Assembly (NCBI GenBank): GCA_027492255.1
Contig: JAPUFB010000004.1
Span: 186,001 to 250,000 of the forward strand
DNA: 64,000 nucleotides
Direction of reading: 5' to 3'
DNA from: Candidatus Saccharimonadota bacterium
GTDB lineage: Bacteria > Patescibacteriota > Saccharimonadia > Saccharimonadales > Saccharimonadaceae
Shown here: positions 1 to 64,000 of the stretch, piece by piece
How positions within the stretch are numbered: the stretch's first letter is position 1
How the letters are laid out: each line of letters starts with the position of its first letter
The notes under the pieces: model-generated
Database searches by the model: none
Seen by the model: the letters and a program-made list of their open reading frames with translations, nothing else
What the model was told of the DNA's origin: nothing
Position numbers and translations under genes: made by a program

Positions 1-632
1 AAGTTTCGCGGAGAGATTTCGTTGCGGAAGGCCTTACCTATTTGCGCGACACCAAACGGCACTTTCATGCGCGTCGTGTCGACGATATTTTTGAAGTTCA
101 GATAGATGCCTTGGCAGGCTTCGCCCGGTAGATACACTGGTCGGTCGCCATTTTCCGTGAAGTCACCAAGGTTAGATTTCACTAGCAAATTGAACGGCTT
201 CGCCTCTGTAAAATTCTGCTTGCCACAGTTTGGACACTTGATCTTGTCGCGGTTTTCGTCAAAGAGCTTATTCAGCTCCTCTGGTGACATTTTTTCGTCA
301 GCTTGCACGCCAACTCTCGCGAGTTCCTTGTCGACACGTATGCGAGCATTGCACTCTCTGCACTCCGCGAGAGGGTCGGCAAATCCGCCAACATGGCCGG
401 ATGCTTCCCAAACTTTCGGGTTCTTAAACATGGCGCTGTCGAGGCCAATGTAGTCTTCTTTTAGATAGACGTTTCGCTTCCACCACGATTTCTTAATGTT
501 ATTTAAGAGTTCAACGCCATACGGACCAAAGTCGTACAACCCTGCTTCACCCCCGTAAATTTCACTTCCTGCATACACAAAACCACGACGTTTCGTGAGC
601 GCAATGACGTCGTCCATTTTTATCTCTGACAC
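1..632 (-). CDS. glyQS: Glycine--tRNA ligase (alpha2 type), 5' part; C-terminus off the left edge
   Basis: Class II synthetase that charges tRNA-Gly with glycine. About 210 N-terminal residues are visible. They open with the family-typical DDVIALTKRRGFVYAGSEIY block, followed by YDFGPYG and a zinc-ribbon-like stretch with C-x2-C pairs (CREC, CPNC). The rest lies outside the window. I chose the GTG at 632 because a GGGAAAGGGA stretch sits about 10 nt upstream of it; the ATG at 617 is in frame and is the alternative. The gene has its own promoter and a palindrome in its leader. The family call is secure; the exact start is not. Confidence 0.93.
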   Translation of the reverse strand, partial: MSEIKMDDVIALTKRRGFVYAGSEIYGGEAGLYDFGPYGVELLNNIKKSWWKRNVYLKEDYIGLDSAMFKNPKVWEASGHVGGFADPLAECRECNARIRVDKELARVGVQADEKMSPEELNKLFDENRDKIKCPNCGKQNFTEAKPFNLLVKSNLGDFTENGDRPVYLPGEACQGIYLNFKNIVDTTRMKVPFGVAQIGKAFRNEISPRN

Positions 633-650
633 TGTAGTAGTTCCCTTTCC

Positions 651-667
651 CTATGTTGGCAACATAG
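651..667. promoter_or_regulatory. Perfect palindrome in the glyQS leader
   Basis: CTATGTTG-G-CAACATAG is a perfect 8-bp inverted repeat. It lies between the predicted transcription start (about 679, minus strand) and the GTG start of glyQS. It could be a repressor operator or a short leader hairpin; the sequence does not decide which. Confidence 0.5.
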
Positions 668-685
668 CGGTAAATATTTGTCTTC

Positions 686-691
686 ATTATA
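686..691 (-). promoter_or_regulatory. glyQS extended -10 promoter
   Basis: On the minus strand this reads TGGTATAAT, an extended -10 element. Transcription would start near 679 and give a leader of about 46 nt. I see no good -35 box. Confidence 0.6.
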
Positions 692-725
692 CCATAAATC
701 ACTCTGTTAGTAGAGTCTCAGCTGC

Positions 726-754
726 TTTATTTTTCATGCATTTTACAGTATAAT
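726..754 (+). promoter_or_regulatory. Promoter of the 49-residue orphan gene
   Basis: A perfect TATAAT (749-754) lies 17 nt downstream of a weak TTTATT (726-731). The predicted start is near 761, giving a leader of about 23 nt that contains GAGAGAGGA ahead of the GTG at 784. Confidence 0.6.
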
Positions 755-783
755 AACCCTACCCGTACGAGAGAGGAATAGCT

Positions 784-933
784 GTGGCTCGAAAGAAGTC
801 CGAGGACAGTGGACTGGACCTGAAAGCGAAAATCGTCTTCACCATCATGGACGTCATCTCGCTCATCATCCTTCCCTTCTACTTCGCTCAGAAGCGCATC
901 AAGGCGTGGACCGAGCGAAAGAAGTCTCACTGA
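784..933 (+). CDS. GC-rich 49-residue single-span membrane protein, unknown
   Basis: GTG start 6-7 nt behind a GAGAGAGGA ribosome site, TGA stop at 931-933. The product has a charged start (ARKKSEDSG), one hydrophobic span at about residues 18-36 (VFTIMDVISLIILPFYFA) and a basic tail (KAWTERKKSH). Third codon positions are nearly all G or C, unlike every neighbour. Promoter, ribosome site and a strong hairpin terminator make it a complete single-gene unit. An open frame on the opposite strand (727-930) is its shadow. I do not recognise the family. The codon bias suggests recent transfer, perhaps from a high-GC host bacterium; this is inference. Confidence 0.65.
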   Translation: MARKKSEDSGLDLKAKIVFTIMDVISLIILPFYFAQKRIKAWTERKKSH

Positions 934-947
934 ACAACATCACGGGC

Positions 948-994
948 AGCCCCGGCTCACTTACCCTCTAAGGAGAGGAAAGTGAGCCGGGGCT
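948..994 (+). terminator. Long hairpin after the 49-residue gene
   Basis: AGCCCCGGCTCACTT (948-962) pairs perfectly with AAGTGAGCCGGGGCT (980-994), a 15-bp stem. An inner CCTCT/AGAGG (965-969, 974-978) extends it. The U-tract is poor (CTCAAT), so it may act as a 3' stabiliser as well as a terminator. Confidence 0.65.
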
Positions 995-1094
995 CTCAAT
1001 ATTCTAAAAAATTAACTTGTGCTGCATCAGACAAGTGTTCGTTGTTTTTACATCAACATCTCTCCTCTGTTGTTTTCGGTGTTGAATATTACTG

Positions 1095-1123
1095 TTGTAT
1101 TTTTAATACGCTGGTGCTATAAC
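1095..1123 (+). promoter_or_regulatory. Promoter of the 252-residue unknown gene
   Basis: TTGTAT (1095-1100), a 17-nt spacer and TATAAC (1118-1123) preceded by TGC. The predicted start, near 1130, is downstream of the first in-frame ATG (1125). The ATG at 1170 is therefore the probable start codon. Confidence 0.55.
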
Positions 1124-1169
1124 GATGACAGGTTACTTTTTTATAAAAAACATATATCCCTCAAATAAT

Positions 1170-1928
1170 ATGAGTCCTAAAGTCGAAGCAATATTGATTG
1201 ATGCTACTACGCATATTGATTTCGTGAAAGAGTCAACTGACCCTGTTGCTATTGAAACTGCTGGCTCGCCTACTATTGATATCGAACGACTTGAGACCGC
1301 TTTTGCTCGTGATGCGGTATCGAGAATATTTAAATGGCTCGAGAATGACTCCGTTAACAGTCCTGACTACCTCACTTCGGCCGCGTATACAGCCCCACGC
1401 GCTTGGCTCGAATCAAATGCGATTCATATCCAGCATCAAATCCAAGAAGACCTTGCACATCTTACTACCGAGCACATCGAAGAAGATGTAGTTACTGCAC
1501 GCGATGTCTACGACCCGAATCATCATAAAACTCATATCAATATGGCGAATGGTCAGCTGGAAAATACAGCAAAGATCTTTGACGCATCAGATTTTATGTA
1601 TGCCGGTATTGAAGAGGTTATGCAGGAGGCGGGGCGACTTAATCCTGAAGTGACGATCGAAGCAACAAATCAACGATCAGTTCGAGCAATCGGAGCTATG
1701 GTTGTTCGGCACCTCTATCTCGAAATACTGGCGAGCGAAACGCCTGCCGTTCTCACCGTAGAGCGTATGGATACTATTAGTGCAGTATTCAAGCAAAATA
1801 TCCTCTCAGCCGTTAGACACATCGCCCTCCTTGAGCAACGTGCGTCTAGACTTGCGTCAGCAACCGAATCCCCTACCGAGGTATCACCCGCTCAGCAAGA
1901 TAGCGACATCTCTCAATTAGCGGCGTAA
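1170..1928 (+). CDS. Unknown 252-residue soluble protein
   Basis: No family recognised. It has no signal peptide or membrane span. It looks mostly helical and acidic, with a Ser/Thr/Glu-rich tail (about 40 residues ending in ISQLAA). The start is set by the promoter, which places transcription after the upstream in-frame ATG at 1125; starting there would add 15 residues. Neither start has a Shine-Dalgarno site. Its last 56 nt overlap the end of recO tail to tail. Codon use matches the surroundings. Confidence 0.7.
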   Translation: MSPKVEAILIDATTHIDFVKESTDPVAIETAGSPTIDIERLETAFARDAVSRIFKWLENDSVNSPDYLTSAAYTAPRAWLESNAIHIQHQIQEDLAHLTTEHIEEDVVTARDVYDPNHHKTHINMANGQLENTAKIFDASDFMYAGIEEVMQEAGRLNPEVTIEATNQRSVRAIGAMVVRHLYLEILASETPAVLTVERMDTISAVFKQNILSAVRHIALLEQRASRLASATESPTEVSPAQQDSDISQLAA

Positions 1929-2556
1929 TTCCTTTGACATTTGCCGCTACCGATGGTGATTGCGCTGAGATAAGGCGCAATATTTTTATATGCTCGGTCG
2001 TATAATCACCTTGCTCACTGAATGAAAATGCCATCGCTTCTTCATCGAAAAAATACCGGCTGTCCTCGACAAGCTTCATACCATTCACATCTGTTGAAAG
2101 ATTCATACCGATGCCCAATAGGATTGCGAGCTGGAGCCAAAACCAGGTGACGGTAATAGATAACACAATCTTAGGATCACCGATTGATTCGATCCCTGTT
2201 TCAAGTAATCGAAAAAAAGATTCGTCATCAACTTGTTCACTGGCTTTTGAAACCTGCTTGATCATCTCATACCCAAACTGTAGCCGCTCATAATCCGTCA
2301 AAATATGTGCAAAAAATGTATCCAACTTTGCACTGGTCAATGTTCCGATCTCTCCCTTGCCAGGTACATAGGTAATATCACAGATTGCAAACAGCTCAAT
2401 TCCCCCAGCAAGTTTGCTCTTTTCCCTCCGTACACCCTTCGCCATAATACTCACCTTGCCGTAGTCTGGCGTGAGAACCTGCAGGATACGATCTGCTTCG
2501 CCGTAATTAGTACGACGCAGGACTATTGCTTTCGTTCGAATTGGTTTTTTATTCAT
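1873..2556 (-). CDS. recO: DNA repair protein RecO
   Basis: Recombination mediator that works with RecR to load RecA and anneals complementary strands. The N-terminal OB-fold is recognisable (KAIVLRRTNYGEADRILQ, then KGVRREKSKLAG), followed by the helical C-terminal region; no zinc-finger Cys cluster is seen. The ATG at 2556 is preferred over a TTG at 2565. It overlaps the upstream response-regulator gene by 8 nt and the convergent unknown gene by 56 nt at its 3' end, so it is the last gene of a kinase-receiver-recO unit. Confidence 0.88.
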   Translation of the reverse strand: MNKKPIRTKAIVLRRTNYGEADRILQVLTPDYGKVSIMAKGVRREKSKLAGGIELFAICDITYVPGKGEIGTLTSAKLDTFFAHILTDYERLQFGYEMIKQVSKASEQVDDESFFRLLETGIESIGDPKIVLSITVTWFWLQLAILLGIGMNLSTDVNGMKLVEDSRYFFDEEAMAFSFSEQGDYTTEHIKILRLISAQSPSVAANVKGITPLIERCRYLAERVIPR

Positions 2557-2932
2557 GTGTCGCAAACTCGCCGTGCTCTTTCACGGCATCAACAAGAATC
2601 TCATTAGTCACCGTCGCCTTGTCGAGTACCTCAACAACACCATAGCTTTTTAGTTTTTCCTCTGTGAGTGACCGGTCAACCACACCACTACAGATAATAA
2701 TCGGGATATCTTTCGTATCGTCATAACTTTGTAGCTCATGAAACAGTGTAAATGTTGTATGGCCGTCGAGCATTATATCAGCAACAATAACCGAAGGAAC
2801 TTCGGCATCAATCACATCCATCGCTTCATATCCTGATTGGACAAGTGCCGTCCGCACTCCTGCCCGCTCAAGTGTTTTTTGATAACTCTCTCCGAGCCAC
2901 CGATCATCTTCAACTATTAATGCGTAGCTCAT
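2549..2932 (-). CDS. Single-domain response regulator (CheY-like receiver)
   Basis: 127 residues, receiver fold only, with no DNA-binding domain. The acidic pocket (EDD, residues 8-10), the phospho-acceptor Asp52 (VIVADIMLDG), a Ser near residue 82 (ICSG) and the Lys near 104 (LDK) are all present. Its start overlaps the stop of the upstream histidine kinase by 4 nt (ATGA), so the two are translationally coupled and probably form a phosphotransfer pair. With no output domain it must act by protein contact. Confidence 0.85.
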   Translation of the reverse strand: MSYALIVEDDRWLGESYQKTLERAGVRTALVQSGYEAMDVIDAEVPSVIVADIMLDGHTTFTLFHELQSYDDTKDIPIIICSGVVDRSLTEEKLKSYGVVEVLDKATVTNEILVDAVKEHGEFATHE

Positions 2933-3642
2933 AGAAGCGTCATCTGATGAGAGTACGGCAAGGTCACCGAAAAGGTCACGCCACCCTTTTGATGCCGTAT
3001 CATCGTTAAGTTACCGCTCATTGCGCGAGTAAACTGATCTGCAATCCAGAGACCAAGACCGCTACTGCGAGCTCGCTCACCCATTGGCATTGGCCCACGG
3101 CCAAGTTCCGTACGCAGTCGCTCAAATACCTTAGCGCTCATCTTAGGGCCGTTATCGCGCACCATAAATGACACGTGGTCTTTTTTCTGCTGAGCACTAA
3201 TTACGACCATACCTCCCGCTGGGTTATGTCCGAGTGCGTTATCACAAAGATTGATAAGTAACGCCGTCAGCATATCCCGGTGTCCGATAATAAGTGCGCT
3301 TCGACGAGTAATACGCGGTCGGATTGTCTGACCAAGACTTTTCGCAAGCGGCTGCATCTCCGCAGCAACTGCCTGGCATATTGAGGCGACCTGTAATGGT
3401 TCCGTATCAAACAACAGGTCATTGACCCTACTTGCTTTCGTAAGTTGCTCAACGAGACGCAGACTCCGCTCAACAGTCATCTCAAGCCGCTGCAAGGCAG
3501 TCTCGCGCTCAGCATCTGTCTGACAATCTCGTAAATCGAAAGTAAGCTGACGCATTAGTACTAGTGGCGCCTTCAACTCATGAGCTGCCACGAATACCGA
3601 TGGCAGTGCTGTATTATTTTCTACTTTCTCATCCCCTCGCAT
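2929..3642 (-). CDS. Small cytoplasmic sensor histidine kinase
   Basis: 237 residues without a membrane span. The HisKA motif is at the N-terminus (AAHELKAPLVLM, His21), followed by the ATPase boxes: N-box LLINLCDNALGHN, G1 DNGPKM and G2 GLGLWIA. There is almost no sensor region, so the input must come from a partner. It is coupled to the receiver gene by an ATGA overlap. The promoter places its transcript start about 5 nt before the ATG. Confidence 0.87.
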   Translation of the reverse strand: MRGDEKVENNTALPSVFVAAHELKAPLVLMRQLTFDLRDCQTDAERETALQRLEMTVERSLRLVEQLTKASRVNDLLFDTEPLQVASICQAVAAEMQPLAKSLGQTIRPRITRRSALIIGHRDMLTALLINLCDNALGHNPAGGMVVISAQQKKDHVSFMVRDNGPKMSAKVFERLRTELGRGPMPMGERARSSGLGLWIADQFTRAMSGNLTMIRHQKGGVTFSVTLPYSHQMTLL

Positions 3643-3653
3643 AGATACCTTCT

Positions 3654-3659
3654 AGTATA
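3654..3659 (-). promoter_or_regulatory. Promoter of the histidine kinase-receiver-recO unit
   Basis: TATACT on the minus strand. The predicted start is 3647, five nt before the ATG at 3642. No Shine-Dalgarno site. Confidence 0.5.
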
Positions 3660-3700
3660 CGCGGGGCAATGAACAACGGAAAGTAATAACGCTTTTGAAA

Positions 3701-4351
3701 CTAAGGGTTAAAATCAAGTGTCTTTACAATATTCTCAAAATCGGGCAAGAATGTCGGTGAATCACACGCGACAACAAGCGTCTTATCACGAATCTTAAAG
3801 ATCACAGCTGATCCAGTACGGGTTTTAGAAAATGTGCCGTCTAGACGGATACCTGTAAAATCCCCTGTTTTAATAGGCGATGATTTGAGGTCACCTTTTT
3901 TCACGAGCGTATCGTAACTTTTTACCACTGAGTCATAACTCTTATCGAGTATACTGGCGCGTGTTGCGAAAGCTTGTGTATCAGATACAAGCGGAACAAC
4001 ATCGAGATGCAAATAGGCTTCATAATTATCCCCGTTCGCACCACTTTTATTAACCATCACGCTCCAGGTCTTCGGATAACTAAATTTCACATTACCGAGA
4101 TCGGTTGGGCCATTAAAGACCTTGTTAGGTTCCTTGTAGCGTTGTTCAAAATCTTTTTCATCAGCTGTTTGCTGATCTTTTTTTGCAACTTTTACGGCAG
4201 CGGCAACTTTTTCATCACTACTGCTCTTGTAATCTTGGTATCCCATAAACGCCCAGATAAATGCGCCCGCAAAACCTGCGGCAAGAAGTCCGAGTAAGAT
4301 AGAAGCGATAACAAGCGGATTGACGGCGCCCCGTTCAGCACGTGAGTTCAT
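3701..4351 (-). CDS. Membrane-anchored protein of unknown function
   Basis: 216 residues from the second ATG (4351), which is exactly where transcription should begin; starting at 4357 would add two residues. One N-terminal span at about residues 14-36 (NPLVIASILLGLLAAGFAGA) is followed by a Lys/Glu-rich linker and a compact extracellular domain with NVKFSYPKTWSV and a C-terminal RDKTLVVACDSPTFL. The domain vaguely resembles PsbP/lipoprotein folds, but I cannot assign it. Outward-facing orientation is inferred. Confidence 0.72.
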   Translation of the reverse strand: MNSRAERGAVNPLVIASILLGLLAAGFAGAFIWAFMGYQDYKSSSDEKVAAAVKVAKKDQQTADEKDFEQRYKEPNKVFNGPTDLGNVKFSYPKTWSVMVNKSGANGDNYEAYLHLDVVPLVSDTQAFATRASILDKSYDSVVKSYDTLVKKGDLKSSPIKTGDFTGIRLDGTFSKTRTGSAVIFKIRDKTLVVACDSPTFLPDFENIVKTLDFNP

Positions 4352-4357
4352 ACCCAT

Positions 4358-4363
4358 ACTATA
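4358..4363 (-). promoter_or_regulatory. Leaderless promoter for the membrane-anchored protein
   Basis: TATAGT on the minus strand. A start 7 nt downstream falls on the A of the ATG at 4351. Confidence 0.5.
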
Positions 4364-4390
4364 CCGTGCTATCTCCCCTGTTGTAAAGGC

Positions 4391-4903
4391 TTATGGTTGA
4401 AATTCATATACGTTGCAAGCACCAATCTTTACGAGAGGTTCTCGTCCCTTTAGTGCAAACCCGTAGCTCACCAGTTTTAATGGTCTTTTTAACCGTAACG
4501 ATTCCGAACTCAGTTTTTTATGGAGCTTTGACATGTATGTATCGGCCAGGAACACGAAAACTATCGTCGTATCATCCGGAAGTGGTGTCCGCCAAAAATC
4601 TACCGTCCGCACTTCAATTATTGCGCGTCGTCTCCACGCGCTGAGTTTAGTAAAAAGTACGAGAAACGGATTAAGCTCGTATCCTACTGCTTTCGCGCCC
4701 TTTTCTGCCGCCATAAACAGTACCCTGCCGTCACCCGAACCAAGATCAACAAATGTATCCTTTTCTGTTACCGATAATTCCCTAAAAAGGTTCTTAAGGT
4801 CACCTTTGAGCGTTGGAACATAGGGTGCTCCCCGAAATACAACCCCGAGCCAAACAATCGCGAGGAGACTGAGTAGTACCCAGAGAATATATTCCATCTC
4901 CAC
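4391..4903 (-). CDS. Membrane-anchored class I SAM methyltransferase-like protein
   Basis: 170 residues. An N-terminal membrane segment (YILWVLLSLLAIVWLGVVF) precedes a Rossmann-type methyltransferase domain with motif I VDLGSGDGRVLF and the acidic residue in GYELNP. Substrate unknown. Its GTG start shares one base with the xseB stop (TAGTG); an ATG two codons later (4897) is equally possible. It is probably transcribed with xseAB. The methyltransferase fold is clear; the activity is not proven. Confidence 0.75.
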   Translation of the reverse strand: MEMEYILWVLLSLLAIVWLGVVFRGAPYVPTLKGDLKNLFRELSVTEKDTFVDLGSGDGRVLFMAAEKGAKAVGYELNPFLVLFTKLSAWRRRAIIEVRTVDFWRTPLPDDTTIVFVFLADTYMSKLHKKLSSESLRLKRPLKLVSYGFALKGREPLVKIGACNVYEFQP

Positions 4904-5106
4904 TACTCGGCTTCGTCGAAGCGCTTCTTGAGAATCGTTATCTTATTTTCGAGCGTTTTCAGATCATCACGTATCTCGTCTGCAAGCTTACTGCCTTCAT
5001 CAAACTTAGTAATCGCTTCTTCGACATCAACGTCTTCGCTATCAAACCAGGTCACAAGTGCTTCCAAATCGGCCAGTTTCTGCTTAAGTGTTTTTTCTTT
5101 CGACAT
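4903..5106 (-). CDS. xseB: Exodeoxyribonuclease VII small subunit
   Basis: 67 residues, the normal length. Two helices with the family pattern LADLEALVTWF, then EEAITKFDEGSKLADEI. Several copies bind each XseA subunit to form the nuclease that degrades single-stranded DNA to oligonucleotides. Its start overlaps the end of xseA by 23 nt, which indicates coupled translation. Confidence 0.9.
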   Translation of the reverse strand: MSKEKTLKQKLADLEALVTWFDSEDVDVEEAITKFDEGSKLADEIRDDLKTLENKITILKKRFDEAE

Positions 5107-6208
5107 CTTTTACCTCCGTTTTAATATGATATTTTTCAGTTTCTATCCCGAGCATATCACCTTTTTTAACTTCCTGAGAGCGGATCATACCTCCGCCAGA
5201 ATCTCGAACAAGCGCATAACCTCGCCGCAGAGCAGTTCGTGGATTCAACTGCGTTAGTACCGCATCAAGTGAACGAAATTTATTGGTAACACGCGTCGAT
5301 TGCTGATCGAGTATCGCACCCACTGTTCTCATCTGTAATTCCACCGTATGATACATCCGTGATACCTTTGCCTCGAGGCTACGTATCATACCTCCGACAA
5401 GATGCGTGACATTCGCTTCGATCTCACGCTTATCCGGAACAAGTATTTCAGCCGCATTACTTGGAGTTGCAGCTCGCACGTCAGCTACAAGATCAGCAAG
5501 ACTCGTATCAACTTCATGCCCCACTCCAACGATAGTAGGAATACGACTCGCCGCAATAGCGCGTACCAAAGGCTCGTCATTAAATGCTGCCAGATCATCC
5601 GCACTCCCTCCGCCTCGCACAATTGCAACAATCTCCACAGGATCAGCTTGTTCATTGAAATAGTTTAGCGCTCGGATAATTTGTTGTGGCGCACCCGTCC
5701 CTTGCACTTGTACGTGAGCGACTTGTATATCAATACCACCCCATCGCTGTCCCAGGATTGTCATAAAATCTTTATATCCTGCAGCATCTTTCGAAGAGAT
5801 AACACCGATTCGTGCCGGCAATTGAGGTAATAGTCTTTTCCGCTCTTCGGCAAAAAGCCCTTCTTTGTCGAGTTTGGCATATAGCAGATCAAAGGCGCGC
5901 TTCAAACTTCCCTCACCTACCGGCCACACCTCTCGAACCGTCAGGCTGAATTTGCCCCATTGCGTAAGTTTTGGGCTTGCCTGGACGCGGACGCGCATCC
6001 CGTCCTCAAGAGGGACTCGAAGCGAAAATATCATCATAAAGCACCCGATCGTCGCTTCTTCATCTTTTAAATCAAAGAATACGTACTTACCTTGATTAAC
6101 TTTAAAACTGGCTACTTCACCTTCGACAATCAGTGTCGGAAAGGCATATTCCAGTGTCTGATTAACGAGTGAGACACACTCGCCAACACTAATCGAGACT
6201 TGTTCCAT
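5084..6208 (-). CDS. xseA: Exodeoxyribonuclease VII large subunit
   Basis: 374 residues; E. coli XseA is longer (about 456), and the shortening is in the C-terminal coiled coil. An N-terminal OB-fold (SVGECVSLVNQTLEYAFPTL) is followed by the catalytic domain with VRGGGSADDLAAFNDEPLVR and GVGHEVDTSLADLVAD. It overlaps xseB at its 3' end and the UPF0104 gene by 20 nt at its 5' end, so these genes form one transcript. Confidence 0.93.
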   Translation of the reverse strand: MEQVSISVGECVSLVNQTLEYAFPTLIVEGEVASFKVNQGKYVFFDLKDEEATIGCFMMIFSLRVPLEDGMRVRVQASPKLTQWGKFSLTVREVWPVGEGSLKRAFDLLYAKLDKEGLFAEERKRLLPQLPARIGVISSKDAAGYKDFMTILGQRWGGIDIQVAHVQVQGTGAPQQIIRALNYFNEQADPVEIVAIVRGGGSADDLAAFNDEPLVRAIAASRIPTIVGVGHEVDTSLADLVADVRAATPSNAAEILVPDKREIEANVTHLVGGMIRSLEAKVSRMYHTVELQMRTVGAILDQQSTRVTNKFRSLDAVLTQLNPRTALRRGYALVRDSGGGMIRSQEVKKGDMLGIETEKYHIKTEVKDVERKNT

Positions 6209-7238
6209 CGATCACTTCTGGCGCTTTACCATATTTTTTCTGAGCCTGATGTGTGAAGTACCAGCCGCTCGCAAGCGTTAGGAGTATGAGAATCGTTCTC
6301 GTCAGCACGATTCCAGCGCCGACAAGTCCGGCTGAAACGCCTGTGCTCGTAAGGAAAAATATCATTGCCACTTCATACCCACCGGCACCGCCAGGTGTTG
6401 CCATAAACGTCCCAACCAGTCCGGCAAGTCCGATCGAGATCAGTATTGACGCTGGATTTACAAATGCGCCAAGTGATAAGAAAGCGACAAAGAACATACC
6501 GATCTCAGCAAAATTAAATACTATACCCCATAGAAAAGGTCGCAATAGCACCTTTGGCTTACGCTTCAGGGATAAATAATCCTCATGAAGATCAACTAAG
6601 AATTCTTCAATCTTCGAAAAACTGACTAGTTCTTTCCGTTTGAGCCATTTTGCAATATGTTTATTCAGTACTCGATCAAGCCAATGAGAAAAACGCTCAA
6701 GTCGTGCTTTACTGCCAATAATATACATCGAAAAAATGATGCCAAACACGATAACACTTACTAGTCCAGAGGCAGCAAGGATCGTCACCCTAGTAATAGA
6801 GCCGTCAATCGTCACTGCGATAAGCCCCACGATCATCAACGCGACAAACGCAACGAAAATCGCTACGAGCCTTACTACTTGCGCAAGTGTCGCTCGCCCT
6901 ACACTCACCCCTAGCTTCTGCAATCGCCATGCCATATAGGTTGCCCCTGATATACCCGCTGTTGGTGCCACGTGATTCACAAAGTTTAATTCTAGCGCAA
7001 CCTTCGGTTGCTCAAGTTTGCTCACGCCTCGCAGCTCTCCTAGTTGCTCAAGATATGAAAATGCAGCCGCTCCTGCCGCATAGTAACTCAAGAATTGTAT
7101 CGGGATAATAAGCACTAGCCACCACAGATTTACCTTGCCTAGTAATTCGAACGCGTGAATAATATCGTTGCGCGCAAATATCAAGATAAGCAACACAAGT
7201 ACGGCCGTCAAAATATTTACCCATTTACGAAAGGTCAT
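6189..7238 (-). CDS. UPF0104 / lysylphosphatidylglycerol synthase TM-region-like membrane protein
   Basis: 349 residues with about eight membrane spans. It resembles the flippase-like integral domain of MprF/AglD proteins (GLAGLVGTFMATPGGAGGYE near the C-terminus is the family signature). No aminoacyl-transferase domain follows, so it probably moves or senses a lipid rather than modifying one. The open frame runs back to 7400, but that part overlaps the divergent gene. The ATG at 7238 follows a TATAAT box with a leader of about 3 nt. Confidence 0.8.
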   Translation of the reverse strand: MTFRKWVNILTAVLVLLILIFARNDIIHAFELLGKVNLWWLVLIIPIQFLSYYAAGAAAFSYLEQLGELRGVSKLEQPKVALELNFVNHVAPTAGISGATYMAWRLQKLGVSVGRATLAQVVRLVAIFVAFVALMIVGLIAVTIDGSITRVTILAASGLVSVIVFGIIFSMYIIGSKARLERFSHWLDRVLNKHIAKWLKRKELVSFSKIEEFLVDLHEDYLSLKRKPKVLLRPFLWGIVFNFAEIGMFFVAFLSLGAFVNPASILISIGLAGLVGTFMATPGGAGGYEVAMIFFLTSTGVSAGLVGAGIVLTRTILILLTLASGWYFTHQAQKKYGKAPEVIDGTSLD

Positions 7239-7247
7239 TATGGCACC

Positions 7248-7262
7248 ATTATACCGTATACT
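7248..7262. promoter_or_regulatory. Back-to-back leaderless promoters
   Basis: The minus strand has TATAAT (7253-7248), with a start at about 7241 and the ATG at 7238. The plus strand has TATACT (7257-7262), with a start at 7269, exactly the A of the ATG. The two genes are separated by only 30 bp. No -35 boxes are obvious. Confidence 0.5.
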
Positions 7263-7268
7263 AGGTAT

Positions 7269-8432
7269 ATGACTATCTGTATTCTTGGCCGCCAGCCTGA
7301 GCTCGGGCTCGCTGAACTTGAGTCGCTCTATGGCGCGAGTGCCACACGTCCTGTTGGCGAGTATTGTGCTCTTATTGATGGTGACATCACCTTTTCTCAT
7401 CTTGGAGGTACCGTTAAGGCCGCGACCTTGCTTGATGGAAACGCCAGTGATCCTCGCAGCGCTTTGAAAAAAATCGCCAAACTCCTGCCTTCGTTTGCTG
7501 CTTCTTTGCCTGAAGGGAAAATCAAACTCGGCCTCAGTTTTTATGGCTATTCATTTACTCCGTATCATATCAACGGTGAATCACTCCGTCTCAAGAAAAT
7601 CCTGCGAGCTGCCGGCCGGTCGGTGCGAGTCGTACCCAACGAGGGCAATACGCTCTCCAGTGCTCAGACATACCACAACCAGCTTACTGGCGAGCTTGGC
7701 CTTGAATTTGTTATCGTCAAAGACGGTGAAAAAACCCTTATTGGTCGAGTAACGCACGTTCAGAATATCGACGCCTATCGTATCCGTGACCGCGAACGCC
7801 CTAAGCGTGACGCCTTTGTCGGCATGCTCCCTCCTAAGCTTGCACAGATTATTCTCAATCTTGCCATTGGCACTCATGACGAAAAATTATCCGTCCTTGA
7901 TCCATTTTGTGGAACTGGAGTGATACTCCAAGAAGCGCTGCTTATGGGATACAACGCAGCCGGTACAGATGTCAGCCCGAAGATGATTGATTTCAGCCGC
8001 GCAAATCTCGAGTGGCTCAAGCAGAAACACGATATTCACGGTAAAACATATGAACTCACCCTCGCCGATGCGACCGAAGCCTCCTGGAACATCTCAGGTC
8101 CCCTCTGTGTCGCTTCAGAGTCCTATCTCGGTCAACCACTCGGTGGCCAGAGTCCAACGACTGAGAAGCTTGCGTCCGTTATGCATGATGCCGGGACTAT
8201 CGTTAGAGGATTTTTCAAAAATATTGCCCCGCAATTACCCGCCGGCTCCCGTCTCTGTATCGCTGTCCCCGCCTGGTTTGTAAACAATACCCTCCATCAG
8301 CTTGACTCAAGTTACCTCGATGAGCTCGGACTTATCTCTGTTGAGTTCCAGCACGCGCCAGCACCTCTTATATACCGCCGTGAAGACCAGGTTGTTGCTC
8401 GAGAACTTCTGGTGTTGACGAAAGCCTCGTAA
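7269..8432 (+). CDS. TRM11-like RNA methyltransferase (UPF0020 family)
   Basis: 387 residues. A THUMP-like N-terminal half (ILGRQPELGLAELESLYG) is followed by a Rossmann methylase with motif I DPFCGTGVILQEALLMG and acidic AGTDVS. Relatives methylate the N2 of G10 in tRNA. The usual catalytic D/N-PPY is not seen; the equivalent place reads VASESYLGQPLG, so the exact reaction is uncertain. The start is fixed by the leaderless promoter. The rpmA promoter lies inside its last codons. Confidence 0.8.
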   Translation: MTICILGRQPELGLAELESLYGASATRPVGEYCALIDGDITFSHLGGTVKAATLLDGNASDPRSALKKIAKLLPSFAASLPEGKIKLGLSFYGYSFTPYHINGESLRLKKILRAAGRSVRVVPNEGNTLSSAQTYHNQLTGELGLEFVIVKDGEKTLIGRVTHVQNIDAYRIRDRERPKRDAFVGMLPPKLAQIILNLAIGTHDEKLSVLDPFCGTGVILQEALLMGYNAAGTDVSPKMIDFSRANLEWLKQKHDIHGKTYELTLADATEASWNISGPLCVASESYLGQPLGGQSPTTEKLASVMHDAGTIVRGFFKNIAPQLPAGSRLCIAVPAWFVNNTLHQLDSSYLDELGLISVEFQHAPAPLIYRREDQVVARELLVLTKAS

Positions 8433-8443
8433 CAGAGTACAAT
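8415..8443 (+). promoter_or_regulatory. rpmA promoter
   Basis: TTGACG (8415-8420), a 17-nt spacer, TACAAT (8438-8443). The predicted start is 8450, giving a 34-nt leader that carries AAGGAG at 8469-8474. Confidence 0.65.
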
Positions 8444-8483
8444 GGTACGGATTTATTCGAAAAACTTTAAGGAGTCATTCTAG

Positions 8484-8756
8484 ATGTCACACGTCAAAGC
8501 TGGCGGTACCGCCAAAAACGTTAAAGATTCACCCGGCCAACGACTTGGCGTGAAATTATTTGGTGGCCAAAAGGTCCGCGCTGGCGGTGTTATCGTCCGA
8601 CAAGTCGGCGAAACCAAGCAAGCTGGTCCCGGCACCTACATGAGCAAAAACTTTACTATCCATGCTAAGCAAGATGGTATTGTCAATTTCAAACAGATCA
8701 AAACTCGCCGCTTCACCGGCAAAACCGCCCGCCGAACTCAAGTCGTCGTCGAGTAA
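8484..8756 (+). CDS. rpmA: 50S ribosomal protein bL27
   Basis: 90 residues of normal length. The N-terminal tail (SHVKAGGTAKNVKDSPGQRL) reaches the peptidyl-transferase centre in known ribosomes; GGQKVRAGGVIVRQ follows. It has its own promoter and AAGGAG site. It is not next to rplU (53150), its usual partner in other bacteria, and it has no cleavable N-terminal extension like that of Firmicutes. Confidence 0.95.
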   Translation: MSHVKAGGTAKNVKDSPGQRLGVKLFGGQKVRAGGVIVRQVGETKQAGPGTYMSKNFTIHAKQDGIVNFKQIKTRRFTGKTARRTQVVVE

Positions 8757-8774
8757 AATAGTACAGCTTCTTAA

Positions 8775-8800
8775 AAAATAACCGCTTATGCGGTTATTTT
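8775..8800 (+). terminator. rpmA terminator
   Basis: AAAATAACCGC-TTAT-GCGGTTATTTT: an 11-bp stem whose 3' arm ends in a T run. Because it is symmetrical it could also stop the convergent FHA gene transcript. Confidence 0.85.
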
Positions 8801-8819
8801 CATTCATACCTCTCACAGA

Positions 8820-10496
8820 TTACGACGAAGCAAGTGCAGCCTTTCGATAATCCTTCACCCATGGCATTGCATCAAGTAGCGGTTTAAGTGACGCATACGG
8901 CGACCCTTCAATAACCTTAAAATCCTTACCTTCCTCCATACCGATGAGCTGGCTACGGTAATCTATTGGTTTTGCGCTTAGTGCACCGGCAACAACGACA
9001 CTTTTATAGGTACCGAGCTCTGTTACGCCTGCACCAGGGCTTGCATCAACAACCCTCTCTAGCCATACAGTATCTGTTTTCGCATCACGTGCGATATGCC
9101 ATTCAGCCGGCTTGCCATTCGGAAGAGTGGATTGGAATACTTCAACTTCACATCGTCCAAGCATTGTATGTTTAATCGCATACGATTTAATCGATTCTTG
9201 CGAAAAGTCAGGCTCAAAACCTATAGGTAGTTCCATATTGTGAACATCAAATCGAGCCTGTTCTGTTGATGACATGAAGCCTCTACCCGGTAAGTACTGG
9301 TCCATCCCCTTACCGCGGATGGCTGTAAGTTCTACTTGACTACCAAGACTCGTATTAACTCCATCTTCTGAAAGACGACTCATATTGAAGATGTCTTTTA
9401 TGAATCCATCAAGTGGCACAGAAATACGTGGTTTCGTTTGTCTACTAACCTCCATCTCCTCAAGTAATGACGTAATGTGTTCTGTAGGTTTTGTGCCTTG
9501 AGTATACTGACCATACTCCATGGGAGTATCGTCATTCATGACAACAATATCACCTTTACTATATTGTCCATTATCATAGAATCCTGGAGAAGCTCGCCAG
9601 CCTCCATCACTCTGTGATTTATAGTAAAGTGTTGGTCTTACTTTTTCATCGTCCTCACTCTTTGTATATGCCACACAGTGTAATCTTTTGCCTGCGGTGA
9701 AGATTTCGGAAAACATAAATTCTTTATCACGGATAGAAAGACCTACTTTAGGTTCAAATACTTCATATTGCAATAAGATCCTTGTCGTTTCATGCTGGTT
9801 TTTACTATTACGCATTTCACTCACTCGCGCACCAATCACTTCATCAGTCAAGAATACTGCATCCTGCTCACTTGTACGTATAGCTTCTAGATTAGGCTGT
9901 TCTTCTGCACGAGTCGTGTCCAGAATTTGAGTCGTTTGCTCTTTATTCTTTGAAAATTGGCTTTCAAGATTGCCGGATAAAAGTGTTGTGCCATTCAATG
10001 ACCTGCCATCAACGACCGTAAGTAACCCCGTCTCTTCGTCAATCGTTACTCCACAATGTTTTCGAGAAGTGGTTGCGAGTGAATCAGGAAATCGCTCATT
10101 ATCCCTCCCTAACACAACAAATTCACCACGTCGAACACCTTTATAGCCAGTACCCGCACTCCAATCCACTTGTCCCTTATCGACAACAAGTGCACTAACA
10201 TCGGGGTTGAAGAGTTTTCCCATATATTCATAGTGACCCGATGCACTCTTTGGGCATTTCGTAAGATCTATAATTGATACACCAAGTCCTGGCGTATCAT
10301 ACAAACTGTCACCAAACTTCTTCGTTGCAGCGGAAAGCATATCTCGACCACCAAAGAAAACATACCCGACTTCTGGATCGGAATTCGACTCATTCGAACG
10401 TATTGAGCTAAAATCTCCATTCCGTAGCTCAGTATTAATTAAATGATCGGTTCTCTGACGTTCTATTGTATCTGTTGGGATAGTATCTGTAGTCAT
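8820..10496 (-). CDS. FHA-domain protein, otherwise unknown (558 residues)
   Basis: A forkhead-associated domain can be read at about residues 125-175: GRD (130-132), SRKH (144-147), a beta-rich LLTVVDGRS, then NGT (168-170), the phosphothreonine-binding signature. The N-terminal region carries FFGGRDMLSAATKKFG (about 47-62), a motif echoed in the neighbouring 295-residue protein. The remaining 380 residues match nothing I know. There is no signal peptide or membrane span. It has a consensus TTGACA/TATATT promoter, a 20-nt leader and no Shine-Dalgarno site. No Ser/Thr kinase gene lies in this window. Confidence 0.72.
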   Translation of the reverse strand: MTTDTIPTDTIERQRTDHLINTELRNGDFSSIRSNESNSDPEVGYVFFGGRDMLSAATKKFGDSLYDTPGLGVSIIDLTKCPKSASGHYEYMGKLFNPDVSALVVDKGQVDWSAGTGYKGVRRGEFVVLGRDNERFPDSLATTSRKHCGVTIDEETGLLTVVDGRSLNGTTLLSGNLESQFSKNKEQTTQILDTTRAEEQPNLEAIRTSEQDAVFLTDEVIGARVSEMRNSKNQHETTRILLQYEVFEPKVGLSIRDKEFMFSEIFTAGKRLHCVAYTKSEDDEKVRPTLYYKSQSDGGWRASPGFYDNGQYSKGDIVVMNDDTPMEYGQYTQGTKPTEHITSLLEEMEVSRQTKPRISVPLDGFIKDIFNMSRLSEDGVNTSLGSQVELTAIRGKGMDQYLPGRGFMSSTEQARFDVHNMELPIGFEPDFSQESIKSYAIKHTMLGRCEVEVFQSTLPNGKPAEWHIARDAKTDTVWLERVVDASPGAGVTELGTYKSVVVAGALSAKPIDYRSQLIGMEEGKDFKVIEGSPYASLKPLLDAMPWVKDYRKAALASS

Positions 10497-10522
10497 TTTT
10501 GTTTTATCGTTTTACTGTATTT

Positions 10523-10552
10523 AATATAGCAAAAAATTGACTTTTTGTCAAT
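10523..10552 (-). promoter_or_regulatory. FHA-gene promoter with inverted repeat
   Basis: TTGACA (plus 10546-10551), exactly 17 nt, then TATATT (10523-10528) preceded by TGC. ATTGAC-N5-GTCAAT (10536-10552) is a dyad over the -35 box. The upstream CATAAG-N2-TATTGACAAA matches the promoter at 11504-11532. Confidence 0.7.
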
Positions 10553-10598
10553 ACACTTATGCTAGACTTGAAGTAGTCAGGCTGTGAAGTATACGAGT

Positions 10599-11486
10599 CT
10601 AGGATTTTCTATATTTAAACGTATCTTCAATCGGATGGTACGGAGTAGACGGAGATTTTGGATAAGTCGAGCCCGTAGTTTCAGGCCACGCAGGTTTATG
10701 AGCTGCTCCGGAGCCGCTAAATGTATCGGAAAATTTCCCATACCAGTCATCCTGCTTAAATGCGGTAGTTGCAAGTTTTTTAGGGCCGATTTGCCGTATG
10801 AATAATATTTCATCAATACTATCGCGCAGCAGCCATGGATTAACACCAAAATACTCCTCGAGATCGCGCGCAAGCGCTGGTGACACATCAATAGGCTTAT
10901 TTACGGCAAGATGTGAGCGTAACTTTTCTACGAGCTTACCTGCGAGATCTTTCGACTCATCGTCAACATCACCGCGTTTCAAGTTGTAGAGCGATGTTTG
11001 TACATATCCTTCAATCATAGCGATTGACGCTAAATGCGCTTCAAGATCACCCGTTGCATGATCGGTCACGTTATAGACACGATCCGCCAGTGACCCCATA
11101 AGCTCAGGCATACCGCTCTTCCTTGCTAACCAAACAGCTCCTGTTCTTAGTGTCGATTCTTTTGGGAAAGCCTTAGGAAGATTAACGATATCGCCCTTTG
11201 ATAAAGCAGTTACCGTGACGATATCGCCTGGCGTAAATACGTCGTCGTACCCATCTTCCTTGATGTTTCCATTGGCAACCGATGCGCCAATAAACATATC
11301 AAGAACGTCTTCGGAAGAGATCTCCCCTTTTTCATGCCGAGCCCATAATTCACGTGCGTAGTGCAGCATATCGCGACCCTTAAACGAATCCTGCTCTAGG
11401 ACTTCAGGATGTACCAGAACAGATTTCTGCTCAGTGTTCTGAGAAGGATTAAGAGATGTATTAGAAGGTGCAGTGGTGTTTGTCAT
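10599..11486 (-). CDS. Unknown 295-residue protein paired with the FHA gene
   Basis: No family recognised; soluble, with low-complexity Ser/Thr/Pro stretches at both ends (NTTAPSNTSLNPSQN at the start, ETTGSTYPKSPSTPYHP near the end). Residues about 35-45 read SFKGRDMLHYA, the same FxGRDMLxxA motif as in the FHA protein. The middle is helical. Promoter spacing and flanks nearly copy those of the FHA gene, suggesting joint regulation. Leader of about 10 nt, no ribosome site. Confidence 0.7.
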   Translation of the reverse strand: MTNTTAPSNTSLNPSQNTEQKSVLVHPEVLEQDSFKGRDMLHYARELWARHEKGEISSEDVLDMFIGASVANGNIKEDGYDDVFTPGDIVTVTALSKGDIVNLPKAFPKESTLRTGAVWLARKSGMPELMGSLADRVYNVTDHATGDLEAHLASIAMIEGYVQTSLYNLKRGDVDDESKDLAGKLVEKLRSHLAVNKPIDVSPALARDLEEYFGVNPWLLRDSIDEILFIRQIGPKKLATTAFKQDDWYGKFSDTFSGSGAAHKPAWPETTGSTYPKSPSTPYHPIEDTFKYRKS

Positions 11487-11503
11487 AATAATTGTTACTT
11501 CGT

Positions 11504-11532
11504 ATTATAGCAAAATATTTATGCTTTGTCAA
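11504..11532 (-). promoter_or_regulatory. Promoter of the 295-residue gene
   Basis: TTGACA (plus 11527-11532), 17 nt, TATAAT (11504-11509) with TGC before it. It shares CATAAG-N2-TATTGACAAA and TTTTGCTATA with the FHA promoter. Confidence 0.72.
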
Positions 11533-11550
11533 TATGCTTATGTTCTATAT

Positions 11551-11574
11551 AAAACCGCCCCCTATCGGAGGTGG
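11551..11574 (-). terminator. Terminator of the orphan receiver gene
   Basis: On the minus strand CCACCTCC-GATA-GGGGGCGG (one mismatch, one G-U pair) is followed by TTTT. It lies 21 nt after the stop at 11596. Confidence 0.65.
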
Positions 11575-11595
11575 CATATATAAAGCGTGCGACTT

Positions 11596-11976
11596 CTATA
11601 CTATCCCAAGATGGTACTTGATACGAGCAACAACATCACTAATAACCACTTGGGATTTGACAAGGTAGTCATCTGCTCCGAGTGATTTGGCTCGCTCTAA
11701 ATCTTTCGCCTGCGATAATGCTGTAAGCATAATAATACGAATACTCATCGTTTCAGGTGTTGTACGAAGAATATCAAGCACGTCAAATCCATTAATTTTC
11801 GGCATCATCACGTCAAGTAGGATAAGATCAGGTTTGAATTCAACCGCATTCGACAACGCTTCCTCACCGTTAGCAACACGTCGAACTTCAAAACCCTCGA
11901 GCTCAAGCCTAGATTGGTATACTGTTCCTAGATCACTATCATCCTCGACGAGTAAGATTTTCTTTTTCGATTGCAT
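11596..11976 (-). CDS. Orphan single-domain response regulator
   Basis: 126 residues, receiver only. VEDDSDLG supplies the acidic pocket, LILLDVMMPKINGFDVLDIL the phospho-acceptor Asp, and the conserved Thr/Ala (MLTALS) and Lys (LVKSQ) are present. The ATG at 11976 has AGAGGT a few bases upstream; a longer open frame to 11997 is unlikely. No kinase is adjacent; candidates in this window are the kinases at 2929 and 25159. Confidence 0.85.
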   Translation of the reverse strand: MQSKKKILLVEDDSDLGTVYQSRLELEGFEVRRVANGEEALSNAVEFKPDLILLDVMMPKINGFDVLDILRTTPETMSIRIIMLTALSQAKDLERAKSLGADDYLVKSQVVISDVVARIKYHLGIV

Positions 11977-12015
11977 ATTACCTCTATCGTACCCCAAATG
12001 CCTTATGCTTACAAG

Positions 12016-13221
12016 TTACTGCAATGCTGTAATTGCAGCATCTTTTTGTGGATCTCGTCCAGCCTTGATATCTTCATCACTTAATTTCACTTCCGTATCA
12101 GGTGCAATTCCTTGTCCGTGGATATTCTTACCACTTGGCGTGTACCACCGTGCAATTGTTACCTTAAGCTCACCCCCGTCACCAAGCGATTTCACTTCTT
12201 GAACGCTTCCCTTGCCAAATGTCTTTTCACCAAGCAGTGACGCTGCGCCATTATCTTTGAGTGCACCGGCAACAATTTCACTCGCGCTTGCACTACCACC
12301 ATCAACCAAAACGATTGTTTGCGTACCACTAAGCGGCGCATCTGTACCCGACTTTAGTGTGTTGAGTTGCTGTCCAGTTTGTGTTCGTTCAGACACCACC
12401 GTCTTATTAATAAGCCATAAACTTGCGACATCCTGCGCCGCCGTGACAAGACCGCCACCGTTACCCCGTAAATCAAGAATCACCTTGGTCACATTTTTTG
12501 ACTTAAAATTCTCGGCTGCACGGGAAGCGAGACTGGAGGTATCCTCGGCAAAACGAGAGATACGCAGATATCCGATATTGCCGTTCAGGATTTCACTTGT
12601 AACACTTGGAGCTGTAATCTTATCACGGGTAATCGTCATCTCATTGGTTGTGTCACCCCTAAGAATCATAAGTTTTACAGTCGTGCCTTTGTCACCCCGA
12701 ATTTTCTTAACTGCATTACCCAGGGTTAATGGCGACGCATCCTCGTCGTTGATCTTAAGGATAATGTCTTTATTAAGAAGCCCCGAAGCTTTAGCAGGAC
12801 TGTCAGCAAGTACATTCATAACAGTCAATTTCCCGTCAACTTTGGCGAGCTCTGCCCCAATCCCTTCGAATGTTCCATTGAGATCGCTATCGAACGCTTT
12901 TGCTTCCTCAGCGTTGAGATATACCGTATACGGATCTCCAGCCGCATCGATCATGCCATGTTTTGCACCATCGAGAAGAGCGGCGGTATCAATCTTGCCG
13001 TCATAGCTATTGCGAAGTTCTTTATAGACGCTTTCAAGCGAAGAATAATCAAGAGTTGTAGGGGCGCTTGTTTTGTGTTGCAGTGTTGCGACAATTTCAT
13101 CTGAACGAGTTCCGATCACGTATCCAATAAGTGCGAATAAAGCTGTAACCAATATCACGACGCCGATCGGCACCGAAACTTTTACTGGGTTCTTAACCTC
13201 AGCTACGGGTGTATAGGTCAT
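12016..13221 (-). CDS. S41-family C-terminal processing peptidase
   Basis: 401 residues. Cytoplasmic tail, one membrane span (about residues 17-37), N-terminal helical region, a PDZ domain (about 115-200) and the S41 core with the catalytic serine in GGSASASEI (about 310-314) and Lys337 in FGKGSVQE. Such proteases trim C-termini of exported or wall-associated proteins outside the membrane. It starts behind TTGGAGGAAATAT, a good ribosome site. It lies downstream of the PcsB-like gene, so wall remodelling is a reasonable context. Confidence 0.93.
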   Translation of the reverse strand: MTYTPVAEVKNPVKVSVPIGVVILVTALFALIGYVIGTRSDEIVATLQHKTSAPTTLDYSSLESVYKELRNSYDGKIDTAALLDGAKHGMIDAAGDPYTVYLNAEEAKAFDSDLNGTFEGIGAELAKVDGKLTVMNVLADSPAKASGLLNKDIILKINDEDASPLTLGNAVKKIRGDKGTTVKLMILRGDTTNEMTITRDKITAPSVTSEILNGNIGYLRISRFAEDTSSLASRAAENFKSKNVTKVILDLRGNGGGLVTAAQDVASLWLINKTVVSERTQTGQQLNTLKSGTDAPLSGTQTIVLVDGGSASASEIVAGALKDNGAASLLGEKTFGKGSVQEVKSLGDGGELKVTIARWYTPSGKNIHGQGIAPDTEVKLSDEDIKAGRDPQKDAAITALQ

Positions 13222-13311
13222 ATATTTCCTCCAAAATGCTACTCCTTATTCTAACAAATTTCCCCTTGAGAACCTAGGAGAAAAGCGTTGTGTTAGTAAC
13301 CTTTATATTTA

Positions 13312-14475
13312 CTAAAAATAGATGTATGTAAGCCAGCTCGCATCGCTGGCACTCACATGCATGCGGTTGAATTGTCCGTGAATAACATTGTATTGACTCA
13401 CTTCAAGGGATCCATCGCCATTTACGATATCGACATAGGCGACGTGACCATAGCTACCCATCCCCTGCCCGGCCTGCCAGACAACGGCGACACCAACGGG
13501 ATTGCCTGCTGCGGGACGGCCACCAACTGGTATACCAGCATCTCGAGCAAGATTTGGCCAGTTGGTTGCATTGGCAACTTTATTTCCCCAGTACGGCATA
13601 TAGTGACCAACTGAGTTTACCTTCCAGGCAACATAGCTCACGCATTCGCGGTTGTACATTCCCCAGCTATCTGCCATAGAGTCTTGCGGAGCATTAGCCC
13701 ATACGTCTGGATAGCCGCCGTTTGTTCCCGACCCGTACATGACATTACTGTGTGAATTGGCATACGCGGCGTAAGCGGCAGCTTGAGCGGAACGAATCTG
13801 GTTAATCTCAGCATTCTTCGTTGCGACGATGCTTTGGTATGAGGCTTCCTGACCTTGTGTTTGAGCAAGGAGACCAGCCTGTTCTGATTCTTTTTGCGCA
13901 AGGCTGTCTCGCTGGGCAGTCTGATCAGCAAGGACGCGTTCAATTTCAGTTTTTTGAGCTGCTAGTTCTTCCTGAATCTTAGTAATCTCCGTAATTGACG
14001 ATTGAACCTGATCCTGAATCGATGAACGGTATTCCTGGCGGCTTACGTATTCACCAACAGTGCTACTTCCAGCTAATACTTCGATTGGTGACGTATCGGC
14101 TTCAGATGCGAGATCTCCAATCGTGACCGTCAACGCGGCCTGCTGATCAGCTAGTTTCTTTTCATTGGCTTCTATCTCGATTACTAATTTGTCGTATTTT
14201 GCCTGACTAAGATTAACCTGGGCTTGAATCGTATTCTTCTCAGCTGTTAAAACATTCAAAGCATTCTGCAGAGTATCACTTTGAGCACGAAGACTAGCGA
14301 TTTGAGATTGATATCCACCGATCTCAGCCTGAACAGCATTGATGCGATCATCGTAGGTATCTGCATACACCGGCGAAAATGGCGCAGCGGTTGTCGTGAC
14401 CACCATAAATACAGCCATCGCAACGATTGCGGAGCGTGTGACTAACTTTTTGGTGGATATTTTTATTTGAATCAT
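13312..14475 (-). CDS. PcsB-like secreted peptidoglycan hydrolase (coiled coil + CHAP)
   Basis: 387 residues: signal peptide (about 12-38, ending PVYADT), long coiled coil (about 40-230) and a C-terminal CHAP domain with catalytic Cys278 (RECVSYVAWK), His344 (YGHVAYVD) and Asn363. This is the architecture of PcsB, whose activity in Firmicutes is controlled by FtsEX. Here ftsX and ftsE lie directly upstream in the same direction. GAGGAG precedes the ATG. A large dyad occupies the gap to ftsX. Confidence 0.9.
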   Translation of the reverse strand: MIQIKISTKKLVTRSAIVAMAVFMVVTTTAAPFSPVYADTYDDRINAVQAEIGGYQSQIASLRAQSDTLQNALNVLTAEKNTIQAQVNLSQAKYDKLVIEIEANEKKLADQQAALTVTIGDLASEADTSPIEVLAGSSTVGEYVSRQEYRSSIQDQVQSSITEITKIQEELAAQKTEIERVLADQTAQRDSLAQKESEQAGLLAQTQGQEASYQSIVATKNAEINQIRSAQAAAYAAYANSHSNVMYGSGTNGGYPDVWANAPQDSMADSWGMYNRECVSYVAWKVNSVGHYMPYWGNKVANATNWPNLARDAGIPVGGRPAAGNPVGVAVVWQAGQGMGSYGHVAYVDIVNGDGSLEVSQYNVIHGQFNRMHVSASDASWLTYIYF

Positions 14476-14496
14476 AGAGATTACTCCTCAAATTTA

Positions 14497-14558
14497 CCAT
14501 AAGCGGTTTATCTTGTCAACAGCTTATTGCGCTGATAACAAGATATAACCGCTTGTGG
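14497..14558 (-). promoter_or_regulatory. Large dyad between ftsX and the PcsB-like gene
   Basis: Two 20-21-nt arms (14497-14516 and 14538-14558) are inverted near-copies, with one mismatch and one extra base, around a 21-nt centre. On the minus strand a TTGACA (plus 14514-14519) with TAAATT 17 nt later overlaps the proximal arm. It could be an operator, an attenuating or processing hairpin, or both. No U-run follows, so it is not a plain terminator. Confidence 0.55.
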
Positions 14559-14561
14559 AGT

Positions 14562-15545
14562 TTATACTTTTAGATACCTTCGGACAGCGAGCCTGGATGA
14601 AATAACTCCGATAAGAGCACCAATAATAATCATTGCGAGCAAGATAAATGGCAGATAGGCCATAAGATCGGCACTAATCTGAGACGTTGCAACGCCATAG
14701 GCGCTAAGCTTTGGTTCGATTGCCATAAAGATCGCGATACCGCTCACCGTCGCAACAATAGCGGCGATAAAACCGTACATAACTGCCTCCACGACGAATG
14801 GACCACGAATGAAATTCTTATCAGCCCCAATAAGCTTCATCATCTCGATTTCGTCACGACGATTAAAGATGGCCATACGAATTGTATTAAAGATAATCAG
14901 CATTGAAATCGCAACAAACAAACCGCCAACAATCAAGCCGCCCTTCTCTGCAAGGTTTGCCCAGCTACTGATTGTCTCAATTACTTTCTTCTTTTCACCA
15001 GAGAAACTTGGTGCGCGGCGTGGATCAGGATGTAGCGCACTCTTTACCGTCTTATCTTCGGTGACGAGTTGTGCAAGCTCAGCCGTATTATTGGCGTCTT
15101 TCATAACTACGTGTAGTACGGGGAAAAATGGTGAAGTTGGTAGCTCTGAAATAACCTTAAGATATTCTGCAGACGGCTTATTGGTAGCGATATATTGTTC
15201 CTTGGATTCATCAAGCGTGACATATCTAACACTGCTCACCGAATCGAGGGCTGTGATTTTCGATTCTACATCTTTAACGTCATCTTCAGTAATATCGCTA
15301 CGCAAGTTAATTGGTATGTCAACCTTCTGACGAATCTCATTAACAGTTGAACTGAGGACTAAACGAGCCGCGAAAGCGCTCAGAATAATAATAAGAGTAA
15401 TTGTCATCACCGCCGTTGCGGCTGTCGTGAGCCAGGCATTACGGGTAAAATTATTTACTCCATAGCGGACCATACGCACCCATGTAATCCAACGGCGCTT
15501 GAGCGCGCGCTTGGCAATAAGCTGTGAGGTAGTGTCGCGAGCCAT
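14562..15545 (-). CDS. ftsX: Cell-division ABC-type protein FtsX
   Basis: 327 residues: cytoplasmic N-terminus (WVRMVRYGVNNFTRNAWL), first span at about 40-62, a large extracellular domain, then three further spans. It has the family loop MAIFNRRDEIEMMKLIGAD. With FtsE it transmits ATP-driven movement to extracellular peptidoglycan hydrolases. The start overlaps the ftsE stop by one base (TAATG). Confidence 0.93.
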   Translation of the reverse strand: MARDTTSQLIAKRALKRRWITWVRMVRYGVNNFTRNAWLTTAATAVMTITLIIILSAFAARLVLSSTVNEIRQKVDIPINLRSDITEDDVKDVESKITALDSVSSVRYVTLDESKEQYIATNKPSAEYLKVISELPTSPFFPVLHVVMKDANNTAELAQLVTEDKTVKSALHPDPRRAPSFSGEKKKVIETISSWANLAEKGGLIVGGLFVAISMLIIFNTIRMAIFNRRDEIEMMKLIGADKNFIRGPFVVEAVMYGFIAAIVATVSGIAIFMAIEPKLSAYGVATSQISADLMAYLPFILLAMIIIGALIGVISSRLAVRRYLKV

Positions 15546-16228
15546 TATTGTTTATAACTCCCCTGTGCTTGATCGCTTGTTACTTTTCCATGATCAATCG
15601 TAATAACGCGGCGTTTAAGTTTATTAACAATATCGGCATTATGGGTAGTAAGTAAGACTGTCGTGCCGTAGCGGTTAATTTTTTCAAGTAAACGGACAAT
15701 ATCCCAGCTGTGGCGCGGATCAAGATTGCCGGTCGGTTCGTCAGCGATTAAAATTTTCGGCTGACGCACAACGGCGCGGGCTATGGCGACACGTTGTCGT
15801 TCACCCCCAGAGAGCTGGTGAGGAAATTTCTTTTCTTTACCAGAGAGTCCGACAAGTTCAATCACTTTTGGTACAGTTGACTTGATCTCGCGGTTTGTCA
15901 TACCGGCTATCTCAAGTGCAAAGGCAATATTCTCGTACACAGTCCTCTGTGGAAGAAGTTTAAAATCTTGAAATACGACGCCGATCTTACGTCGGAGAAG
16001 CGGGACATGTTTGTTTTTGAGCGTATCGTAATCGATACCGCCCACAACAATTTTACCGCTCGTTTGTTTTTCCTCTCGTGTTAACAACTTGAGAAGTGTT
16101 GACTTACCTGCTCCGCTTGTGCCGACGATGATAACAAATTCTTTAGGCTCAATATGAAGGCTAACACGGTTAAGCGCTGGCGCCCCGTCTTTTTGATACG
16201 TCTTCGTTACCCTATCGAGCAGAATCAT
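15545..16228 (-). CDS. ftsE: Cell-division ATP-binding protein FtsE
   Basis: 227 residues, a single ABC ATPase domain. Walker A GTSGAGKST, Q-loop VFQDFKLLPQRTVYENI, signature LSGGERQR, Walker B ILIADEPTGNLD and H-loop LLTTHN are all intact. It pairs with FtsX and probably drives the CHAP hydrolase encoded after ftsX. Confidence 0.95.
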   Translation of the reverse strand: MILLDRVTKTYQKDGAPALNRVSLHIEPKEFVIIVGTSGAGKSTLLKLLTREEKQTSGKIVVGGIDYDTLKNKHVPLLRRKIGVVFQDFKLLPQRTVYENIAFALEIAGMTNREIKSTVPKVIELVGLSGKEKKFPHQLSGGERQRVAIARAVVRQPKILIADEPTGNLDPRHSWDIVRLLEKINRYGTTVLLTTHNADIVNKLKRRVITIDHGKVTSDQAQGSYKQ

Positions 16229-16272
16229 ACGCTATATATTTTAACATAACAGGTACTTAAGCGGGGCTTAAT

Positions 16273-17364
16273 CTAAGAGAAGTTAATCGACGAGGCGTGC
16301 TCTAGATATGCCATCATGAAACCGTCAAGCTTGCCATCAAGCACACTGGCCGTATCTTTGTCCTCATACTTAGTACGTGTGTCTTTGACAAGTTGATATG
16401 GGTGTAAGACGTAATTGCGGATCTGATTCCCCCAGCTTGCTGATTCTCCGGCACGAAGATCAGCCAAGTTTTCTGCGTGTTGCTCAAGTTGCATTTGGGC
16501 AAGCTTGGAACGCAGGATTTTCATCGCAGTTTCTTTATTTTGCAATTGAGAACGCTCATTCTGGATTGCAACGACGGTATTCGTTGGAATATGTGTGACT
16601 CTAACTGCACTATCAGTAGTATTAACACTCTGACCACCATGGCCTCCTGCGCGGTAAACGTCAATTTTCAGATCTTTGTCATCAATCACTATTTCGTCCG
16701 GCGCATCAATCTCTGGCATGATTTCTACAAGTGCAAAACTGGTTTGGCGAAGATTATCACTATTAAATGGACTGAGGCGTACCAGCCGATGGACCCCATG
16801 CTCAGACTGCAGTTTACCGTATGCATACGGCCCACTCACACTGTACGTAGCATTTTTAAGCCCTGCCTCCTCACCAACTGAACGTTCGACAAGTTCGACT
16901 TTCATACCGGCTCTTTCTGCCCAGCGCAAATACATGCGCTCAAGTATCCCTGTCCAATCCTGGGCATCAGTTCCGCCCGCTCCAGCGCTAAATTTTATGA
17001 TAGCCGCATGATCATCATACTCACCCTTATAGAGTAAGTCTCTCTTGAGCCTAAGAAACTCCTGTTCAAGAGCGGTGATTTGAGTACCAAATTCATCCGT
17101 CATCGTCTCATCACCGATCACCATTAACTCTTCGATGTCCTCAACTTGAGACACGAGTGTCTGCCATGGTTCAATCTGTGCCCTGAGACTCGCAGATTGC
17201 TTGCTTAGTATCTGTGCACGCTCAATATTAGTCCATACATCACTTTCAGCAAGCTGGGCATCAATTGCCCCTAGCTCTTGTTGCTTCATATCTAAGTGAA
17301 GCTGCTCGACTGATTCATCGAGACTCACGCGTAAATGCCTGACACGCTCTAGGAGAGGTTGCAT
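16273..17364 (-). CDS. prfB: Peptide chain release factor 2 (RF2)
   Basis: 363 residues. [16 protein letters not shown] is the catalytic loop, and RLSPFNSDNLR holds the SPF tripeptide that reads UGA/UAA stops. The reading frame is continuous, without the programmed frameshift found in many prfB genes. The ATG at 17364 sits one base after the predicted transcript start, so the mRNA is essentially leaderless; a longer open frame to 17496 runs over the divergent murI gene and is rejected. Confidence 0.95.
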   Translation of the reverse strand: MQPLLERVRHLRVSLDESVEQLHLDMKQQELGAIDAQLAESDVWTNIERAQILSKQSASLRAQIEPWQTLVSQVEDIEELMVIGDETMTDEFGTQITALEQEFLRLKRDLLYKGEYDDHAAIIKFSAGAGGTDAQDWTGILERMYLRWAERAGMKVELVERSVGEEAGLKNATYSVSGPYAYGKLQSEHGVHRLVRLSPFNSDNLRQTSFALVEIMPEIDAPDEIVIDDKDLKIDVYRAGGHGGQSVNTTDSAVRVTHIPTNTVVAIQNERSQLQNKETAMKILRSKLAQMQLEQHAENLADLRAGESASWGNQIRNYVLHPYQLVKDTRTKYEDKDTASVLDGKLDGFMMAYLEHASSINFS

Positions 17365-17371
17365 ACTATAT

Positions 17372-17379
17372 ATTATACT
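17372..17379. promoter_or_regulatory. Overlapping divergent -10 boxes of prfB and murI
   Basis: prfB uses TATAAT on the minus strand (17377-17372) and murI uses TATACT on the plus strand (17374-17379). They share four base pairs. The start codons are only 24 bp apart, so the two polymerases cannot bind at once. Confidence 0.5.
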
Positions 17380-17388
17380 GGAGTAACG

Positions 17389-18030
17389 ATGAAAATTGGC
17401 GTGTTTGACTCTGGAATCGGCGGCGAGAAGGTTGCATATGACCTGCAGGTTCATTTTCCTGACGCAAAAATCATAACCGTAAGCGATCGAGAACATCTTC
17501 CTTACGGGTCAAAAAGCGAGGCCGAGATTACCGCTCTCACCCATGCCGCCATCCAACCGCTCCTGAGCGAGCAGTGTGATACTATCGTTATCGCCTGTAA
17601 CACCGCAACATCAGTCGCTCTCACGTCTTTGCGTCTCACGTATCCCGAACAAAAATTTATCGGTATTGAACCAATGATAAAACCGGCTGCTACTATGACA
17701 AAAACTGGCGTTATATGTGTTTGTGCTACCCCGGCTACACTCGCCAGCGAACGATATAGTAATCTAAAGAATACATTTGCCACTGACATCACTGTTATCG
17801 AACCTAATTGTTCCACATGGGCATCGCTCATTGAAACAAGTAGTTTAGATGAAGAACTAGTTAGACAGCAGATTATCGATTGTCTCGACAGAGATAGCGA
17901 TATTATCATCCTTGGCTGTACGCATTATCATTGGATAAAAGAACTTATTGAGTCTATTGCCAAAGACCGCGCTATAGTACTTGAACCAACCTCTGCGATC
18001 GCCGCGCGCATTAGCTCACTAATTGAGTAA
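17389..18030 (+). CDS. murI: Glutamate racemase
   Basis: 213 residues, somewhat short for the family (about 260). It interconverts L- and D-glutamate to supply D-Glu for peptidoglycan. GVFDSGIGG (Asp7, Ser8), the first catalytic Cys70 in ACNTATS and the second in LGCTHYHW are present. GGAG lies 5 nt before the ATG at 17389, although promoter placement predicts a leader of only about 3 nt. Its 3' end overlaps that of murD, the enzyme that uses D-Glu, by 20 nt. Confidence 0.88.
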   Translation: MKIGVFDSGIGGEKVAYDLQVHFPDAKIITVSDREHLPYGSKSEAEITALTHAAIQPLLSEQCDTIVIACNTATSVALTSLRLTYPEQKFIGIEPMIKPAATMTKTGVICVCATPATLASERYSNLKNTFATDITVIEPNCSTWASLIETSSLDEELVRQQIIDCLDRDSDIIILGCTHYHWIKELIESIAKDRAIVLEPTSAIAARISSLIE

Positions 18031-19294
18031 CTGCTTCGACAAACTTATCACCACGGTCAGCATAGTTTTCGTACTGCCCAAAACTTGCACTGGCTGGACT
18101 AAGGATAACGACTGAGCCATCTACGGCGATTTCTGCTGCTTTTGGAACAACCTCATCCATACGCCCCTCGATCCGATATACAGTAATACCGGCAGCAAGT
18201 GCGAGCTCATAAATCTGTTCGCCTGTCTGTCCAATCGCAATAACCGTAGCACCGACGTCTCGACATTTGCCAATAATCGCGTCGTAGCTTGAGCCTTTAT
18301 CGGATCCGCCAAGGATGATTATCTTTGGTGCATCAAAACTATCGAGAGCGGCAATTGCACTACCGGGTGTTGTCGCGATACTATCGTCGTAGTAGCGCAC
18401 TCCCTTCTTCTCTGCGACAAACTTCAGCCTGTGCGGCAAACCATGAAATTGACTGATCCCATTTTCTATACTCTCGGCGGTATCGATATACGACCAGCAA
18501 GCATCAATAGCAGCCGAAACATTATCATAATTATGTTTTCCAGGGATACGAAGAGCAGAAATCGAACAAATTTTTTGTTCTCCGTACCAAATATACCCAT
18601 CTGTTACATGAGCGGTTCGAGGGTCCTGGTAACCGATTTTTATCCCAGCTGGACTCTGGTCGGAAATCGTCTGTACGTCAGCACAGTGATTGTTATAGAC
18701 AAGTATATCTGTATTATTTTGGTGGCGCGTGATATTTGCTTTAGCTTGCACATATTCTTGCATGTCAACGTGGACGTTCAAGTGATCCGGTTCGATCATT
18801 AGAATAACAGCCGTGTGAGGACTAGTCTCTACGTCCCAGAGCTGAAAACTACTTAGTTCGTATACAACGATATCATCCTGCGTGATTTGAGGTAATACCT
18901 GAAGTGCAGGAGTACCAATATTTCCAAGGAGATGAACAGTTTTGCCATCAGCACGAAGGATATTAGCTATCAAACTACAGGTCGTTCCCTTACCTTTCGT
19001 TCCAGTGACACCTATGATTGGCGCTGGACAGCGGTCAAAAAATTCATTGGTTGCTGACCATACTTTACGAGCACTTGAAAGTCTTTGAGGTGGCAGGCCT
19101 GCGGTTCTTACAACAAGATCATAGCTACCTAGATCATTGAAAATATCTGGACCGAAACGATGTTGAATATCTTCCGGAATATCAGATTGTTCTCGCTCAT
19201 CAAGCACCGTAATTTCAGCGTCTTTTTCCTTGGTTTGCCAATACTCAAGACTAGCTTTTCCTTCGATACCATACCCTGCAATCGCAATTTTCAC
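18011..19294 (-). CDS. murD: UDP-N-acetylmuramoylalanine--D-glutamate ligase
   Basis: 427 residues, normal length. It adds D-glutamate to UDP-MurNAc-L-Ala in the cytoplasm. An N-terminal Rossmann domain (IAIAGYGIEGKASLEYW) is followed by the ATP-binding GVTGTKGKGTTCS and the C-terminal ligase domain (ILGGSDKGSSYD). Starts with GTG behind AAGGAGG. It converges on murI and follows the M16 peptidase gene with a 9-nt gap. Confidence 0.94.
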   Translation of the reverse strand: MKIAIAGYGIEGKASLEYWQTKEKDAEITVLDEREQSDIPEDIQHRFGPDIFNDLGSYDLVVRTAGLPPQRLSSARKVWSATNEFFDRCPAPIIGVTGTKGKGTTCSLIANILRADGKTVHLLGNIGTPALQVLPQITQDDIVVYELSSFQLWDVETSPHTAVILMIEPDHLNVHVDMQEYVQAKANITRHQNNTDILVYNNHCADVQTISDQSPAGIKIGYQDPRTAHVTDGYIWYGEQKICSISALRIPGKHNYDNVSAAIDACWSYIDTAESIENGISQFHGLPHRLKFVAEKKGVRYYDDSIATTPGSAIAALDSFDAPKIIILGGSDKGSSYDAIIGKCRDVGATVIAIGQTGEQIYELALAAGITVYRIEGRMDEVVPKAAEIAVDGSVVILSPASASFGQYENYADRGDKFVEAVTQLVS

Positions 19295-19303
19295 ATCGCC
19301 TCC

Positions 19304-20590
19304 TTATTGTTGTTCGAATAATGGTTCAAATTTGCTTGATAGCTCACGAATAAATGCAATATCACTACTGCCGTAGGCGCCAAACGTCCAACAATTTGCG
19401 TGAAAAAAGGCTCGAGCGGTTTCGATAATTGCTTCTTTTGTTATAGCGTTAATTTGTTCTGGCTGACCCTCAAAATCTTCAATTTTACCATCGAAGAAAT
19501 AACGCCCAGCATACCAACCGTTGATACGACCAGCAGTCTGAGCACCCATTTGATGTCGGCCTAGTGCGTAACTTTTTGCCGCTTCAATTTCTGCCTCGTC
19601 AAGTTCACCTCTAAGAATTGCGCGAAGTTCAGTCACAATAATATCGATAACTTCACCGACTGTTTCAGTATTGGCTTGTGCACCAAAGTCCCAGGTACTG
19701 TTATGTTCATATGCTGAGGCATCTGAGAACATCGAGTAGACGATACCCCGCTTGCGTGCTTCGCCAAGGATACGCGAACGAAGCGTTCCTGTGAGGATAT
19801 GGTTAAGGCCCCCCATTGCATCGCTCTCTTCATCACTCAGCCTTCTTGATACCACCATTGACCACCCGAAGGTAAGATTTGGGGCATCTTTACGGCGTAT
19901 CAAGAATGGCGCCGCGCTATGCATCTCATCAACCGGTATTGGAAGCCGCTCGCCTTCCGGTAATTGCCATTCATTGAGCATTGCCTCAAGTCGTTTATGC
20001 TCACCCTCAAAGTCACCTGCAATAACGAAGCGTAGATTGCCGGCCGTATGGGTACGCTTGTAGTGTTCACGGATATCACTCACTTTGATGTCTCCAAGAA
20101 TCGCTAACCGCTCGGGATACGTTAACACGTCCTCGCCAAGTTCTTGCGATAATTTTAGCCATAAAAGACGATCCGGCACATTGAGGTAACCAGTTAGCTC
20201 GCTCTTAACATTGCCTCGTTCGCTCTGAAATTCATCCTCTACGAATATCGGTTCAGTAATAGCTGAGCGTTGCAGATCAAGAATCCGCTCCCATTCGAAC
20301 TTAGCGCACTCAGCTTCATAAACCATCGAGCGATCACTCGTATAGGCATTGTGGTATGCACCATTTTTTGTAAATTCACCTTCATAAGCATGGGCATCCT
20401 TGAATCGTTTGCTTGCACCGAATGCCATATGTTCCATGATATGGGCCGTTTCATAGATACTCTTATCACGCGCAAAACGATAACCTGCTCGAAAATGAAA
20501 TTGAGTACTCATAACTTGTGCACCGGGCACGTCGATTAATAACCCCCGCGCACCGTTTTTGAGCACAATTTCCTTAACAGTATGTTTCAT
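19304..20590 (-). CDS. M16-family zinc metallopeptidase
   Basis: 428 residues: an N-terminal active M16 domain and a C-terminal inactive domain. The inverted zinc motif H-x2-E-H is present as HIMEH (residues 50-54) in AHIMEHMAFGAS. Such peptidases degrade small peptides or process proteins; no signal peptide is seen, so a cytoplasmic site is likely. It lies 8 nt after the secA stop and is probably co-transcribed with secA. Confidence 0.87.
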   Translation of the reverse strand: MKHTVKEIVLKNGARGLLIDVPGAQVMSTQFHFRAGYRFARDKSIYETAHIMEHMAFGASKRFKDAHAYEGEFTKNGAYHNAYTSDRSMVYEAECAKFEWERILDLQRSAITEPIFVEDEFQSERGNVKSELTGYLNVPDRLLWLKLSQELGEDVLTYPERLAILGDIKVSDIREHYKRTHTAGNLRFVIAGDFEGEHKRLEAMLNEWQLPEGERLPIPVDEMHSAAPFLIRRKDAPNLTFGWSMVVSRRLSDEESDAMGGLNHILTGTLRSRILGEARKRGIVYSMFSDASAYEHNSTWDFGAQANTETVGEVIDIIVTELRAILRGELDEAEIEAAKSYALGRHQMGAQTAGRINGWYAGRYFFDGKIEDFEGQPEQINAITKEAIIETARAFFHANCWTFGAYGSSDIAFIRELSSKFEPLFEQQ

Positions 20591-20598
20591 CGTTGTTT

Positions 20599-23220
20599 TT
20601 ACTTTCGTTTTCGTGCGGCGCGTGTTGTTTTACGCTTCTTCTTAGCGGCTTTTTTCTTATCGTGTGCTTTAGTTTCAGTCGGAGATTTTTTGACTTTAAA
20701 TTCGGCTTCACTGTGTTTTTCGGCATGACCAATTTCATTCACGCCTATCTCAACTGCGCTCCGTGCTGCTTGCGTAAGCTCAGATTCGTATTTCTCGTCA
20801 GTAACCTGCTTCTGGTCAACTTCTTGACGCCGTACATGAAAGATCGTACGTAGCACTTCTTGACGAAGCGTCCCCTGCAAGCTTTCAAAGAGCTTTTGTG
20901 ACTCGCTACGGTACTCAACAAGTGGATCACGCTGGCCGACACTGCGCCAGTGAATACCATCACGAAGATGCTGCATGTTTTCCAAGTGATTCATCCAAAG
21001 AACATCAAGAACTTGAAGATATACTTCGCGCTCAACACCCCTCATCAGCTCAGGAGAGAGTTCTTTTTCTTTTTTAGCATATAGTTCTTTAACTGCATCG
21101 AGAGCCAATTCAAGCCGTACTCGATCTTTCTTTTCTTTGCCAATCTTCTCAACACGCGCATGATCAACTGGGAAAATTGTCTCAAATTCTTCGACAAATT
21201 TACGATTATTCTTGGATGGTACTACCGTCAGCTCTTTGACTGCATCGCCAATTAAACGCTCAATCTCAGGTTTAATATTTTCACCCTCAAGAATCTCACG
21301 ACGCACCTTATAGACAACTTTTCTATGTCGGTTGATAACGTTATCGTACTGGACGACATTCTTACGCGTATCATAGCTATAGCCTTCAACACGTTTTTGC
21401 GCAGATTCGAGAGTCTTACTTACTGCCTTATTTTCAATTGGTTGGTCATCCTCTACGCCAAGCCTATCCATAAGGAGAGCGATTCTCTCACCCTGAAAAA
21501 TACGCATCAAGTCGTCCTCAGTTGATACATAGAACTGCGTGACGCCAGGATCACCCTGACGGCCGCCGCGACCTCGAAGCTGATTGTCGATACGGCGTGC
21601 CTCGTGTCGTTCGCTACCAAGCACCACGAGTCCACCGAGCTTCTTAACTTCAGGATCCAGAACAATATCGGTACCACGACCAGCAATATTTGTAGCGAGT
21701 GTTACTGCGCCTTTTTGCCCTGCTTTTTCAACAATAGCTGCTTCACGTTCGTTATTTTTGGCATTCAAAAGTTCGTGAGGAATCTTCGCTTTTGTCAGTG
21801 ATTTGCTGATTAACTCATTTTTTGCAATTGATGCTGAGCCGATAAGTACCGCCCGGCCAGCTTTATGAAAGGCCTCAACATCAGCAACGAGTGCTTTTAT
21901 CTTCCCTGCCTCATTCTTAAAAATCTTATCCGGACGATCTTCTCGAACAAGTGGTTTATTTGGTGGTATCTGCACCACATCGAGACCGTAAATCTGCTGA
22001 AACTCTTCCGCTTCAGTATAAGCAGTACCTGTCATTCCAGATAATTTCTTGTAAATACGGAAGTAGTTTTGAAATGAAATTGTTGCAAGCGTCATACTTT
22101 CCTGCTGGACACTGACGCGCTCTTTTGCCTCGATAGCCTGATGAAGACCTTCATTGTAGCGTCGGCCATGCATGAGACGACCCGTAAACTCGTCGACGAT
22201 AATTACCTCGCCCTCATTTGTCACTACATAGTCTTTATCTCGTTTAAACAGTACCTGGGCCTTTAGTGATTGATCGAGGTGATATACCGAACGAACATGA
22301 TCTGGGCTAAATAGGTTTTTAATACCAAGCATCTTCTCAACCTTATCAACGCCCTCGTCAGTAAGACTCACACTACGGCGTTTTTCATCAAGAATATAGT
22401 GCTCTGGTTTTAGTGCAGAGGCAATCCCAGCAAACATAATATAGTTTTCAGGATTCTCCATCGCAGGTGCGCTAATAATAAGTGGTGTACGTGCTTCGTC
22501 AATCAGGATAGAGTCTACCTCGTCAACAATCGCAAAGTTGAGATCGCGTTGGCGCAAAAGATCGACTTCATTTGTCATGTTATCGCGTAAATAATCAAAA
22601 CCAAATTCATTATTTGTACCATAGGTAATATCGGCCGCATAAGCTTCTTTGCGAGTACACGGTCTCAACATCTTCATGCGTGAATCGGTATGCTCAGGAT
22701 TATCAAATTTTGGATCAAAAATAAATGATTGTTCGTTAATAATTACACCTGTTGACATGCCTAGGTAGTGATACACCTGACCCATCCATCCCGCATCGCG
22801 CTGAGCAAGATAATCATTGACCGTCACAACGTGAACACCTTTTTCCTCGAGAGCATTGAGATATACCGGAAGTGTCGCCATGAGTGTTTTACCTTCACCG
22901 GTTTTTAGTTCCGCGACATTACCTTCATGAAGCACCATACCCCCCATCAACTGAACATCATAGTGTCGCTGTCCGAGCACCCGGTCACCAGCTTCTCGTA
23001 CAAGCGCAAATGCGTCAGGCAGAATCGTATCAAGGGACGCACCTTTTTTCGCAAGATTTTTCTTAAGTACTTCTGTTTGCTTCTTTAGCTCACCTACCTT
23101 CATAGCATGGTATTTTTCTGCTAGTTTATTAATTTCGGCAACTTTTTTCTCGAGACGTTTGAGCGTCCGCTTCTGCGGATCACCAAAGACTTTTGTTAGT
23201 GCACCTTGTCGACTCACCAT
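20599..23220 (-). CDS. secA: Preprotein translocase ATPase SecA
   Basis: 873 residues. It drives unfolded precursors through SecYEG. Walker A AELKTGEGKTLMATLP, DEVDSILIDEARTPLI, and ATNIAGRGTDIVL with the helicase motif RGRGGRQGDPG are clear. The usual C-terminal zinc-finger (three Cys plus Cys/His) is missing; the protein ends in a Lys/Arg-rich tail (KKKAAKKKRKTTRAARKRK). GGGAAG precedes the ATG, and the leader is about 52 nt. Confidence 0.97.
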   Translation of the reverse strand: MVSRQGALTKVFGDPQKRTLKRLEKKVAEINKLAEKYHAMKVGELKKQTEVLKKNLAKKGASLDTILPDAFALVREAGDRVLGQRHYDVQLMGGMVLHEGNVAELKTGEGKTLMATLPVYLNALEEKGVHVVTVNDYLAQRDAGWMGQVYHYLGMSTGVIINEQSFIFDPKFDNPEHTDSRMKMLRPCTRKEAYAADITYGTNNEFGFDYLRDNMTNEVDLLRQRDLNFAIVDEVDSILIDEARTPLIISAPAMENPENYIMFAGIASALKPEHYILDEKRRSVSLTDEGVDKVEKMLGIKNLFSPDHVRSVYHLDQSLKAQVLFKRDKDYVVTNEGEVIIVDEFTGRLMHGRRYNEGLHQAIEAKERVSVQQESMTLATISFQNYFRIYKKLSGMTGTAYTEAEEFQQIYGLDVVQIPPNKPLVREDRPDKIFKNEAGKIKALVADVEAFHKAGRAVLIGSASIAKNELISKSLTKAKIPHELLNAKNNEREAAIVEKAGQKGAVTLATNIAGRGTDIVLDPEVKKLGGLVVLGSERHEARRIDNQLRGRGGRQGDPGVTQFYVSTEDDLMRIFQGERIALLMDRLGVEDDQPIENKAVSKTLESAQKRVEGYSYDTRKNVVQYDNVINRHRKVVYKVRREILEGENIKPEIERLIGDAVKELTVVPSKNNRKFVEEFETIFPVDHARVEKIGKEKKDRVRLELALDAVKELYAKKEKELSPELMRGVEREVYLQVLDVLWMNHLENMQHLRDGIHWRSVGQRDPLVEYRSESQKLFESLQGTLRQEVLRTIFHVRRQEVDQKQVTDEKYESELTQAARSAVEIGVNEIGHAEKHSEAEFKVKKSPTETKAHDKKKAAKKKRKTTRAARKRK

Positions 23221-23278
23221 AAATGTAACTTCCCTCTCCTATCAGATACTTATCGGTCATTGGTTATTCTTAGGGAAT

Positions 23279-23284
23279 ATTATA
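23279..23284 (-). promoter_or_regulatory. secA promoter
   Basis: TATAAT on the minus strand; predicted start near 23272, with a leader of about 52 nt carrying GGAGAGGGAAG. Confidence 0.55.
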
Positions 23285-23311
23285 GCGCACAATCAGATGA
23301 AGTAGTAGCGT

Positions 23312-23692
23312 CTAGTTGCTTGGAAGCACACGAGTAGCGCGATGTTTTAGACGTGCAAACACTCCACGATTTCCTTCATACGGCTTGGTCATTTCCTTAT
23401 ACTTTTTGAGCTGTGTTGCAAGTTTTGCTTCAACAATATCAACCGCCGCAAGCATATTCATGGTTGAATCTTTCGCATTGATATTTTTGCCAGGTAATTT
23501 TAAGAGTACATCACACTCATACTTGTTACCATGAGCACGGTTTACTTCTTTGAGGACAACTTCAAGTTGGGCGGTTTTGCGTGCATGACGCGGGAGAAAG
23601 CGATCGAGTCGACCTAATTTCTTGTGAATATATTTTGTCGTATTTTCATCGAGATGGTATCGGACGCCACTTATGTCAATATGATCAATCAT
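23312..23692 (-). CDS. hpf: Ribosome hibernation-promoting factor family protein (HPF/RaiA)
   Basis: 126 residues, short form. Beta-alpha-beta fold with HIDISGVRYHLDENTTKYIHK, and AQLEVVLKEVNRAHGN. It binds the 30S decoding region in slow growth. The C-terminal dimerisation domain of long HPF is absent, which predicts 70S inactivation rather than strong 100S formation; this is inferred from family knowledge. AAAAGGGGGA lies just before the ATG, so this is a leadered gene. Confidence 0.9.
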   Translation of the reverse strand: MIDHIDISGVRYHLDENTTKYIHKKLGRLDRFLPRHARKTAQLEVVLKEVNRAHGNKYECDVLLKLPGKNINAKDSTMNMLAAVDIVEAKLATQLKKYKEMTKPYEGNRGVFARLKHRATRVLPSN

Positions 23693-23761
23693 ATGATCCC
23701 CCTTTTGATTACGATTAATGCCGTAATCTACCTATAGTATACTCTTCATACCTATGAAGAC

Positions 23762-25057
23762 TTACAGTATCTCGCGACCACCTAGGTATGGGCGAAGGAC
23801 TTCAGGTATCATCACATCCCCCTCTGCGGTCTGATTATTTTCAAGCAGTGCGATAAGTGGGCGTAACGAACTAGCAGTCGCATCGTTCGTATGAATTAGC
23901 TCTATAACGCCATCTGATCGTCGAACTCGTGTTTGAAGACGTCGTGCTTGATAGTCAGTCATGAGGTCAGCAGTATGTGTTTCGCGATACTTACCTTGGC
24001 CTGGTAGCCATACATCAATATCTACTCCTTTAGCATTCGGTTTTCCGATATCTGCAGTACATTTTTCAAGAACACGATACGGCAAACGAAGTTGTTGCAT
24101 AATATACTCTTGAATTGCAACCATGAATAAATGTTCTTCATAACTTGTTTCTTTAGTTGTGAGGCTCTCCATCTCCATCTTGTCAAACTGGTGAACCCGG
24201 AAAATACCTTCCATGTCTTTACCGTAGGTTCCCGCTTCTTTTCTGAAACTTGTCGCATACCCAAGATAACGAATTGGTAATTCCCGTTCGTCAATAATTT
24301 CTCCGGCATGCATACTGCCGAGCACATGTTCAGCGCTTCCCTGTAGCCATAATTCTTCGCCTTCAATCTTATACCGCTCATCACGAGGCTCAAGACGATC
24401 CATCTGATCATAGACTTCTGTCCGAATCAGGAGTGGTGGCAGCACTGGCTCAAATGGCTTACTGGAGACATGTAGGTGAGCCCCTTCTGCAATTTGTTTT
24501 AACACCGACTCATCAGTCAACTGGTTCATAATCCACTGCATGAGCGCCCACTGCAGCTTTACAAGATCTCCTTTTATATAGGCAAAACGCGCGCCAGTCA
24601 CCTTTGCGGCCCGTTCTTTATCAAGCCAACCTTTTGGCTCAGCAATCTCCGCATGGTTCTTAACGCTAAAATTAAATCCGGGTTGCTCACCGACTCGTTT
24701 TACTTCAATATTTTCGTCTTCACTTGCACCAACAGGAACTCCTTCCCATGGCATATTTGGAACTTTTTTGAGCAATGCAAAAAACTCTTCATCAAGTTTT
24801 GCGAGATACCCTTCTCTCTCAGAAAGCTCAATTTTTATCTGCTTTCCTTCATCGATTAAAACCTGCTCTGGCCGGCCACCCTTCATCTTCGCAGCATTAT
24901 CATTTCGTCGTGACCTCAGGCCTTCAACCTGCTGTTGTAGTTCTCGACGAGACTCGTCGAGTTTAAGTAATTCTTGCACATCGACTGTATAACCTTTTTG
25001 ACTGGACGCTTCTTGCACGCGCTCAGGATTTTCTCGAATAAAACGTATGTCTAACAT
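23762..25057 (-). CDS. serS: Serine--tRNA ligase
   Basis: 431 residues. N-terminal coiled-coil arm (about 30-100) for tRNA-Ser, then the class II core with motif 2 SFRKEAGTYGKDMEGIFRVH. The true start is the ATG at 25057 (MLDIRFIRENPERVQE); the open frame extends to 25150 without support. TGC-TATACT places transcription about 4 nt before the ATG. Confidence 0.94.
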   Translation of the reverse strand: MLDIRFIRENPERVQEASSQKGYTVDVQELLKLDESRRELQQQVEGLRSRRNDNAAKMKGGRPEQVLIDEGKQIKIELSEREGYLAKLDEEFFALLKKVPNMPWEGVPVGASEDENIEVKRVGEQPGFNFSVKNHAEIAEPKGWLDKERAAKVTGARFAYIKGDLVKLQWALMQWIMNQLTDESVLKQIAEGAHLHVSSKPFEPVLPPLLIRTEVYDQMDRLEPRDERYKIEGEELWLQGSAEHVLGSMHAGEIIDERELPIRYLGYATSFRKEAGTYGKDMEGIFRVHQFDKMEMESLTTKETSYEEHLFMVAIQEYIMQQLRLPYRVLEKCTADIGKPNAKGVDIDVWLPGQGKYRETHTADLMTDYQARRLQTRVRRSDGVIELIHTNDATASSLRPLIALLENNQTAEGDVMIPEVLRPYLGGREIL

Positions 25058-25067
25058 ATTACTTAAA

Positions 25068-25073
25068 AGTATA
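25068..25073 (-). promoter_or_regulatory. serS near-leaderless promoter
   Basis: TATACT with an extended TGC on the minus strand; predicted start 25061, ATG at 25057. Confidence 0.55.
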
Positions 25074-25158
25074 GCATCTTGAGCAGCAAAAAACTCTTGC
25101 ATAAACAGGTGTCGATAGCGTATTATGACACTAGAGCTAAAAAGAGACAAAAATTGAC

Positions 25159-27210
25159 ATGACCAGTTCGAAGAAACACATTACGAAGAAATACGTAATT
25201 ATTGCCGCTATCCTCAGCTTTGCAGGTATAGGTTTTTTCAGCCTGCAGTATATTCGTGACCATGTTAAAGATACTTTAGGCTCAAGCACTGTTATCGTCT
25301 ATCTCGGCGTTACTCCGCCTCCTCCAGATCTCTGTCCAAATATTTATGGGGTACAAAATCCAATTCCTAACGGAATGCAGCTTGATATAAATGGAAATTG
25401 CTATACGCCTGTTACGCCACCTCCTGATCCTGCACCAACACCCACACCATCACCAGCCCCGCTTGACGTGTGTGCAAATATAACCGGTAATCAGTCTGTA
25501 ATACCTTCTGGATATTACAGAACCGCAAGCAACGCGTGCTATCCACAGACTGTCCCACCTGTCGATGTGTGTCCAAAAATTGCAGGGACACAATCAACAG
25601 TTCCTGACGGCTATATTAACGGTTCAGATGGAGACTGTTATGTTGCCCCACCAGATCTATGTCCAAACATCGAAGGCTCCCAGTACGCAATACCAGCCGG
25701 TATGAAACTCGATGCGAATAAAAATTGTTACACGCCAGTTATTAACCAGCCTACCGCGCCAACTACCCCAAATAATCCTCCATATTACTCCCCAATCGAT
25801 GACGCTGACGGCAGTAATATTTTTGGAACAGGCGCCCTTGAGAATGTTCCAAAAATACTTGGCGATATATTGCAGCCGCTTGTTAATCTTTTTCCTAAAG
25901 ATATCCGGCTTGCACTACACTCTGTTCCTAGAGAAATATCAGCCTCATTCCCATATTTTACGTTTACCGCAGTACTCGGTTCTGCAATTGTTATGTTTTG
26001 GCAAGGCGTAAGAGAGATATATGCCAGTCGCAAGCTTAACCTCCTTCTTGCTAAAGAACGCTCTGTTGCTGAACAAAAAGATAATTTTCTCATGCTGGCA
26101 TCACATTACCTGCTTACACCGCTTACGCTCGTCAACAATGGTATCGATACTATTATTACTAACAATGAACTCCCTAAGAATGTTCTTACTCCGCTATATG
26201 GTGCGGTGAGTGAGCTCAAGCTGAAGATTAATGGGTTAATTGAAGATCTCACAAACAATACAGCACTGAAATCAGTTGACTCTCCTTCTGTCGAGCCTTC
26301 CGAGAAACGACACTATCTGCTTTCACGACATTTTCTCATTCCCGTCATCTTGTCTGGCACACTAACGTTGCTTGGGAATTTCCTGTTTGGAGTAGTTGGG
26401 GATGTAAAGCTCGGCACAACCAATCTTTGGGCACAGACAATTATTTATGGCTGTCTTGGCTTCTCACTCTATGCTGCAATCCGTACAGCTGATCTACGCC
26501 ATAAACAGCGCCTTCATAAAGAAAAATTAGTCGAATACGAAAGCGCAATCGACACAGCAAGGACTGATTTTATTGACAAAGCAACCAAGACTCTTGGCGC
26601 CTCACTTCATGAGGTAAATAAGCATCGAAGCATTGCGGCGAATACTGAATCAGTTGTCTATATCAATGAAGGATATAACCGTTTTCTTGAAATCCTCAAT
26701 AAATTTACACTACTAACTCAAGTTCGCACCGGCGCCGCACTACACACGGAAACGTTCCGCATTGCGAAAGTAACTGAAGAAATTCTAGGTGCATACAAAG
26801 AACAAATTAATGAGAAAAGCATACAAATAATTAATAATATTGCTGATATAACAATAAAACAGAACCCAAACCTCTTTAGATTTGTGCTCGGGTCAGTTAT
26901 CGATAATGCTGTCAAATTCACGGGTAAGGGTGGCACAGTGACACTATCGAGCAATCTTTCGGAAGGCAATATCGATATTCATATCGACGATACTGGTATC
27001 GGCGTCGATCCATCAAAATTGCCGCAGCTTTTCCAGCCATTTTCTCGCGCTGAATCAGCCGCTCAGTTTGATTATGAGGGGTTGGGATTTAGTCTGTTTC
27101 TCGATAAGATTATCATGGATTCTGCTGGCGGTTACATAGCAGCAGACTCAGTACTCCATGAAGGGACACGAATTATTGTATCATCGCGTGTCCCAGTTAA
27201 CGCGTCTTAA
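25159..27210 (+). CDS. Multi-span histidine kinase with four extracellular C-x21-C repeats
   Basis: 683 residues. First span about 12-30, then four copies of a unit D[LV]C-x2-I-x-G-x-Q-x3-P-x-G ending in CY, with Cys pairs 59/81, 105/127, 138/160 and 168/190, each exactly 22 apart, separated by Pro/Thr linkers. A second span (about 266-284) leads to a degenerate H-box LASHYLLTPLTLV (His316). Two more spans (about 391-412, 425-442) follow before a coiled region and the ATPase domain: N-box IDNAVKF (Asn583), DDTGIGVD, GLGFSL. An H-box separated from its ATPase by two spans is unusual. No response regulator is adjacent. Confidence 0.78.
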   Translation: MTSSKKHITKKYVIIAAILSFAGIGFFSLQYIRDHVKDTLGSSTVIVYLGVTPPPPDLCPNIYGVQNPIPNGMQLDINGNCYTPVTPPPDPAPTPTPSPAPLDVCANITGNQSVIPSGYYRTASNACYPQTVPPVDVCPKIAGTQSTVPDGYINGSDGDCYVAPPDLCPNIEGSQYAIPAGMKLDANKNCYTPVINQPTAPTTPNNPPYYSPIDDADGSNIFGTGALENVPKILGDILQPLVNLFPKDIRLALHSVPREISASFPYFTFTAVLGSAIVMFWQGVREIYASRKLNLLLAKERSVAEQKDNFLMLASHYLLTPLTLVNNGIDTIITNNELPKNVLTPLYGAVSELKLKINGLIEDLTNNTALKSVDSPSVEPSEKRHYLLSRHFLIPVILSGTLTLLGNFLFGVVGDVKLGTTNLWAQTIIYGCLGFSLYAAIRTADLRHKQRLHKEKLVEYESAIDTARTDFIDKATKTLGASLHEVNKHRSIAANTESVVYINEGYNRFLEILNKFTLLTQVRTGAALHTETFRIAKVTEEILGAYKEQINEKSIQIINNIADITIKQNPNLFRFVLGSVIDNAVKFTGKGGTVTLSSNLSEGNIDIHIDDTGIGVDPSKLPQLFQPFSRAESAAQFDYEGLGFSLFLDKIIMDSAGGYIAADSVLHEGTRIIVSSRVPVNAS

Positions 27211-27212
27211 AC

Positions 27213-28577
27213 TCACTCTGTTCGAAGTGCTTCTATCGGATCAAGTCGGGCAGCTTTTCGCGCAGGAAACCAGCCTGCAATAATTGCCACTATAACTAGT
27301 GATACTATGAGAACTAGGATCTGCCACCATACAAACACAAGCAAAGATTGTCCTGATAGATCGAGTGTTTTTGTAATCCATGGATTAGCTAAGAAGCCCA
27401 GAAGCAATGCAAGTCCGACACCGACAAGCCCGCCCAAAAAGCCGATCCATCCTGCTTCGTATCGGAAAAGTTTTGCAATATCCCGCCGACGCATTCCAAG
27501 TGCCTTCATAAGCCCGATTTGACTCGTGCGCTCAAGCACTGAAATGTACTGTGTATTAATAATTCCAAACACGCTCGCAATCAAGGCTAGTCCAGCAAAC
27601 CCAGCAACTATTCCCTGGAGGATATTTACAAAAGTAAACAGTAGCCCTTGGGCATCTTTTGCCGTCTGCACCGAATAGCCCAATGAATTTTGAATATCGT
27701 CCTTAGCCTTTGTTGGATCACCTTTAGCAAGTGCAGTCACGCCAATGAACTTATCCTCGTTACTACTTCCTTTCGTCGAATAACTATATAGTTCCGCGGC
27801 AGCGTTCGTTGAAACATGCAGCCTCGGATTAGATGCGATAGCAAGTGTAGGTTTCTTAAGTATTGCCCGAACAGTATAGGTGAAGTCTTTTGTTTTAGGC
27901 TTTACGAGTTCCTCGACGGCGGTGTTGCCACCGTTTAAAAAGGCCTGCTGTATCTCATCCTGTGATGGAGTGGCTACAGATTGCGAAACGGTAATCGTCA
28001 CTGTCTTCCCGACCAAATCTTGAGCCGATAAGCTCAATGTCTCGAGGTACTGTTCCGGTACAAGTATCTCGTTATCATTAATCTGATTGCCAAGTGACGG
28101 TAGACTTCCCGCTACGACATCACTGACCGTCGTTGCATCGTAGTATGTCAGAGGGGTGTAGTATTTTTTTGAATTTCCCGCAAATACAACGTATTTTGCT
28201 GTCAACGAATATATTGGAATTACTTGCGAAAGATCATTTCTTGAACGCAGTTTAACAATGTCATCGTTTGTCATCGTTTGTATCGCAACACCACGCCCAG
28301 ACGCCGCTGATGTAGAGGATAGGTCGTCAGAATATTCACGTATGCCATTGCCCGCGTCAGTACTCGTAACGGATTTATCTTTTACGATAAAGAGTGCTTG
28401 TGGATCGATGTTGTTCTTTAGTAAGTTATCAGCATACTCCCGAGCGCCTTCACCTGCAGCAAGGCTGAGTGTTAATGTGAATGCCCCCACTCCAATAGCA
28501 AGACTCGTAAGAATTGTTCGTCCTTTTGCTTGTCGTAAATTTCGCGCCGCACGACGCATAACATCTATAGCTCTCAT
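27213..28577 (-). CDS. MacB-type ABC transporter permease
   Basis: 454 residues: one N-terminal span (about 25-45), a large extracellular domain (about 50-320) and three C-terminal spans with the FtsX/MacB pattern (VLERTSQIGLMKALGMRRRD). Ends with the typical ARLDPIEALRTE. It overlaps the ATPase gene by 4 nt. MacB relatives use the extracellular domain to push peptides, lipids or lipoproteins outward without carrying them through the membrane; the substrate here is unknown. Confidence 0.9.
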   Translation of the reverse strand: MRAIDVMRRAARNLRQAKGRTILTSLAIGVGAFTLTLSLAAGEGAREYADNLLKNNIDPQALFIVKDKSVTSTDAGNGIREYSDDLSSTSAASGRGVAIQTMTNDDIVKLRSRNDLSQVIPIYSLTAKYVVFAGNSKKYYTPLTYYDATTVSDVVAGSLPSLGNQINDNEILVPEQYLETLSLSAQDLVGKTVTITVSQSVATPSQDEIQQAFLNGGNTAVEELVKPKTKDFTYTVRAILKKPTLAIASNPRLHVSTNAAAELYSYSTKGSSNEDKFIGVTALAKGDPTKAKDDIQNSLGYSVQTAKDAQGLLFTFVNILQGIVAGFAGLALIASVFGIINTQYISVLERTSQIGLMKALGMRRRDIAKLFRYEAGWIGFLGGLVGVGLALLLGFLANPWITKTLDLSGQSLLVFVWWQILVLIVSLVIVAIIAGWFPARKAARLDPIEALRTE

Positions 28578-29317
28578 AGCATTACCTTACCGCGAGATAA
28601 CGGCCTTGTAGTTAGTGGTTGCGTTTGGTTTGTTATTTCTTGACGGGTATTAATGGACGCGATCTGGCCATCCTTAATATGAACCTGCATGTCGCACTTA
28701 TTAGCCAGATCTTCGTCATGCGTAACAACAATAAGTGTTGCGCCTTGCTTTTTGTTGTACTCAAATAACAATTTTTCAATAGCCTCCCCGGTAACGCTAT
28801 CAAGATTTCCGGTCGGCTCGTCAGCAAAGAGTATTTTCGGATCATTCACGATCGCTCGAGCGATAGCAAGTCGTTGTTTTTGACCACCACTCAGATCTCG
28901 AGCCCTGGAACGCTTTTTTTCCTCTAACCCTACTGCTGCCAGCGCCCTCTCTATCATTGCCTTACGTCGACGTAGTGGCACGCGCGCAATTTCAAGTGGC
29001 AAACTAACATTGTTATAGCATGATTCATTACCCTGCACGAAAAAGCTCTGAAAAATAAAACTCATAGTCTCAGAACGGAATTTATCTACCTTGCGAGGCT
29101 TAAACGTGACGATGTCGTCACCATCAATTACTACCTGACCGCTCGTCGCATGATCAAGTCCGCTCATGATATGCATCATCGTACTCTTTCCGCTTCCGGA
29201 TTTTCCGACAACCGCAACACTGGCACCATCCGGAATAATGACACTTACGTCTCGAAGAGCAGAAAAAGTATTCTTCTTCTTACCATACACCTTACTCACA
29301 GCCTTAAGCTCGATCAT
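28574..29317 (-). CDS. MacB/LolD-type ABC transporter ATPase
   Basis: 247 residues. Walker A GKSGSGKSTMM, signature LSGGQKQRLA, Walker B ILFADEPTGNLD. It forms the energising subunit for the permease just downstream. The ATG at 29317 is exactly the predicted transcription start of the TATACT box at 29329-29324, so the mRNA is leaderless; an open frame to 29353 is discarded for that reason. Confidence 0.92.
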   Translation of the reverse strand: MIELKAVSKVYGKKKNTFSALRDVSVIIPDGASVAVVGKSGSGKSTMMHIMSGLDHATSGQVVIDGDDIVTFKPRKVDKFRSETMSFIFQSFFVQGNESCYNNVSLPLEIARVPLRRRKAMIERALAAVGLEEKKRSRARDLSGGQKQRLAIARAIVNDPKILFADEPTGNLDSVTGEAIEKLLFEYNKKQGATLIVVTHDEDLANKCDMQVHIKDGQIASINTRQEITNQTQPLTTRPLSRGKVML

Positions 29318-29323
29318 TGTACT

Positions 29324-29329
29324 AGTATA
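29324..29329 (-). promoter_or_regulatory. Leaderless promoter of the MacB-type ATPase
   Basis: TATACT, then 6 nt, then ATG, so +1 falls on the A of the start codon. Confidence 0.5.
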
Positions 29330-29362
29330 GCCTGGCCCAGATAATACCCACAAGACGTGACA

Positions 29363-30514
29363 TTATTTATTAACGATTGTATACGGTTTTTTATCAAATT
29401 GATGACGCAGCATCATTACCTGCATACCAACACCCACTAGAAGCGAGACAAGGATAACAAGTCCATTTATAAGTGGTATAAATGAGGCAACAGCCAAAAT
29501 AGCAAGCCCGAGCGCCATAACCAATACAGCATTTTTCGCTTTTTCGCGTAATACCTGTAAGCCGATAAAGTAAGCCGAGAATGGCAACGCTAGGAGAAGT
29601 AGTACAAGCCACAAAAGTCCAAAAGTAAAGGCTGCCCATGCACCAATTCCTGTAACAAGAAGCGTAAACAGTACTACTGGTCCAAGCACAAGCACACCAA
29701 GACCGATAAGACCGGCAAAAGCTGTATTTCTCCAAGAAATACCCGCGGCCTCATGGACAAATTTTGGCAGCAACATAACGACCACAAGTCCTAGAACGAG
29801 TAGTGACAATAAGAATACTATCCAACCCATAAGGAGCGTTCCCGCTGTGACAACGCTTTGTTGCGCAATCTCCTTATCAAGAGTAAACCTTACCTCACCT
29901 GCTACAACACCACTACGTGGCTTTTGCTCGCTGCCTGAACGATAGCCATAGACTCCTCCAACTTTTGCACTATCCCCAAAACTAGCTGATTCGTAAGCAG
30001 CAGTTACATCACGACCAATAGTTCCTTGAAGAGTAAATATACTCGCACCCACATGAACATCCCTGGCTACTGTTCCATTTAGTAGTACTTCCGAAGCACC
30101 AACCGTAAGATCTTTATCTATTTTCGCTGATTCACCGATAGAAACCTTAGCCGCAGCCGCCGAAACACTCCCGTTTACGGTACTTCCAATAGTTATTTGC
30201 TGGGCCGCAACACGAACGTTACCACTAACAGATCCTGTAATCGTAATTGTTTGCGCTGCGCATAGAACATCACCTTCAACAACACCTGTAATTGTCACTG
30301 CCTGGCCAGCACAGTACACATCACCCTTGACCGTTCCGTCAACCAGCACTGTACTTCCAGCCAAAAAAGCCGCACTATCAACTACTTCATCTTTGCGGAT
30401 CTGGACGACACCATTATCCGAACTCATGAATCGAGTCGCAAATGCGGGCTGGACCAATAATCCACCAATAAGGAGGCTAACTAGGACAATAACGCCGACG
30501 TATATTTTTTTCAT
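29363..30514 (-). CDS. Bactofilin-like repeat protein with C-terminal membrane domain
   Basis: 383 residues. Signal peptide (about 1-25), then about 150 residues of short beta-strand repeats of the bactofilin/polymer-forming type (DGTVKGDVYCAGQAVTITG, VEGDVLCAAQTITITGSV), followed by five or six membrane spans. The repeats face outside, whereas true bactofilins are cytosolic, so this is a related but distinct class. ATG at 30514, 4 nt after the upstream 59-residue gene; the open frame to 30622 overlaps that gene. Function unknown, possibly envelope shape or scaffold. Confidence 0.78.
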   Translation of the reverse strand: MKKIYVGVIVLVSLLIGGLLVQPAFATRFMSSDNGVVQIRKDEVVDSAAFLAGSTVLVDGTVKGDVYCAGQAVTITGVVEGDVLCAAQTITITGSVSGNVRVAAQQITIGSTVNGSVSAAAAKVSIGESAKIDKDLTVGASEVLLNGTVARDVHVGASIFTLQGTIGRDVTAAYESASFGDSAKVGGVYGYRSGSEQKPRSGVVAGEVRFTLDKEIAQQSVVTAGTLLMGWIVFLLSLLVLGLVVVMLLPKFVHEAAGISWRNTAFAGLIGLGVLVLGPVVLFTLLVTGIGAWAAFTFGLLWLVLLLLALPFSAYFIGLQVLREKAKNAVLVMALGLAILAVASFIPLINGLVILVSLLVGVGMQVMMLRHQFDKKPYTIVNK

Positions 30515-30518
30515 TATG

Positions 30519-30698
30519 CTATGCCCCTTCCGGACGAACGTTAATATCAGACAGACTATATCCATACTGCTCGAGCGTATCGACAACAAGCTCTGTATCG
30601 CCTGACGTATACTCATGAGCAAGCGCTTCTAGGAATTCACTCTCACTCTCAAATAACTGCCCATCAAATTCATATGCACCGTTCACATTTTTGTCCAT
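30519..30698 (-). CDS. Small acidic protein, unknown (59 residues)
   Basis: Starts at the ATG at 30698 behind AGGAGG, one of the best ribosome sites in the window. DKNVNGAYEFDGQLFESESE, a helix, and LEQYGYSLSDINV. No membrane span. It precedes the bactofilin-like gene by 4 nt and is surely co-transcribed. A TATACT box about 25 nt upstream of the ATG is a likely promoter. Not a family I know. Confidence 0.72.
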   Translation of the reverse strand: MDKNVNGAYEFDGQLFESESEFLEALAHEYTSGDTELVVDTLEQYGYSLSDINVRPEGA

Positions 30699-30745
30699 AC
30701 ACCGTCCTCCTCTTATGTATTTAGTATACTCAAGATTGCAAAGTT

Positions 30746-32485
30746 CTACCACCCACCACCGCCGCCTCCCCCACCGCCACCACCAGAGAAACCGCCCCCG
30801 CCCGAACCCCCAGTGCTCGAACTTCCTGATGATACAGTGGCTGTTGTTCCAAAACTATTCATCGCCGTAGAGAATACGGCGGCATTAAAGACATTAGAAT
30901 TGCCTACGAACCAGTCTGGCTGAGACATGGTTGTTTCATAGTATTGTCCAAGCTGTTGATTCCATTTTTTCTCTTGACCAAACAAAACCGCGTAGGGCAA
31001 TACTCTCTCATAAAGTTTTATGAGCTGGACCGAGTCAGTACCATTTGTTAATTCTGGAACCTTCTCGGCACCGTCAGGACTCTGAAGCATCCGAATGCGG
31101 TCTTCCTCAGCAACCTTGATATACATTTCAAGCCCCTTAAGATATCTTCGTAGAACTAGGCCTTTGTCAGTGAGGCGCCAGGAGACGGTCGACAAAATAA
31201 ATACGACTAGCGAGATGAAAAGTAACGCAACGGAAAGTGTACATAGTCCGAATAGTAGTAAAATTAAAGCCGTGCGACGACACCATTTTTTAAGTGCTTC
31301 ATCCTTTTCACGAAAACCATATTCTCCCTTAATTTTCTTATCGAGATCCGTGTTATTATTGAGCGCCCGACGATAATAACCCGTATCTGTCTTTAGCGAT
31401 TTTAAGTTAAGTCGTTGTCCTATGGTGGGCTTCATAGCGAATGTATCCGTCAATATCTCCTGCTCTTCCCATCGAAGATCACTAATTTCTTTTATTACTT
31501 CGATTTCATATTCCGCAGGCTTTAATAATGTTTTAGGTGAAACTTCGTATATTTTTATATAATGCCGTACCGCAAGATCGAGCATTTGGGCCGTTAGACC
31601 ATTTGATGTTATATACCCGCCAACTCGCGCCGATGTAGTAACACTTGCTTCTGCTGGTGGTAGGTATTCCGGCACAATCGTACCAAGTTCTTTATTGCGA
31701 TTTGTCTGTCGATTAAAGCGTGTGAATATCCAAAGAGCTAGACCCAGGGCGATACTTGTAGTTGCTATTTGAGACATCGCCCATATGCCCATAATTATGT
31801 CGCCGAGCGAAGGTGTATACGACGCAAATGTACCTTTTGCAAAACCCAATGCTAGAGTGAGACCCTCATATGGTCGTAACCGTATACCTGTTACCTCAAT
31901 CACATTCTGTCTTATTGCGGCAGCACAGGTCACTCCCGTACCTTGTACACCTGTATAACACCGAGGATCGCTTCTGAGGGCTTCTTTTACACCGTCAAGT
32001 TTGAGTGAAATTGAAACATCTTGAATTGGTACCGCCCATTCTGTACCAATAATATCCCAGTAGAACTCATCCCGATCAGTGTCATTGTAGTAGCGCGTTA
32101 CATCATGTTGCGTATAAATAATTTTATAGGTCTTACTCCCATGAGCATAGGTATTTGCATCACCTATCCGTAGAGTCGTATTTGCCATTGCATACGGTAT
32201 TGGTGTTCCTTTTTCATCCGTAACTGATTCGATCTTAAGCTGGGTTGAATGAGTATCATACCTATCGACAAGAGAACGTTCGATACCATGATTTTGATCG
32301 TATTCCGGAAATTGAGCGGAAATTGTTTCAATCGTCCGTAATACTGAGCGGTTTTCGCTATCACGTCCAAGTGTCATCTGTACGTCATAGCGCGTGATGA
32401 CAAAATTATTAACATCAACCGCCGAGACATAATTACCATTCATTAGAGATAGAAGAAGTAGCGCCAACCCAAAGATTTTTTTCAT
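30746..32485 (-). CDS. DUF2207-family membrane protein
   Basis: 579 residues: signal peptide (about 1-22), a beta-rich extracellular domain with DRDEFYWDIIGTEWAVPI, a span at about 240, a cytoplasmic helical part, two further spans (about 405-440) and the hallmark Gly-rich tail of the family (GGGGFSGGGG, ending in W). Function unknown across the family. A TACAAT box gives a leader of about 2 nt. Confidence 0.88.
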   Translation of the reverse strand: MKKIFGLALLLLSLMNGNYVSAVDVNNFVITRYDVQMTLGRDSENRSVLRTIETISAQFPEYDQNHGIERSLVDRYDTHSTQLKIESVTDEKGTPIPYAMANTTLRIGDANTYAHGSKTYKIIYTQHDVTRYYNDTDRDEFYWDIIGTEWAVPIQDVSISLKLDGVKEALRSDPRCYTGVQGTGVTCAAAIRQNVIEVTGIRLRPYEGLTLALGFAKGTFASYTPSLGDIIMGIWAMSQIATTSIALGLALWIFTRFNRQTNRNKELGTIVPEYLPPAEASVTTSARVGGYITSNGLTAQMLDLAVRHYIKIYEVSPKTLLKPAEYEIEVIKEISDLRWEEQEILTDTFAMKPTIGQRLNLKSLKTDTGYYRRALNNNTDLDKKIKGEYGFREKDEALKKWCRRTALILLLFGLCTLSVALLFISLVVFILSTVSWRLTDKGLVLRRYLKGLEMYIKVAEEDRIRMLQSPDGAEKVPELTNGTDSVQLIKLYERVLPYAVLFGQEKKWNQQLGQYYETTMSQPDWFVGNSNVFNAAVFSTAMNSFGTTATVSSGSSSTGGSGGGGFSGGGGGGGGGGGW

Positions 32486-32493
32486 ATATACAT

Positions 32494-32499
32494 ATTGTA
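32494..32499 (-). promoter_or_regulatory. Near-leaderless promoter of the DUF2207 gene
   Basis: TACAAT on the minus strand; +1 at about 32487, ATG at 32485. Confidence 0.45.
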
Positions 32500-32506
32500 T
32501 ATCACT

Positions 32507-33004
32507 CTAGCTCCGAAAACGGATACCGCGTACCAAAAGCCCATCAAGCAAAAGATGCGATAGATACCCTGTTACTGCTGCACCGTAATATACGCAACTA
32601 ATCGCAAGCATCTTACTATCATATACATACGGAACAAGTATGATCGGAAGTGGAACAATCCATACGGCCCATTTCGAGTGTGTCCACCCACGATGATGCG
32701 TAATAATCGGTAGCATCGCAATCAGTCCGAGATAGGCTGCGGCCTGCAGATGGCCCGACCATATCAGAAGGGCGTCAAGCGGAAAAACTGTCCAGAAAAA
32801 GATATCCTGCGCTTTTGAATTTGTATCGACATCAGGAAATAGCGCAAAAAGCATCGCGATAACAAATACTGCCGCAAGTGGCTGCCAATCGTGTAATAAA
32901 TTAGCATATTCCGCCAAACGCTGAACCGGTACAAATAACATCACCGCTGTATATATAGCCGCTCCAATCAACCCACCAACCAAATGCCCACGATAATTTG
33001 ACAT
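32507..33004 (-). CDS. YdjM/DUF457-like membrane-bound metal-dependent hydrolase
   Basis: 165 residues, four or five spans. Conserved polar motifs sit at the membrane surface: RGHLVGGLIGA near the start, LFPDVDTNSKAQD and HHRGWTHSKW, matching the family's putative metal ligands. Substrate unknown; relatives are often near membrane-lipid genes. TATAAT at 33017-33012 predicts a start one base before the ATG. Confidence 0.8.
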   Translation of the reverse strand: MSNYRGHLVGGLIGAAIYTAVMLFVPVQRLAEYANLLHDWQPLAAVFVIAMLFALFPDVDTNSKAQDIFFWTVFPLDALLIWSGHLQAAAYLGLIAMLPIITHHRGWTHSKWAVWIVPLPIILVPYVYDSKMLAISCVYYGAAVTGYLSHLLLDGLLVRGIRFRS

Positions 33005-33011
33005 AGCTTTT

Positions 33012-33017
33012 ATTATA
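33012..33017 (-). promoter_or_regulatory. Leaderless promoter of the YdjM-like gene
   Basis: TATAAT on the minus strand; +1 at 33005, ATG at 33004. Confidence 0.5.
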
Positions 33018-33028
33018 ACTGACGCTGC

Positions 33029-34552
33029 TTATGCAAGTTTTAGATCGGGGTATAATTCTTTAGTCGTCTCATCTATCCCGTTACGAAGCTGTGGAAATGG
33101 AACACCTTCACGCGCCGTTACGCCCTCAAGTGACCAGAATATACGCTCCGAAAAACCTAGCCCGCACGCAGGCGGCATACCATATTCAAGTGCCTCGACA
33201 AAATCAATATCCAGCATCTGAGCTTCATCATCGCCCGCATCACGCATTTTTTGCTGCTCCATAAACCGCCCGAGCTGATCGACTGGATCATTCAACTCTG
33301 AAAATGCTTTACACATCTCGCTTCCGCCGAATACAAGATTAAACTGTTCAGTAAGTCCATTCCCGCCAGGCTGATTTTTCGCAAGTGGCTGCATAAATGT
33401 CGGTATGTCGATAAGGAAAACCGGACCCGACAGCGTTTTTCGGTACTTTTTCCATAGTTTATCTAGGCTTCTTATGCGATTGTCCTGTTTTTCAACTTCA
33501 AGCCCATGATCCTTTAGACAATCTTGAATAGTTTCGATTGTTGTATTAAAGACATCAATATCATACTGTTCTTTGAGTATGCCGACAAAACTCACTCTAG
33601 GAAAATGTTCTCCATCTGCCCCAAAATCAACCTTTTGACCATCCATGAGTGTAAATTGTCGCGTACCCCATGTCTTATCGCAGATATAGCGGATCATGCG
33701 CTCAGTCAATTCCATACCCTGTTCCCAGTTGGCATACGCCCAATACCACTCCATAGCATTATGCTCCGGCAAATGTTCCTCGCTGTAATTTTCGTTGCGG
33801 AAACGAGCGCCAATATCGAACACTTTTTCGAAACCCGCAACAAGCAGCCGCTTCAGTGGTAACTCGTGCGAAATACGTAAATAAAAATCTTGATCAAGGG
33901 CATCCATGTGTGTGACGAAAGGACTCGCATCAGCACCACCCGCAGTCGCCTCTAAGACGGCATTATTTACTTCAATAAATCCATCCTGAATCAAAAATTC
34001 GCGAGTTGCCTGCCAGAATTTTGAGCGCCTAATAAAACGCTGTCGTACATCCGGATTTACATTCATATCAACATATCGTCGTCGAAGACGCTCTTCCTTG
34101 TCGTTAAGTTCGGTAGGCATTGGTCGAAGCGCTTTTGTGAGAATCCGCAAACTCTTGACGCCGATCGATATCTCACCGGTTTGTGTCTTCATTACGTGCC
34201 CGCTTACTTCTATGAAATCTCCTGTATCAAGTAAGTTAATTTCTGCTGGTACAACGAGCTCGCTATGACCGCGGTTAGCTTCTTCAGTGGTATCGCCTTT
34301 GCGAATAAAAAGTTGGAGCGTAAGAGTACCATCGTCTTTAATGATGATAAACGCGAGTTTTCCAAATTTGCGAATCGAAACAATCCTTCCAACCACCGTC
34401 ACGTTTTTATCTTCAAGGTCCAAAAACTCCGCATGAATCGTCTCGATATCATGCGTTCGAACTGCGTCGCTCGGGTACGGATTAACACCAAGTTTTTTTA
34501 ACTCTTCTAATTTACGAAGTCGTTCATCACGATAATCTTTTAGTGTAGCCAT
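33029..34552 (-). CDS. lysS: Lysine--tRNA ligase (class II)
   Basis: 507 residues. N-terminal OB-fold for the anticodon (VTVVGRIVSIRKFGKLAFI), then the class II core with RFRNENYSEEHLPEHNAMEW (motif 2) and PPACGLGFSERI near motif 3. The C-terminal arginine of motif 3 in many enzymes (GxGxDR) reads GLGFSERI here. ATG at 34552; the open frame continues to 34624 over the divergent ABC gene. Leader of about 4 nt. Confidence 0.95.
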   Translation of the reverse strand: MATLKDYRDERLRKLEELKKLGVNPYPSDAVRTHDIETIHAEFLDLEDKNVTVVGRIVSIRKFGKLAFIIIKDDGTLTLQLFIRKGDTTEEANRGHSELVVPAEINLLDTGDFIEVSGHVMKTQTGEISIGVKSLRILTKALRPMPTELNDKEERLRRRYVDMNVNPDVRQRFIRRSKFWQATREFLIQDGFIEVNNAVLEATAGGADASPFVTHMDALDQDFYLRISHELPLKRLLVAGFEKVFDIGARFRNENYSEEHLPEHNAMEWYWAYANWEQGMELTERMIRYICDKTWGTRQFTLMDGQKVDFGADGEHFPRVSFVGILKEQYDIDVFNTTIETIQDCLKDHGLEVEKQDNRIRSLDKLWKKYRKTLSGPVFLIDIPTFMQPLAKNQPGGNGLTEQFNLVFGGSEMCKAFSELNDPVDQLGRFMEQQKMRDAGDDEAQMLDIDFVEALEYGMPPACGLGFSERIFWSLEGVTAREGVPFPQLRNGIDETTKELYPDLKLA

Positions 34553-34562
34553 ATCTGTTAAC

Positions 34563-34588
34563 AGTATATACCAAAATGCTTGTATACT
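34563..34588. promoter_or_regulatory. Divergent leaderless promoters of lysS and the NatA-like gene
   Basis: Minus strand TATACT (34568-34563), +1 near 34556, lysS ATG at 34552. Plus strand TATACT (34583-34588), +1 at 34595, exactly the A of the ATG of the ABC ATPase. Confidence 0.5.
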
Positions 34589-34594
34589 ATAGTT

Positions 34595-35338
34595 ATGAAC
34601 GAAAATATTATTACGATTAACCATTTCACTATGAAGTTTGGACGGACAACCGTTATCAACGACTTATCTTTCGAAGTTAAGCGCGGTGAAACATTCGGTC
34701 TTCTGGGTTCAAACGGTTCTGGGAAAACAACTATTATCCGCTCCCTTCTTGGTATGTATATTCCTACAGAGGGGAAACTCCTGATCGACAATAATCCTTT
34801 TAATGTTGCTGCTTCACTGAAGCTTGGTTACCTTCCTGAAGAACGTGGTTTATATAAAAAGGAAAAAGTTATTGATATCATGGTGTACTTCGGCCAACTA
34901 AAAGGACTGTCCGTCGAGAAATCACGCGAATGGTCACTCGCATTCTTAAAGCGCGTTGATCTAGCCGACAAGTCAACTATCCGTCTCGATAAACTGTCAG
35001 GAGGACAGCAGCAAAAGGTGCAACTAGGAATCACTATTATGGGTGATCCCGAACTACTGATTCTTGATGAACCCACTAAGGGTTTTGACCCAGTTAATCG
35101 ACGATTACTTATGGATATTATAGAAGAGCATCAAAAGAAAGGTGCGACAGTTGTGCTTGTTACTCATCAAATGGAAGAGGTTGAACGGCTCTGCGATCGT
35201 ATTATCCTACTTAAAAATGGTAAAGCAGCTGCATACGGTACGATTAAAGAGGTTCGAGAAAAGTATAAAGGTAAAAATCTCGATGATATTTTCGTAGAGA
35301 TCTATGGTGACAATCAAAAGGAGGTTTCTCGTGCATAA
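34595..35338 (+). CDS. NatA-like ABC-2 exporter ATPase
   Basis: 247 residues. Walker A GSNGSGKTTII, signature LSGGQQQKVQLG, Walker B LLILDEPTKGFDPVN, H-loop VTHQMEEVE. Close to the NatA/DUF4162 group that exports Na+ or drugs. The ATG at 34595 is the predicted transcript start; the open frame from 34580 is rejected for that reason. It overlaps the permease gene by 8 nt. Confidence 0.9.
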   Translation: MNENIITINHFTMKFGRTTVINDLSFEVKRGETFGLLGSNGSGKTTIIRSLLGMYIPTEGKLLIDNNPFNVAASLKLGYLPEERGLYKKEKVIDIMVYFGQLKGLSVEKSREWSLAFLKRVDLADKSTIRLDKLSGGQQQKVQLGITIMGDPELLILDEPTKGFDPVNRRLLMDIIEEHQKKGATVVLVTHQMEEVERLCDRIILLKNGKAAAYGTIKEVREKYKGKNLDDIFVEIYGDNQKEVSRA

Positions 35339-36536
35339 TCTCAATACAGTCTTTAGGTTTGAAGTTATTCGCGCACTCAAGAAAAAAACGTTTTGGATCA
35401 CAACGCTATCCTTCCCGCTTATTATTGCTGTTGTTTTCGGAATCGTCTTTTTATCGAACAAAACAACAGAAGATGCTGCAAAAAATATGTCAAAGCAGCA
35501 GTTTTCTATCATAGTTAATGATCAAACTGGACTCGTACAGGATACTATTCTTAGTCAGATGGGCATCAAAACAACAACTGATAAAAACGCCGCCATCGAT
35601 CAAGTGAAAACAGGAAAAATTGATGCATTCTTCTACTTCCCCGCTGATCTTAAGAATGGTATTGAGATTTACGGAAAAGATGTTGGTATTTTTAATAACG
35701 GACGCTATAGTGCTGTTGCCGAGGCCCTACTTCAACAAATGGTCACCACAAAGGTTGACCAAAATGTAAGAAGTATTGTAGGAAATCAGTTAACGATCAA
35801 CTCCCTCACCTATAAGGACGGTGCTGTCTCTGATCCGATGAGGCAATTAATTGCACCTGGTCTCTTCCTGGTATTGTTCTACTTCTTAATTGCAATGTTT
35901 GGAAACCAAGCCCTAACAAGCACAACAGAGGAAAAAGAAAATCGCGTGATTGAGATGCTCCTTACGACAGTGCAGGCTCGTACGCTAATTATTGGGAAAA
36001 TCCTTTCTCTTATCCTTCTGGCCTTCATTCAAGGTATTCTCTTTATTGCGCCTGTTATTATCGGTTATTTTTTCCTCCACAATCAGTTGCGTCTCCCAAC
36101 TATTGACCTGAGCTCAATCCCTCTTGATCCTGCACGAATTGGCGTTGCGGCAGTTATTTTTGCGGCCAGTTTTATCCTATTTATGGGCTTATTGGTTGCA
36201 ATTGGTGCTGCAACCCCAACCGCAAAAGAGGCGGGGCCATTCCTCGGTATTGTGATGATGCTGTTATTTGGACCGCTGTATGCAGCTAGCCTCTTTATAT
36301 CATCACCGGAGAGTCCTCTTGTTCAATTTCTTAGTTATTTCCCGCTCACAGCGCCTATTCCACTACTACTACGTAATGCCGCCGGCACTATCACGTGGCC
36401 GGAAGTATTTATCGGAACAGCCATACTGATTATTACTGCAGTCATTGTTATTCGTATTGCTGTTCGTATCTTTCAGTTTGGTGCACTCGAATATAGTCGA
36501 CGCCTCAGCTTCAAAGAAGTTCTTGTTCGTAAATAA
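35331..36536 (+). CDS. NatB-like ABC-2 permease
   Basis: 401 residues. First span at about 22-42, a large extracellular loop (about 45-175), then five spans with the ABC-2 signature STTEEKENRVIEMLLTTVQ. The GTG at 35331 lies 6 nt behind AAAGGAGG inside the end of the ATPase gene. That strong ribosome site decides the start, although the frame is open from 35304. Substrate unknown. Confidence 0.9.
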   Translation: MHNLNTVFRFEVIRALKKKTFWITTLSFPLIIAVVFGIVFLSNKTTEDAAKNMSKQQFSIIVNDQTGLVQDTILSQMGIKTTTDKNAAIDQVKTGKIDAFFYFPADLKNGIEIYGKDVGIFNNGRYSAVAEALLQQMVTTKVDQNVRSIVGNQLTINSLTYKDGAVSDPMRQLIAPGLFLVLFYFLIAMFGNQALTSTTEEKENRVIEMLLTTVQARTLIIGKILSLILLAFIQGILFIAPVIIGYFFLHNQLRLPTIDLSSIPLDPARIGVAAVIFAASFILFMGLLVAIGAATPTAKEAGPFLGIVMMLLFGPLYAASLFISSPESPLVQFLSYFPLTAPIPLLLRNAAGTITWPEVFIGTAILIITAVIVIRIAVRIFQFGALEYSRRLSFKEVLVRK

Positions 36537-36556
36537 ATACGTCTCATTATCCTAAT

Positions 36557-36587
36557 AAATACACTCCTGTTATAGAGGAGTGTATTT
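36557..36587. terminator. Bidirectional terminator between the NatB-like gene and greA
   Basis: AAATACACTCCT and AGGAGTGTATTT form a 12-bp stem around GTTATAG. A/T runs on both sides suit both converging transcripts. Confidence 0.85.
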
Positions 36588-36605
36588 TCAAAATCGAAAG
36601 AGCCT

Positions 36606-37061
36606 TTAGGAAACAGCTTCAACAGTATAGGTCGTTGCACCCTTTGGTGTTTCGATAGTTACTTTCTCGCCTACCTTCTTGCCCATCAGAGCAGCACCAA
36701 TTGGCGATTCGTTACTGATCTTTCCCTCGAGAGGATCTGCTTCAACCGGGCCTACAATACGGTACGTAACTTTCTTGCCGTTTTTAAGCTCAACAGTACT
36801 GCCTATACCGATAATGCCGTTTGATTTCTTTGGCTTGATAAGTTCAAAGTTCTGTAGAATATCCTCGATCTCAATAACACGAGATTCGACAATACCCTGT
36901 TCTTCGCGTGCAGCATCATATTCGGCATTCTCGCTAAGATCTCCGTAATCACGTGCAGCAGCAATCTTTTCGGCAACTTCCTGGCGACGAGCCTTCAACT
37001 CACCGAGCTCTTGTTCAAGTTCGGCTTTTCCTTCAGAGGTAATCTGATAATTCTTTTTCAT
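36606..37061 (-). CDS. greA: Transcription elongation factor GreA
   Basis: 151 residues. N-terminal coiled coil with the tip acidic residues in RDYGDLSENAEYDAAREEQ, and a C-terminal FKBP-like domain (GSTVELKNGKKVTYRIVGP). It rescues backtracked RNA polymerase by stimulating transcript cleavage. The ATG at 37061 has AAAGGAGAAG in front; the open frame to 37082 is not needed. Confidence 0.95.
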   Translation of the reverse strand: MKKNYQITSEGKAELEQELGELKARRQEVAEKIAAARDYGDLSENAEYDAAREEQGIVESRVIEIEDILQNFELIKPKKSNGIIGIGSTVELKNGKKVTYRIVGPVEADPLEGKISNESPIGAALMGKKVGEKVTIETPKGATTYTVEAVS

Positions 37062-37196
37062 ATTTCTTCTCCTTTTTGGCAAAATATAAGCGCGCCATTC
37101 AGCGCGTCTTTGGAGTCATCTCTTGGCAAATAACAACTATACCTCAGAGTCCCCCAAACCTTTGTGTCATTAGTCTACCAAGGGATGGATCGTTCG

Positions 37197-38444
37197 TCAA
37201 TGCTTCGTATCATGTAATTTTTTCAGCAGTTCATCGTGACTCAAAAGCTCTGTTTCACTTGAGGTACGAGCTTTGTATTCAACCACTTGATTCTCAAGAG
37301 TCTTTGGTGAAATAACCACACGATACGGAATCCCCATAAGATCTGCATCAGCAAATTTCTCACCTGGCCGTACGCTACGGTCATCCCATAACACATCTAT
37401 TCCTGAGTTTTGAAGCATTTCGTAGAGCTTCCGTGCTTCATCTTCAATATCTCCTATTGATACGAGATAAACTGTCGCTGGGGCTATAGCTTCAGGCCAA
37501 ATTAAGCCTTTATCATCTGAGCATTTTTCAATAACAACACCCATTACGCGCGTAATACCAACCCCATACGAAGCAAGATAGATCGGATGACGCTGACCAT
37601 CCTCGCCAGTAAAGTAAAAATCCATCTTCTCTGATTTGTCTGTACCAAATTTAAAGATATTACCGACCTCAGCTGTGGTAACTGGTTCTAGGCTATTCTT
37701 GTCGACATGAAGCTCTTCTGAAGCTTCGTCAAGGACTTCACCGTTAACCGCTATTGAATGGTCTTGGTTCATGTATAAAACGTCTTCGCCGGCTTCACAG
37801 ATCGTTTGAAACTCATGGCTAAATTTCGTAAATGCTCCACCACTCGCAAATGTAACAAATGTGCTATCACCAAGTCCTAGCCGTTCATAAATACAATTAT
37901 AGGCAGCGATAACTGTGTCGTAATACTGGTCCATATCCTCCTGTGAGCTATGCATCGAATACATATCTTTCATAACAAACTCACGACCACGCATAATACC
38001 GCTCTTTGCTCTTACTTCATTGCGTAATTTTGTTTGAAACTGGTATACGGAAATTGGCAGATCCTTGTAACTCTGAATATATTGGCGCATCATCTCGATA
38101 ATCGCTTCTTCATGAGACCATCCAAACCCAACCTCCGTCCCATCTTGAAGCCGGGATTTGAACCAGATATCGACTGCGTCACTATCCCATCGACCTGTTA
38201 CCTCCCAGGTCTCCTTGCGCTGAAGACTGGTCATTACCAGCTCTTGTCCGTTAACAGCGTTCATCTCCTCGCGAACGATCTGCTTAATATTCTCAAGCAC
38301 ACGGAGCCCAAGGGGTGTATAAGCATATACTCCAGCCATTACCTTGTAGACGTATCCTGCCTGAATAAGCAACTTAGCGTTTCGCGCCGACTCATCAGCC
38401 GGTGCTTCTCGGAGTGTTTTCACGAACAGTTGAGAGCGTTTCAT
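37197..38444 (-). CDS. proS: Proline--tRNA ligase, short form without editing domain
   Basis: 415 residues against about 570 for the usual bacterial enzyme. Class II motif 2 (FQTKLRNEVRAKSGIMRGREF) runs almost directly into motif 3 (ASYGVGITRVMGVVIEK). The INS editing domain that clears Ala-tRNA-Pro is missing. The C-terminal anticodon domain is present. It lies 5 nt after the CPBP protease gene. Confidence 0.93.
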   Translation of the reverse strand: MKRSQLFVKTLREAPADESARNAKLLIQAGYVYKVMAGVYAYTPLGLRVLENIKQIVREEMNAVNGQELVMTSLQRKETWEVTGRWDSDAVDIWFKSRLQDGTEVGFGWSHEEAIIEMMRQYIQSYKDLPISVYQFQTKLRNEVRAKSGIMRGREFVMKDMYSMHSSQEDMDQYYDTVIAAYNCIYERLGLGDSTFVTFASGGAFTKFSHEFQTICEAGEDVLYMNQDHSIAVNGEVLDEASEELHVDKNSLEPVTTAEVGNIFKFGTDKSEKMDFYFTGEDGQRHPIYLASYGVGITRVMGVVIEKCSDDKGLIWPEAIAPATVYLVSIGDIEDEARKLYEMLQNSGIDVLWDDRSVRPGEKFADADLMGIPYRVVISPKTLENQVVEYKARTSSETELLSHDELLKKLHDTKH

Positions 38445-38449
38445 ACCAG

Positions 38450-39211
38450 TTATTGTATCAGATTAATCCCGATGAGGGGTGCGATAAATAGAAAGAAATA
38501 CGCAACAGAATTTTTGAGTGAATGTAAAAATATTCCCGGCCACAAACTGACATAACGTTCTCGTAAATAACACAGAAATAGACTAAGTATAAACACATCG
38601 ATACCAACATTCACCTGTAAATGCACGAACGCAAAGATAAAGCTTGTAATTAGCATGCTTGTAATAAAGTGAAAATGGGTACGAAGTCGATCATATAGAA
38701 AGCCTCGAAAGATTGCTTCTTCTGCAATCGGCGCAATAATACATAATGCAATAAATGCTGCTACATACTCAAAGATAGTTTTGAGATTTTCGAATCCCAC
38801 TTCTTGCTTCTGCGTCAAATCAATCCCTGTAAGCGGGAGGAATGTCAACGTTAACATAACGAGCATCGATAAGATGTAGCCTATAAACCAAAAAGCCGCA
38901 GCTAGCGCAATCGCACGACCAGTTGGTCTCTTTGTTAACCCTAGTCTCGCCAGAATATGTCTTCCCCGTACATTCATAAATAAATAGGGTATCACCACAA
39001 TCAGGCAACCAATCACATATATAAGTGCCATAAAAATAAGCTGTCCGAGAGGCGACTCAAGGAAGCCTGCTGCATGATCGCCGCTTACTTGCAACACAAA
39101 GTAGACGATTGCAAATCCGATCAATGAGCCTGCTATACCAAGCAACACCACTACTACCCAGCTTGATACACCAAGTCCATAGAGTATTTTTTGAATAACT
39201 TTATTATTCAT
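38450..39211 (-). CDS. CPBP-family intramembrane glutamic protease
   Basis: 253 residues, about eight spans. The ABI/CAAX protease motifs are present: EEAIFRGFLYDRLR (motif 1), FAFVH (motif 2) and the later GIFLHSLKN (motif 3). Family members cut CAAX-type proteins or bacteriocin/envelope substrates. It lies 1 nt after the rseP stop, in the uppS-rseP-CPBP-proS run. Confidence 0.88.
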   Translation of the reverse strand: MNNKVIQKILYGLGVSSWVVVVLLGIAGSLIGFAIVYFVLQVSGDHAAGFLESPLGQLIFMALIYVIGCLIVVIPYLFMNVRGRHILARLGLTKRPTGRAIALAAAFWFIGYILSMLVMLTLTFLPLTGIDLTQKQEVGFENLKTIFEYVAAFIALCIIAPIAEEAIFRGFLYDRLRTHFHFITSMLITSFIFAFVHLQVNVGIDVFILSLFLCYLRERYVSLWPGIFLHSLKNSVAYFFLFIAPLIGINLIQ

Positions 39212-39212
39212 C

Positions 39213-40391
39213 TTATTTCAGAAATTTCCCTATATCGAGAACTGTCACTACAACAACGAGCCCCATAAGAACCATGAATCCTGTACCATGAATTGACTCC
39301 TCTTTCTCTTTTGATAGAGGTTTTCGAAGCACTACTCTATAAAGCATAGTCACAAACCATCGACCGCCGTCGAGTGCCGGTATAGGCAGCAGGTTCATGA
39401 TAGCGAGCGACAATGAGATGATTCCTGTTACCAGTAGTAAACTGGCGATCCCCTGTTGACGAGCATTTGGAAACAACATCCCAAGTACGGCAATAGGACC
39501 AGCCACTCCATTTCCAGCATCATTCAGCTTTGTATTTGCTTCAGCTCGTACCGAAGCATCCCCGCTAAATTTCTGCACTATACCCGTAAAGAGATTACCG
39601 ACAAGCGCTCCGAGCCCTTTAAATGTTTCGGCGCTCAACTGAGCCGTTAAGACGAAACCTGAAACAGGTGCTGACCATGTCGAACGATATATCGTCTGCT
39701 TTTGGTTAAATCTTACACCAAGATACCCCGATTGCACCGCTGTAACATCGTCATTAAGATGAACTGTGATCTGTTTCTCGAGACTATTACGGCTATATAC
39801 GAGTACCATATCTTGTCCAGCTAAGCTCTTTGTTATTTGACCAGCAACAGATATATCGGCAAGATCAGTCTTACCCTGTAGGCTTTTAATAACATCTCCT
39901 GCTTCAAGACCGGCTTTTGCGGCCGGAGATCCATCCGTTACCTTCTCGATAACAAGTGGATGAGATTCGATCGTCGTATCACCTTTGATATAAAACTGGT
40001 TTGCAATCAGCTTCGGCATCCCAACCCACATTAATATCATGAAGATTATTGCCGCCATACCCCAGTTGACCACTACTCCAGCTAGGAGAATCTTCGTTTT
40101 TATCCAGAGGCTGGTTGCACCATAATCACCACTTTTATCTGCTGCATCGTGCTCACCTTGAAGCTTCACAAAACCACCAAGAGGTAGCCAGTTTAGCGTA
40201 AATAACACCCCGTTTTTAAGCTTCTTCGCCCAAGCCCTTGGCGGAAAACCGACACCGAATTCCTCAACAATAACCCCGTTACGACGGGCGGCAATTGCGT
40301 GGCCAAGTTCATGAATAACAACGAGAAACACGAGTATAAACAAACCTATTGCAACCGATAAGACAAAGTTAAGTCCCCCTAAGATATCCAT
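39213..40391 (-). CDS. rseP: Site-2 intramembrane zinc protease RseP
   Basis: 392 residues. Zinc motif HELGHAIAARRNGV in the first span, one PDZ domain (about 150-235), and the third-span motif NLLPIPALDGGRW. It cleaves membrane-bound anti-sigma factors or leftover signal peptides. It adjoins uppS directly, the widespread uppS-rseP-proS arrangement, here with a CPBP gene inserted and without cdsA/dxr. Confidence 0.94.
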   Translation of the reverse strand: MDILGGLNFVLSVAIGLFILVFLVVIHELGHAIAARRNGVIVEEFGVGFPPRAWAKKLKNGVLFTLNWLPLGGFVKLQGEHDAADKSGDYGATSLWIKTKILLAGVVVNWGMAAIIFMILMWVGMPKLIANQFYIKGDTTIESHPLVIEKVTDGSPAAKAGLEAGDVIKSLQGKTDLADISVAGQITKSLAGQDMVLVYSRNSLEKQITVHLNDDVTAVQSGYLGVRFNQKQTIYRSTWSAPVSGFVLTAQLSAETFKGLGALVGNLFTGIVQKFSGDASVRAEANTKLNDAGNGVAGPIAVLGMLFPNARQQGIASLLLVTGIISLSLAIMNLLPIPALDGGRWFVTMLYRVVLRKPLSKEKEESIHGTGFMVLMGLVVVVTVLDIGKFLK

Positions 40392-41084
40392 CTAGCCTCC
40401 AAATCTCCGCGACCTTTTAGTGTATTCTTCTATGATAGCAGTTATGTCTTCTTTTCTCATATCCGGCCATAACTTCTCCAAGAAAATAAACTCACTATAA
40501 GCACTACGCCACAACATGAAGTTGCTTAGTCGTTGTTCCCCGCTTGTTCGTACAATGACATCACACGGTGGAATATTAGGATGATCAAGGTATTTTTCAA
40601 AAACTTTTGCCGTGACTTTTTCAGCATCTATGCCCGCTTCCGCTATTCGTTGCGCAGCACGAACGATCTCCTGCTGTCCTCCGTAATTAAAACACATAGC
40701 AAGCGTTGCTCGTTTACCGTTATGCGATACCTTTTCCGCCTCGTCAATCATGGCGCTAATATCTTCTGGTAGTTGCTCCCGTCCACCAAGCACAACGACT
40801 TTATAATCCTTTTTTATAAGCTCTTTGATATCAGTCTTAAACAGCATCCGAATCAGCTTCATAATACCGCGTACTTCTTCTTCTGCACGTGCCCAATTCT
40901 CGGTAGACCATGTATAAAAGGATATGTATTGTACTCCCATGTCTGCGGTTGCATCAATAACCTCCTTCAGTGTGTTATACCCAGCTAGATGACCCTCGTA
41001 TGTCGGTAGACCGTGTTTCTTTGCCCAACGGCGATTACCGTCAAGTATGTACCCGATATGTATCGGAATCCTATTATCCATCAT
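40392..41084 (-). CDS. uppS: Isoprenyl (undecaprenyl) diphosphate synthase
   Basis: 230 residues. It extends farnesyl diphosphate with isopentenyl units to form the C55 lipid carrier for wall synthesis. Signature DGNRRWAKKHGLP with the catalytic Asp, then FYTWSTENWARAEEEV and RTSGEQRLSNFMLWRSAYSE. The start is one of two consecutive ATGs (41084, 41081) behind GAGGAGG inside the end of the upstream gene. Confidence 0.94.
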   Translation of the reverse strand: MMDNRIPIHIGYILDGNRRWAKKHGLPTYEGHLAGYNTLKEVIDATADMGVQYISFYTWSTENWARAEEEVRGIMKLIRMLFKTDIKELIKKDYKVVVLGGREQLPEDISAMIDEAEKVSHNGKRATLAMCFNYGGQQEIVRAAQRIAEAGIDAEKVTAKVFEKYLDHPNIPPCDVIVRTSGEQRLSNFMLWRSAYSEFIFLEKLWPDMRKEDITAIIEEYTKRSRRFGG

Positions 41085-41511
41085 GCCTCCTCGTATACTC
41101 ATCTATGTCCTTAATGTCCCTCAAGTCTTTACCGCGTCCCTTCTGTAGTTTCCTTTCACGAAGGTACTGTAATGTAATATATCGTACACCGTCTATCACG
41201 ACTGTTTTTTCGAAAATATCATCAAAATCCGGATGCCCGGAACCATCTTCCGACCAGTCATCCCATAGCTCATACTCATTATTCCTTAAGTAGCGTGAAC
41301 CGCTCTGCTTAACCCCCTGCTCCCAACGATCGTCTGCTGCTAATCTATCGAATTCATCTCTGGTGAGCAATAAATCGACATCATCCGCCAGCCTTATTCC
41401 TAGCGTATCGAGGATACCGCTGCCTATAACAATAGTCTTATCAAGCGATGCACCGGATTTTTTTATGCGGTCGACAAAATTGCTGTGTTTATTCTTGATA
41501 TAATCTGTCAT
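41074..41511 (-). CDS. Nucleotidyltransferase-like protein
   Basis: 145 residues. VIGSGILDTLGIRLADDVDL fits the GS...DxD core of the nucleotidyltransferase fold, and the C-terminal GKDLRDIKDIDEYTRRH resembles the end of aminoglycoside/MNT-like families. The two Asp residues of DVD/DDV are kept. Substrate unknown; it could modify RNA, a protein or a small molecule. It overlaps uppS by 11 nt. Confidence 0.68.
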   Translation of the reverse strand: MTDYIKNKHSNFVDRIKKSGASLDKTIVIGSGILDTLGIRLADDVDLLLTRDEFDRLAADDRWEQGVKQSGSRYLRNNEYELWDDWSEDGSGHPDFDDIFEKTVVIDGVRYITLQYLRERKLQKGRGKDLRDIKDIDEYTRRHDG

Positions 41512-41526
41512 ACAGCGTATTTCAGA

Positions 41527-42081
41527 CTAGACTGTCATAATTTCTTTTTCTTTAGCCTTGAAGATCTCATCGATTTTTACTTGATAGTCCTTCATGTCAT
41601 CATCGACACCCTTTTCAATCAATTTCATATCTTCTTCGCTCAGTTCTTTCGCGTCTTTCATGCGTTTGGCTTCTTTTAGTGCATCCTGACGCACATTGCG
41701 CAGTGCGATGCGGCAATCTTCAACCTTCTCACCTAATTGCTTTACGAGCTCACGACGGCGCTCCTCGGTGAGTGCTGGGATATTAACGCGAACAACTCTT
41801 CCATCATCTGATGGATTAAAGCTAAGCGCTTGGTTATTACGGATTGCTGTCGCGACCGCTTGAACATTACTTGGGTCAAATGGCGTCACGGCGAGTTGCT
41901 GTGGTTCAGGCACTGTGACATTAGCAACTTGGTTGAGTGGCATTTTCGCACCATACGCTTCAATAACAACGCCGTCGAGCATGTCAGGATGAGCTCGGCC
42001 AGTTCGAATTCTGCGTAAATCAGCCTCAAAGTGCTCAATCGCCAGATTCATCTTCTCTTCATAGGGTTTAGTATCAAACAT
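41527..42081 (-). CDS. frr: Ribosome recycling factor
   Basis: 184 residues, standard length. RTGRAHPDMLDGVVIEAYG and DDGRVVRVNIPALTEERRRELVKQL are diagnostic. It splits post-termination ribosomes with EF-G. ATG at 42081 behind AAGGAGAAAAC. TATAAT directly follows the tsf terminator, giving frr its own promoter. Confidence 0.96.
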   Translation of the reverse strand: MFDTKPYEEKMNLAIEHFEADLRRIRTGRAHPDMLDGVVIEAYGAKMPLNQVANVTVPEPQQLAVTPFDPSNVQAVATAIRNNQALSFNPSDDGRVVRVNIPALTEERRRELVKQLGEKVEDCRIALRNVRQDALKEAKRMKDAKELSEEDMKLIEKGVDDDMKDYQVKIDEIFKAKEKEIMTV

Positions 42082-42113
42082 AGTTTTCTCCTTCTTGGTA
42101 AGATCATTATAAC

Positions 42114-42142
42114 AAAATAACCCCTTCATGAGGGGTTATTTT
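42114..42142 (-). terminator. tsf terminator
   Basis: AAAATAACCCCT-TCATG-AGGGGTTATTTT, 12 bp, ending in T on both strands. It separates the rpsB-tsf unit from frr. Confidence 0.85.
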
Positions 42143-42158
42143 TACAAAGACAGTAAAA

Positions 42159-42755
42159 CTATTCGCTGACACCGAGTTCGATGCGCTGCATCTGTCGGAC
42201 AACGATATTTTCACCAAGTCGTGAGATGTGTTGTTTCACATACTCATCAACCGTGATGTCTGGATTCTTTATAAATGGCTGTTCGAGCAAAGTCTTTTCT
42301 GCAAAATACTTCTTGATTTGCCCTTCTACCATCTTTTCAGCGATATCAGCTGGCTTACCGGAAGCTTTAGCCTCTTCGACGAGTTCAGCTTTTTTCTTCT
42401 CGCGAACTTCAGCTGGAATATCTTCAACTGAGATATACAGTGGAGCAGTTGCGGAAACATGCATGGCGATATCATGTGTTAATGTCTTAAAGTCATCAGT
42501 TCGAGCAACGAAATCTGTTTCACAGTTTACTTCGACCATCGCGCCAATTCGACTCGAGTGCACATAAGCATCGACCAGTCCCTGACGAGCTTCACGTTCA
42601 CCGCGCTTCTCAGCTTTGGTCATACCTTTTTTTCGCATCGCTTCAAGTGCCTTGTCGAAATCACCGTTTGCTTCAACGAGCGCTGCTTTGGCATCAGTTA
42701 AACCAACACCAGTCAGGTCTTTGAGCTTTTTAATTTCATCGATAGTTATAGCCAT
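42159..42755 (-). CDS. tsf: Elongation factor Ts, short form
   Basis: 198 residues, like the Thermus/chloroplast short form rather than the 280-residue E. coli type. An N-terminal UBA-like domain (LKDLTGVGLTDAKAALVEAN) is followed by one core domain with ARTDDFKTL. It recycles EF-Tu-GDP. The ATG at 42755 has AAAGGAAAA upstream. Follows rpsB as in most bacteria. Confidence 0.95.
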   Translation of the reverse strand: MAITIDEIKKLKDLTGVGLTDAKAALVEANGDFDKALEAMRKKGMTKAEKRGEREARQGLVDAYVHSSRIGAMVEVNCETDFVARTDDFKTLTHDIAMHVSATAPLYISVEDIPAEVREKKKAELVEEAKASGKPADIAEKMVEGQIKKYFAEKTLLEQPFIKNPDITVDEYVKQHISRLGENIVVRQMQRIELGVSE

Positions 42756-42780
42756 CTGGGTTTTCCTTTCGTGCCTATCT

Positions 42781-43491
42781 TTACTTTTCAGTCTTACTTG
42801 CGCTGACTTGTTTACCTTCTTCGATTGCTTCGACAACATAGTCAAGAATCAGCTTAAGGCCTTTAATCGCATCGTCGTTAGCAGGAATAACATAGTCAAC
42901 GAGGCTTGGATCAGCATTTGTGTCAACAATCGCAACAACTGGTACACCAAGTGTATGAGCTTCACGAACAGCGTTGATATTCTCGATAATATCCGTCACA
43001 AAAACGATACCAGGCTTACCGTTAAGGTCTTTGATGCCGCCATATTTCTTGTTGAGGTCATCAATTTGCTCTTGGAAACGCTGTACTTCAAGTTTGCTAT
43101 AACGATTTGCGAGCTCACCTGAATCCATGCGGCGCTCAAGGCTCTTGAGCTCCTTGATACGTCCAGACACAGTAGCTACGTTCGTCAACATGCCACCCAT
43201 CCAGCGTTCAGTCACAAATGGCTGGCCAGCTTTTTCGGCAACTTCACGAACAATATCTTGTGCTTGGCGCTTTGTGCCAACCAATAGAACCTGCTTGCCC
43301 TTAGCAACCGTATCGGTGATAAAAGGCAGTGCCTTCTCGAGCCCTTCAACGGTTTTTGTCAGGTCAATGATGTGGCTGTCCTGACGTTTGCTATGAATAT
43401 ACTGGGCCATTTTTGGGTGCCAGCGGCTCGTTTTGTGTCCAAAGTGAACACCAGCTTCGAGCAGAGCTTTAATATCGACGGTTACCGCCAT
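42781..43491 (-). CDS. rpsB: 30S ribosomal protein uS2
   Basis: 236 residues. LLEAGVHFGHKTSRWHPKM and RWMGGMLTNVATV are family signatures. ATG at 43491 with AAGGAG 7 nt upstream. It is first in an rpsB-tsf transcript with a strong TAGACA/TATAAT promoter and an 80-nt leader that folds into a hairpin. Confidence 0.96.
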   Translation of the reverse strand: MAVTVDIKALLEAGVHFGHKTSRWHPKMAQYIHSKRQDSHIIDLTKTVEGLEKALPFITDTVAKGKQVLLVGTKRQAQDIVREVAEKAGQPFVTERWMGGMLTNVATVSGRIKELKSLERRMDSGELANRYSKLEVQRFQEQIDDLNKKYGGIKDLNGKPGIVFVTDIIENINAVREAHTLGVPVVAIVDTNADPSLVDYVIPANDDAIKGLKLILDYVVEAIEEGKQVSASKTEK

Positions 43492-43514
43492 GTTGTTACT
43501 CCTTCTTCCTCGCT

Positions 43515-43546
43515 CGTCTCGCCTGTAATCAGGAGTAAATGAGACG
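43515..43546 (-). promoter_or_regulatory. Hairpin in the rpsB 5' leader
   Basis: CGTCTC (43515-43520) pairs with GAGACG (43541-43546), with an inner CCTG/CAGG (43522-43525, 43530-43533). rpsB leaders in other bacteria bind S2 for feedback control; the same role here is inference. Confidence 0.5.
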
Positions 43547-43577
43547 AACTGTTTCATTAAAAAATATTACAGAGGTA

Positions 43578-43606
43578 ATTATAGCAAAATATATGATTAT
43601 TGTCTA
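43578..43606 (-). promoter_or_regulatory. rpsB promoter
   Basis: TAGACA (plus 43601-43606), 17 nt, TATAAT (43578-43583) with extended TGC. +1 near 43571. Confidence 0.75.
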
Positions 43607-43636
43607 GTAGTAAACCAGCAATACGGCAACGTCTCC

Positions 43637-43665
43637 TTGTAGTTCATAATGCCTATGCCTATAAT
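43637..43665 (+). promoter_or_regulatory. Promoter of the OmpA-like gene
   Basis: TTGTAG (43637-43642), 17 nt, TATAAT (43660-43665). +1 near 43672; the 24-nt leader holds AAGGGAG ahead of the ATG at 43696. Confidence 0.65.
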
Positions 43666-43695
43666 CAGGAGTAACTAAATCTTTAAGGGAGAATT

Positions 43696-44700
43696 ATGGA
43701 TCCAACACAGCAACCAACTACACCAGAGACACAACCAGATACTTCGGTACCACCCCTAACTCCGCAGGTCGAAAATCCTATACTCGTCAGTCCAGTCCAG
43801 CCAGTGCCTATTCCGACTACTCCTGCCAAAAAATCACACGCGCTGCTAATTATTCTATTAGTTATCGGCGGGCTTTTTGTCCTCGGTGGTATTGCTCTAG
43901 GGCTGGTATTTTTCTTTGGTACGCAAGATACCGCTAAAGTCGCTGGAGCTGGTATCACCTTCTTTGATGCGGCTAAAAACAATAACCGTACAAAGCTCGA
44001 CTCATTGTCAGTCCCAAGCTCAACACAAAGCGATAAAGATTTTACCGCTAATCTCGCGAAAAAAGCTGGAGCAAACTGTAGTACTGATATCCGATCTATA
44101 AAGATCAGTTATACGGCCGGAAAACCTGCTACTGCAACCATGAACGGCTACTGTGATAATAAAAGTCAAACTTGGAACTTTGGTCTCACGAAAGAAAATG
44201 GTACGTGGTATATCGACAAGTTGGTCGTTGATGGTTCAGGCTCGGCAACAACCTCTCTGACGCCAACGACTACTTCTCCTTGCTTAACCGCGAGTGAAGC
44301 GGCGGAAACAGGATATACTTCCCGCGATTTTCATGCTGATGGATATATCTTTAGCGACACTTATTTCTTTGAGCCAGATTCTGCCGCCTTCGTGTCTGAT
44401 TTTGTCGCTATCCAAAATGAAGATCTTGATAAATTTGCAACATGGGTTAAGAAATATACCGATAAATCATTCATGGTAAACATAACACCAAAGGTTCAGG
44501 AAGCAAGCCTCAGTACTGAAGGCGCTACTTTGGCAAAACAGCGCGCAGAATACGTTCGCGACCAGCTCATTCAACGTGGCGTAAAGAGCAGTAAGATTGC
44601 AATTCAAGCCGCTACAGCAGAAGCTGACACTACCGACACTCAATCAGCTCGCAGAAACGTTCTAGCGGAAATCGACGGCGACGCAAGCTGCGCAAACTGA
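43696..44700 (+). CDS. Membrane-anchored protein with a degenerate OmpA-like domain
   Basis: 334 residues: a Pro/Thr-rich cytoplasmic N-terminus (about 1-48), one span (about 50-75), a domain with two Cys (about 90-175), a Ser/Thr linker, and a C-terminal OmpA-like domain. The last is recognised by its end, LAKQRAEYVRDQLIQRGVKS and QSARRNVLAEI, the usual place of the peptidoglycan-contact motif. Probably ties the membrane to the wall. It is a single-gene transcript with its own promoter and terminator. Confidence 0.78.
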   Translation: MDPTQQPTTPETQPDTSVPPLTPQVENPILVSPVQPVPIPTTPAKKSHALLIILLVIGGLFVLGGIALGLVFFFGTQDTAKVAGAGITFFDAAKNNNRTKLDSLSVPSSTQSDKDFTANLAKKAGANCSTDIRSIKISYTAGKPATATMNGYCDNKSQTWNFGLTKENGTWYIDKLVVDGSGSATTSLTPTTTSPCLTASEAAETGYTSRDFHADGYIFSDTYFFEPDSAAFVSDFVAIQNEDLDKFATWVKKYTDKSFMVNITPKVQEASLSTEGATLAKQRAEYVRDQLIQRGVKSSKIAIQAATAEADTTDTQSARRNVLAEIDGDASCAN

Positions 44701-44718
44701 TCATTAACTTATTACGGG

Positions 44719-44748
44719 AGACGCTTTATTGGTAATAGAGCGTCTTTT
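44719..44748 (+). terminator. Terminator of the OmpA-like gene
   Basis: AGACGCTTTATT and AATAGAGCGTCT pair around GGT, followed by TTTT. Confidence 0.8.
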
Positions 44749-44751
44749 CCT

Positions 44752-44780
44752 TTGACTTTCCCACCCCTATAAGATATAAT
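44752..44780 (+). promoter_or_regulatory. bL31 promoter
   Basis: TTGACT (44752-44757), 17 nt, TATAAT (44775-44780). +1 near 44787, only 6 nt before the ATG at 44793. Confidence 0.7.
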
Positions 44781-44792
44781 CTTGCACTGACT

Positions 44793-45122
44793 ATGAAAAA
44801 AGATTTACACCCAACCGACTACCGCTTCGTCGTCTTTCAAGATGAAGCTGCTGGGTTTGCGTTTCTGACACAGAGCACTGCCACCAGCAACGAAAAAATT
44901 AAATGGGAAGATGGTAACGAGTACCCTCTCGTGAAGCTTCATATTTCAAGTGCTTCTCACCCATTCTTCACTGGTGAAGAGAAGATCATCGACACCGAAG
45001 GCCGCGTTGACCGCTTTAAGGCCCGTGCAGCTGCCGCTGAAGAGCGCCGTAAAGCACTTGCAAGCAAAGCAAAAAAAGCCGCTGTCAGCAAGCAGAAAAA
45101 AGAAGCAAAATCAGAAGCGTAA
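44793..45122 (+). CDS. rpmE: 50S ribosomal protein bL31, type B-like
   Basis: 109 residues. The first 80 match type B L31 ([20 protein letters not shown], then [20 protein letters not shown]) and lack the zinc-binding Cys of type A. An Ala/Lys-rich tail of about 30 residues is added. Strong consensus promoter with almost no leader, then a terminator. Confidence 0.92.
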
Positions 45123-45136
45123 GTAGCTACAGAATA

Positions 45137-45161
45137 ACCGGCCGTTTCTCGGTCGGTTTTT
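45137..45161 (+). terminator. bL31 terminator
   Basis: ACCGGCCG-TTTCT-CGGTCGGT (one G-U pair) followed by TTTT. The prfA promoter begins immediately after. Confidence 0.82.
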
Positions 45162-45164
45162 GTA

Positions 45165-45173
45165 TGAGATAAT
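45165..45173 (+). promoter_or_regulatory. prfA extended -10, leaderless
   Basis: TG-A-GATAAT; +1 near 45180, ATG at 45181. The upstream hairpin leaves no room for a leader. Confidence 0.5.
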
Positions 45174-45180
45174 ATTCCTT

Positions 45181-46251
45181 ATGAGCAACATCCAACTAAA
45201 TCTCCCTGATCTCACCTCTGAACGCCAAGCGCTACAGGATTTCTTAGCACGTCCGGATGCATTCTCTGATGCGGACTTTGCAAAGAAGAATCGTCGACTC
45301 ATGGAACTCGACGAACTTATCAGCACCGGTGCACGCCAAAACGATCTGAAATATCAAATCCAACAAGCATATGAACTCGCCGACAAAGGAGATGATCTTG
45401 CCGAACTCGCTAAAGAAGAGTTACCGCTTCTAGAGAAGGAGCTCGCTGAACTCGACGAAAAACTCTTTATCATGTTGACACCAAAAGACCCGAATGATGA
45501 AAAGAATGTTATCGTCGAAATTCGTGCTGGCGCAGGAGGTGATGAGGCCTCTCTATTTGCAGCTGAACTATACAGAATGTATCTTCGCTGGTGTGAGGCA
45601 CATAGCTATAAAGCAGAGTTGATGAGCGAAAGCGCCAATGAATCGGGAGGATATAAAGAGGTCGTGTTTGAAATAAGTGGTGATAGTCCTTATTCTCGCT
45701 TAAAATTCGAGTCCGGCGTTCATCGCGTTCAACGCGTTCCAACAACTGAAAGTCAAGGTCGTATTCATACGTCAACCGTAACAGTCGCTGTTCTGCCGGA
45801 AGCTGAAGAAACTGATATCGAAATCAACCCCAATGATCTTAAGATTGACGTATATCGCGCGGGTGGCCATGGCGGACAGTCTGTTAATACGACAGATAGC
45901 GCAGTCCGTATCACCCACCTCCCCTCAGGACTAGTTGTCACCAACCAGGACGAAAAATCTCAGATTAAAAATAAACTCAAGGCGATGAACGTGCTTCGTG
46001 CGCGCCTGCTTCAGATAAAAACTGATGAAGAAAACGCGAAACTCAGTGCTGAGCGCCGATCCCTTATCGGTTCAGGTGACCGCTCAGAAAAAATCCGTAC
46101 CTACAATTTCCCTCAAGACCGTATTACCGATCATCGTATCGGCTACAGCCGCAGTAATATCCCTGCAGCGATGAACGGCTATATTGATGATATATTCGAA
46201 AGTCTCGCAAACTATGAACGTGAGCTTAAAGCCCAAAACACCAATAGTTAA
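45181..46251 (+). CDS. prfA: Peptide chain release factor 1 (RF1)
   Basis: 356 residues. It terminates at [26 protein letters not shown] holds the PxT stop-codon reader (PTT) and [16 protein letters not shown] the catalytic GGQ loop. ATG at 45181 follows its -10 box directly; a frame open from 45160 would run into the promoter. It overlaps prmC, the enzyme that methylates the GGQ glutamine. Confidence 0.96.
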
Positions 46252-47083
46252 GTCGTGGCTCCAGGACACAACACGACAGCTCAAGACGCATCATATCGCG
46301 TCAGCTCGACTTGATGCGGAAATCGTACTTGCCCATGTCCTGTGTGTCGATAGGCTATGGCTCGTCTCTCATGACGATACTTTACTTAGTAGCTCCCAGC
46401 TACAACAAGCGGATAGCCTCATAGAACGTCGAATAAAACGTGAGCCAATTGCGTATATTGTTGGCAAGAAAGAATTTTACGGACGAGATTTTATCGTCAC
46501 GCCGGACGTTCTTATACCGAGACCGGAAACAGAAGCAATCATCGAACTTGCAAAGCAATTACAGCTTCCAAATAATAGTTACGTTATCGACGTCGGTACT
46601 GGATCAGGGATTATTGGGCTGACTCTCAAAGCAGAGATTACTTCAATTCGCGATGTGGTATTAGTGGATATTAGTAGAAAGGCACTGGATATTGCAAAGC
46701 AAAATAATGGTAATTTATTTCACTTCACTGGGGTCCAATATTATCAATCAGACTTATTGTCGTTTTGGCTTTCCTCACCTGATCAAGGCGCCCCATACGC
46801 TGACCTCATTCTTGCTAATTTACCTTATGTCGATACTACCTGGGAAATCTCACCTGAATTAGCGTATGAACCACAAGATGCCCTCTATGCAGAGGATGGC
46901 GGTCTTGCCCTTATTAAAAGGCTTATCACTCAATCAAAGACTGTTATTAAAGATGGTGGCTACTTGCTTCTTGAAGCAGATCCCGCTCAGCACGAAGCGA
47001 TTCTTGAATACTCTCAACCAGATTTTACGCAAGTTAAAAATAGCGGCTACTGCCTTGCCCTACAGCGTCATCGAGCAGTTTGA
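46214..47083 (+). CDS. prmC: Release factor glutamine methyltransferase PrmC
   Basis: 289 residues. N-terminal helical RF-binding domain, then a SAM methylase with [13 protein letters not shown]. The catalytic motif reads ANLPYV rather than the standard NPPY; the Asn and Tyr are kept. It methylates the Gln of GGQ in RF1 and RF2. The start is uncertain: ATGs at 46184, 46187 and 46214, all within prfA, lack a ribosome site. Its 3' end overlaps the HtrA gene by 16 nt. Confidence 0.9.
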
Positions 47084-48249
47084 GTGCCTAATGTAATCGA
47101 ACTGTGTTGTTCTTTGCCGTCACGGACAAAGACTATTTCTATCGTTTGGTCTGGCTTAAAGTTCGACAATACGCTTGATAATGTGTGTTGTGAATTAATA
47201 GACTGACCGCCTAGCGACACAATAATATCCCCTTCGCGTAATCCTGCTTTATCAGCTGGACCATCCGTCACTACGCCACCTCCATTGCTTGTAGAAGGGA
47301 TATAGACGCCGCTTTTTGCCGAGAGATTATATTGCGCAACAAGATCTGGCGTTACAGCGAGATAGCGAATACCAAGTGCTGGGCGCACGACTTTACCCTG
47401 CTGCAATACGGAAACAGTCACTCCGCGAATATCATCAATTGGTATCGCAAATCCAATCCCCTGAGCATCTGCAGCTACTGCGGTATTTATACCAATCACC
47501 TCACCTTTCATATTTACAAGTGGACCGCCCGAGTTACCAGGGTTTATTGCCGCATCAGTTTGAAACAAATTCTCAAGAGTCTCAGTATTAGTTCCTCCGT
47601 CCGATGCGGTCACTGGACGCCCAAGCGCAGAAATAATCCCCGATGTCACCGTCGTCTCATATTGACCCAGTGCATTACCTATCGCAACAACCCTCTCCCC
47701 CACTTGTACGTCTGCCGATTTCCCGAAGGATGCCGGAACAAGATTATGAGCACCATTAATCTTTAGAAATGCGACGTCATTCAGCGGATCACGTCCAACG
47801 AGAGTGACACTGGAATAGGAAGTGCCATCTGCAAGAATTATTTTTACACTCTTCGTGCCGCTACCTAGGACGTGCTTATTCGTCACAACATACCCATCGG
47901 CACTAATAATAATACCCGTACCCGCACCTTCACCAGACATATACGAACCAAATATACCCGTACCATTTACCTGAGTTATGATCGATACCACACTTGGACT
48001 TACCGTCTTTGCAACCAGAGCAATCGCATCAGTGGCTTCATTAGTACCTTGGGACTTATTTATCGAGGTGGTCGTTTGAGACCTCGTGAAGGAGTTTGGG
48101 ACCGAGACAGGAGAAGTTGACTGGGGTTGAGCAAAATTTACTGCGAGATACGCACCTGTCCCACCTGCAATAAAACAACACAAAACAAGGGATAAATTTT
48201 TTACGACTGTTCGAGAAAAAAGCTTTCTTTTCGACTCCATTTTACTCAT
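47068..48249 (-). CDS. HtrA/DegP-like serine protease
   Basis: 393 residues: one N-terminal span (about 18-40), a Ser/Thr linker, a trypsin-like domain with His126 (VTNKHVL), Asp158 (PLNDVAFLK) and Ser240 (NPGNSGGPL), and one PDZ domain (about 290-390). Envelope quality-control protease. A second in-frame ATG at 48240 could be the start. No ribosome site is clear. Confidence 0.93.
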   Translation of the reverse strand: MSKMESKRKLFSRTVVKNLSLVLCCFIAGGTGAYLAVNFAQPQSTSPVSVPNSFTRSQTTTSINKSQGTNEATDAIALVAKTVSPSVVSIITQVNGTGIFGSYMSGEGAGTGIIISADGYVVTNKHVLGSGTKSVKIILADGTSYSSVTLVGRDPLNDVAFLKINGAHNLVPASFGKSADVQVGERVVAIGNALGQYETTVTSGIISALGRPVTASDGGTNTETLENLFQTDAAINPGNSGGPLVNMKGEVIGINTAVAADAQGIGFAIPIDDIRGVTVSVLQQGKVVRPALGIRYLAVTPDLVAQYNLSAKSGVYIPSTSNGGGVVTDGPADKAGLREGDIIVSLGGQSINSQHTLSSVLSNFKPDQTIEIVFVRDGKEQHSSITLGTQTAR

Positions 48250-48277
48250 ATACTATCCACCTTTGCTTAAAACTTTC

Positions 48278-49048
48278 TTAGAGGCTCGTAGGATCAAGTC
48301 CATTGAATACGACAGCCAGTAAAACAATCGTGCCAACAACAAAAAATACTGGCATCGTCATGTCTTTACGCTTAATAATACCGTCGTTTGTTTGGTAACT
48401 TTGATACGCCATGTACACTAAAAAGCTAAGAAGGGTTGCAACTATTGAGATCTGAGGGATCATAAGAGGGCTATATGCGATAGTCCAGTAATACGCAATC
48501 CAAGCAAGCTCAGCAACACAAAAACCCCATATTACCGCTATGAATACACGATCAACCTCATCATTATACGAGCCGAGTAAGTGCTGTGCGCTCACGTACC
48601 CCACAAGCCATGCAATCATAACAACGAGCGGTAACGGTAATGCGTACGAAAAGCTAAACAACGCCATAAGACCCAGGAACTGCACCGTACCTGCCTGAAC
48701 CATGATCCATTTTTGCTTCGAACGTGGTTTTATAGCAATAAGCCATACGATAAAAAGCAGTGTTATGCCAATCTGAATCCATAAAGACCCGCTATGTAGC
48801 CATAATAGCGTTACGATCGAAAGCCCGACTAACATATCGGCAAGGTTTGTCTGCAGATTTGCAAGCCAAAAGCGCATACGAACAGCAATGGTTCGCCATT
48901 TACTCAAAACAACTACTACATATGCAATATAGGGCGGATCAAATAGATTGACCAACAAAAGAAGTGTGCTTGCATAGGCTATATTGAGAACAATATAGAC
49001 CACCTCACTCACAACTGATCGTCGCGAAACTGACTTAATTAGTTCCAT
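48278..49048 (-). CDS. Multi-span membrane protein, unknown
   Basis: 256 residues with about eight hydrophobic spans and short loops; no catalytic motif is visible. Starts within the last bases of the LCP gene (14-nt overlap), but a TATAAT box at 49062-49057 also predicts its own start 2 nt before the ATG. Family not recognised; possibly a conserved lineage-specific protein. Confidence 0.75.
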   Translation of the reverse strand: MELIKSVSRRSVVSEVVYIVLNIAYASTLLLLVNLFDPPYIAYVVVVLSKWRTIAVRMRFWLANLQTNLADMLVGLSIVTLLWLHSGSLWIQIGITLLFIVWLIAIKPRSKQKWIMVQAGTVQFLGLMALFSFSYALPLPLVVMIAWLVGYVSAQHLLGSYNDEVDRVFIAVIWGFCVAELAWIAYYWTIAYSPLMIPQISIVATLLSFLVYMAYQSYQTNDGIIKRKDMTMPVFFVVGTIVLLAVVFNGLDPTSL

Positions 49049-50687
49049 TACCTATGATTATAACAAAATCAGCAGTACTCTGCACCCCAGAAGGCAGTGT
49101 CGTTCCCGCTGCAGACCTCCCAAGCACCTCTTGTATCTTCGCGCTCGTCTTTGGCATCACGCCCCCACTTAAGTCATACCAGACAAAATCCTTATATACA
49201 CTACTAGTCGCCGTATCACCTGTTGTAATATTGCTTAGCCCTGCGGATGTAAGTTCATTAGCTTTTTTACTCGCAACTCCGCTTTTATCAGAACCATTCA
49301 ATACCTGTATGCTTGCGTCTTCATTGGTAGTATCTACTGTTGTGCCGAGCTGCTCTTTTACGTACTTACTGATTCCCGAATAATCAAACATGCCGCTAAT
49401 AGGTCGTACTATACTTTGTCCATCATAATTACCGGTTGTTACGACAGGATTTTTTTCATCGATAAGGCTGATCCGCTTGATCTTTGTATTATCGATCTCG
49501 CCTGCGAGTTTAATAAGAGTTTTTATCTCTCCGGCTGAAAAATCCGTGCGAATATTATTGCCGAGTGAATCAATTATCTTTGTTACTGTAATAGGATTTG
49601 CGAGTGTCCCAGAACTAATAGCTTTATCCTTCAGCGCAATGATAATTTTCTGCTGGTACTGTTCGCGGTCAAAATTTCCCCCCGCCAATCCATACCCACC
49701 TGCGTCGTTGCGGGCCCGCGCCAGTGCCAAGGCATGTTCACCATCAAGCTGTGCATCACCATTCGGCCACTTCACGTAGTAGCAGGTATAGCGACATCTC
49801 CAGTCAAAATTGCGGTCAAGGACCCCTCTCGGATCATCACTCTCAATTTTTACCGTAATACCCCCAACCGCATCAACCACTTCTTTTAATACGGTGTAGT
49901 TTACGTGTGCATAATAATGCATATCGAGTCCGAGTACTTCGCCAACTATGCTCTGTAGCTTCTTGGAGCCACTTGCTTCATTGCCGCTTGCCATACCGCA
50001 TTCGTATGCTACGTTTATTTTTCCTTGAAACCCGCTAATACATGCTTCGCCGTATTTTACGTAGAGGTCACGAGGAATACTTACCATCGCTGCCGTCTTC
50101 TTTTCTTGATTAATAGATAACACCATGATGCTGTCAGCGAGGTTCGCGCCTGCATCGACATGCGATGGATCATCTTCTGAGGTACCAAAAATGAGAACAT
50201 TTGTATTACCTTGAGCATCCGCCTTCAGGGCAGTACCGGCACCCAGTAGATCAAGCAAATTTCCTTGAAATACTCTTCCACTCGCCAAGAATAGCTTTAT
50301 ACCCATATAAGCTCCACCTATAACCAGTAGTGCCCCGATTACTAATAGTATGCGTCGCCACGGTATCCTCTTGAACGACAGTTTGTTTTTCCGAGTCCGC
50401 TTATTGGCCCTTTCCCTAACATCGTCGTCAAGCGCTTGAAGTGACTCGTCGATTTCTGCCCTTCTCAAACCTGTTGCTCGGGGAACCTCATCGGGTATCG
50501 CTTCGAGAGTAGGTGTTGGATCCTCAGATTTTCTTAATCCGCCCGTATTACTACCTTTTAGAAATTCTTCTGGGATTGATGCATTTTCGGGTCTCACTAA
50601 TCCACTACCGCTCATATCAGCCTGAGAGCGGCGGCGAATAGTAAAGCCGTCTATACTTTCGGTTGGTCTAGGTTTCATTTCTTTCAT
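49035..50687 (-). CDS. LytR-CpsA-Psr (LCP) family wall-polymer ligase
   Basis: 550 residues: a long cytoplasmic N-terminus (about 110), one span (about 112-132), the LCP domain with ADSIMVLSINQEKKTAAMVS, SIPRDLYVKYG and LDGEHALALARARND (conserved Arg/Asp for pyrophosphate-lipid binding), and a C-terminal LytR_C domain (SIQVLNGSDKSGVASKKAN). Attaches lipid-linked glycopolymers to peptidoglycan. Runs divergently from lepB with a 73-nt gap. Confidence 0.92.
   Translation of the reverse strand: MKEMKPRPTESIDGFTIRRRSQADMSGSGLVRPENASIPEEFLKGSNTGGLRKSEDPTPTLEAIPDEVPRATGLRRAEIDESLQALDDDVRERANKRTRKNKLSFKRIPWRRILLVIGALLVIGGAYMGIKLFLASGRVFQGNLLDLLGAGTALKADAQGNTNVLIFGTSEDDPSHVDAGANLADSIMVLSINQEKKTAAMVSIPRDLYVKYGEACISGFQGKINVAYECGMASGNEASGSKKLQSIVGEVLGLDMHYYAHVNYTVLKEVVDAVGGITVKIESDDPRGVLDRNFDWRCRYTCYYVKWPNGDAQLDGEHALALARARNDAGGYGLAGGNFDREQYQQKIIIALKDKAISSGTLANPITVTKIIDSLGNNIRTDFSAGEIKTLIKLAGEIDNTKIKRISLIDEKNPVVTTGNYDGQSIVRPISGMFDYSGISKYVKEQLGTTVDTTNEDASIQVLNGSDKSGVASKKANELTSAGLSNITTGDTATSSVYKDFVWYDLSGGVMPKTSAKIQEVLGRSAAGTTLPSGVQSTADFVIIIGNGTN
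49057..49062 (-). promoter_or_regulatory. Internal near-leaderless promoter
   Basis: TATAAT on the minus strand inside the end of the LCP gene; +1 near 49050, ATG at 49048. Confidence 0.45.
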
Positions 50688-50721
50688 CTACTATACCCTA
50701 TACAGCCGAACGTAAGCAATT

Positions 50722-50751
50722 TTCGACAGCATTACAGGTTTCGTGTATGCT
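50722..50751 (+). promoter_or_regulatory. lepB promoter
   Basis: TTCGAC (50722-50727) or TCGACA one base later, then TATGCT (50746-50751). +1 near 50758, three nt before the ATG at 50761. Confidence 0.45.
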
Positions 50752-50760
50752 AGATACGTT

Positions 50761-51360
50761 ATGGCGATCACTATTACTCCGTCCAAACAGCAAAATTTTA
50801 AAGATGTTCTAAACATCGGCTTCTTCGTCTTGGCCGTCATTATCGGAGCTTGGCTCATAAACTTATTCGTATTTCAAAGTTTCAGTGTCAGTGGACCTAG
50901 TATGGAGTCCACACTGTATACGAGTGATCGACTTATCGTTAACCGCTTACCTGTTACATGGTCTCATATTCGAGGAAGTCAATATATCCCGCCACGCGGT
51001 CAAGTAATCGTATTCCGTAATCCTTTATTTGAAAAGGGTATGCATGACGAATTTATCGTTAAACGTGTTGTGGCGTTTCCAGGAGAACGAGTCGTAGTTA
51101 AGGATGGCGCAGTGAGAGTATATAACGAGCAAAATCCAAACGGGATCGACTTTGATCACGACTATCCAGGTGGAAGCAGCCCAACCGCCGGTAACGTCGA
51201 TACGATTGTCGATGATGGTCATATCTTTGTGATGGGTGATCATCGACAAGAAGGGTATTCTCTTGATTCACGTAATGGCCTCGGTACTATTCCCTATCAA
51301 AACATTATTGGACCAGTAGCACTGCGCGTATTTCCTTTCACAAAAATGCGAACTTTTTAG
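50761..51360 (+). CDS. lepB: Signal peptidase I
   Basis: 199 residues, one N-terminal span (about 17-38). Catalytic Ser47 in SGPSMESTL and Lys101 in FIVKRVVAFPGERV, then the box VMGDHRQEGYSLDSRNGLG. It removes signal peptides from Sec-exported proteins on the outer membrane face. Near-leaderless start. Confidence 0.94.
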   Translation: MAITITPSKQQNFKDVLNIGFFVLAVIIGAWLINLFVFQSFSVSGPSMESTLYTSDRLIVNRLPVTWSHIRGSQYIPPRGQVIVFRNPLFEKGMHDEFIVKRVVAFPGERVVVKDGAVRVYNEQNPNGIDFDHDYPGGSSPTAGNVDTIVDDGHIFVMGDHRQEGYSLDSRNGLGTIPYQNIIGPVALRVFPFTKMRTF

Positions 51361-51389
51361 TGACTACCCCGATTATGTCGCACTCTTCG

Positions 51390-52280
51390 TTACTGTAATT
51401 TTTCTTCAAGCGTTTTAAGCTCGGTGTCCGATGTATAACTGATAATAATCTGTCCACCATGGGCGGTTGTTTTATGTCGCACCGGTAGAGATAGTCGCTC
51501 TGAAAGGTGTTTCGTGAATTCAGTTTCCGTCTGTGTCGCTCGCGCTGCAGTCGTCTGTTTAGGCTGCTCCATTTGACCCGCTTTTCGATATCCAATCACA
51601 TACTGCTCAGCCTTACGAACGCTCCATTCCTCAGCAATAATATGTTTCAATAAATCCTTCTGTGCTTCGCGGTCGCCCTGAAGCGCTAATATCTGTCGAG
51701 CATGTCCTTCAGTAATCTTTTTTTCTACCACAGCTTTTTTGGCATCATCAGGCAATCGCAGCATTCGTATTGAGTTCGATATTGAACTTGCCGCCTTACC
51801 TCCCGCACGAACACTAATCTCGTCATAACTCATATTAAACTGGGTATGGAGCTTAAGATAGGCAGTTGCAACTTCGAGTGGATTAAGATCAGTGCGTTGA
51901 AGATTTTCAATAAGGGCTATTTCCAGCTTATGTTGTCCTGTGAGTGTACGAACAATCACTGGTAGTTTCTCAAGGTTTATACGTCCCGCAGCGCGCCATC
52001 GACGTTCACCAGCAACGATCATAAATTTTGCACCATGAGGAGTAACAACAAGCGGCTGAACAATACCATGCTCTTTAATCGATGCCGCTAACTCTTCAAG
52101 AGCCCCTTCTTCAAACTCCCTCCTTGGCTGGTCTTTGTTGGGTACGATATCACCGATCTTGATATAACGCAGCTCAGAAACCTGTTCGTCACGAGCCGCA
52201 GTTGGATCAAATGTCTCATCTAATACATCAGTTGGAATAAGTGAATCAAATCCTCTTCCTAGGCCTTTTTTAACCGACAC
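51390..52280 (-). CDS. parB: Chromosome-partitioning protein ParB
   Basis: 296 residues: the typical N-terminus KKGLGRGFDSLI, the ParB/Srx CTPase domain with GERRWRAA, a helix-turn-helix region and a C-terminal dimerisation domain. Binds parS and spreads on DNA. GTG start (52280) with AAGGAGG 10 nt upstream inside the end of parA; 11-nt overlap. No parS site was found in the window. Confidence 0.95.
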   Translation of the reverse strand: MSVKKGLGRGFDSLIPTDVLDETFDPTAARDEQVSELRYIKIGDIVPNKDQPRREFEEGALEELAASIKEHGIVQPLVVTPHGAKFMIVAGERRWRAAGRINLEKLPVIVRTLTGQHKLEIALIENLQRTDLNPLEVATAYLKLHTQFNMSYDEISVRAGGKAASSISNSIRMLRLPDDAKKAVVEKKITEGHARQILALQGDREAQKDLLKHIIAEEWSVRKAEQYVIGYRKAGQMEQPKQTTAARATQTETEFTKHLSERLSLPVRHKTTAHGGQIIISYTSDTELKTLEEKLQ

Positions 52281-53031
52281 GCTGCAGCACCTCCTTCGCT
52301 AGTTCTTTATATGCACGAGCCCCTTTACACCAGCGATCATACGCCCCAACTGGTTCACCGTGACTTGGAGCCTCTGCGATACGTACATTACGCGGGATCG
52401 TCGTCTCGAATACTTTGCCTGGAAAATGCTTCTTTACTTCTTCGTATACCTGATTACTGAGCGTTGTACGGCTATCCATCATTGTCACAAGCACACCAAG
52501 GATCTCGAGTGTAGGATTCATACCTTTACGAATAAGTTGAATGGTTTCCAGAAGCTGTCCAAGTCCTTCCAGTGCATAAAACTCGGCCTGCACCGGCAAA
52601 AGTATATGATCTGCAGCAATAAGCCCATTAACTGTCAGTAAACTGAGGCTTGGAGGTGAGTCAATGATGATAAAGTCATAACTGTCTTGATTCTCTAGTG
52701 CCTTTTTCAAGCGTGTAAAACGCTGTTCAGCTCGCGCCAGCTCTACTTCAGCATTGGCAAGCTGCGGCGTCGCAGGAACAAGAAAAAGATTCTTGAAATG
52801 AGTTGGCATCACTACGGCATCAAGCGGCACCGTCCCCTGTACAACATCAAGTACGCTCTTCTCGAGGCCTTTCTTATCAATCCCAAGTCCGCTCGTTGCG
52901 TTACCCTGTGGATCAAAATCGATAAGAAGTGTTTTATGCCCCGCCTTAGCAAGACCATACGCCAAATTAATACTCGTCGTTGTCTTACCAACGCCACCCT
53001 TCTGATTAGTCACCGCAATAACACGGGCCAT
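52270..53031 (-). CDS. parA: Chromosome-partitioning ATPase ParA (Soj)
   Basis: 253 residues. Deviant Walker A KGGVGKTTTS (residues 11-20), DFDPQGNATSGLG, and IIDSPPSLSLLT. It works with ParB to move the origin. TATAAT and a leader of about 25 nt with GAGGGGA precede the ATG. Confidence 0.95.
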   Translation of the reverse strand: MARVIAVTNQKGGVGKTTTSINLAYGLAKAGHKTLLIDFDPQGNATSGLGIDKKGLEKSVLDVVQGTVPLDAVVMPTHFKNLFLVPATPQLANAEVELARAEQRFTRLKKALENQDSYDFIIIDSPPSLSLLTVNGLIAADHILLPVQAEFYALEGLGQLLETIQLIRKGMNPTLEILGVLVTMMDSRTTLSNQVYEEVKKHFPGKVFETTIPRNVRIAEAPSHGEPVGAYDRWCKGARAYKELAKEVLQRVG

Positions 53032-53104
53032 TTGTTTATATTCCCCTCATATTCTACCGTCTATTATAGCATGGTGCTCATGCGTGAAAAGTCGTGAAAA
53101 CTAA

Positions 53105-53133
53105 AATCTCCCCCTATTATCTAGGAGGAGATT
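53105..53133 (-). terminator. rplU terminator
   Basis: AATCTCCTCCTA-GATAA-TAGGGGGAGATT on the minus strand, followed by TTAGTTTT; 12-bp stem with one G-U pair. Confidence 0.82.
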
Positions 53134-53149
53134 CTGAAGTCTTGTTTCC

Positions 53150-53455
53150 TTATGCGATCGAGGTAATCTCGATACGTGAGTACTTCTGGCGATGACCATT
53201 TTCTTTGTGAACACGCTTTTTGCTCTTGTAGCGAATAACGCGAATTTTATCACCCTTTACTTCTTCCTCAACAACCTTCGCACTCACCTTCACCCCTTTG
53301 ATAAGAGGCGTACCGACAACGGTTTTATTTCCGTCGATAGTGAGCAGCGCATCAAGTGTGAGATCTTTTGTGCCATCCGGGAGGAGGTCCACCAGGAGGG
53401 TCTCTTTTTCGGCGACAATATATTGCTTACCGCCGACTTTAATGACTGCTTTCAT
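53150..53455 (-). CDS. rplU: 50S ribosomal protein bL21
   Basis: 101 residues. MKAVIKVGGKQYIVAEKE at the start and KRVHKENGHRQKYSRIEI at the end are family signatures. Its own TATAAT promoter and an AAGGAATT site precede it. It is separated from rpmA (bL27), with which it usually forms an operon. Confidence 0.95.
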   Translation of the reverse strand: MKAVIKVGGKQYIVAEKETLLVDLLPDGTKDLTLDALLTIDGNKTVVGTPLIKGVKVSAKVVEEEVKGDKIRVIRYKSKKRVHKENGHRQKYSRIEITSIA

Positions 53456-53521
53456 AGAATTCCTTAATTTATTTGATTCAGCGATAGATTATAACAGAGA
53501 TAGATAAGGCTGTAAATATCC

Positions 53522-54193
53522 TTAGAGATTCATCGCTGTAGGAAGGCCGAATGTTTTCATGACATCTGCTGAAGGATTTGACTGACCCCAGTATACGACA
53601 ACCCAAGCAGTAGCCTTCTTTTTCAACCACACATACTCTGTAGTCGTGGAGGATTTCGCCTGTACAACCGCAAAACCGGCAGTATTTTTTGTTGTATCTT
53701 CTTTCTGATAGCGCAGGGTCGTCTGTGTGACATTCTCGCAGCTAAAATCAGTTTGTGAACAATAGAATGTACTCGTAGCAGTTTCAATACTGGTTTTCTC
53801 GGCAGCCACAAGTGTGGCAACGGCTACTGTATCCGCTTTCACTTTACTCTCACTAAGTACTGTAACTTTGTTGGCAAGCGCGGTAGCCTCAAGATCGGTC
53901 ACCTTTGACTTTGCGGTTGCCAGGAGGGTTTCAGTATCAGATAGTGACTTCTTGGCTTGCTGTGCTTCGGTATACTGCCAATAAGCAACTCCAACACCTG
54001 CACCGATAAGCAAAATTCCCAAGAATGCCAAAAGAATCTTTTTTACCTTTCCACCCTTTTTTATAACCGGAAGGGCTTCAACAGGAGGGACAAACTGTTC
54101 AGGTGTCGCTGGTACTTTTGACCCAAAATCCTCCGTCTCAGCTTCAACCGCTTGTGGCTCATTAACATTCACGGGCACCTTAAATCCGTCCAT
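53522..54193 (-). CDS. Single-span membrane protein with coiled coil, unknown
   Basis: 223 residues: cytoplasmic N-terminus (about 50), one span (about 50-72: ILLAFLGILLIGAGVGVAYW), a coiled coil (about 75-115) and an extracellular domain with two Cys (FYCSQTDFSCEN) that could form a disulfide. Starts behind AAGGAG with a TACAAT promoter. Similar in layout to the proteins at 3701 and 43696, all probably envelope-facing. Function unknown. Confidence 0.75.
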   Translation of the reverse strand: MDGFKVPVNVNEPQAVEAETEDFGSKVPATPEQFVPPVEALPVIKKGGKVKKILLAFLGILLIGAGVGVAYWQYTEAQQAKKSLSDTETLLATAKSKVTDLEATALANKVTVLSESKVKADTVAVATLVAAEKTSIETATSTFYCSQTDFSCENVTQTTLRYQKEDTTKNTAGFAVVQAKSSTTTEYVWLKKKATAWVVVYWGQSNPSADVMKTFGLPTAMNL

Positions 54194-54255
54194 ATCACTC
54201 CTTTACCTTAGTTACTAAGATTGTAGCAAAGACAACAGGTAAAAGCTAGTGCTTA

Positions 54256-54516
54256 TCAGTCTTGATCGTCGTTAAAATCGAACCATGTCGGATCTTTATG
54301 AATATCTGTTTCAACTTCGGACCAAAATTCATCAAGTTTCTTTCCATCAGCCAATTCTTCGAGCGTCCACTGGTCGTCATGAATACCAGTATCATCACCA
54401 ATCGCTTTGGTCAGTTCATCGTTATCATTAATGACCTTCGAAAATTGCATAGGATGAGAAATCCCGAGATGCGGCAGATGAACGTCGAAGTGTGTTTTAT
54501 GGGTAATAGCAAGCAT
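54256..54516 (-). CDS. Small acidic protein, unknown (86 residues)
   Basis: No membrane span. His-rich start (ITHKTHFDVHLPHLGISH), acidic end (DPTWFDFNDDQD). No recognised family; the His and Asp clusters might bind metal. It has a TTGACA promoter with an A-rich 24-nt leader and no ribosome site. Confidence 0.65.
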   Translation of the reverse strand: MLAITHKTHFDVHLPHLGISHPMQFSKVINDNDELTKAIGDDTGIHDDQWTLEELADGKKLDEFWSEVETDIHKDPTWFDFNDDQD

Positions 54517-54546
54517 GTTTGTTTTTTAAATATGATTAACATATTC

Positions 54547-54575
54547 ATTTAAGCATAAACTTTGTTTTGTGTCAA
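54547..54575 (-). promoter_or_regulatory. Promoter of the 86-residue gene
   Basis: TTGACA (plus 54570-54575), 17 nt ending in TGC, TTAAAT (54547-54552). It overlaps the end of the rhodanese gene. Confidence 0.55.
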
Positions 54576-54850
54576 GAGTCTCGTTCGAGTAATCGTCTTA
54601 CTTGTGACTCATTGATCCCGTTCGTGAGATTCGTAAACCCATGCTGCCTCAGGATCATACTGCAGGTGTTGGAGCGTTGTCCGCTCCGGCAATACAAGAT
54701 AATCGGCTGGTCTTTTGCGATGTTTTCAAGAGCTGCTGGCAATTCCCCGCTCGCGAATTCCATAACGGAGATGTTTATCGCGCCCGGTACGTGACTGGCG
54801 GCGTATTCGAATGGTTCACGTGTATCAATAATCAAGCTTTTTTCAGGCAT
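54572..54850 (-). CDS. Rhodanese-like sulfurtransferase domain protein
   Basis: 92 residues, one domain. IIDTREPFEYAASHVPGAIN at the start and the active-site loop YCRSGQRS with the persulfide-carrying Cys. Moves sulfane sulfur; the acceptor is unknown. It overlaps ileS by 19 nt and so belongs to the CYTH-ileS transcript. Confidence 0.88.
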   Translation of the reverse strand: MPEKSLIIDTREPFEYAASHVPGAINISVMEFASGELPAALENIAKDQPIILYCRSGQRSNTCSMILRQHGFTNLTNGINESQVRRLLERDS

Positions 54851-57738
54851 ATCTTTAGTTGCATTCCTTCTATATTTACTGTTGTTTCATGGCTGTTTTG
54901 GACATCGCCGAACGTTGTTGTAAGTGTTTCGGCTTTAATAACGTCAGAAAAATCTTTAATTGCCTTTTCGAGTTCGGGAGCGGTATCTGGTTCAACCAAC
55001 AACGCGAGCTCAATACGATCATCAACATTCAACCCTGCATCTTTTCGGGCATTCTGTACGTAACGAATTACCTCACGAGAGAGACCTTCACGCTTAAGTT
55101 CAGGGGGGATATTATTCGGATCCATATCAACTTCCAGGTTGCCCTTTGATTTGGCTGGGAAAAAGTTTACATCCTTTACGTTTAGTTCTTCTCGTATTAT
55201 TTGTTTGTACTGCTCATCATCAATATTAACCTTATTCCAAGCTCCGTATATATCTATTTTCGGAAGCGGTTGCCTTGCTTTTACTCCAGCAAGTGACCGT
55301 ATAGCCAATCCCGTATTGATAACAACGCGACTTGCATTCATCTTATCTAAGATATCTTGGTTAACGTGTCCGGCCGGCAACCAATCTTTGAGGTGGATTG
55401 ATTCTGCATCCCCTGTCATCTTGTGATACAGCTCCTCGGCCATGAATGGCGCGAATGGCGCAAGGATATACGCCAGGCGAACAAGGACATAGTGAAGTGT
55501 TTTGTAGGCATCATTTTTATCGCCATCATCTTCACTTTTCCAGAAACGCCTTCGGGAGCGGCGCACATACCAATTAGAAGCATCATCGATAAACGGCAAG
55601 ATCGGCCGCAGTGCATTGTTAATATCATAGGCTTCCGTACGCTCCTCTACTTCCGCGACGAGCTGGTGAAGCCGTGATACTACCCATATATCCAATGGGT
55701 TTGACAATGAGTCGAGCGGGTCTTTCAATTCCCCATCATATTCCCAACCATCAACTTCGGCATACATCGTAAAGAAGTCGTACATATTCCATATCATCGA
55801 CAACTTTCGTGCCACATCACCCACATCTTTGTTAGCGAGCGCAAAGTTTTCGCCATTGGTTAGTGGGCTTGTTAGCATAAGAAAACGGAAGCTATCGGCC
55901 GAGAAATTATCCATGAGTTCTAGCGGCGGCGTGTAGTTATTGAGTTTTTTGCTCATTTTCTTTCCATCAGCTGCATTCATGAAGCCGGTGCAGATGAGAT
56001 TCTTCCATGGTGCCTTCCCGAATAAACCAACGTTCACGGCCATCAGGCTGTAAAACCACCCGCGTGTCTGGTCAATTGCCTCAATAATGAAGTCAGCCGG
56101 GAACATACTCTCAAATTTCTCTTTGTTCTCAAATGGATAATGGAATTGGGCGAATGGCATCGAGCCTGATTCGAACCAGCAATCCAATACTTTGCCAATG
56201 TGGCGCATTTCAACACCATCGCACTCAAATGTCACATTCATCACTTCTGGCAAATGGTAGTCGCTCAGTTTCTTGCCAGTTAGTTGTTCAAACTCCTCAT
56301 AGCTACCGATGACTTTGATAACTTCAGTTCCATCATTTCTCACACCCTTCCAAACTGGAATTGGCGTTGCCCAGTAACGGTCACGACTAAGATTCCAATC
56401 AGGCGCTTGCTCAATAATGTTATGGAAACGTCCAGTTCTTAGGTTATCTGGTGTCCAGCTTGTGGCAGCGTTCGCTTCAAGCATTTCTTTCTTTTGGCTT
56501 TGAATATCCATGAACCAGCTCGGGTGAGCTCGGTACATAAGCTTTGTACCACAACGATGACAGTGCGGGTATTCGTGTTTTATGTATTCAATTTTCAGCG
56601 CACGACCCTCTTCTAAAAGTGTTTTGGCGATTTCTTTGTTCACTTCCCAAATGTTCCGACCAAGCCAACGCCCCTCTGTATAATTTCCATCCGCATCAAC
56701 CATAGAAACGAGAGGTACGCCTTCGGTTTTACAAAGCTCATAGTCTTCCTCGCCGTAAGCAGGGGCTTCATGTACGAGGCCAGTTCCCTCTTCGGTTGAT
56801 ACGAAATCAGCATGCAACACTCTATGAGCGCTTGGGCCACGATTCTCAAACAATGGTTCATAACGTAGTCCCACAAGATCCTTGCCTTTTACTTTGTCGG
56901 AAACCGTATATTCAAGCGGTTCATGTTTTTCATTTTGCATAACTCGACTCACTGTGTCGCTCGCTATATAGAATTTTTTTTCGTTATATTCGACAAGCGA
57001 ATAATCGACATCTTTGTGCACGGCCACGGCAACGTTTGCTGGCAGTGTCCATGGTGTCGTTGTCCACGCAAGCATGTACTCGTCCCTGTCCTCAAGCTTG
57101 AAGTACACAAAAACACTTGGGTCAGTATCGAGCTGATAGCTATTTTCCATTGCGACTTCACTCTTACTGATCGGGGTTGCGTCTTTCGTACAATACACGA
57201 GAATCTTCTCACCCTCATATATTTTTCCCTTTTTATAGAGCTCGCTAAATGCCCACCAGACACTCTCCATATATGGCGCGTCCATTGTTTTGTAGGCACC
57301 CTCAAACTCTACCCAGCGTCCTAAACGCTCAATCGTGTCTTCCCATTCAGTACTGGTTTTCACCATAGCAGCACGACATTCTCGCACATAGTCAGCAATA
57401 CTGATTTTCGTGCCGATTTCTTTTTTGCTCGTGATACCGAGTTGTTGCTCGACGTATAATTCTGCTGGCAGACCATGACAATCCCAGCCCCACGTACGCT
57501 CAACGCGCTGGCCCTTCATGGTGTGAAAGCGTCCCATCGCGTCTTTCACGGTCGAAACAAGAAGGTGTCCGTGGTGTGGCGTCCCGGTCAGAAATGGGGG
57601 GCCGTCATAAAACACCCACTGATTATTTTTGGATCGTTGTTCAACAGATTTTTTAAATGTCTCATCTGCAATCCATTGCTTCGCCCACTCTTTTTCATAT
57701 TCTGCTGCTCGACGCCTAGTTCCGGATTTAAATTTCAT
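54832..57738 (-). CDS. ileS: Isoleucine--tRNA ligase
   Basis: 968 residues. HIGH-type motif PFLTGTPHHGH (HHGH at 55-58), the editing domain with AWTTTPWTLPANVAVAV, DQTRGWFYSLM, and the KMSKS-type ADGKKMSKKLNNY. Eukaryote-like IleRS layout (no C-terminal Cys zinc finger seen). It starts 4 nt inside the CYTH gene (ATGA). Expression should follow the T-box upstream of CYTH. Confidence 0.96.
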   Translation of the reverse strand: MKFKSGTRRRAAEYEKEWAKQWIADETFKKSVEQRSKNNQWVFYDGPPFLTGTPHHGHLLVSTVKDAMGRFHTMKGQRVERTWGWDCHGLPAELYVEQQLGITSKKEIGTKISIADYVRECRAAMVKTSTEWEDTIERLGRWVEFEGAYKTMDAPYMESVWWAFSELYKKGKIYEGEKILVYCTKDATPISKSEVAMENSYQLDTDPSVFVYFKLEDRDEYMLAWTTTPWTLPANVAVAVHKDVDYSLVEYNEKKFYIASDTVSRVMQNEKHEPLEYTVSDKVKGKDLVGLRYEPLFENRGPSAHRVLHADFVSTEEGTGLVHEAPAYGEEDYELCKTEGVPLVSMVDADGNYTEGRWLGRNIWEVNKEIAKTLLEEGRALKIEYIKHEYPHCHRCGTKLMYRAHPSWFMDIQSQKKEMLEANAATSWTPDNLRTGRFHNIIEQAPDWNLSRDRYWATPIPVWKGVRNDGTEVIKVIGSYEEFEQLTGKKLSDYHLPEVMNVTFECDGVEMRHIGKVLDCWFESGSMPFAQFHYPFENKEKFESMFPADFIIEAIDQTRGWFYSLMAVNVGLFGKAPWKNLICTGFMNAADGKKMSKKLNNYTPPLELMDNFSADSFRFLMLTSPLTNGENFALANKDVGDVARKLSMIWNMYDFFTMYAEVDGWEYDGELKDPLDSLSNPLDIWVVSRLHQLVAEVEERTEAYDINNALRPILPFIDDASNWYVRRSRRRFWKSEDDGDKNDAYKTLHYVLVRLAYILAPFAPFMAEELYHKMTGDAESIHLKDWLPAGHVNQDILDKMNASRVVINTGLAIRSLAGVKARQPLPKIDIYGAWNKVNIDDEQYKQIIREELNVKDVNFFPAKSKGNLEVDMDPNNIPPELKREGLSREVIRYVQNARKDAGLNVDDRIELALLVEPDTAPELEKAIKDFSDVIKAETLTTTFGDVQNSHETTVNIEGMQLKICLKKA

Positions 57739-58268
57739 ACATTTACCTCCACTTTTTTATAGCCGTATGTATCAAGCACTGGTTCGATATCTTCGTATGA
57801 TCTTCCCGACAGGTACCCGCCTGCAAACGCTTCTTCCTGTGTCACATCAGCATGACAAACCTCAGGTGGAATAAAGGCGGCTTTCTCTTCGCGAGACGTA
57901 AATTCAAAATCAATTTCCACGAGTCCTTTTAGTTTCAGATCAAACACGTCCACTTCAGCCTGATGACCATCGATGACAACACTATATCGCCATTTAGCTA
58001 CGATTTTTGTCGATGATTTTGCAAGTGATTCGTACTCTTCTTTTGTGAGCGGAATCGTATCTTCGACTTGTTCAGATGAATCCGTTCCGTGTAACGGCGT
58101 TTTCTTTGTGATGACGTATGTTTCGCCACGCCTTCGAAGACGCAGATGCGCATGGGAAACGGTATCAGGAACATAAATATCACAGACATATTCTCCCTCA
58201 ATACCTTGGATCTCTTCAGGTATACGTTTTGCAAGATACGTCAGTTCATATTCCATTTCTTTTGCCAT
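57735..58268 (-). CDS. CYTH-domain protein
   Basis: 177 residues. HLRLRRRGETYVITKKT and EVDVFDLKLKGLVEIDFEF follow the beta-tunnel pattern of CYTH triphosphatases. The N-terminal metal motif ExExK is only partly kept (EYELT: the Lys is replaced). Relatives hydrolyse triphosphate or thiamine triphosphate, or bind nucleotides. It is first in the T-box-controlled unit and overlaps ileS by 4 nt. Confidence 0.8.
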   Translation of the reverse strand: MAKEMEYELTYLAKRIPEEIQGIEGEYVCDIYVPDTVSHAHLRLRRRGETYVITKKTPLHGTDSSEQVEDTIPLTKEEYESLAKSSTKIVAKWRYSVVIDGHQAEVDVFDLKLKGLVEIDFEFTSREEKAAFIPPEVCHADVTQEEAFAGGYLSGRSYEDIEPVLDTYGYKKVEVNV

Positions 58269-58458
58269 ACTTTTTCTCCAAATTAAAAACCTTTCTTCCG
58301 CTAGAGCCCCGGGTTGTCAGGGCGGTACCATCTAGCTTCCGAAAGGATGACTTTCAGCACTTCGTTTTGCTTTCACGCAGCTTCACGGTGAGGTCTACTA
58401 AGATGTTATCTGTTCTTCTCACGACTGGCGGTTGATAGCCGCTCATAGCGTCTTTACA
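58269..58458 (-). promoter_or_regulatory. T-box riboswitch with intrinsic terminator, upstream of CYTH-ileS
   Basis: On the minus strand the leader carries the T-box core GATGGTACCGCCC (plus 58320-58332), close to the consensus AGGGUGGNACCGCG, whose UGGN bulge pairs with uncharged tRNA ends. A terminator is also present: CCTTTC-GGAA-GCTAGA (58346-58331) pairs with TCTAGC-GGAA-GAAAGG (58305-58290) and is followed by TTTTT. Upstream, GTGAG/CTCAC encloses the likely short stem I. AUC triplets occur there, but I cannot fix the specifier. Genes served: CYTH, ileS, rhodanese. Confidence 0.8.
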
Positions 58459-58464
58459 GTGTAG

Positions 58465-58470
58465 ATTATA
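58465..58470 (-). promoter_or_regulatory. Promoter of the T-box leader
   Basis: TGC-TATAAT extended -10 on the minus strand; +1 near 58458, leader about 190 nt. Confidence 0.6.
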
Positions 58471-58502
58471 GCACAATCTCTGCTACTATAGATATGTCCT
58501 GA

Positions 58503-58577
58503 GCGGGTATCGTATAACGGCTATTATGCTACCTTCCCAAGGTAGAAATGAGGTTTCGACTACCTCTACCCGCACCA
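58503..58577 (+). tRNA. tRNA-Gly (anticodon CCC), CCA encoded
   Basis: Acceptor GCGGGTA (58503-58509) pairs with TACCCGC (58567-58573), discriminator A, then CCA. Anticodon arm CTACC-TTCCCAA-GGTAG gives CCC, reading GGG. T-arm GAGGT-TTCGACT-ACCTC (58550-58566). A TGC-TACTAT box 7 nt or so upstream of the predicted +1 (58496) may be its promoter. Confidence 0.93.
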
Positions 58578-58614
58578 AATAAATAATCCACATCCGCGTG
58601 GATTATTTATTTGG
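58575..58614 (+). terminator. 17-bp hairpin fused to the tRNA-Gly 3' end
   Basis: CCAAATAAATAATCCAC (58575-58591) pairs perfectly with the segment at 58598-58614 around ATCCGC. Its first three bases are the tRNA CCA. Probably a terminator or processing signal, but no U-run follows the stem. Confidence 0.65.
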
Positions 58615-58798
58615 TATGAGGTAGTCGAAACCTCGAAGTTTTGCGTAGCAAAACAAACGAGAGTTCGTGTAGCGAGCAACGGAAGCGAAAGCTTGCTTTC
58701 GACCCATTGTGAGCGGAAATAGGGAGCTTTAGCGACCGCCCGATCTCTACCCGCCTTTTACTCACGTCCCTTTCGGAGTAGAGGGGGCTTTAACTTTT
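58615..58798 (+). other. Structured intergenic region with an inverted T-arm copy
   Basis: No gene found. 58618-58634 is the exact reverse complement of the tRNA T-arm (58550-58566). Then come small perfect hairpins GTTTTGC-GTA-GCAAAAC and CGAAAGC-TT-GCTTTCG, a second partial acceptor end TCTACCCGC (near 58755), and a CCCT/AGGG hairpin before TTTAACTTTT that may end transcription. It could be a tRNA-associated repeat, a small RNA or the scar of an inserted element. Confidence 0.5.
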
Positions 58799-58852
58799 GT
58801 GATCATACCATCTGCATACGTCATAATACTAGCGCAACTGATGGATTATATG

Positions 58853-58858
58853 TACAAT
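58853..58858 (+). promoter_or_regulatory. Leaderless promoter of the accessory pair
   Basis: TACAAT; +1 falls exactly on the A of the ATG at 58865. Confidence 0.5.
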
Positions 58859-58864
58859 AATGGT

Positions 58865-59140
58865 ATGGCGATAAAGAAAATCTCTAGTGATGACCAGCAG
58901 GGTACGCGAACTGTTGAAATCAGTAATGGCGACTTAGTGGCATTAAATAAAATCATTGATGAATGGGACTTCAAAGACATAGAGAGCGCATTGCGTTATG
59001 CTGTGGCGGTCTTATCTATCGCAAAAGATAAAAAGTTATTCTATGAAAAAGAAGCAGGTGAAAAAGTAACAATAGAGCCAGCAGACAGCCTTAAGCGAGA
59101 AAAAACCGATGACAACGGCCAAGTCGAAAAGTCAGAATGA
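58865..59140 (+). CDS. Unknown 91-residue protein, first gene of a pair
   Basis: Start chosen at 58865 from the leaderless promoter; the frame is open from 58799. EISNGDLVALNKIIDEWDFK and ESALRYAVAVLSIAKDK look like a helical, RHH/antitoxin-like small protein with an acidic tail, but no family is certain. It overlaps the next gene by 32 nt, so the products are probably made together. Confidence 0.62.
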   Translation: MAIKKISSDDQQGTRTVEISNGDLVALNKIIDEWDFKDIESALRYAVAVLSIAKDKKLFYEKEAGEKVTIEPADSLKREKTDDNGQVEKSE

Positions 59141-59486
59141 TTTTAATGCGGGTGACCTGATCAAGGCATCTGCAGATCACGAAAAAACACTTGGTGACCT
59201 AAGTGTTTCAGTTAAGAAGCTTGAAAAGCGTGTTGGTGATAGTGCTTCGTTGGCATCAGCTTTTAAAGATGCCTTCGAGAATGATAAAAATATGGACAAA
59301 GTTCTTGTCGATTTAATCTCTCACCTCATTCAGACGGATGACAGCGTTAAAGCTGCCGTAGAAAAAGCCGTAAACAAGGCAGATCGAAACTGGCAAGTTT
59401 CAATGTTCAAAAAAGCAGGTTTTGCTATCTGGACACTTATTGTGGCTCTCATCTCTGGCGCTATTGTTTTCTTTGTTAAGGGATAA
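59109..59486 (+). CDS. Tail-anchored coiled-coil protein, second gene of a pair
   Basis: 125 residues: hydrophilic N-terminus, heptad-like region (about 25-50: LGDLSVSVKKLEKRVG), helical middle and one C-terminal span (about 103-122: FAIWTLIVALISGAIVFF) ending in VKG. The tail-anchor layout suggests the bulk faces the cytoplasm. Unknown function; it may be the membrane partner of the upstream 91-residue protein. Confidence 0.65.
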   Translation: MTTAKSKSQNDFNAGDLIKASADHEKTLGDLSVSVKKLEKRVGDSASLASAFKDAFENDKNMDKVLVDLISHLIQTDDSVKAAVEKAVNKADRNWQVSMFKKAGFAIWTLIVALISGAIVFFVKG

Positions 59487-59530
59487 TATTTCAAACCTTA
59501 CCCTTAGCGGGTAATCGTTATAGTTGTTTA

Positions 59531-59559
59531 TTGACTATTATAATAAAAAGTGGTAATAT
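59531..59559 (+). promoter_or_regulatory. Promoter of the GC-rich 88-residue gene
   Basis: TTGACT (59531-59536), 17 nt, TAATAT (59554-59559). +1 near 59566. The leader forms TAACTC-ACCC-GAGTTA (59565-59580) before AAGGAG. Confidence 0.68.
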
Positions 59560-59601
59560 ATATCTAACTCACCCGAGTTAGTATCGACATCAAGGAGTGG
59601 T

Positions 59602-59868
59602 ATGCCCAAGAATCTCAGGGAGGTCCGAGTCGCGGATCTCTATGTGCAATGCATGTACCCGAATGTCCCCCACCCGATGGCAGCATCTGATTGCTGCCGC
59701 AACCTGGCGGACACAGCCGTGGAACGTCCTGACGGTGTCAATTCCTGGCGATGCCCCGAACATCGAGGCCTCATCAAGGATGACGTACAGGGACCGGTTC
59801 ACGAGACTGTTCTCCTTCGCAGACCGGCACCTCGTCGAGTTCCCCAGGACGAAGCGGAACAATACTGA
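59602..59868 (+). CDS. GC-rich, Cys-containing 88-residue protein, unknown
   Basis: ATG at 59602 four nt after AAGGAG. YVQCMYPNVPHP, ASDCCRNLAD and SWRCPEHRG give four Cys and a nearby His (C17, C31, C32, C51, H54), which could bind zinc. The C-terminus is Arg/Pro-rich. Codon use is strongly GC-ending, unlike the genes around it. Promoter, leader hairpin, ribosome site and terminator form a complete unit built like the 49-residue gene at 784. Overlapping frames at 59597-59875 and on the minus strand are rejected. Probably transferred; family unknown. Confidence 0.6.
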   Translation: MPKNLREVRVADLYVQCMYPNVPHPMAASDCCRNLADTAVERPDGVNSWRCPEHRGLIKDDVQGPVHETVLLRRPAPRRVPQDEAEQY

Positions 59869-59878
59869 CAGGTGATAC

Positions 59879-59935
59879 GCCCCGAGTCATAACCCCCGAG
59901 CAAAACCGCTCTGCGTTATGACGTGGGGCGATTTT
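59879..59935 (+). terminator. Terminator of the 88-residue gene
   Basis: GCCCC-GA-GTCATAAC (59879-59893) pairs with GTTATGAC-GT-GGGGC (59915-59929), with an inner GAGC/GCTC, followed by GATTTT. Confidence 0.8.
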
Positions 59936-59957
59936 GCTATCTGTCTCGTAGATTTAT

Positions 59958-60554
59958 TTAGCTGAACAACGTTGAACCAAATTTGAGAATAATCGCAGCA
60001 GTTGCGGCAACAAACAGCAAAACAGCAACCAGCACATCAAATCCCTTATCGGCAAAAGCACGAAGCTTCTTCAGTGTAGCGTGACCAAGATAGAGGTTAT
60101 CTTCCAGGATATTATAGCGAAGCAGTGAAAAGAATATGACAATCATTGCCACATCAAGCGTCAAGCACCATGGACAGAGAATTTGAATCACGAAATAACT
60201 TGTATAAAACATCCAAAATGCGAAGAGTGCCCCGAGTGCTGCACCAGCCTGGGCTGCAAACATAAACCATTTCGGGAATTTCGTGCCCCCGAGTGCCGCT
60301 ATAGCGATCGTGATAAGTACTGGCAACGCCAGCATACCTATAAACGCATTTGGAAAGCCGAAGATATGTGCCGTTGGGTCTTTTCCGACCGCCGCGCAGT
60401 TAAGTACAGCATTGAGACTACAGGGCAGCTCAACATTGGCATTTTTCGCAAGCTCGATCGCTTCTGTTGATAAGACAAATGAAGCAATAAGGCCCAAACT
60501 TGAACCGAGCAACAACAGTGTTAACGCCCAAATCTTTTTATCTTTACTGAACAT
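59958..60554 (-). CDS. Vitamin K epoxide reductase (VKOR) family protein
   Basis: 198 residues, five spans. The loop Cys pair (ELPCSLNAVLNCAAV) and the active-site CPWC (QILCPWCLTLD) are intact. Bacterial VKORs reoxidise DsbA-type partners using quinones, so this is the DsbB-like step of disulfide formation in exported proteins. It overlaps the thioredoxin-like gene by 11 nt. Confidence 0.92.
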   Translation of the reverse strand: MFSKDKKIWALTLLLLGSSLGLIASFVLSTEAIELAKNANVELPCSLNAVLNCAAVGKDPTAHIFGFPNAFIGMLALPVLITIAIAALGGTKFPKWFMFAAQAGAALGALFAFWMFYTSYFVIQILCPWCLTLDVAMIVIFFSLLRYNILEDNLYLGHATLKKLRAFADKGFDVLVAVLLFVAATAAIILKFGSTLFS

Positions 60555-60804
60555 AGTAAGAAACCTCGCTTATCGTTGGTAATAGTGCTCCCCGCCACAT
60601 ATTTTGCATCACACCCACATCGTCAACTGCAACAAGAGTTGGATACTCAACTATATCGTAGTTTTCGCAAAAAGCTGATCCCTCGTGAGAATCTGGGTCC
60701 ATCTCCTCAAGCAATTTTCCTGTCGTTCTTGAAAAATCCTTTAGATAATCTTCAACCATCCGTCCGTGTTCACTCTGCTTTTTATATACAACGATAACTT
60801 TCAT
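60544..60804 (-). CDS. Thioredoxin-fold protein lacking the CxxC site
   Basis: 86 residues. KVIVVYKKQSEHGRMVEDYL where CxxC would be, and the cis-Pro loop VEYPTLVAVDD. One Cys (AFCENYD) is elsewhere. No signal peptide, so it stays in the cytoplasm. It cannot act as a normal dithiol oxidase; perhaps it binds or regulates VKOR, whose gene follows with an 11-nt overlap. Confidence 0.72.
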   Translation of the reverse strand: MKVIVVYKKQSEHGRMVEDYLKDFSRTTGKLLEEMDPDSHEGSAFCENYDIVEYPTLVAVDDVGVMQNMWRGALLPTISEVSYYVQ

Positions 60805-60828
60805 GCTTTTATTTTACACGTAAAACAA

Positions 60829-60858
60829 GAAAATAGCTTAGTTACCTAAGCTATTTTC
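60829..60858 (-). terminator. nrdJ terminator
   Basis: GAAAATAGCTTAG-TTAC-CTAAGCTATTTTC, a perfect 13-bp stem followed on the minus strand by TTGTTTT. Confidence 0.88.
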
Positions 60859-60876
60859 ATATCTGTATTGGCCGTT

Positions 60877-63666
60877 CTATGAGCAGCCGGTTGTACTGCC
60901 ACAACTTGTACAGACATAACAGCTGCCTGCGCGTTGTGTAATATTTCCGCAGTTACTACAGAGTGGTGCATTGGCATCCGCTACTTTTAGCTCAGCACGA
61001 ACAGTGCGTAGCGTTGCCTCTTTCGGCTCATCCTTCACGACATCTGCCACGGCAGCGGCTGCTGGTTTTTCAACCGCAACAACATCAACCGGTGCTTCAT
61101 GAACTGTATCGAGCAAGCTAGCTTGTTGAGATTCCATCTCTGCTTCAAGATCTTCAATAGTCGCAAGACCGAGCTCAAGCCTATCGTCAAGTGAGAGATA
61201 CTCCATTGCTAAACGACGGAAGATGTAGTCAATGATGCTTGTTGCTGTCTTGACCTCTGGGTCATCAGTCATACCGAATGGTGCAAAGTTAGTGTTACTC
61301 ATACCCTTTACATAGGCCTTGAGTGGTACTCCGTATTGCAATCCATAACTCACTGAACGGCCAAAGGCATCCATGAGACCAGCCAGTGTTGAGCCCATCT
61401 TCGCAACTGTGATAAATATCTCACCTGGAGTTTTATCTTCAAACTCACCAACGGTAACGTATCCCTTAAGATCACTGATACGGAACTCAATCGTCTTGCT
61501 TGTGCGAACACGTGGCATTTCACGACGTTCGTTTGAGCGAACAATCTTTTCAATAACTTTTGGCTCAGCATCCTTCTTGTCTTTATCCTTTTTGTCGCTG
61601 AGTGGTTGACCAATCTTACTCCCGTCACGATAAATCGCAACTGCTTTTAGCCCAAGCTTCCATGCATCAAGATGAAGTTGTTCAACGTCTTCAACTGTTG
61701 CCTCTTTTGGCATATTAACAGTCTTACTGATGGCACCTGACAGAAATGGCTGAACAGCACTCATCATCTTAACGTGACCCATATAGTGGATCGCATTGTC
61801 GCCAACCGCACATGAGAAGACGTCTTTATGTTCTTCCTTAAGGTGTGGAGCTCCTTGAACTGTACCGTGTTCATGTATGTATGACACGACCTCTTCCGCT
61901 TGTTGCTTCGTGTATCCGAGTGTCTTAAGTGCTCGAGGAATCGTCTGATTAACGATAATCATCGAACCACCGCCTACGAGTGTCTTAAACTTTGTCAGGC
62001 TGAAATCAGGCTCAACACCCGTTGTGTCACAGTCCATCATAAAGCCGATCGTACCAGTTGGGGCCAGTACTGTCGCTTGTGAGTTACGAACACCGTATTT
62101 TTCACCAAGTGCCACGGCTTCGTCCCAGGCGCTCATAGCACCGCTGAGCAGTTCTTCGGGCACAAGACTCGCATCGATATCACGTACGGCATCACGATGC
62201 TTACGAAGTACCCTGTTGACGCTATCTTTGTCTTTAGCATATCCAGCAAATGGTCCAACACGCTTCGCAATACGTGCACTCGTAGCGTAGGCATGGCCAG
62301 TCATGATAGCGGTGAGTGCTGCAGAAAAAGCTCTGCCCTCGTCACTATCATATGGCAGGCCTTTGGCCATCAGTGTTGCGCCAAGGTTGGCGTAGCCGAG
62401 ACCAAGCTCTCGGTATGCACGTGAGTTTTTATCAATTGATTCGGTTGGGTATTCACTGTACCCGACAAGAATTTCTTGAGCAAGGAAGATGATTTCAATT
62501 GCATGCTTATAGGCCGCAACATCAAAACTGCCGTCGTTATTCAAGAATTTTAGGAGGTTCAAACTTGCCAAATTACAGGCAGAGTTATCGAGGTGCATAT
62601 ATTCACTACAAGGATTAGAGCCGTTAATACGACCGGCGCGTGGCGTTGTATGCCAATCGTTGATCGTCGTATCGAATTGCATGCCAGGATCAGCGGATTC
62701 CCAAGCAGCTTCGGCAATCTCACGAAAGAGCTTACGGGCTTTGAGTGTTTTATAAGACTTTCTGTCTTTCACTCCGAGGAGATCCCAGTCTGCATCATTT
62801 TCTACCGCATGCATGAAATCATCGGTGACACGCACAGAGTTATTGGCATTCTGATACTGAATCGAGTGGATATCTGAGCCATTGAGACTCATATCGAAAC
62901 CAGCCTCGGCCAACGCGAATGCTTTGCGCTCTTCGCGAGCTTTACACCAGATGAACTCTTCGATGTCAGGGTGATCAACATTGAGAATCACCATCTTAGC
63001 AGCACGACGAGTTTTACCGCCGCTCGCAATAGTACCAGCGCTTGCATCGGCACCACGCATAAAGCTTACTGGGCCAGATGCACGACCGCCGCTCGTAGAC
63101 AGTGTTTCCTTGCTACCACGGATAGCAGAAACATTAACGCCCGCGCCACTACCACCCTTGAAGATCATACCTTCTTCACGGTACCAGTTAAGAATACTTG
63201 GAAGGGTATCTTCGACCTTCAAGATAAAGCATGCGCTCGCCTGTTGCTTGCGGTCCGGCGTACCAATATTGAACCAAACAGGGCTATTAAATGATGCGCG
63301 CTGGGTTGCAAGAATAGATTTCAATTCTGCATTAAATGTATCGGCTTCTGCCTCGTTTGCGAAATACTCATTTGCAAATCCATGACGCGTGACCGTATCA
63401 ACCACGCGGTTAATAAGATCCTTGAGACCCTTTTCACGGCTCTTCGTGCCCGGTGTGCCATAAAAATATTTTTGCGCAACTATATTGATGGCGTTCTGAC
63501 TCCAGAAGTCAGGAAATTCAGCATCTTGTTGCTCGAATACGATCTCGCCTGTCTGCGGATTCGTAATCTTAGATTCACGCTTCACCCATGTGAGCCCGTC
63601 ATACGGATGTGCGCCTTCCTCTGTAAAATAGCGCGCTACAGAAAGCGCGGACACGGTCTGTGCCAT
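60877..63666 (-). CDS. nrdJ: Adenosylcobalamin-dependent ribonucleotide reductase (class II)
   Basis: 929 residues. Converts ribonucleotides to deoxyribonucleotides in one chain. Substrate and active-site segments FNSPVWFNIG, GSGAGVNVSAIRG, NPCSEYMHLDNSACNLASLN (Cys and Glu of the active site) and APTGTIGFMMDCDTTG are clear. The C-terminal zinc ribbon (SNCGNITQRAGSCYVCTSCG) carries the shuttle cysteines. Needs B12, and no B12 synthesis is seen here. ATG behind AAGGAGG; nrdR lies upstream in the same direction. Confidence 0.96.
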   Translation of the reverse strand: MAQTVSALSVARYFTEEGAHPYDGLTWVKRESKITNPQTGEIVFEQQDAEFPDFWSQNAINIVAQKYFYGTPGTKSREKGLKDLINRVVDTVTRHGFANEYFANEAEADTFNAELKSILATQRASFNSPVWFNIGTPDRKQQASACFILKVEDTLPSILNWYREEGMIFKGGSGAGVNVSAIRGSKETLSTSGGRASGPVSFMRGADASAGTIASGGKTRRAAKMVILNVDHPDIEEFIWCKAREERKAFALAEAGFDMSLNGSDIHSIQYQNANNSVRVTDDFMHAVENDADWDLLGVKDRKSYKTLKARKLFREIAEAAWESADPGMQFDTTINDWHTTPRAGRINGSNPCSEYMHLDNSACNLASLNLLKFLNNDGSFDVAAYKHAIEIIFLAQEILVGYSEYPTESIDKNSRAYRELGLGYANLGATLMAKGLPYDSDEGRAFSAALTAIMTGHAYATSARIAKRVGPFAGYAKDKDSVNRVLRKHRDAVRDIDASLVPEELLSGAMSAWDEAVALGEKYGVRNSQATVLAPTGTIGFMMDCDTTGVEPDFSLTKFKTLVGGGSMIIVNQTIPRALKTLGYTKQQAEEVVSYIHEHGTVQGAPHLKEEHKDVFSCAVGDNAIHYMGHVKMMSAVQPFLSGAISKTVNMPKEATVEDVEQLHLDAWKLGLKAVAIYRDGSKIGQPLSDKKDKDKKDAEPKVIEKIVRSNERREMPRVRTSKTIEFRISDLKGYVTVGEFEDKTPGEIFITVAKMGSTLAGLMDAFGRSVSYGLQYGVPLKAYVKGMSNTNFAPFGMTDDPEVKTATSIIDYIFRRLAMEYLSLDDRLELGLATIEDLEAEMESQQASLLDTVHEAPVDVVAVEKPAAAAVADVVKDEPKEATLRTVRAELKVADANAPLCSNCGNITQRAGSCYVCTSCGSTTGCS

Positions 63667-63744
63667 AATATCTACCCTCCTTATTTTGAATTTGTTTTAA
63701 AAGTGTTTTGGTATTGCACCTAATTAGCACTATTCACAAAGATA

Positions 63745-64000
63745 TCAGGAAGCTTTACGTGCGGCTCGAGCCTCGGCAATCGTTGCCTCAAACTCCTCTA
63801 GCGTCGAAAATCCACGGTAGACACTCGCAAAGCGAACAAATGCGATTTCGTTGTGCGTTGCTAGTCCTTCAAGCACTAGATCTCCAATTTGCTTGGATGG
63901 AATCTCCTGAACCCCTAGTCCGTACAACTTGTCCTCGACTTGGCTTACGATTTGCTCTACCTCTAGATCGGAACGGACGAATTTCCCAACTGCTCGCGTA
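63745..64000 (-). CDS. nrdR: Transcriptional repressor NrdR, 3' part
   Basis: About 85 C-terminal residues are visible, the start lying off the right edge. VGKFVRSDLEVEQIVSQVED and EIAFVRFASVYRGFSTLEEF are the ATP-cone portion of NrdR, which senses ATP/dATP and represses ribonucleotide reductase genes. The N-terminal zinc ribbon is outside the window. Its neighbour nrdJ, 78 nt downstream, is the obvious target. Confidence 0.92.
   Translation of the reverse strand, partial: TRAVGKFVRSDLEVEQIVSQVEDKLYGLGVQEIPSKQIGDLVLEGLATHNEIAFVRFASVYRGFSTLEEFEATIAEARAARKAS

Follow-up and report, generated by a model that had tools for sequence, protein, structure and literature searches.

A phage moron is a single gene with a promoter and a terminator of its own and an odd base composition. 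Morons are described as horizontally acquired and independently transcribed (PMC6469090). Here, we describe a locus of comparable layout in a 64,000-nt stretch of DNA, called the window below, which comprises bases 186,001–250,000 of contig 4 in the 854,584-base, six-contig genome of a Candidatus Saccharimonadota bacterium. At its centre is an 88-residue frame that starts at position 59602 (the 59602 gene). The unit shares with morons the single gene, a promoter-like site, a strong terminator hairpin, deviant composition and patchy presence, but the gene has no phage-family match and stands among chromosomal genes: its flanks carry a tRNA-Gly gene, a VKOR-family gene and other genes of chromosomal type, rather than those of a phage or prophage genome.

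Two other kinds of system were compared. Small zinc-binding proteins with C-x2-H knuckles resemble the 59602 protein in that the latter has one such pair (Cys51–His54) following three more cysteines; it differs from them in having only one C-x2-C/H pair, and a CC doublet stands where the second would be. No zinc-binding family profile matched the protein in Pfam, NCBIfam or the PDB sequences. Integron cassettes carry attC sites, and no attC core motif was seen by eye in the hairpin at 59878–59930. The unit appears moron-like in its layout, and we file it neither as a moron nor as a zinc finger. The reading that we favour, with moderate confidence, is that it is probably a lineage-specific, self-contained, single-gene accessory transcription unit, placed next to a conserved VKOR block in an interval of variable content.

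Layout of the unit and its surroundings

The features of the unit and its neighbours, and of a second cassette in the window, are as follows:

58503–58577, tRNA-Gly(CCC) gene, flanking the unit
58799–59140, plus strand, small accessory gene of 113 aa, no family over the cut-off in Pfam or NCBIfam
59109–59486, plus strand, small accessory gene of 125 aa with a hydrophobic C-terminal stretch, one relative
59531–59559, plus strand, promoter-like site: TTGACT (59531–59536), a 17-nt spacer and TAATAT (59554–59559), 9 of 12 matches, second hexamer preceded by TG, within a recurring stretch (59527–59567)
59564–59581, plus strand, leader hairpin CTAACTC/GAGTTAG with a 7-bp stem, directly after the expected transcription start
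59592–59597, plus strand, Shine-Dalgarno sequence AAGGAG, 4 nt 5′ of the ATG at 59602
59602–59868, plus strand, orphan frame of 88 codons (88 aa), marked by its codon-position GC, no family
59878–59930, plus strand, long hairpin followed by a short T run (ATTTT) reaching 59938, between the 59602 gene and the converging VKOR gene
59958–60554, minus strand, VKOR-family gene (Pfam PF07884, E 5.5e-30), bounding the variable interval
784–933, 784 gene, membrane-type, 49 aa, with a hairpin at about 944–995

The preliminary description had listed a promoter-like site, a leader hairpin, AAGGAG, an 88-residue frame with four Cys and a nearby His, and a terminator stem, and each of these lies at the position claimed for it. 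The tRNA gene and the pair of small accessory genes said to stand beside the unit are likewise present. With a promoter-like site, a Shine-Dalgarno sequence and a strong 3′ hairpin around the frame, the picture of a stand-alone gene bounded by signals of its own holds. The leader hairpin was also seen in the terminator scan, on the opposite strand, as a weak terminator-like stem, and the 4-nt spacing between AAGGAG and ATG occurs in 3 of the 44 AAGGAG-led genes of this genome. When the 75 bases after each stop codon were compared, the 3′ hairpin (MFE −33.9, z −5.6) was equalled after 4% of 618 ordinary genes; by its strength, the 59602 gene has an intrinsic terminator of its own, although the T run is short.

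Transcription would start at the gene's own sigma-70-type promoter (59531–59559), giving an mRNA that begins with a small hairpin. Translation from AAGGAG–ATG at 59602 would then yield an 88-residue soluble protein, and transcription would end at the long hairpin (59878–59938), which the converging VKOR gene may share. The product has a mass of 10.1 kDa and a pI of 6.3, as computed from the sequence, with cysteines at residues 17, 31, 32 and 51 and histidines at 24, 54 and 67. Our guess is that it might be held by a metal at a putative site made up of Cys17, Cys31/32, Cys51 and His54. Single-sequence structure prediction returned a pLDDT of 56, and the predicted fold is therefore uninformative about the protein.

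By its score alone, the promoter-like site is at chance level, since four sites of comparable score (9/12) were present in 1.5 kb against 2.8 in shuffled sequence. A search of 274 other family genomes at E below 0.001, however, recovered the DNA at 59527–59567 in four of them, with 83–100% identity over 22–40 nt. By our estimate, chance would account for about 0.3 at that threshold, and the recurrence lends some support to a promoter belonging to the 59602 gene itself. In three of the four genomes (L171, L173 and L174), according to our own reading of the ORFs, the recurring promoter heads a small GC-rich frame, with GC3 values of 0.68, 0.96 and 0.59, respectively. The fourth recurrence (L172) is a 22-base match that lacks the −35 hexamer.

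The frame in genome G137 (L173:1033–1395, minus strand) has 120 codons and a GC3 of 0.96 in a stretch with a GC content of 0.53, behind a promoter like the 59531 site. Genome G036 has two neighbouring small GC-rich frames (L174:1545–1817 and 2117–2362), the first of which stands behind a near copy of the 59531 promoter. The second encodes a Cys-rich product of 81 aa, has a promoter-like site of its own and is preceded by a terminator-like stem; a pattern scan found no viral relative for it. A PNVPH stretch common to this frame (L174:2117–2359) and the 59602 protein, with 7 of 9 residues shared and E 0.05 for that single comparison, was spotted post hoc and discarded as evidence.

The VKOR gene was present in 20 of 40 other genomes. 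We read twelve VKOR loci, including the one in the window, and no 59602 cassette followed VKOR in the 11 others; in these the whole interval differs, so that they offer no clean empty site. In two genomes of the same genus, VKOR is followed by a gene of 384 or 394 aa, with an isoleucyl-tRNA-synthetase-like gene further on; the stretches read there contain no tRNA. Because the VKOR loci of relatives carry other genes here, the content of the interval changes between conserved borders. The 59602 unit would accordingly occupy a place where content turns over between species while the borders are kept, namely the isoleucyl-tRNA-synthetase-like gene on one side and a block of VKOR, thioredoxin-like and ribonucleotide-reductase-like genes on the other. 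VKOR is named from Pfam; the other three border names are our own reading of the genes.

Two observations were made on the neighbours. Of 40 other genomes, one yielded a relative of the 125-aa gene (59109–59486), at 27% identity and E 2.7e-8, and a pattern scan found no viral relative of its protein. The last part of the tRNA-Gly(CCC) gene, GAGGTTTCGACTACCTC (58550–58566), recurs inverted at 58618–58634, with a perfect 18-bp inverted repeat (58574–58591 / 58598–58615) between the two copies; the end of the tRNA gene and the region downstream of it (58550–58634) form one long palindrome.

Coding status, composition and relatives of the 59602 gene

That the 59602 frame is open is weak evidence of a gene, because two further frames, of 92 codons on the plus strand and 90 codons on the minus strand, are open across it. 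The GC content at its three codon positions is 0.73, 0.44 and 0.59 (p 0.0007). Scored with the codon usage of the genome, the ATG frame reached −11.6, compared with −28.7 and −21.3 for the other open frames, a value that falls between the 1st (−14.9) and 5th (−6.4) percentiles of ordinary gene windows. The case for coding rests on the codon-position GC rather than on conservation. Given the Shine-Dalgarno sequence, the uneven codon-position GC and the best codon score of the three frames, we consider the frame quite probably protein-coding.

The three simultaneously open frames would also fit a GC-rich, structured non-coding RNA of ≈370 nt, flanked by a promoter and a terminator of its own, with high GC explaining why the frame is open. 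The full transcript does fold better than its shuffles (z −2.95), but without the terminator the z-score is −1.57 and 6 of 100 shuffles fold equally well. The codon-position GC is uneven in the manner of coding DNA, conservation at the DNA level among the 274 other family genomes is confined to the promoter, and no Rfam family matched (best E 1.5, on the opposite strand). We regard a non-coding RNA as unlikely; with no Rfam match and a fold z-score of only −1.57 outside the terminator, it was rejected as the first choice.

The 59602 gene has a GC content of 0.587, against 0.456 for the genome, and in this it is unlike its neighbours; 1.6% of ordinary 88-codon windows attain such a value. Its GC3 of 0.591 is attained by 3.7% of these windows, and GC3 averages 0.427 across the 644 ORFs of 150 aa or longer (634 once duplicates from overlapping stretches are removed). 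The GC anomaly is therefore moderate: the gene is GC-rich and off the norm, as had been claimed, but its GC3 still lies inside the tail of the normal spread.

The 59602 protein appears to be an orphan as far as our searches reach. No family was found in Pfam, NCBIfam, PHROGs, PADLOC or the PDB sequences (best PHROG E 0.11), and neither the gene nor its two small neighbours gave a PHROG match below E 0.08. Searching 50,697 phage and 72,556 plasmid records by tblastn returned nothing at E up to 1, and no relative was confirmed by pattern scans of viral contigs or by short exact patterns in GTDB contigs. A WhiB-type protein was considered and rejected, the Whib profile having no match in this genome. 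Among 295 genomes of the family, the protein found itself and six weak matches, and among 379 genomes of the phylum, itself and two weak matches (the genus, family and phylum samples have genomes in common). These were read as chance: the weak matches (E 0.001 to 0.09) overlap or oppose other frames, are of low complexity or have stops inside, as judged by eye. Only the gene itself was convincing in either sample, which bears out the expectation that it has no vertical family.

The same searches bear on the origin of the gene. A preference for AAG and CAG above 90% resembles high-GC Actinobacteria, and the high-GC3 genes of this genome show it; the 59602 gene is itself GC-rich. It could then have come from an actinobacterial host, or from a phage of that host, and have kept the codon usage of the donor. 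Phages common to Saccharibacteria and Actinobacteria have been proposed (PMC10746230). The GC3 of the 59602 gene is only 0.59, however, and no convincing relative emerged from the phage and plasmid records, the viral contigs, the short patterns in GTDB contigs or the actinobacterial genomes. No match at E 0.001 was obtained in any of 394 genomes of an actinobacterial class, in a search run without a positive control, and the matches in 5 of 13 further actinobacterial genomes reached only E 0.004–0.09, in frames that look like chance. Since these searches gave no convincing relatives, actinobacterial import, which the preliminary description had suggested, is left without support, and we consider it quite improbable.

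The lack of relatives in any search would also suit a functionless gene, either formed at this site out of GC-rich intergenic DNA or left as the decaying remnant of a longer gene, as would the weak coding score (−11.6) and the GC maximum of the gap, which ranks only 15th of 280 gaps. The tidy promoter, the Shine-Dalgarno sequence and the strong hairpin that surround the frame argue against this origin, which seems to us highly improbable. We infer that the 59602 gene is expressed as mRNA and protein, and that it either was gained recently or has diverged past recognition.

The 784 cassette and the high-GC3 genes of the genome

The unit had been said to repeat the plan of the cassette at position 784, and the same layout was indeed found in both: a promoter-like site, a short leader, a small GC-rich frame and a long GC-rich hairpin. 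The likeness is one of layout. The 784 gene differs in encoding a 49-aa membrane-type peptide with a clear class codon usage, and it is more extreme in GC3 (0.80) and in its hairpin (z about −8), yet its promoter lacks a good −35 and its hairpin a T run. Its class codon score of +16.6 is attained by none of the sampled ordinary 49-codon windows. Among 294 family genomes, the gene gave only weak, unconvincing matches, in three besides its own. The leaders of two small high-GC3 genes, 784 in the window and L033:2875–3102, share CGTACGAGAG shortly 5′ of the start codon.

The two cassettes had been taken to suggest a class of imported or specialised small genes. A class is borne out in this genome: its high-GC3 genes have a distinct codon usage and, as a group, strong 3′ hairpins. 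In all ORFs, AAG makes up 40% of Lys codons and CAG 50% of Gln codons; in the high-GC3 ORFs, the shares are 91% and 93%. Strong 3′ hairpins (z below −3) follow 9 of the 14 ORFs that reach 150 aa and exceed a GC3 of 0.6, against 83 of 618 ordinary genes (p 2e-5). Among small, non-overlapping ORFs with GC3 of at least 0.6, they follow 8/10, 12/23 and 16/48 as the threshold of codon fit is lowered. When the count is restricted to genes with 75 nt or more of free sequence behind them, the difference shrinks (8 of 13 high-GC3 genes against 48 of 185, p 0.01), and part of the hairpin effect is thus due to ordinary genes lying in operons. The 13 small class genes were chosen by eye from rows that showed the hairpin energies, so that the small-gene part of the overall count (19/27) is biased. 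Gene calling followed a longest-ORF rule, under which a gene that crosses the border of a stretch is truncated. One ORF, L042:6397–7098, was left out as a likely non-gene from the class hairpin, codon-class score and leader comparisons, and was retained in the GC3 spread, the gap ranking, the codon windows and the free-space and promoter-score tests.

High expression was considered and rejected as the cause of the high GC3. EF-Tu, EF-G and two atpD-like genes, which we picked by characteristic motifs (only three of the motifs tried matched) and presume to be highly expressed, stay at GC3 0.44–0.46, and the class codon usage is therefore not codon optimisation. Nor was a class-specific promoter detected, with a mean score of 8.07 for 15 class genes and 7.94 for 596 others (p 0.5). 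Two of 20 class proteins passed a Pfam family cut-off (DUF350 and TPM), and 2 of 10 matched PHROGs at E below 0.01, including a ParB-like one. One class protein (L035:4531–4956) has a relative in a single genome other than its own among 198 of the family. In the second family genome read for this purpose (G036, 400 kb), 4 of 293 genes were GC3 outliers, three of them with strong hairpins and one of which we take to be the housekeeping gene smpB; with so few outliers there, the class may be peculiar to the genome described here.

Several high-GC3 genes lie together (L011:12266–14225, L020:181–4692 and L016:12563–16344), in clusters that include VWA-like and isochorismatase-like genes (scores below the cut-off), DUF350 and several small membrane-type proteins. 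These clusters are perhaps remnants of larger imported blocks. High-GC3 genes at L009:860–1858, L025:10001–11215 and L035:13597–15915 include Ser/Pro-rich proteins of secreted or surface type and a TPM-domain protein.

The 59602 gene is at the weak edge of the class. It has the strong 3′ hairpin, but its GC3 of 0.59 is in the normal tail. Its synonymous codon score for the class against the rest is +4.0, which 0.25% of ordinary windows attain and which falls between the 5th (−4.2) and 25th (10.6) percentiles of held-out class windows; because the other open frames score higher (21 and 18), this value reflects composition rather than the codon choice of the frame. Its membership, as proposed, is partly supported, and the search for more units of this kind did yield a genome-wide high-GC3 set with strong 3′ hairpins of its own, of which the 784 gene is a clear member.

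A wider interpretation is that the class consists of scattered, self-contained single-gene units with AAG and CAG above 90%, mostly without a known family and with long hairpins, the 59602 unit being a less extreme member. These might form a pool through which lineage-specific genes for episymbiotic life are exchanged, and their donor-like composition would be kept by frequent turnover. We consider this interpretation decidedly unlikely as it stands. The limited literature consulted contains no description of such a class in this phylum.

Taken alone, the 59602 gene is an ordinary orphan of accessory type; the class to which it points is modest and spread over the genome. In a genome of 0.85 Mb, which has little spare coding capacity, genes of deviant codon usage with terminators of their own mark what the lineage may have gained latest, and the most recently gained genes are where the genes for its way of life should be sought.
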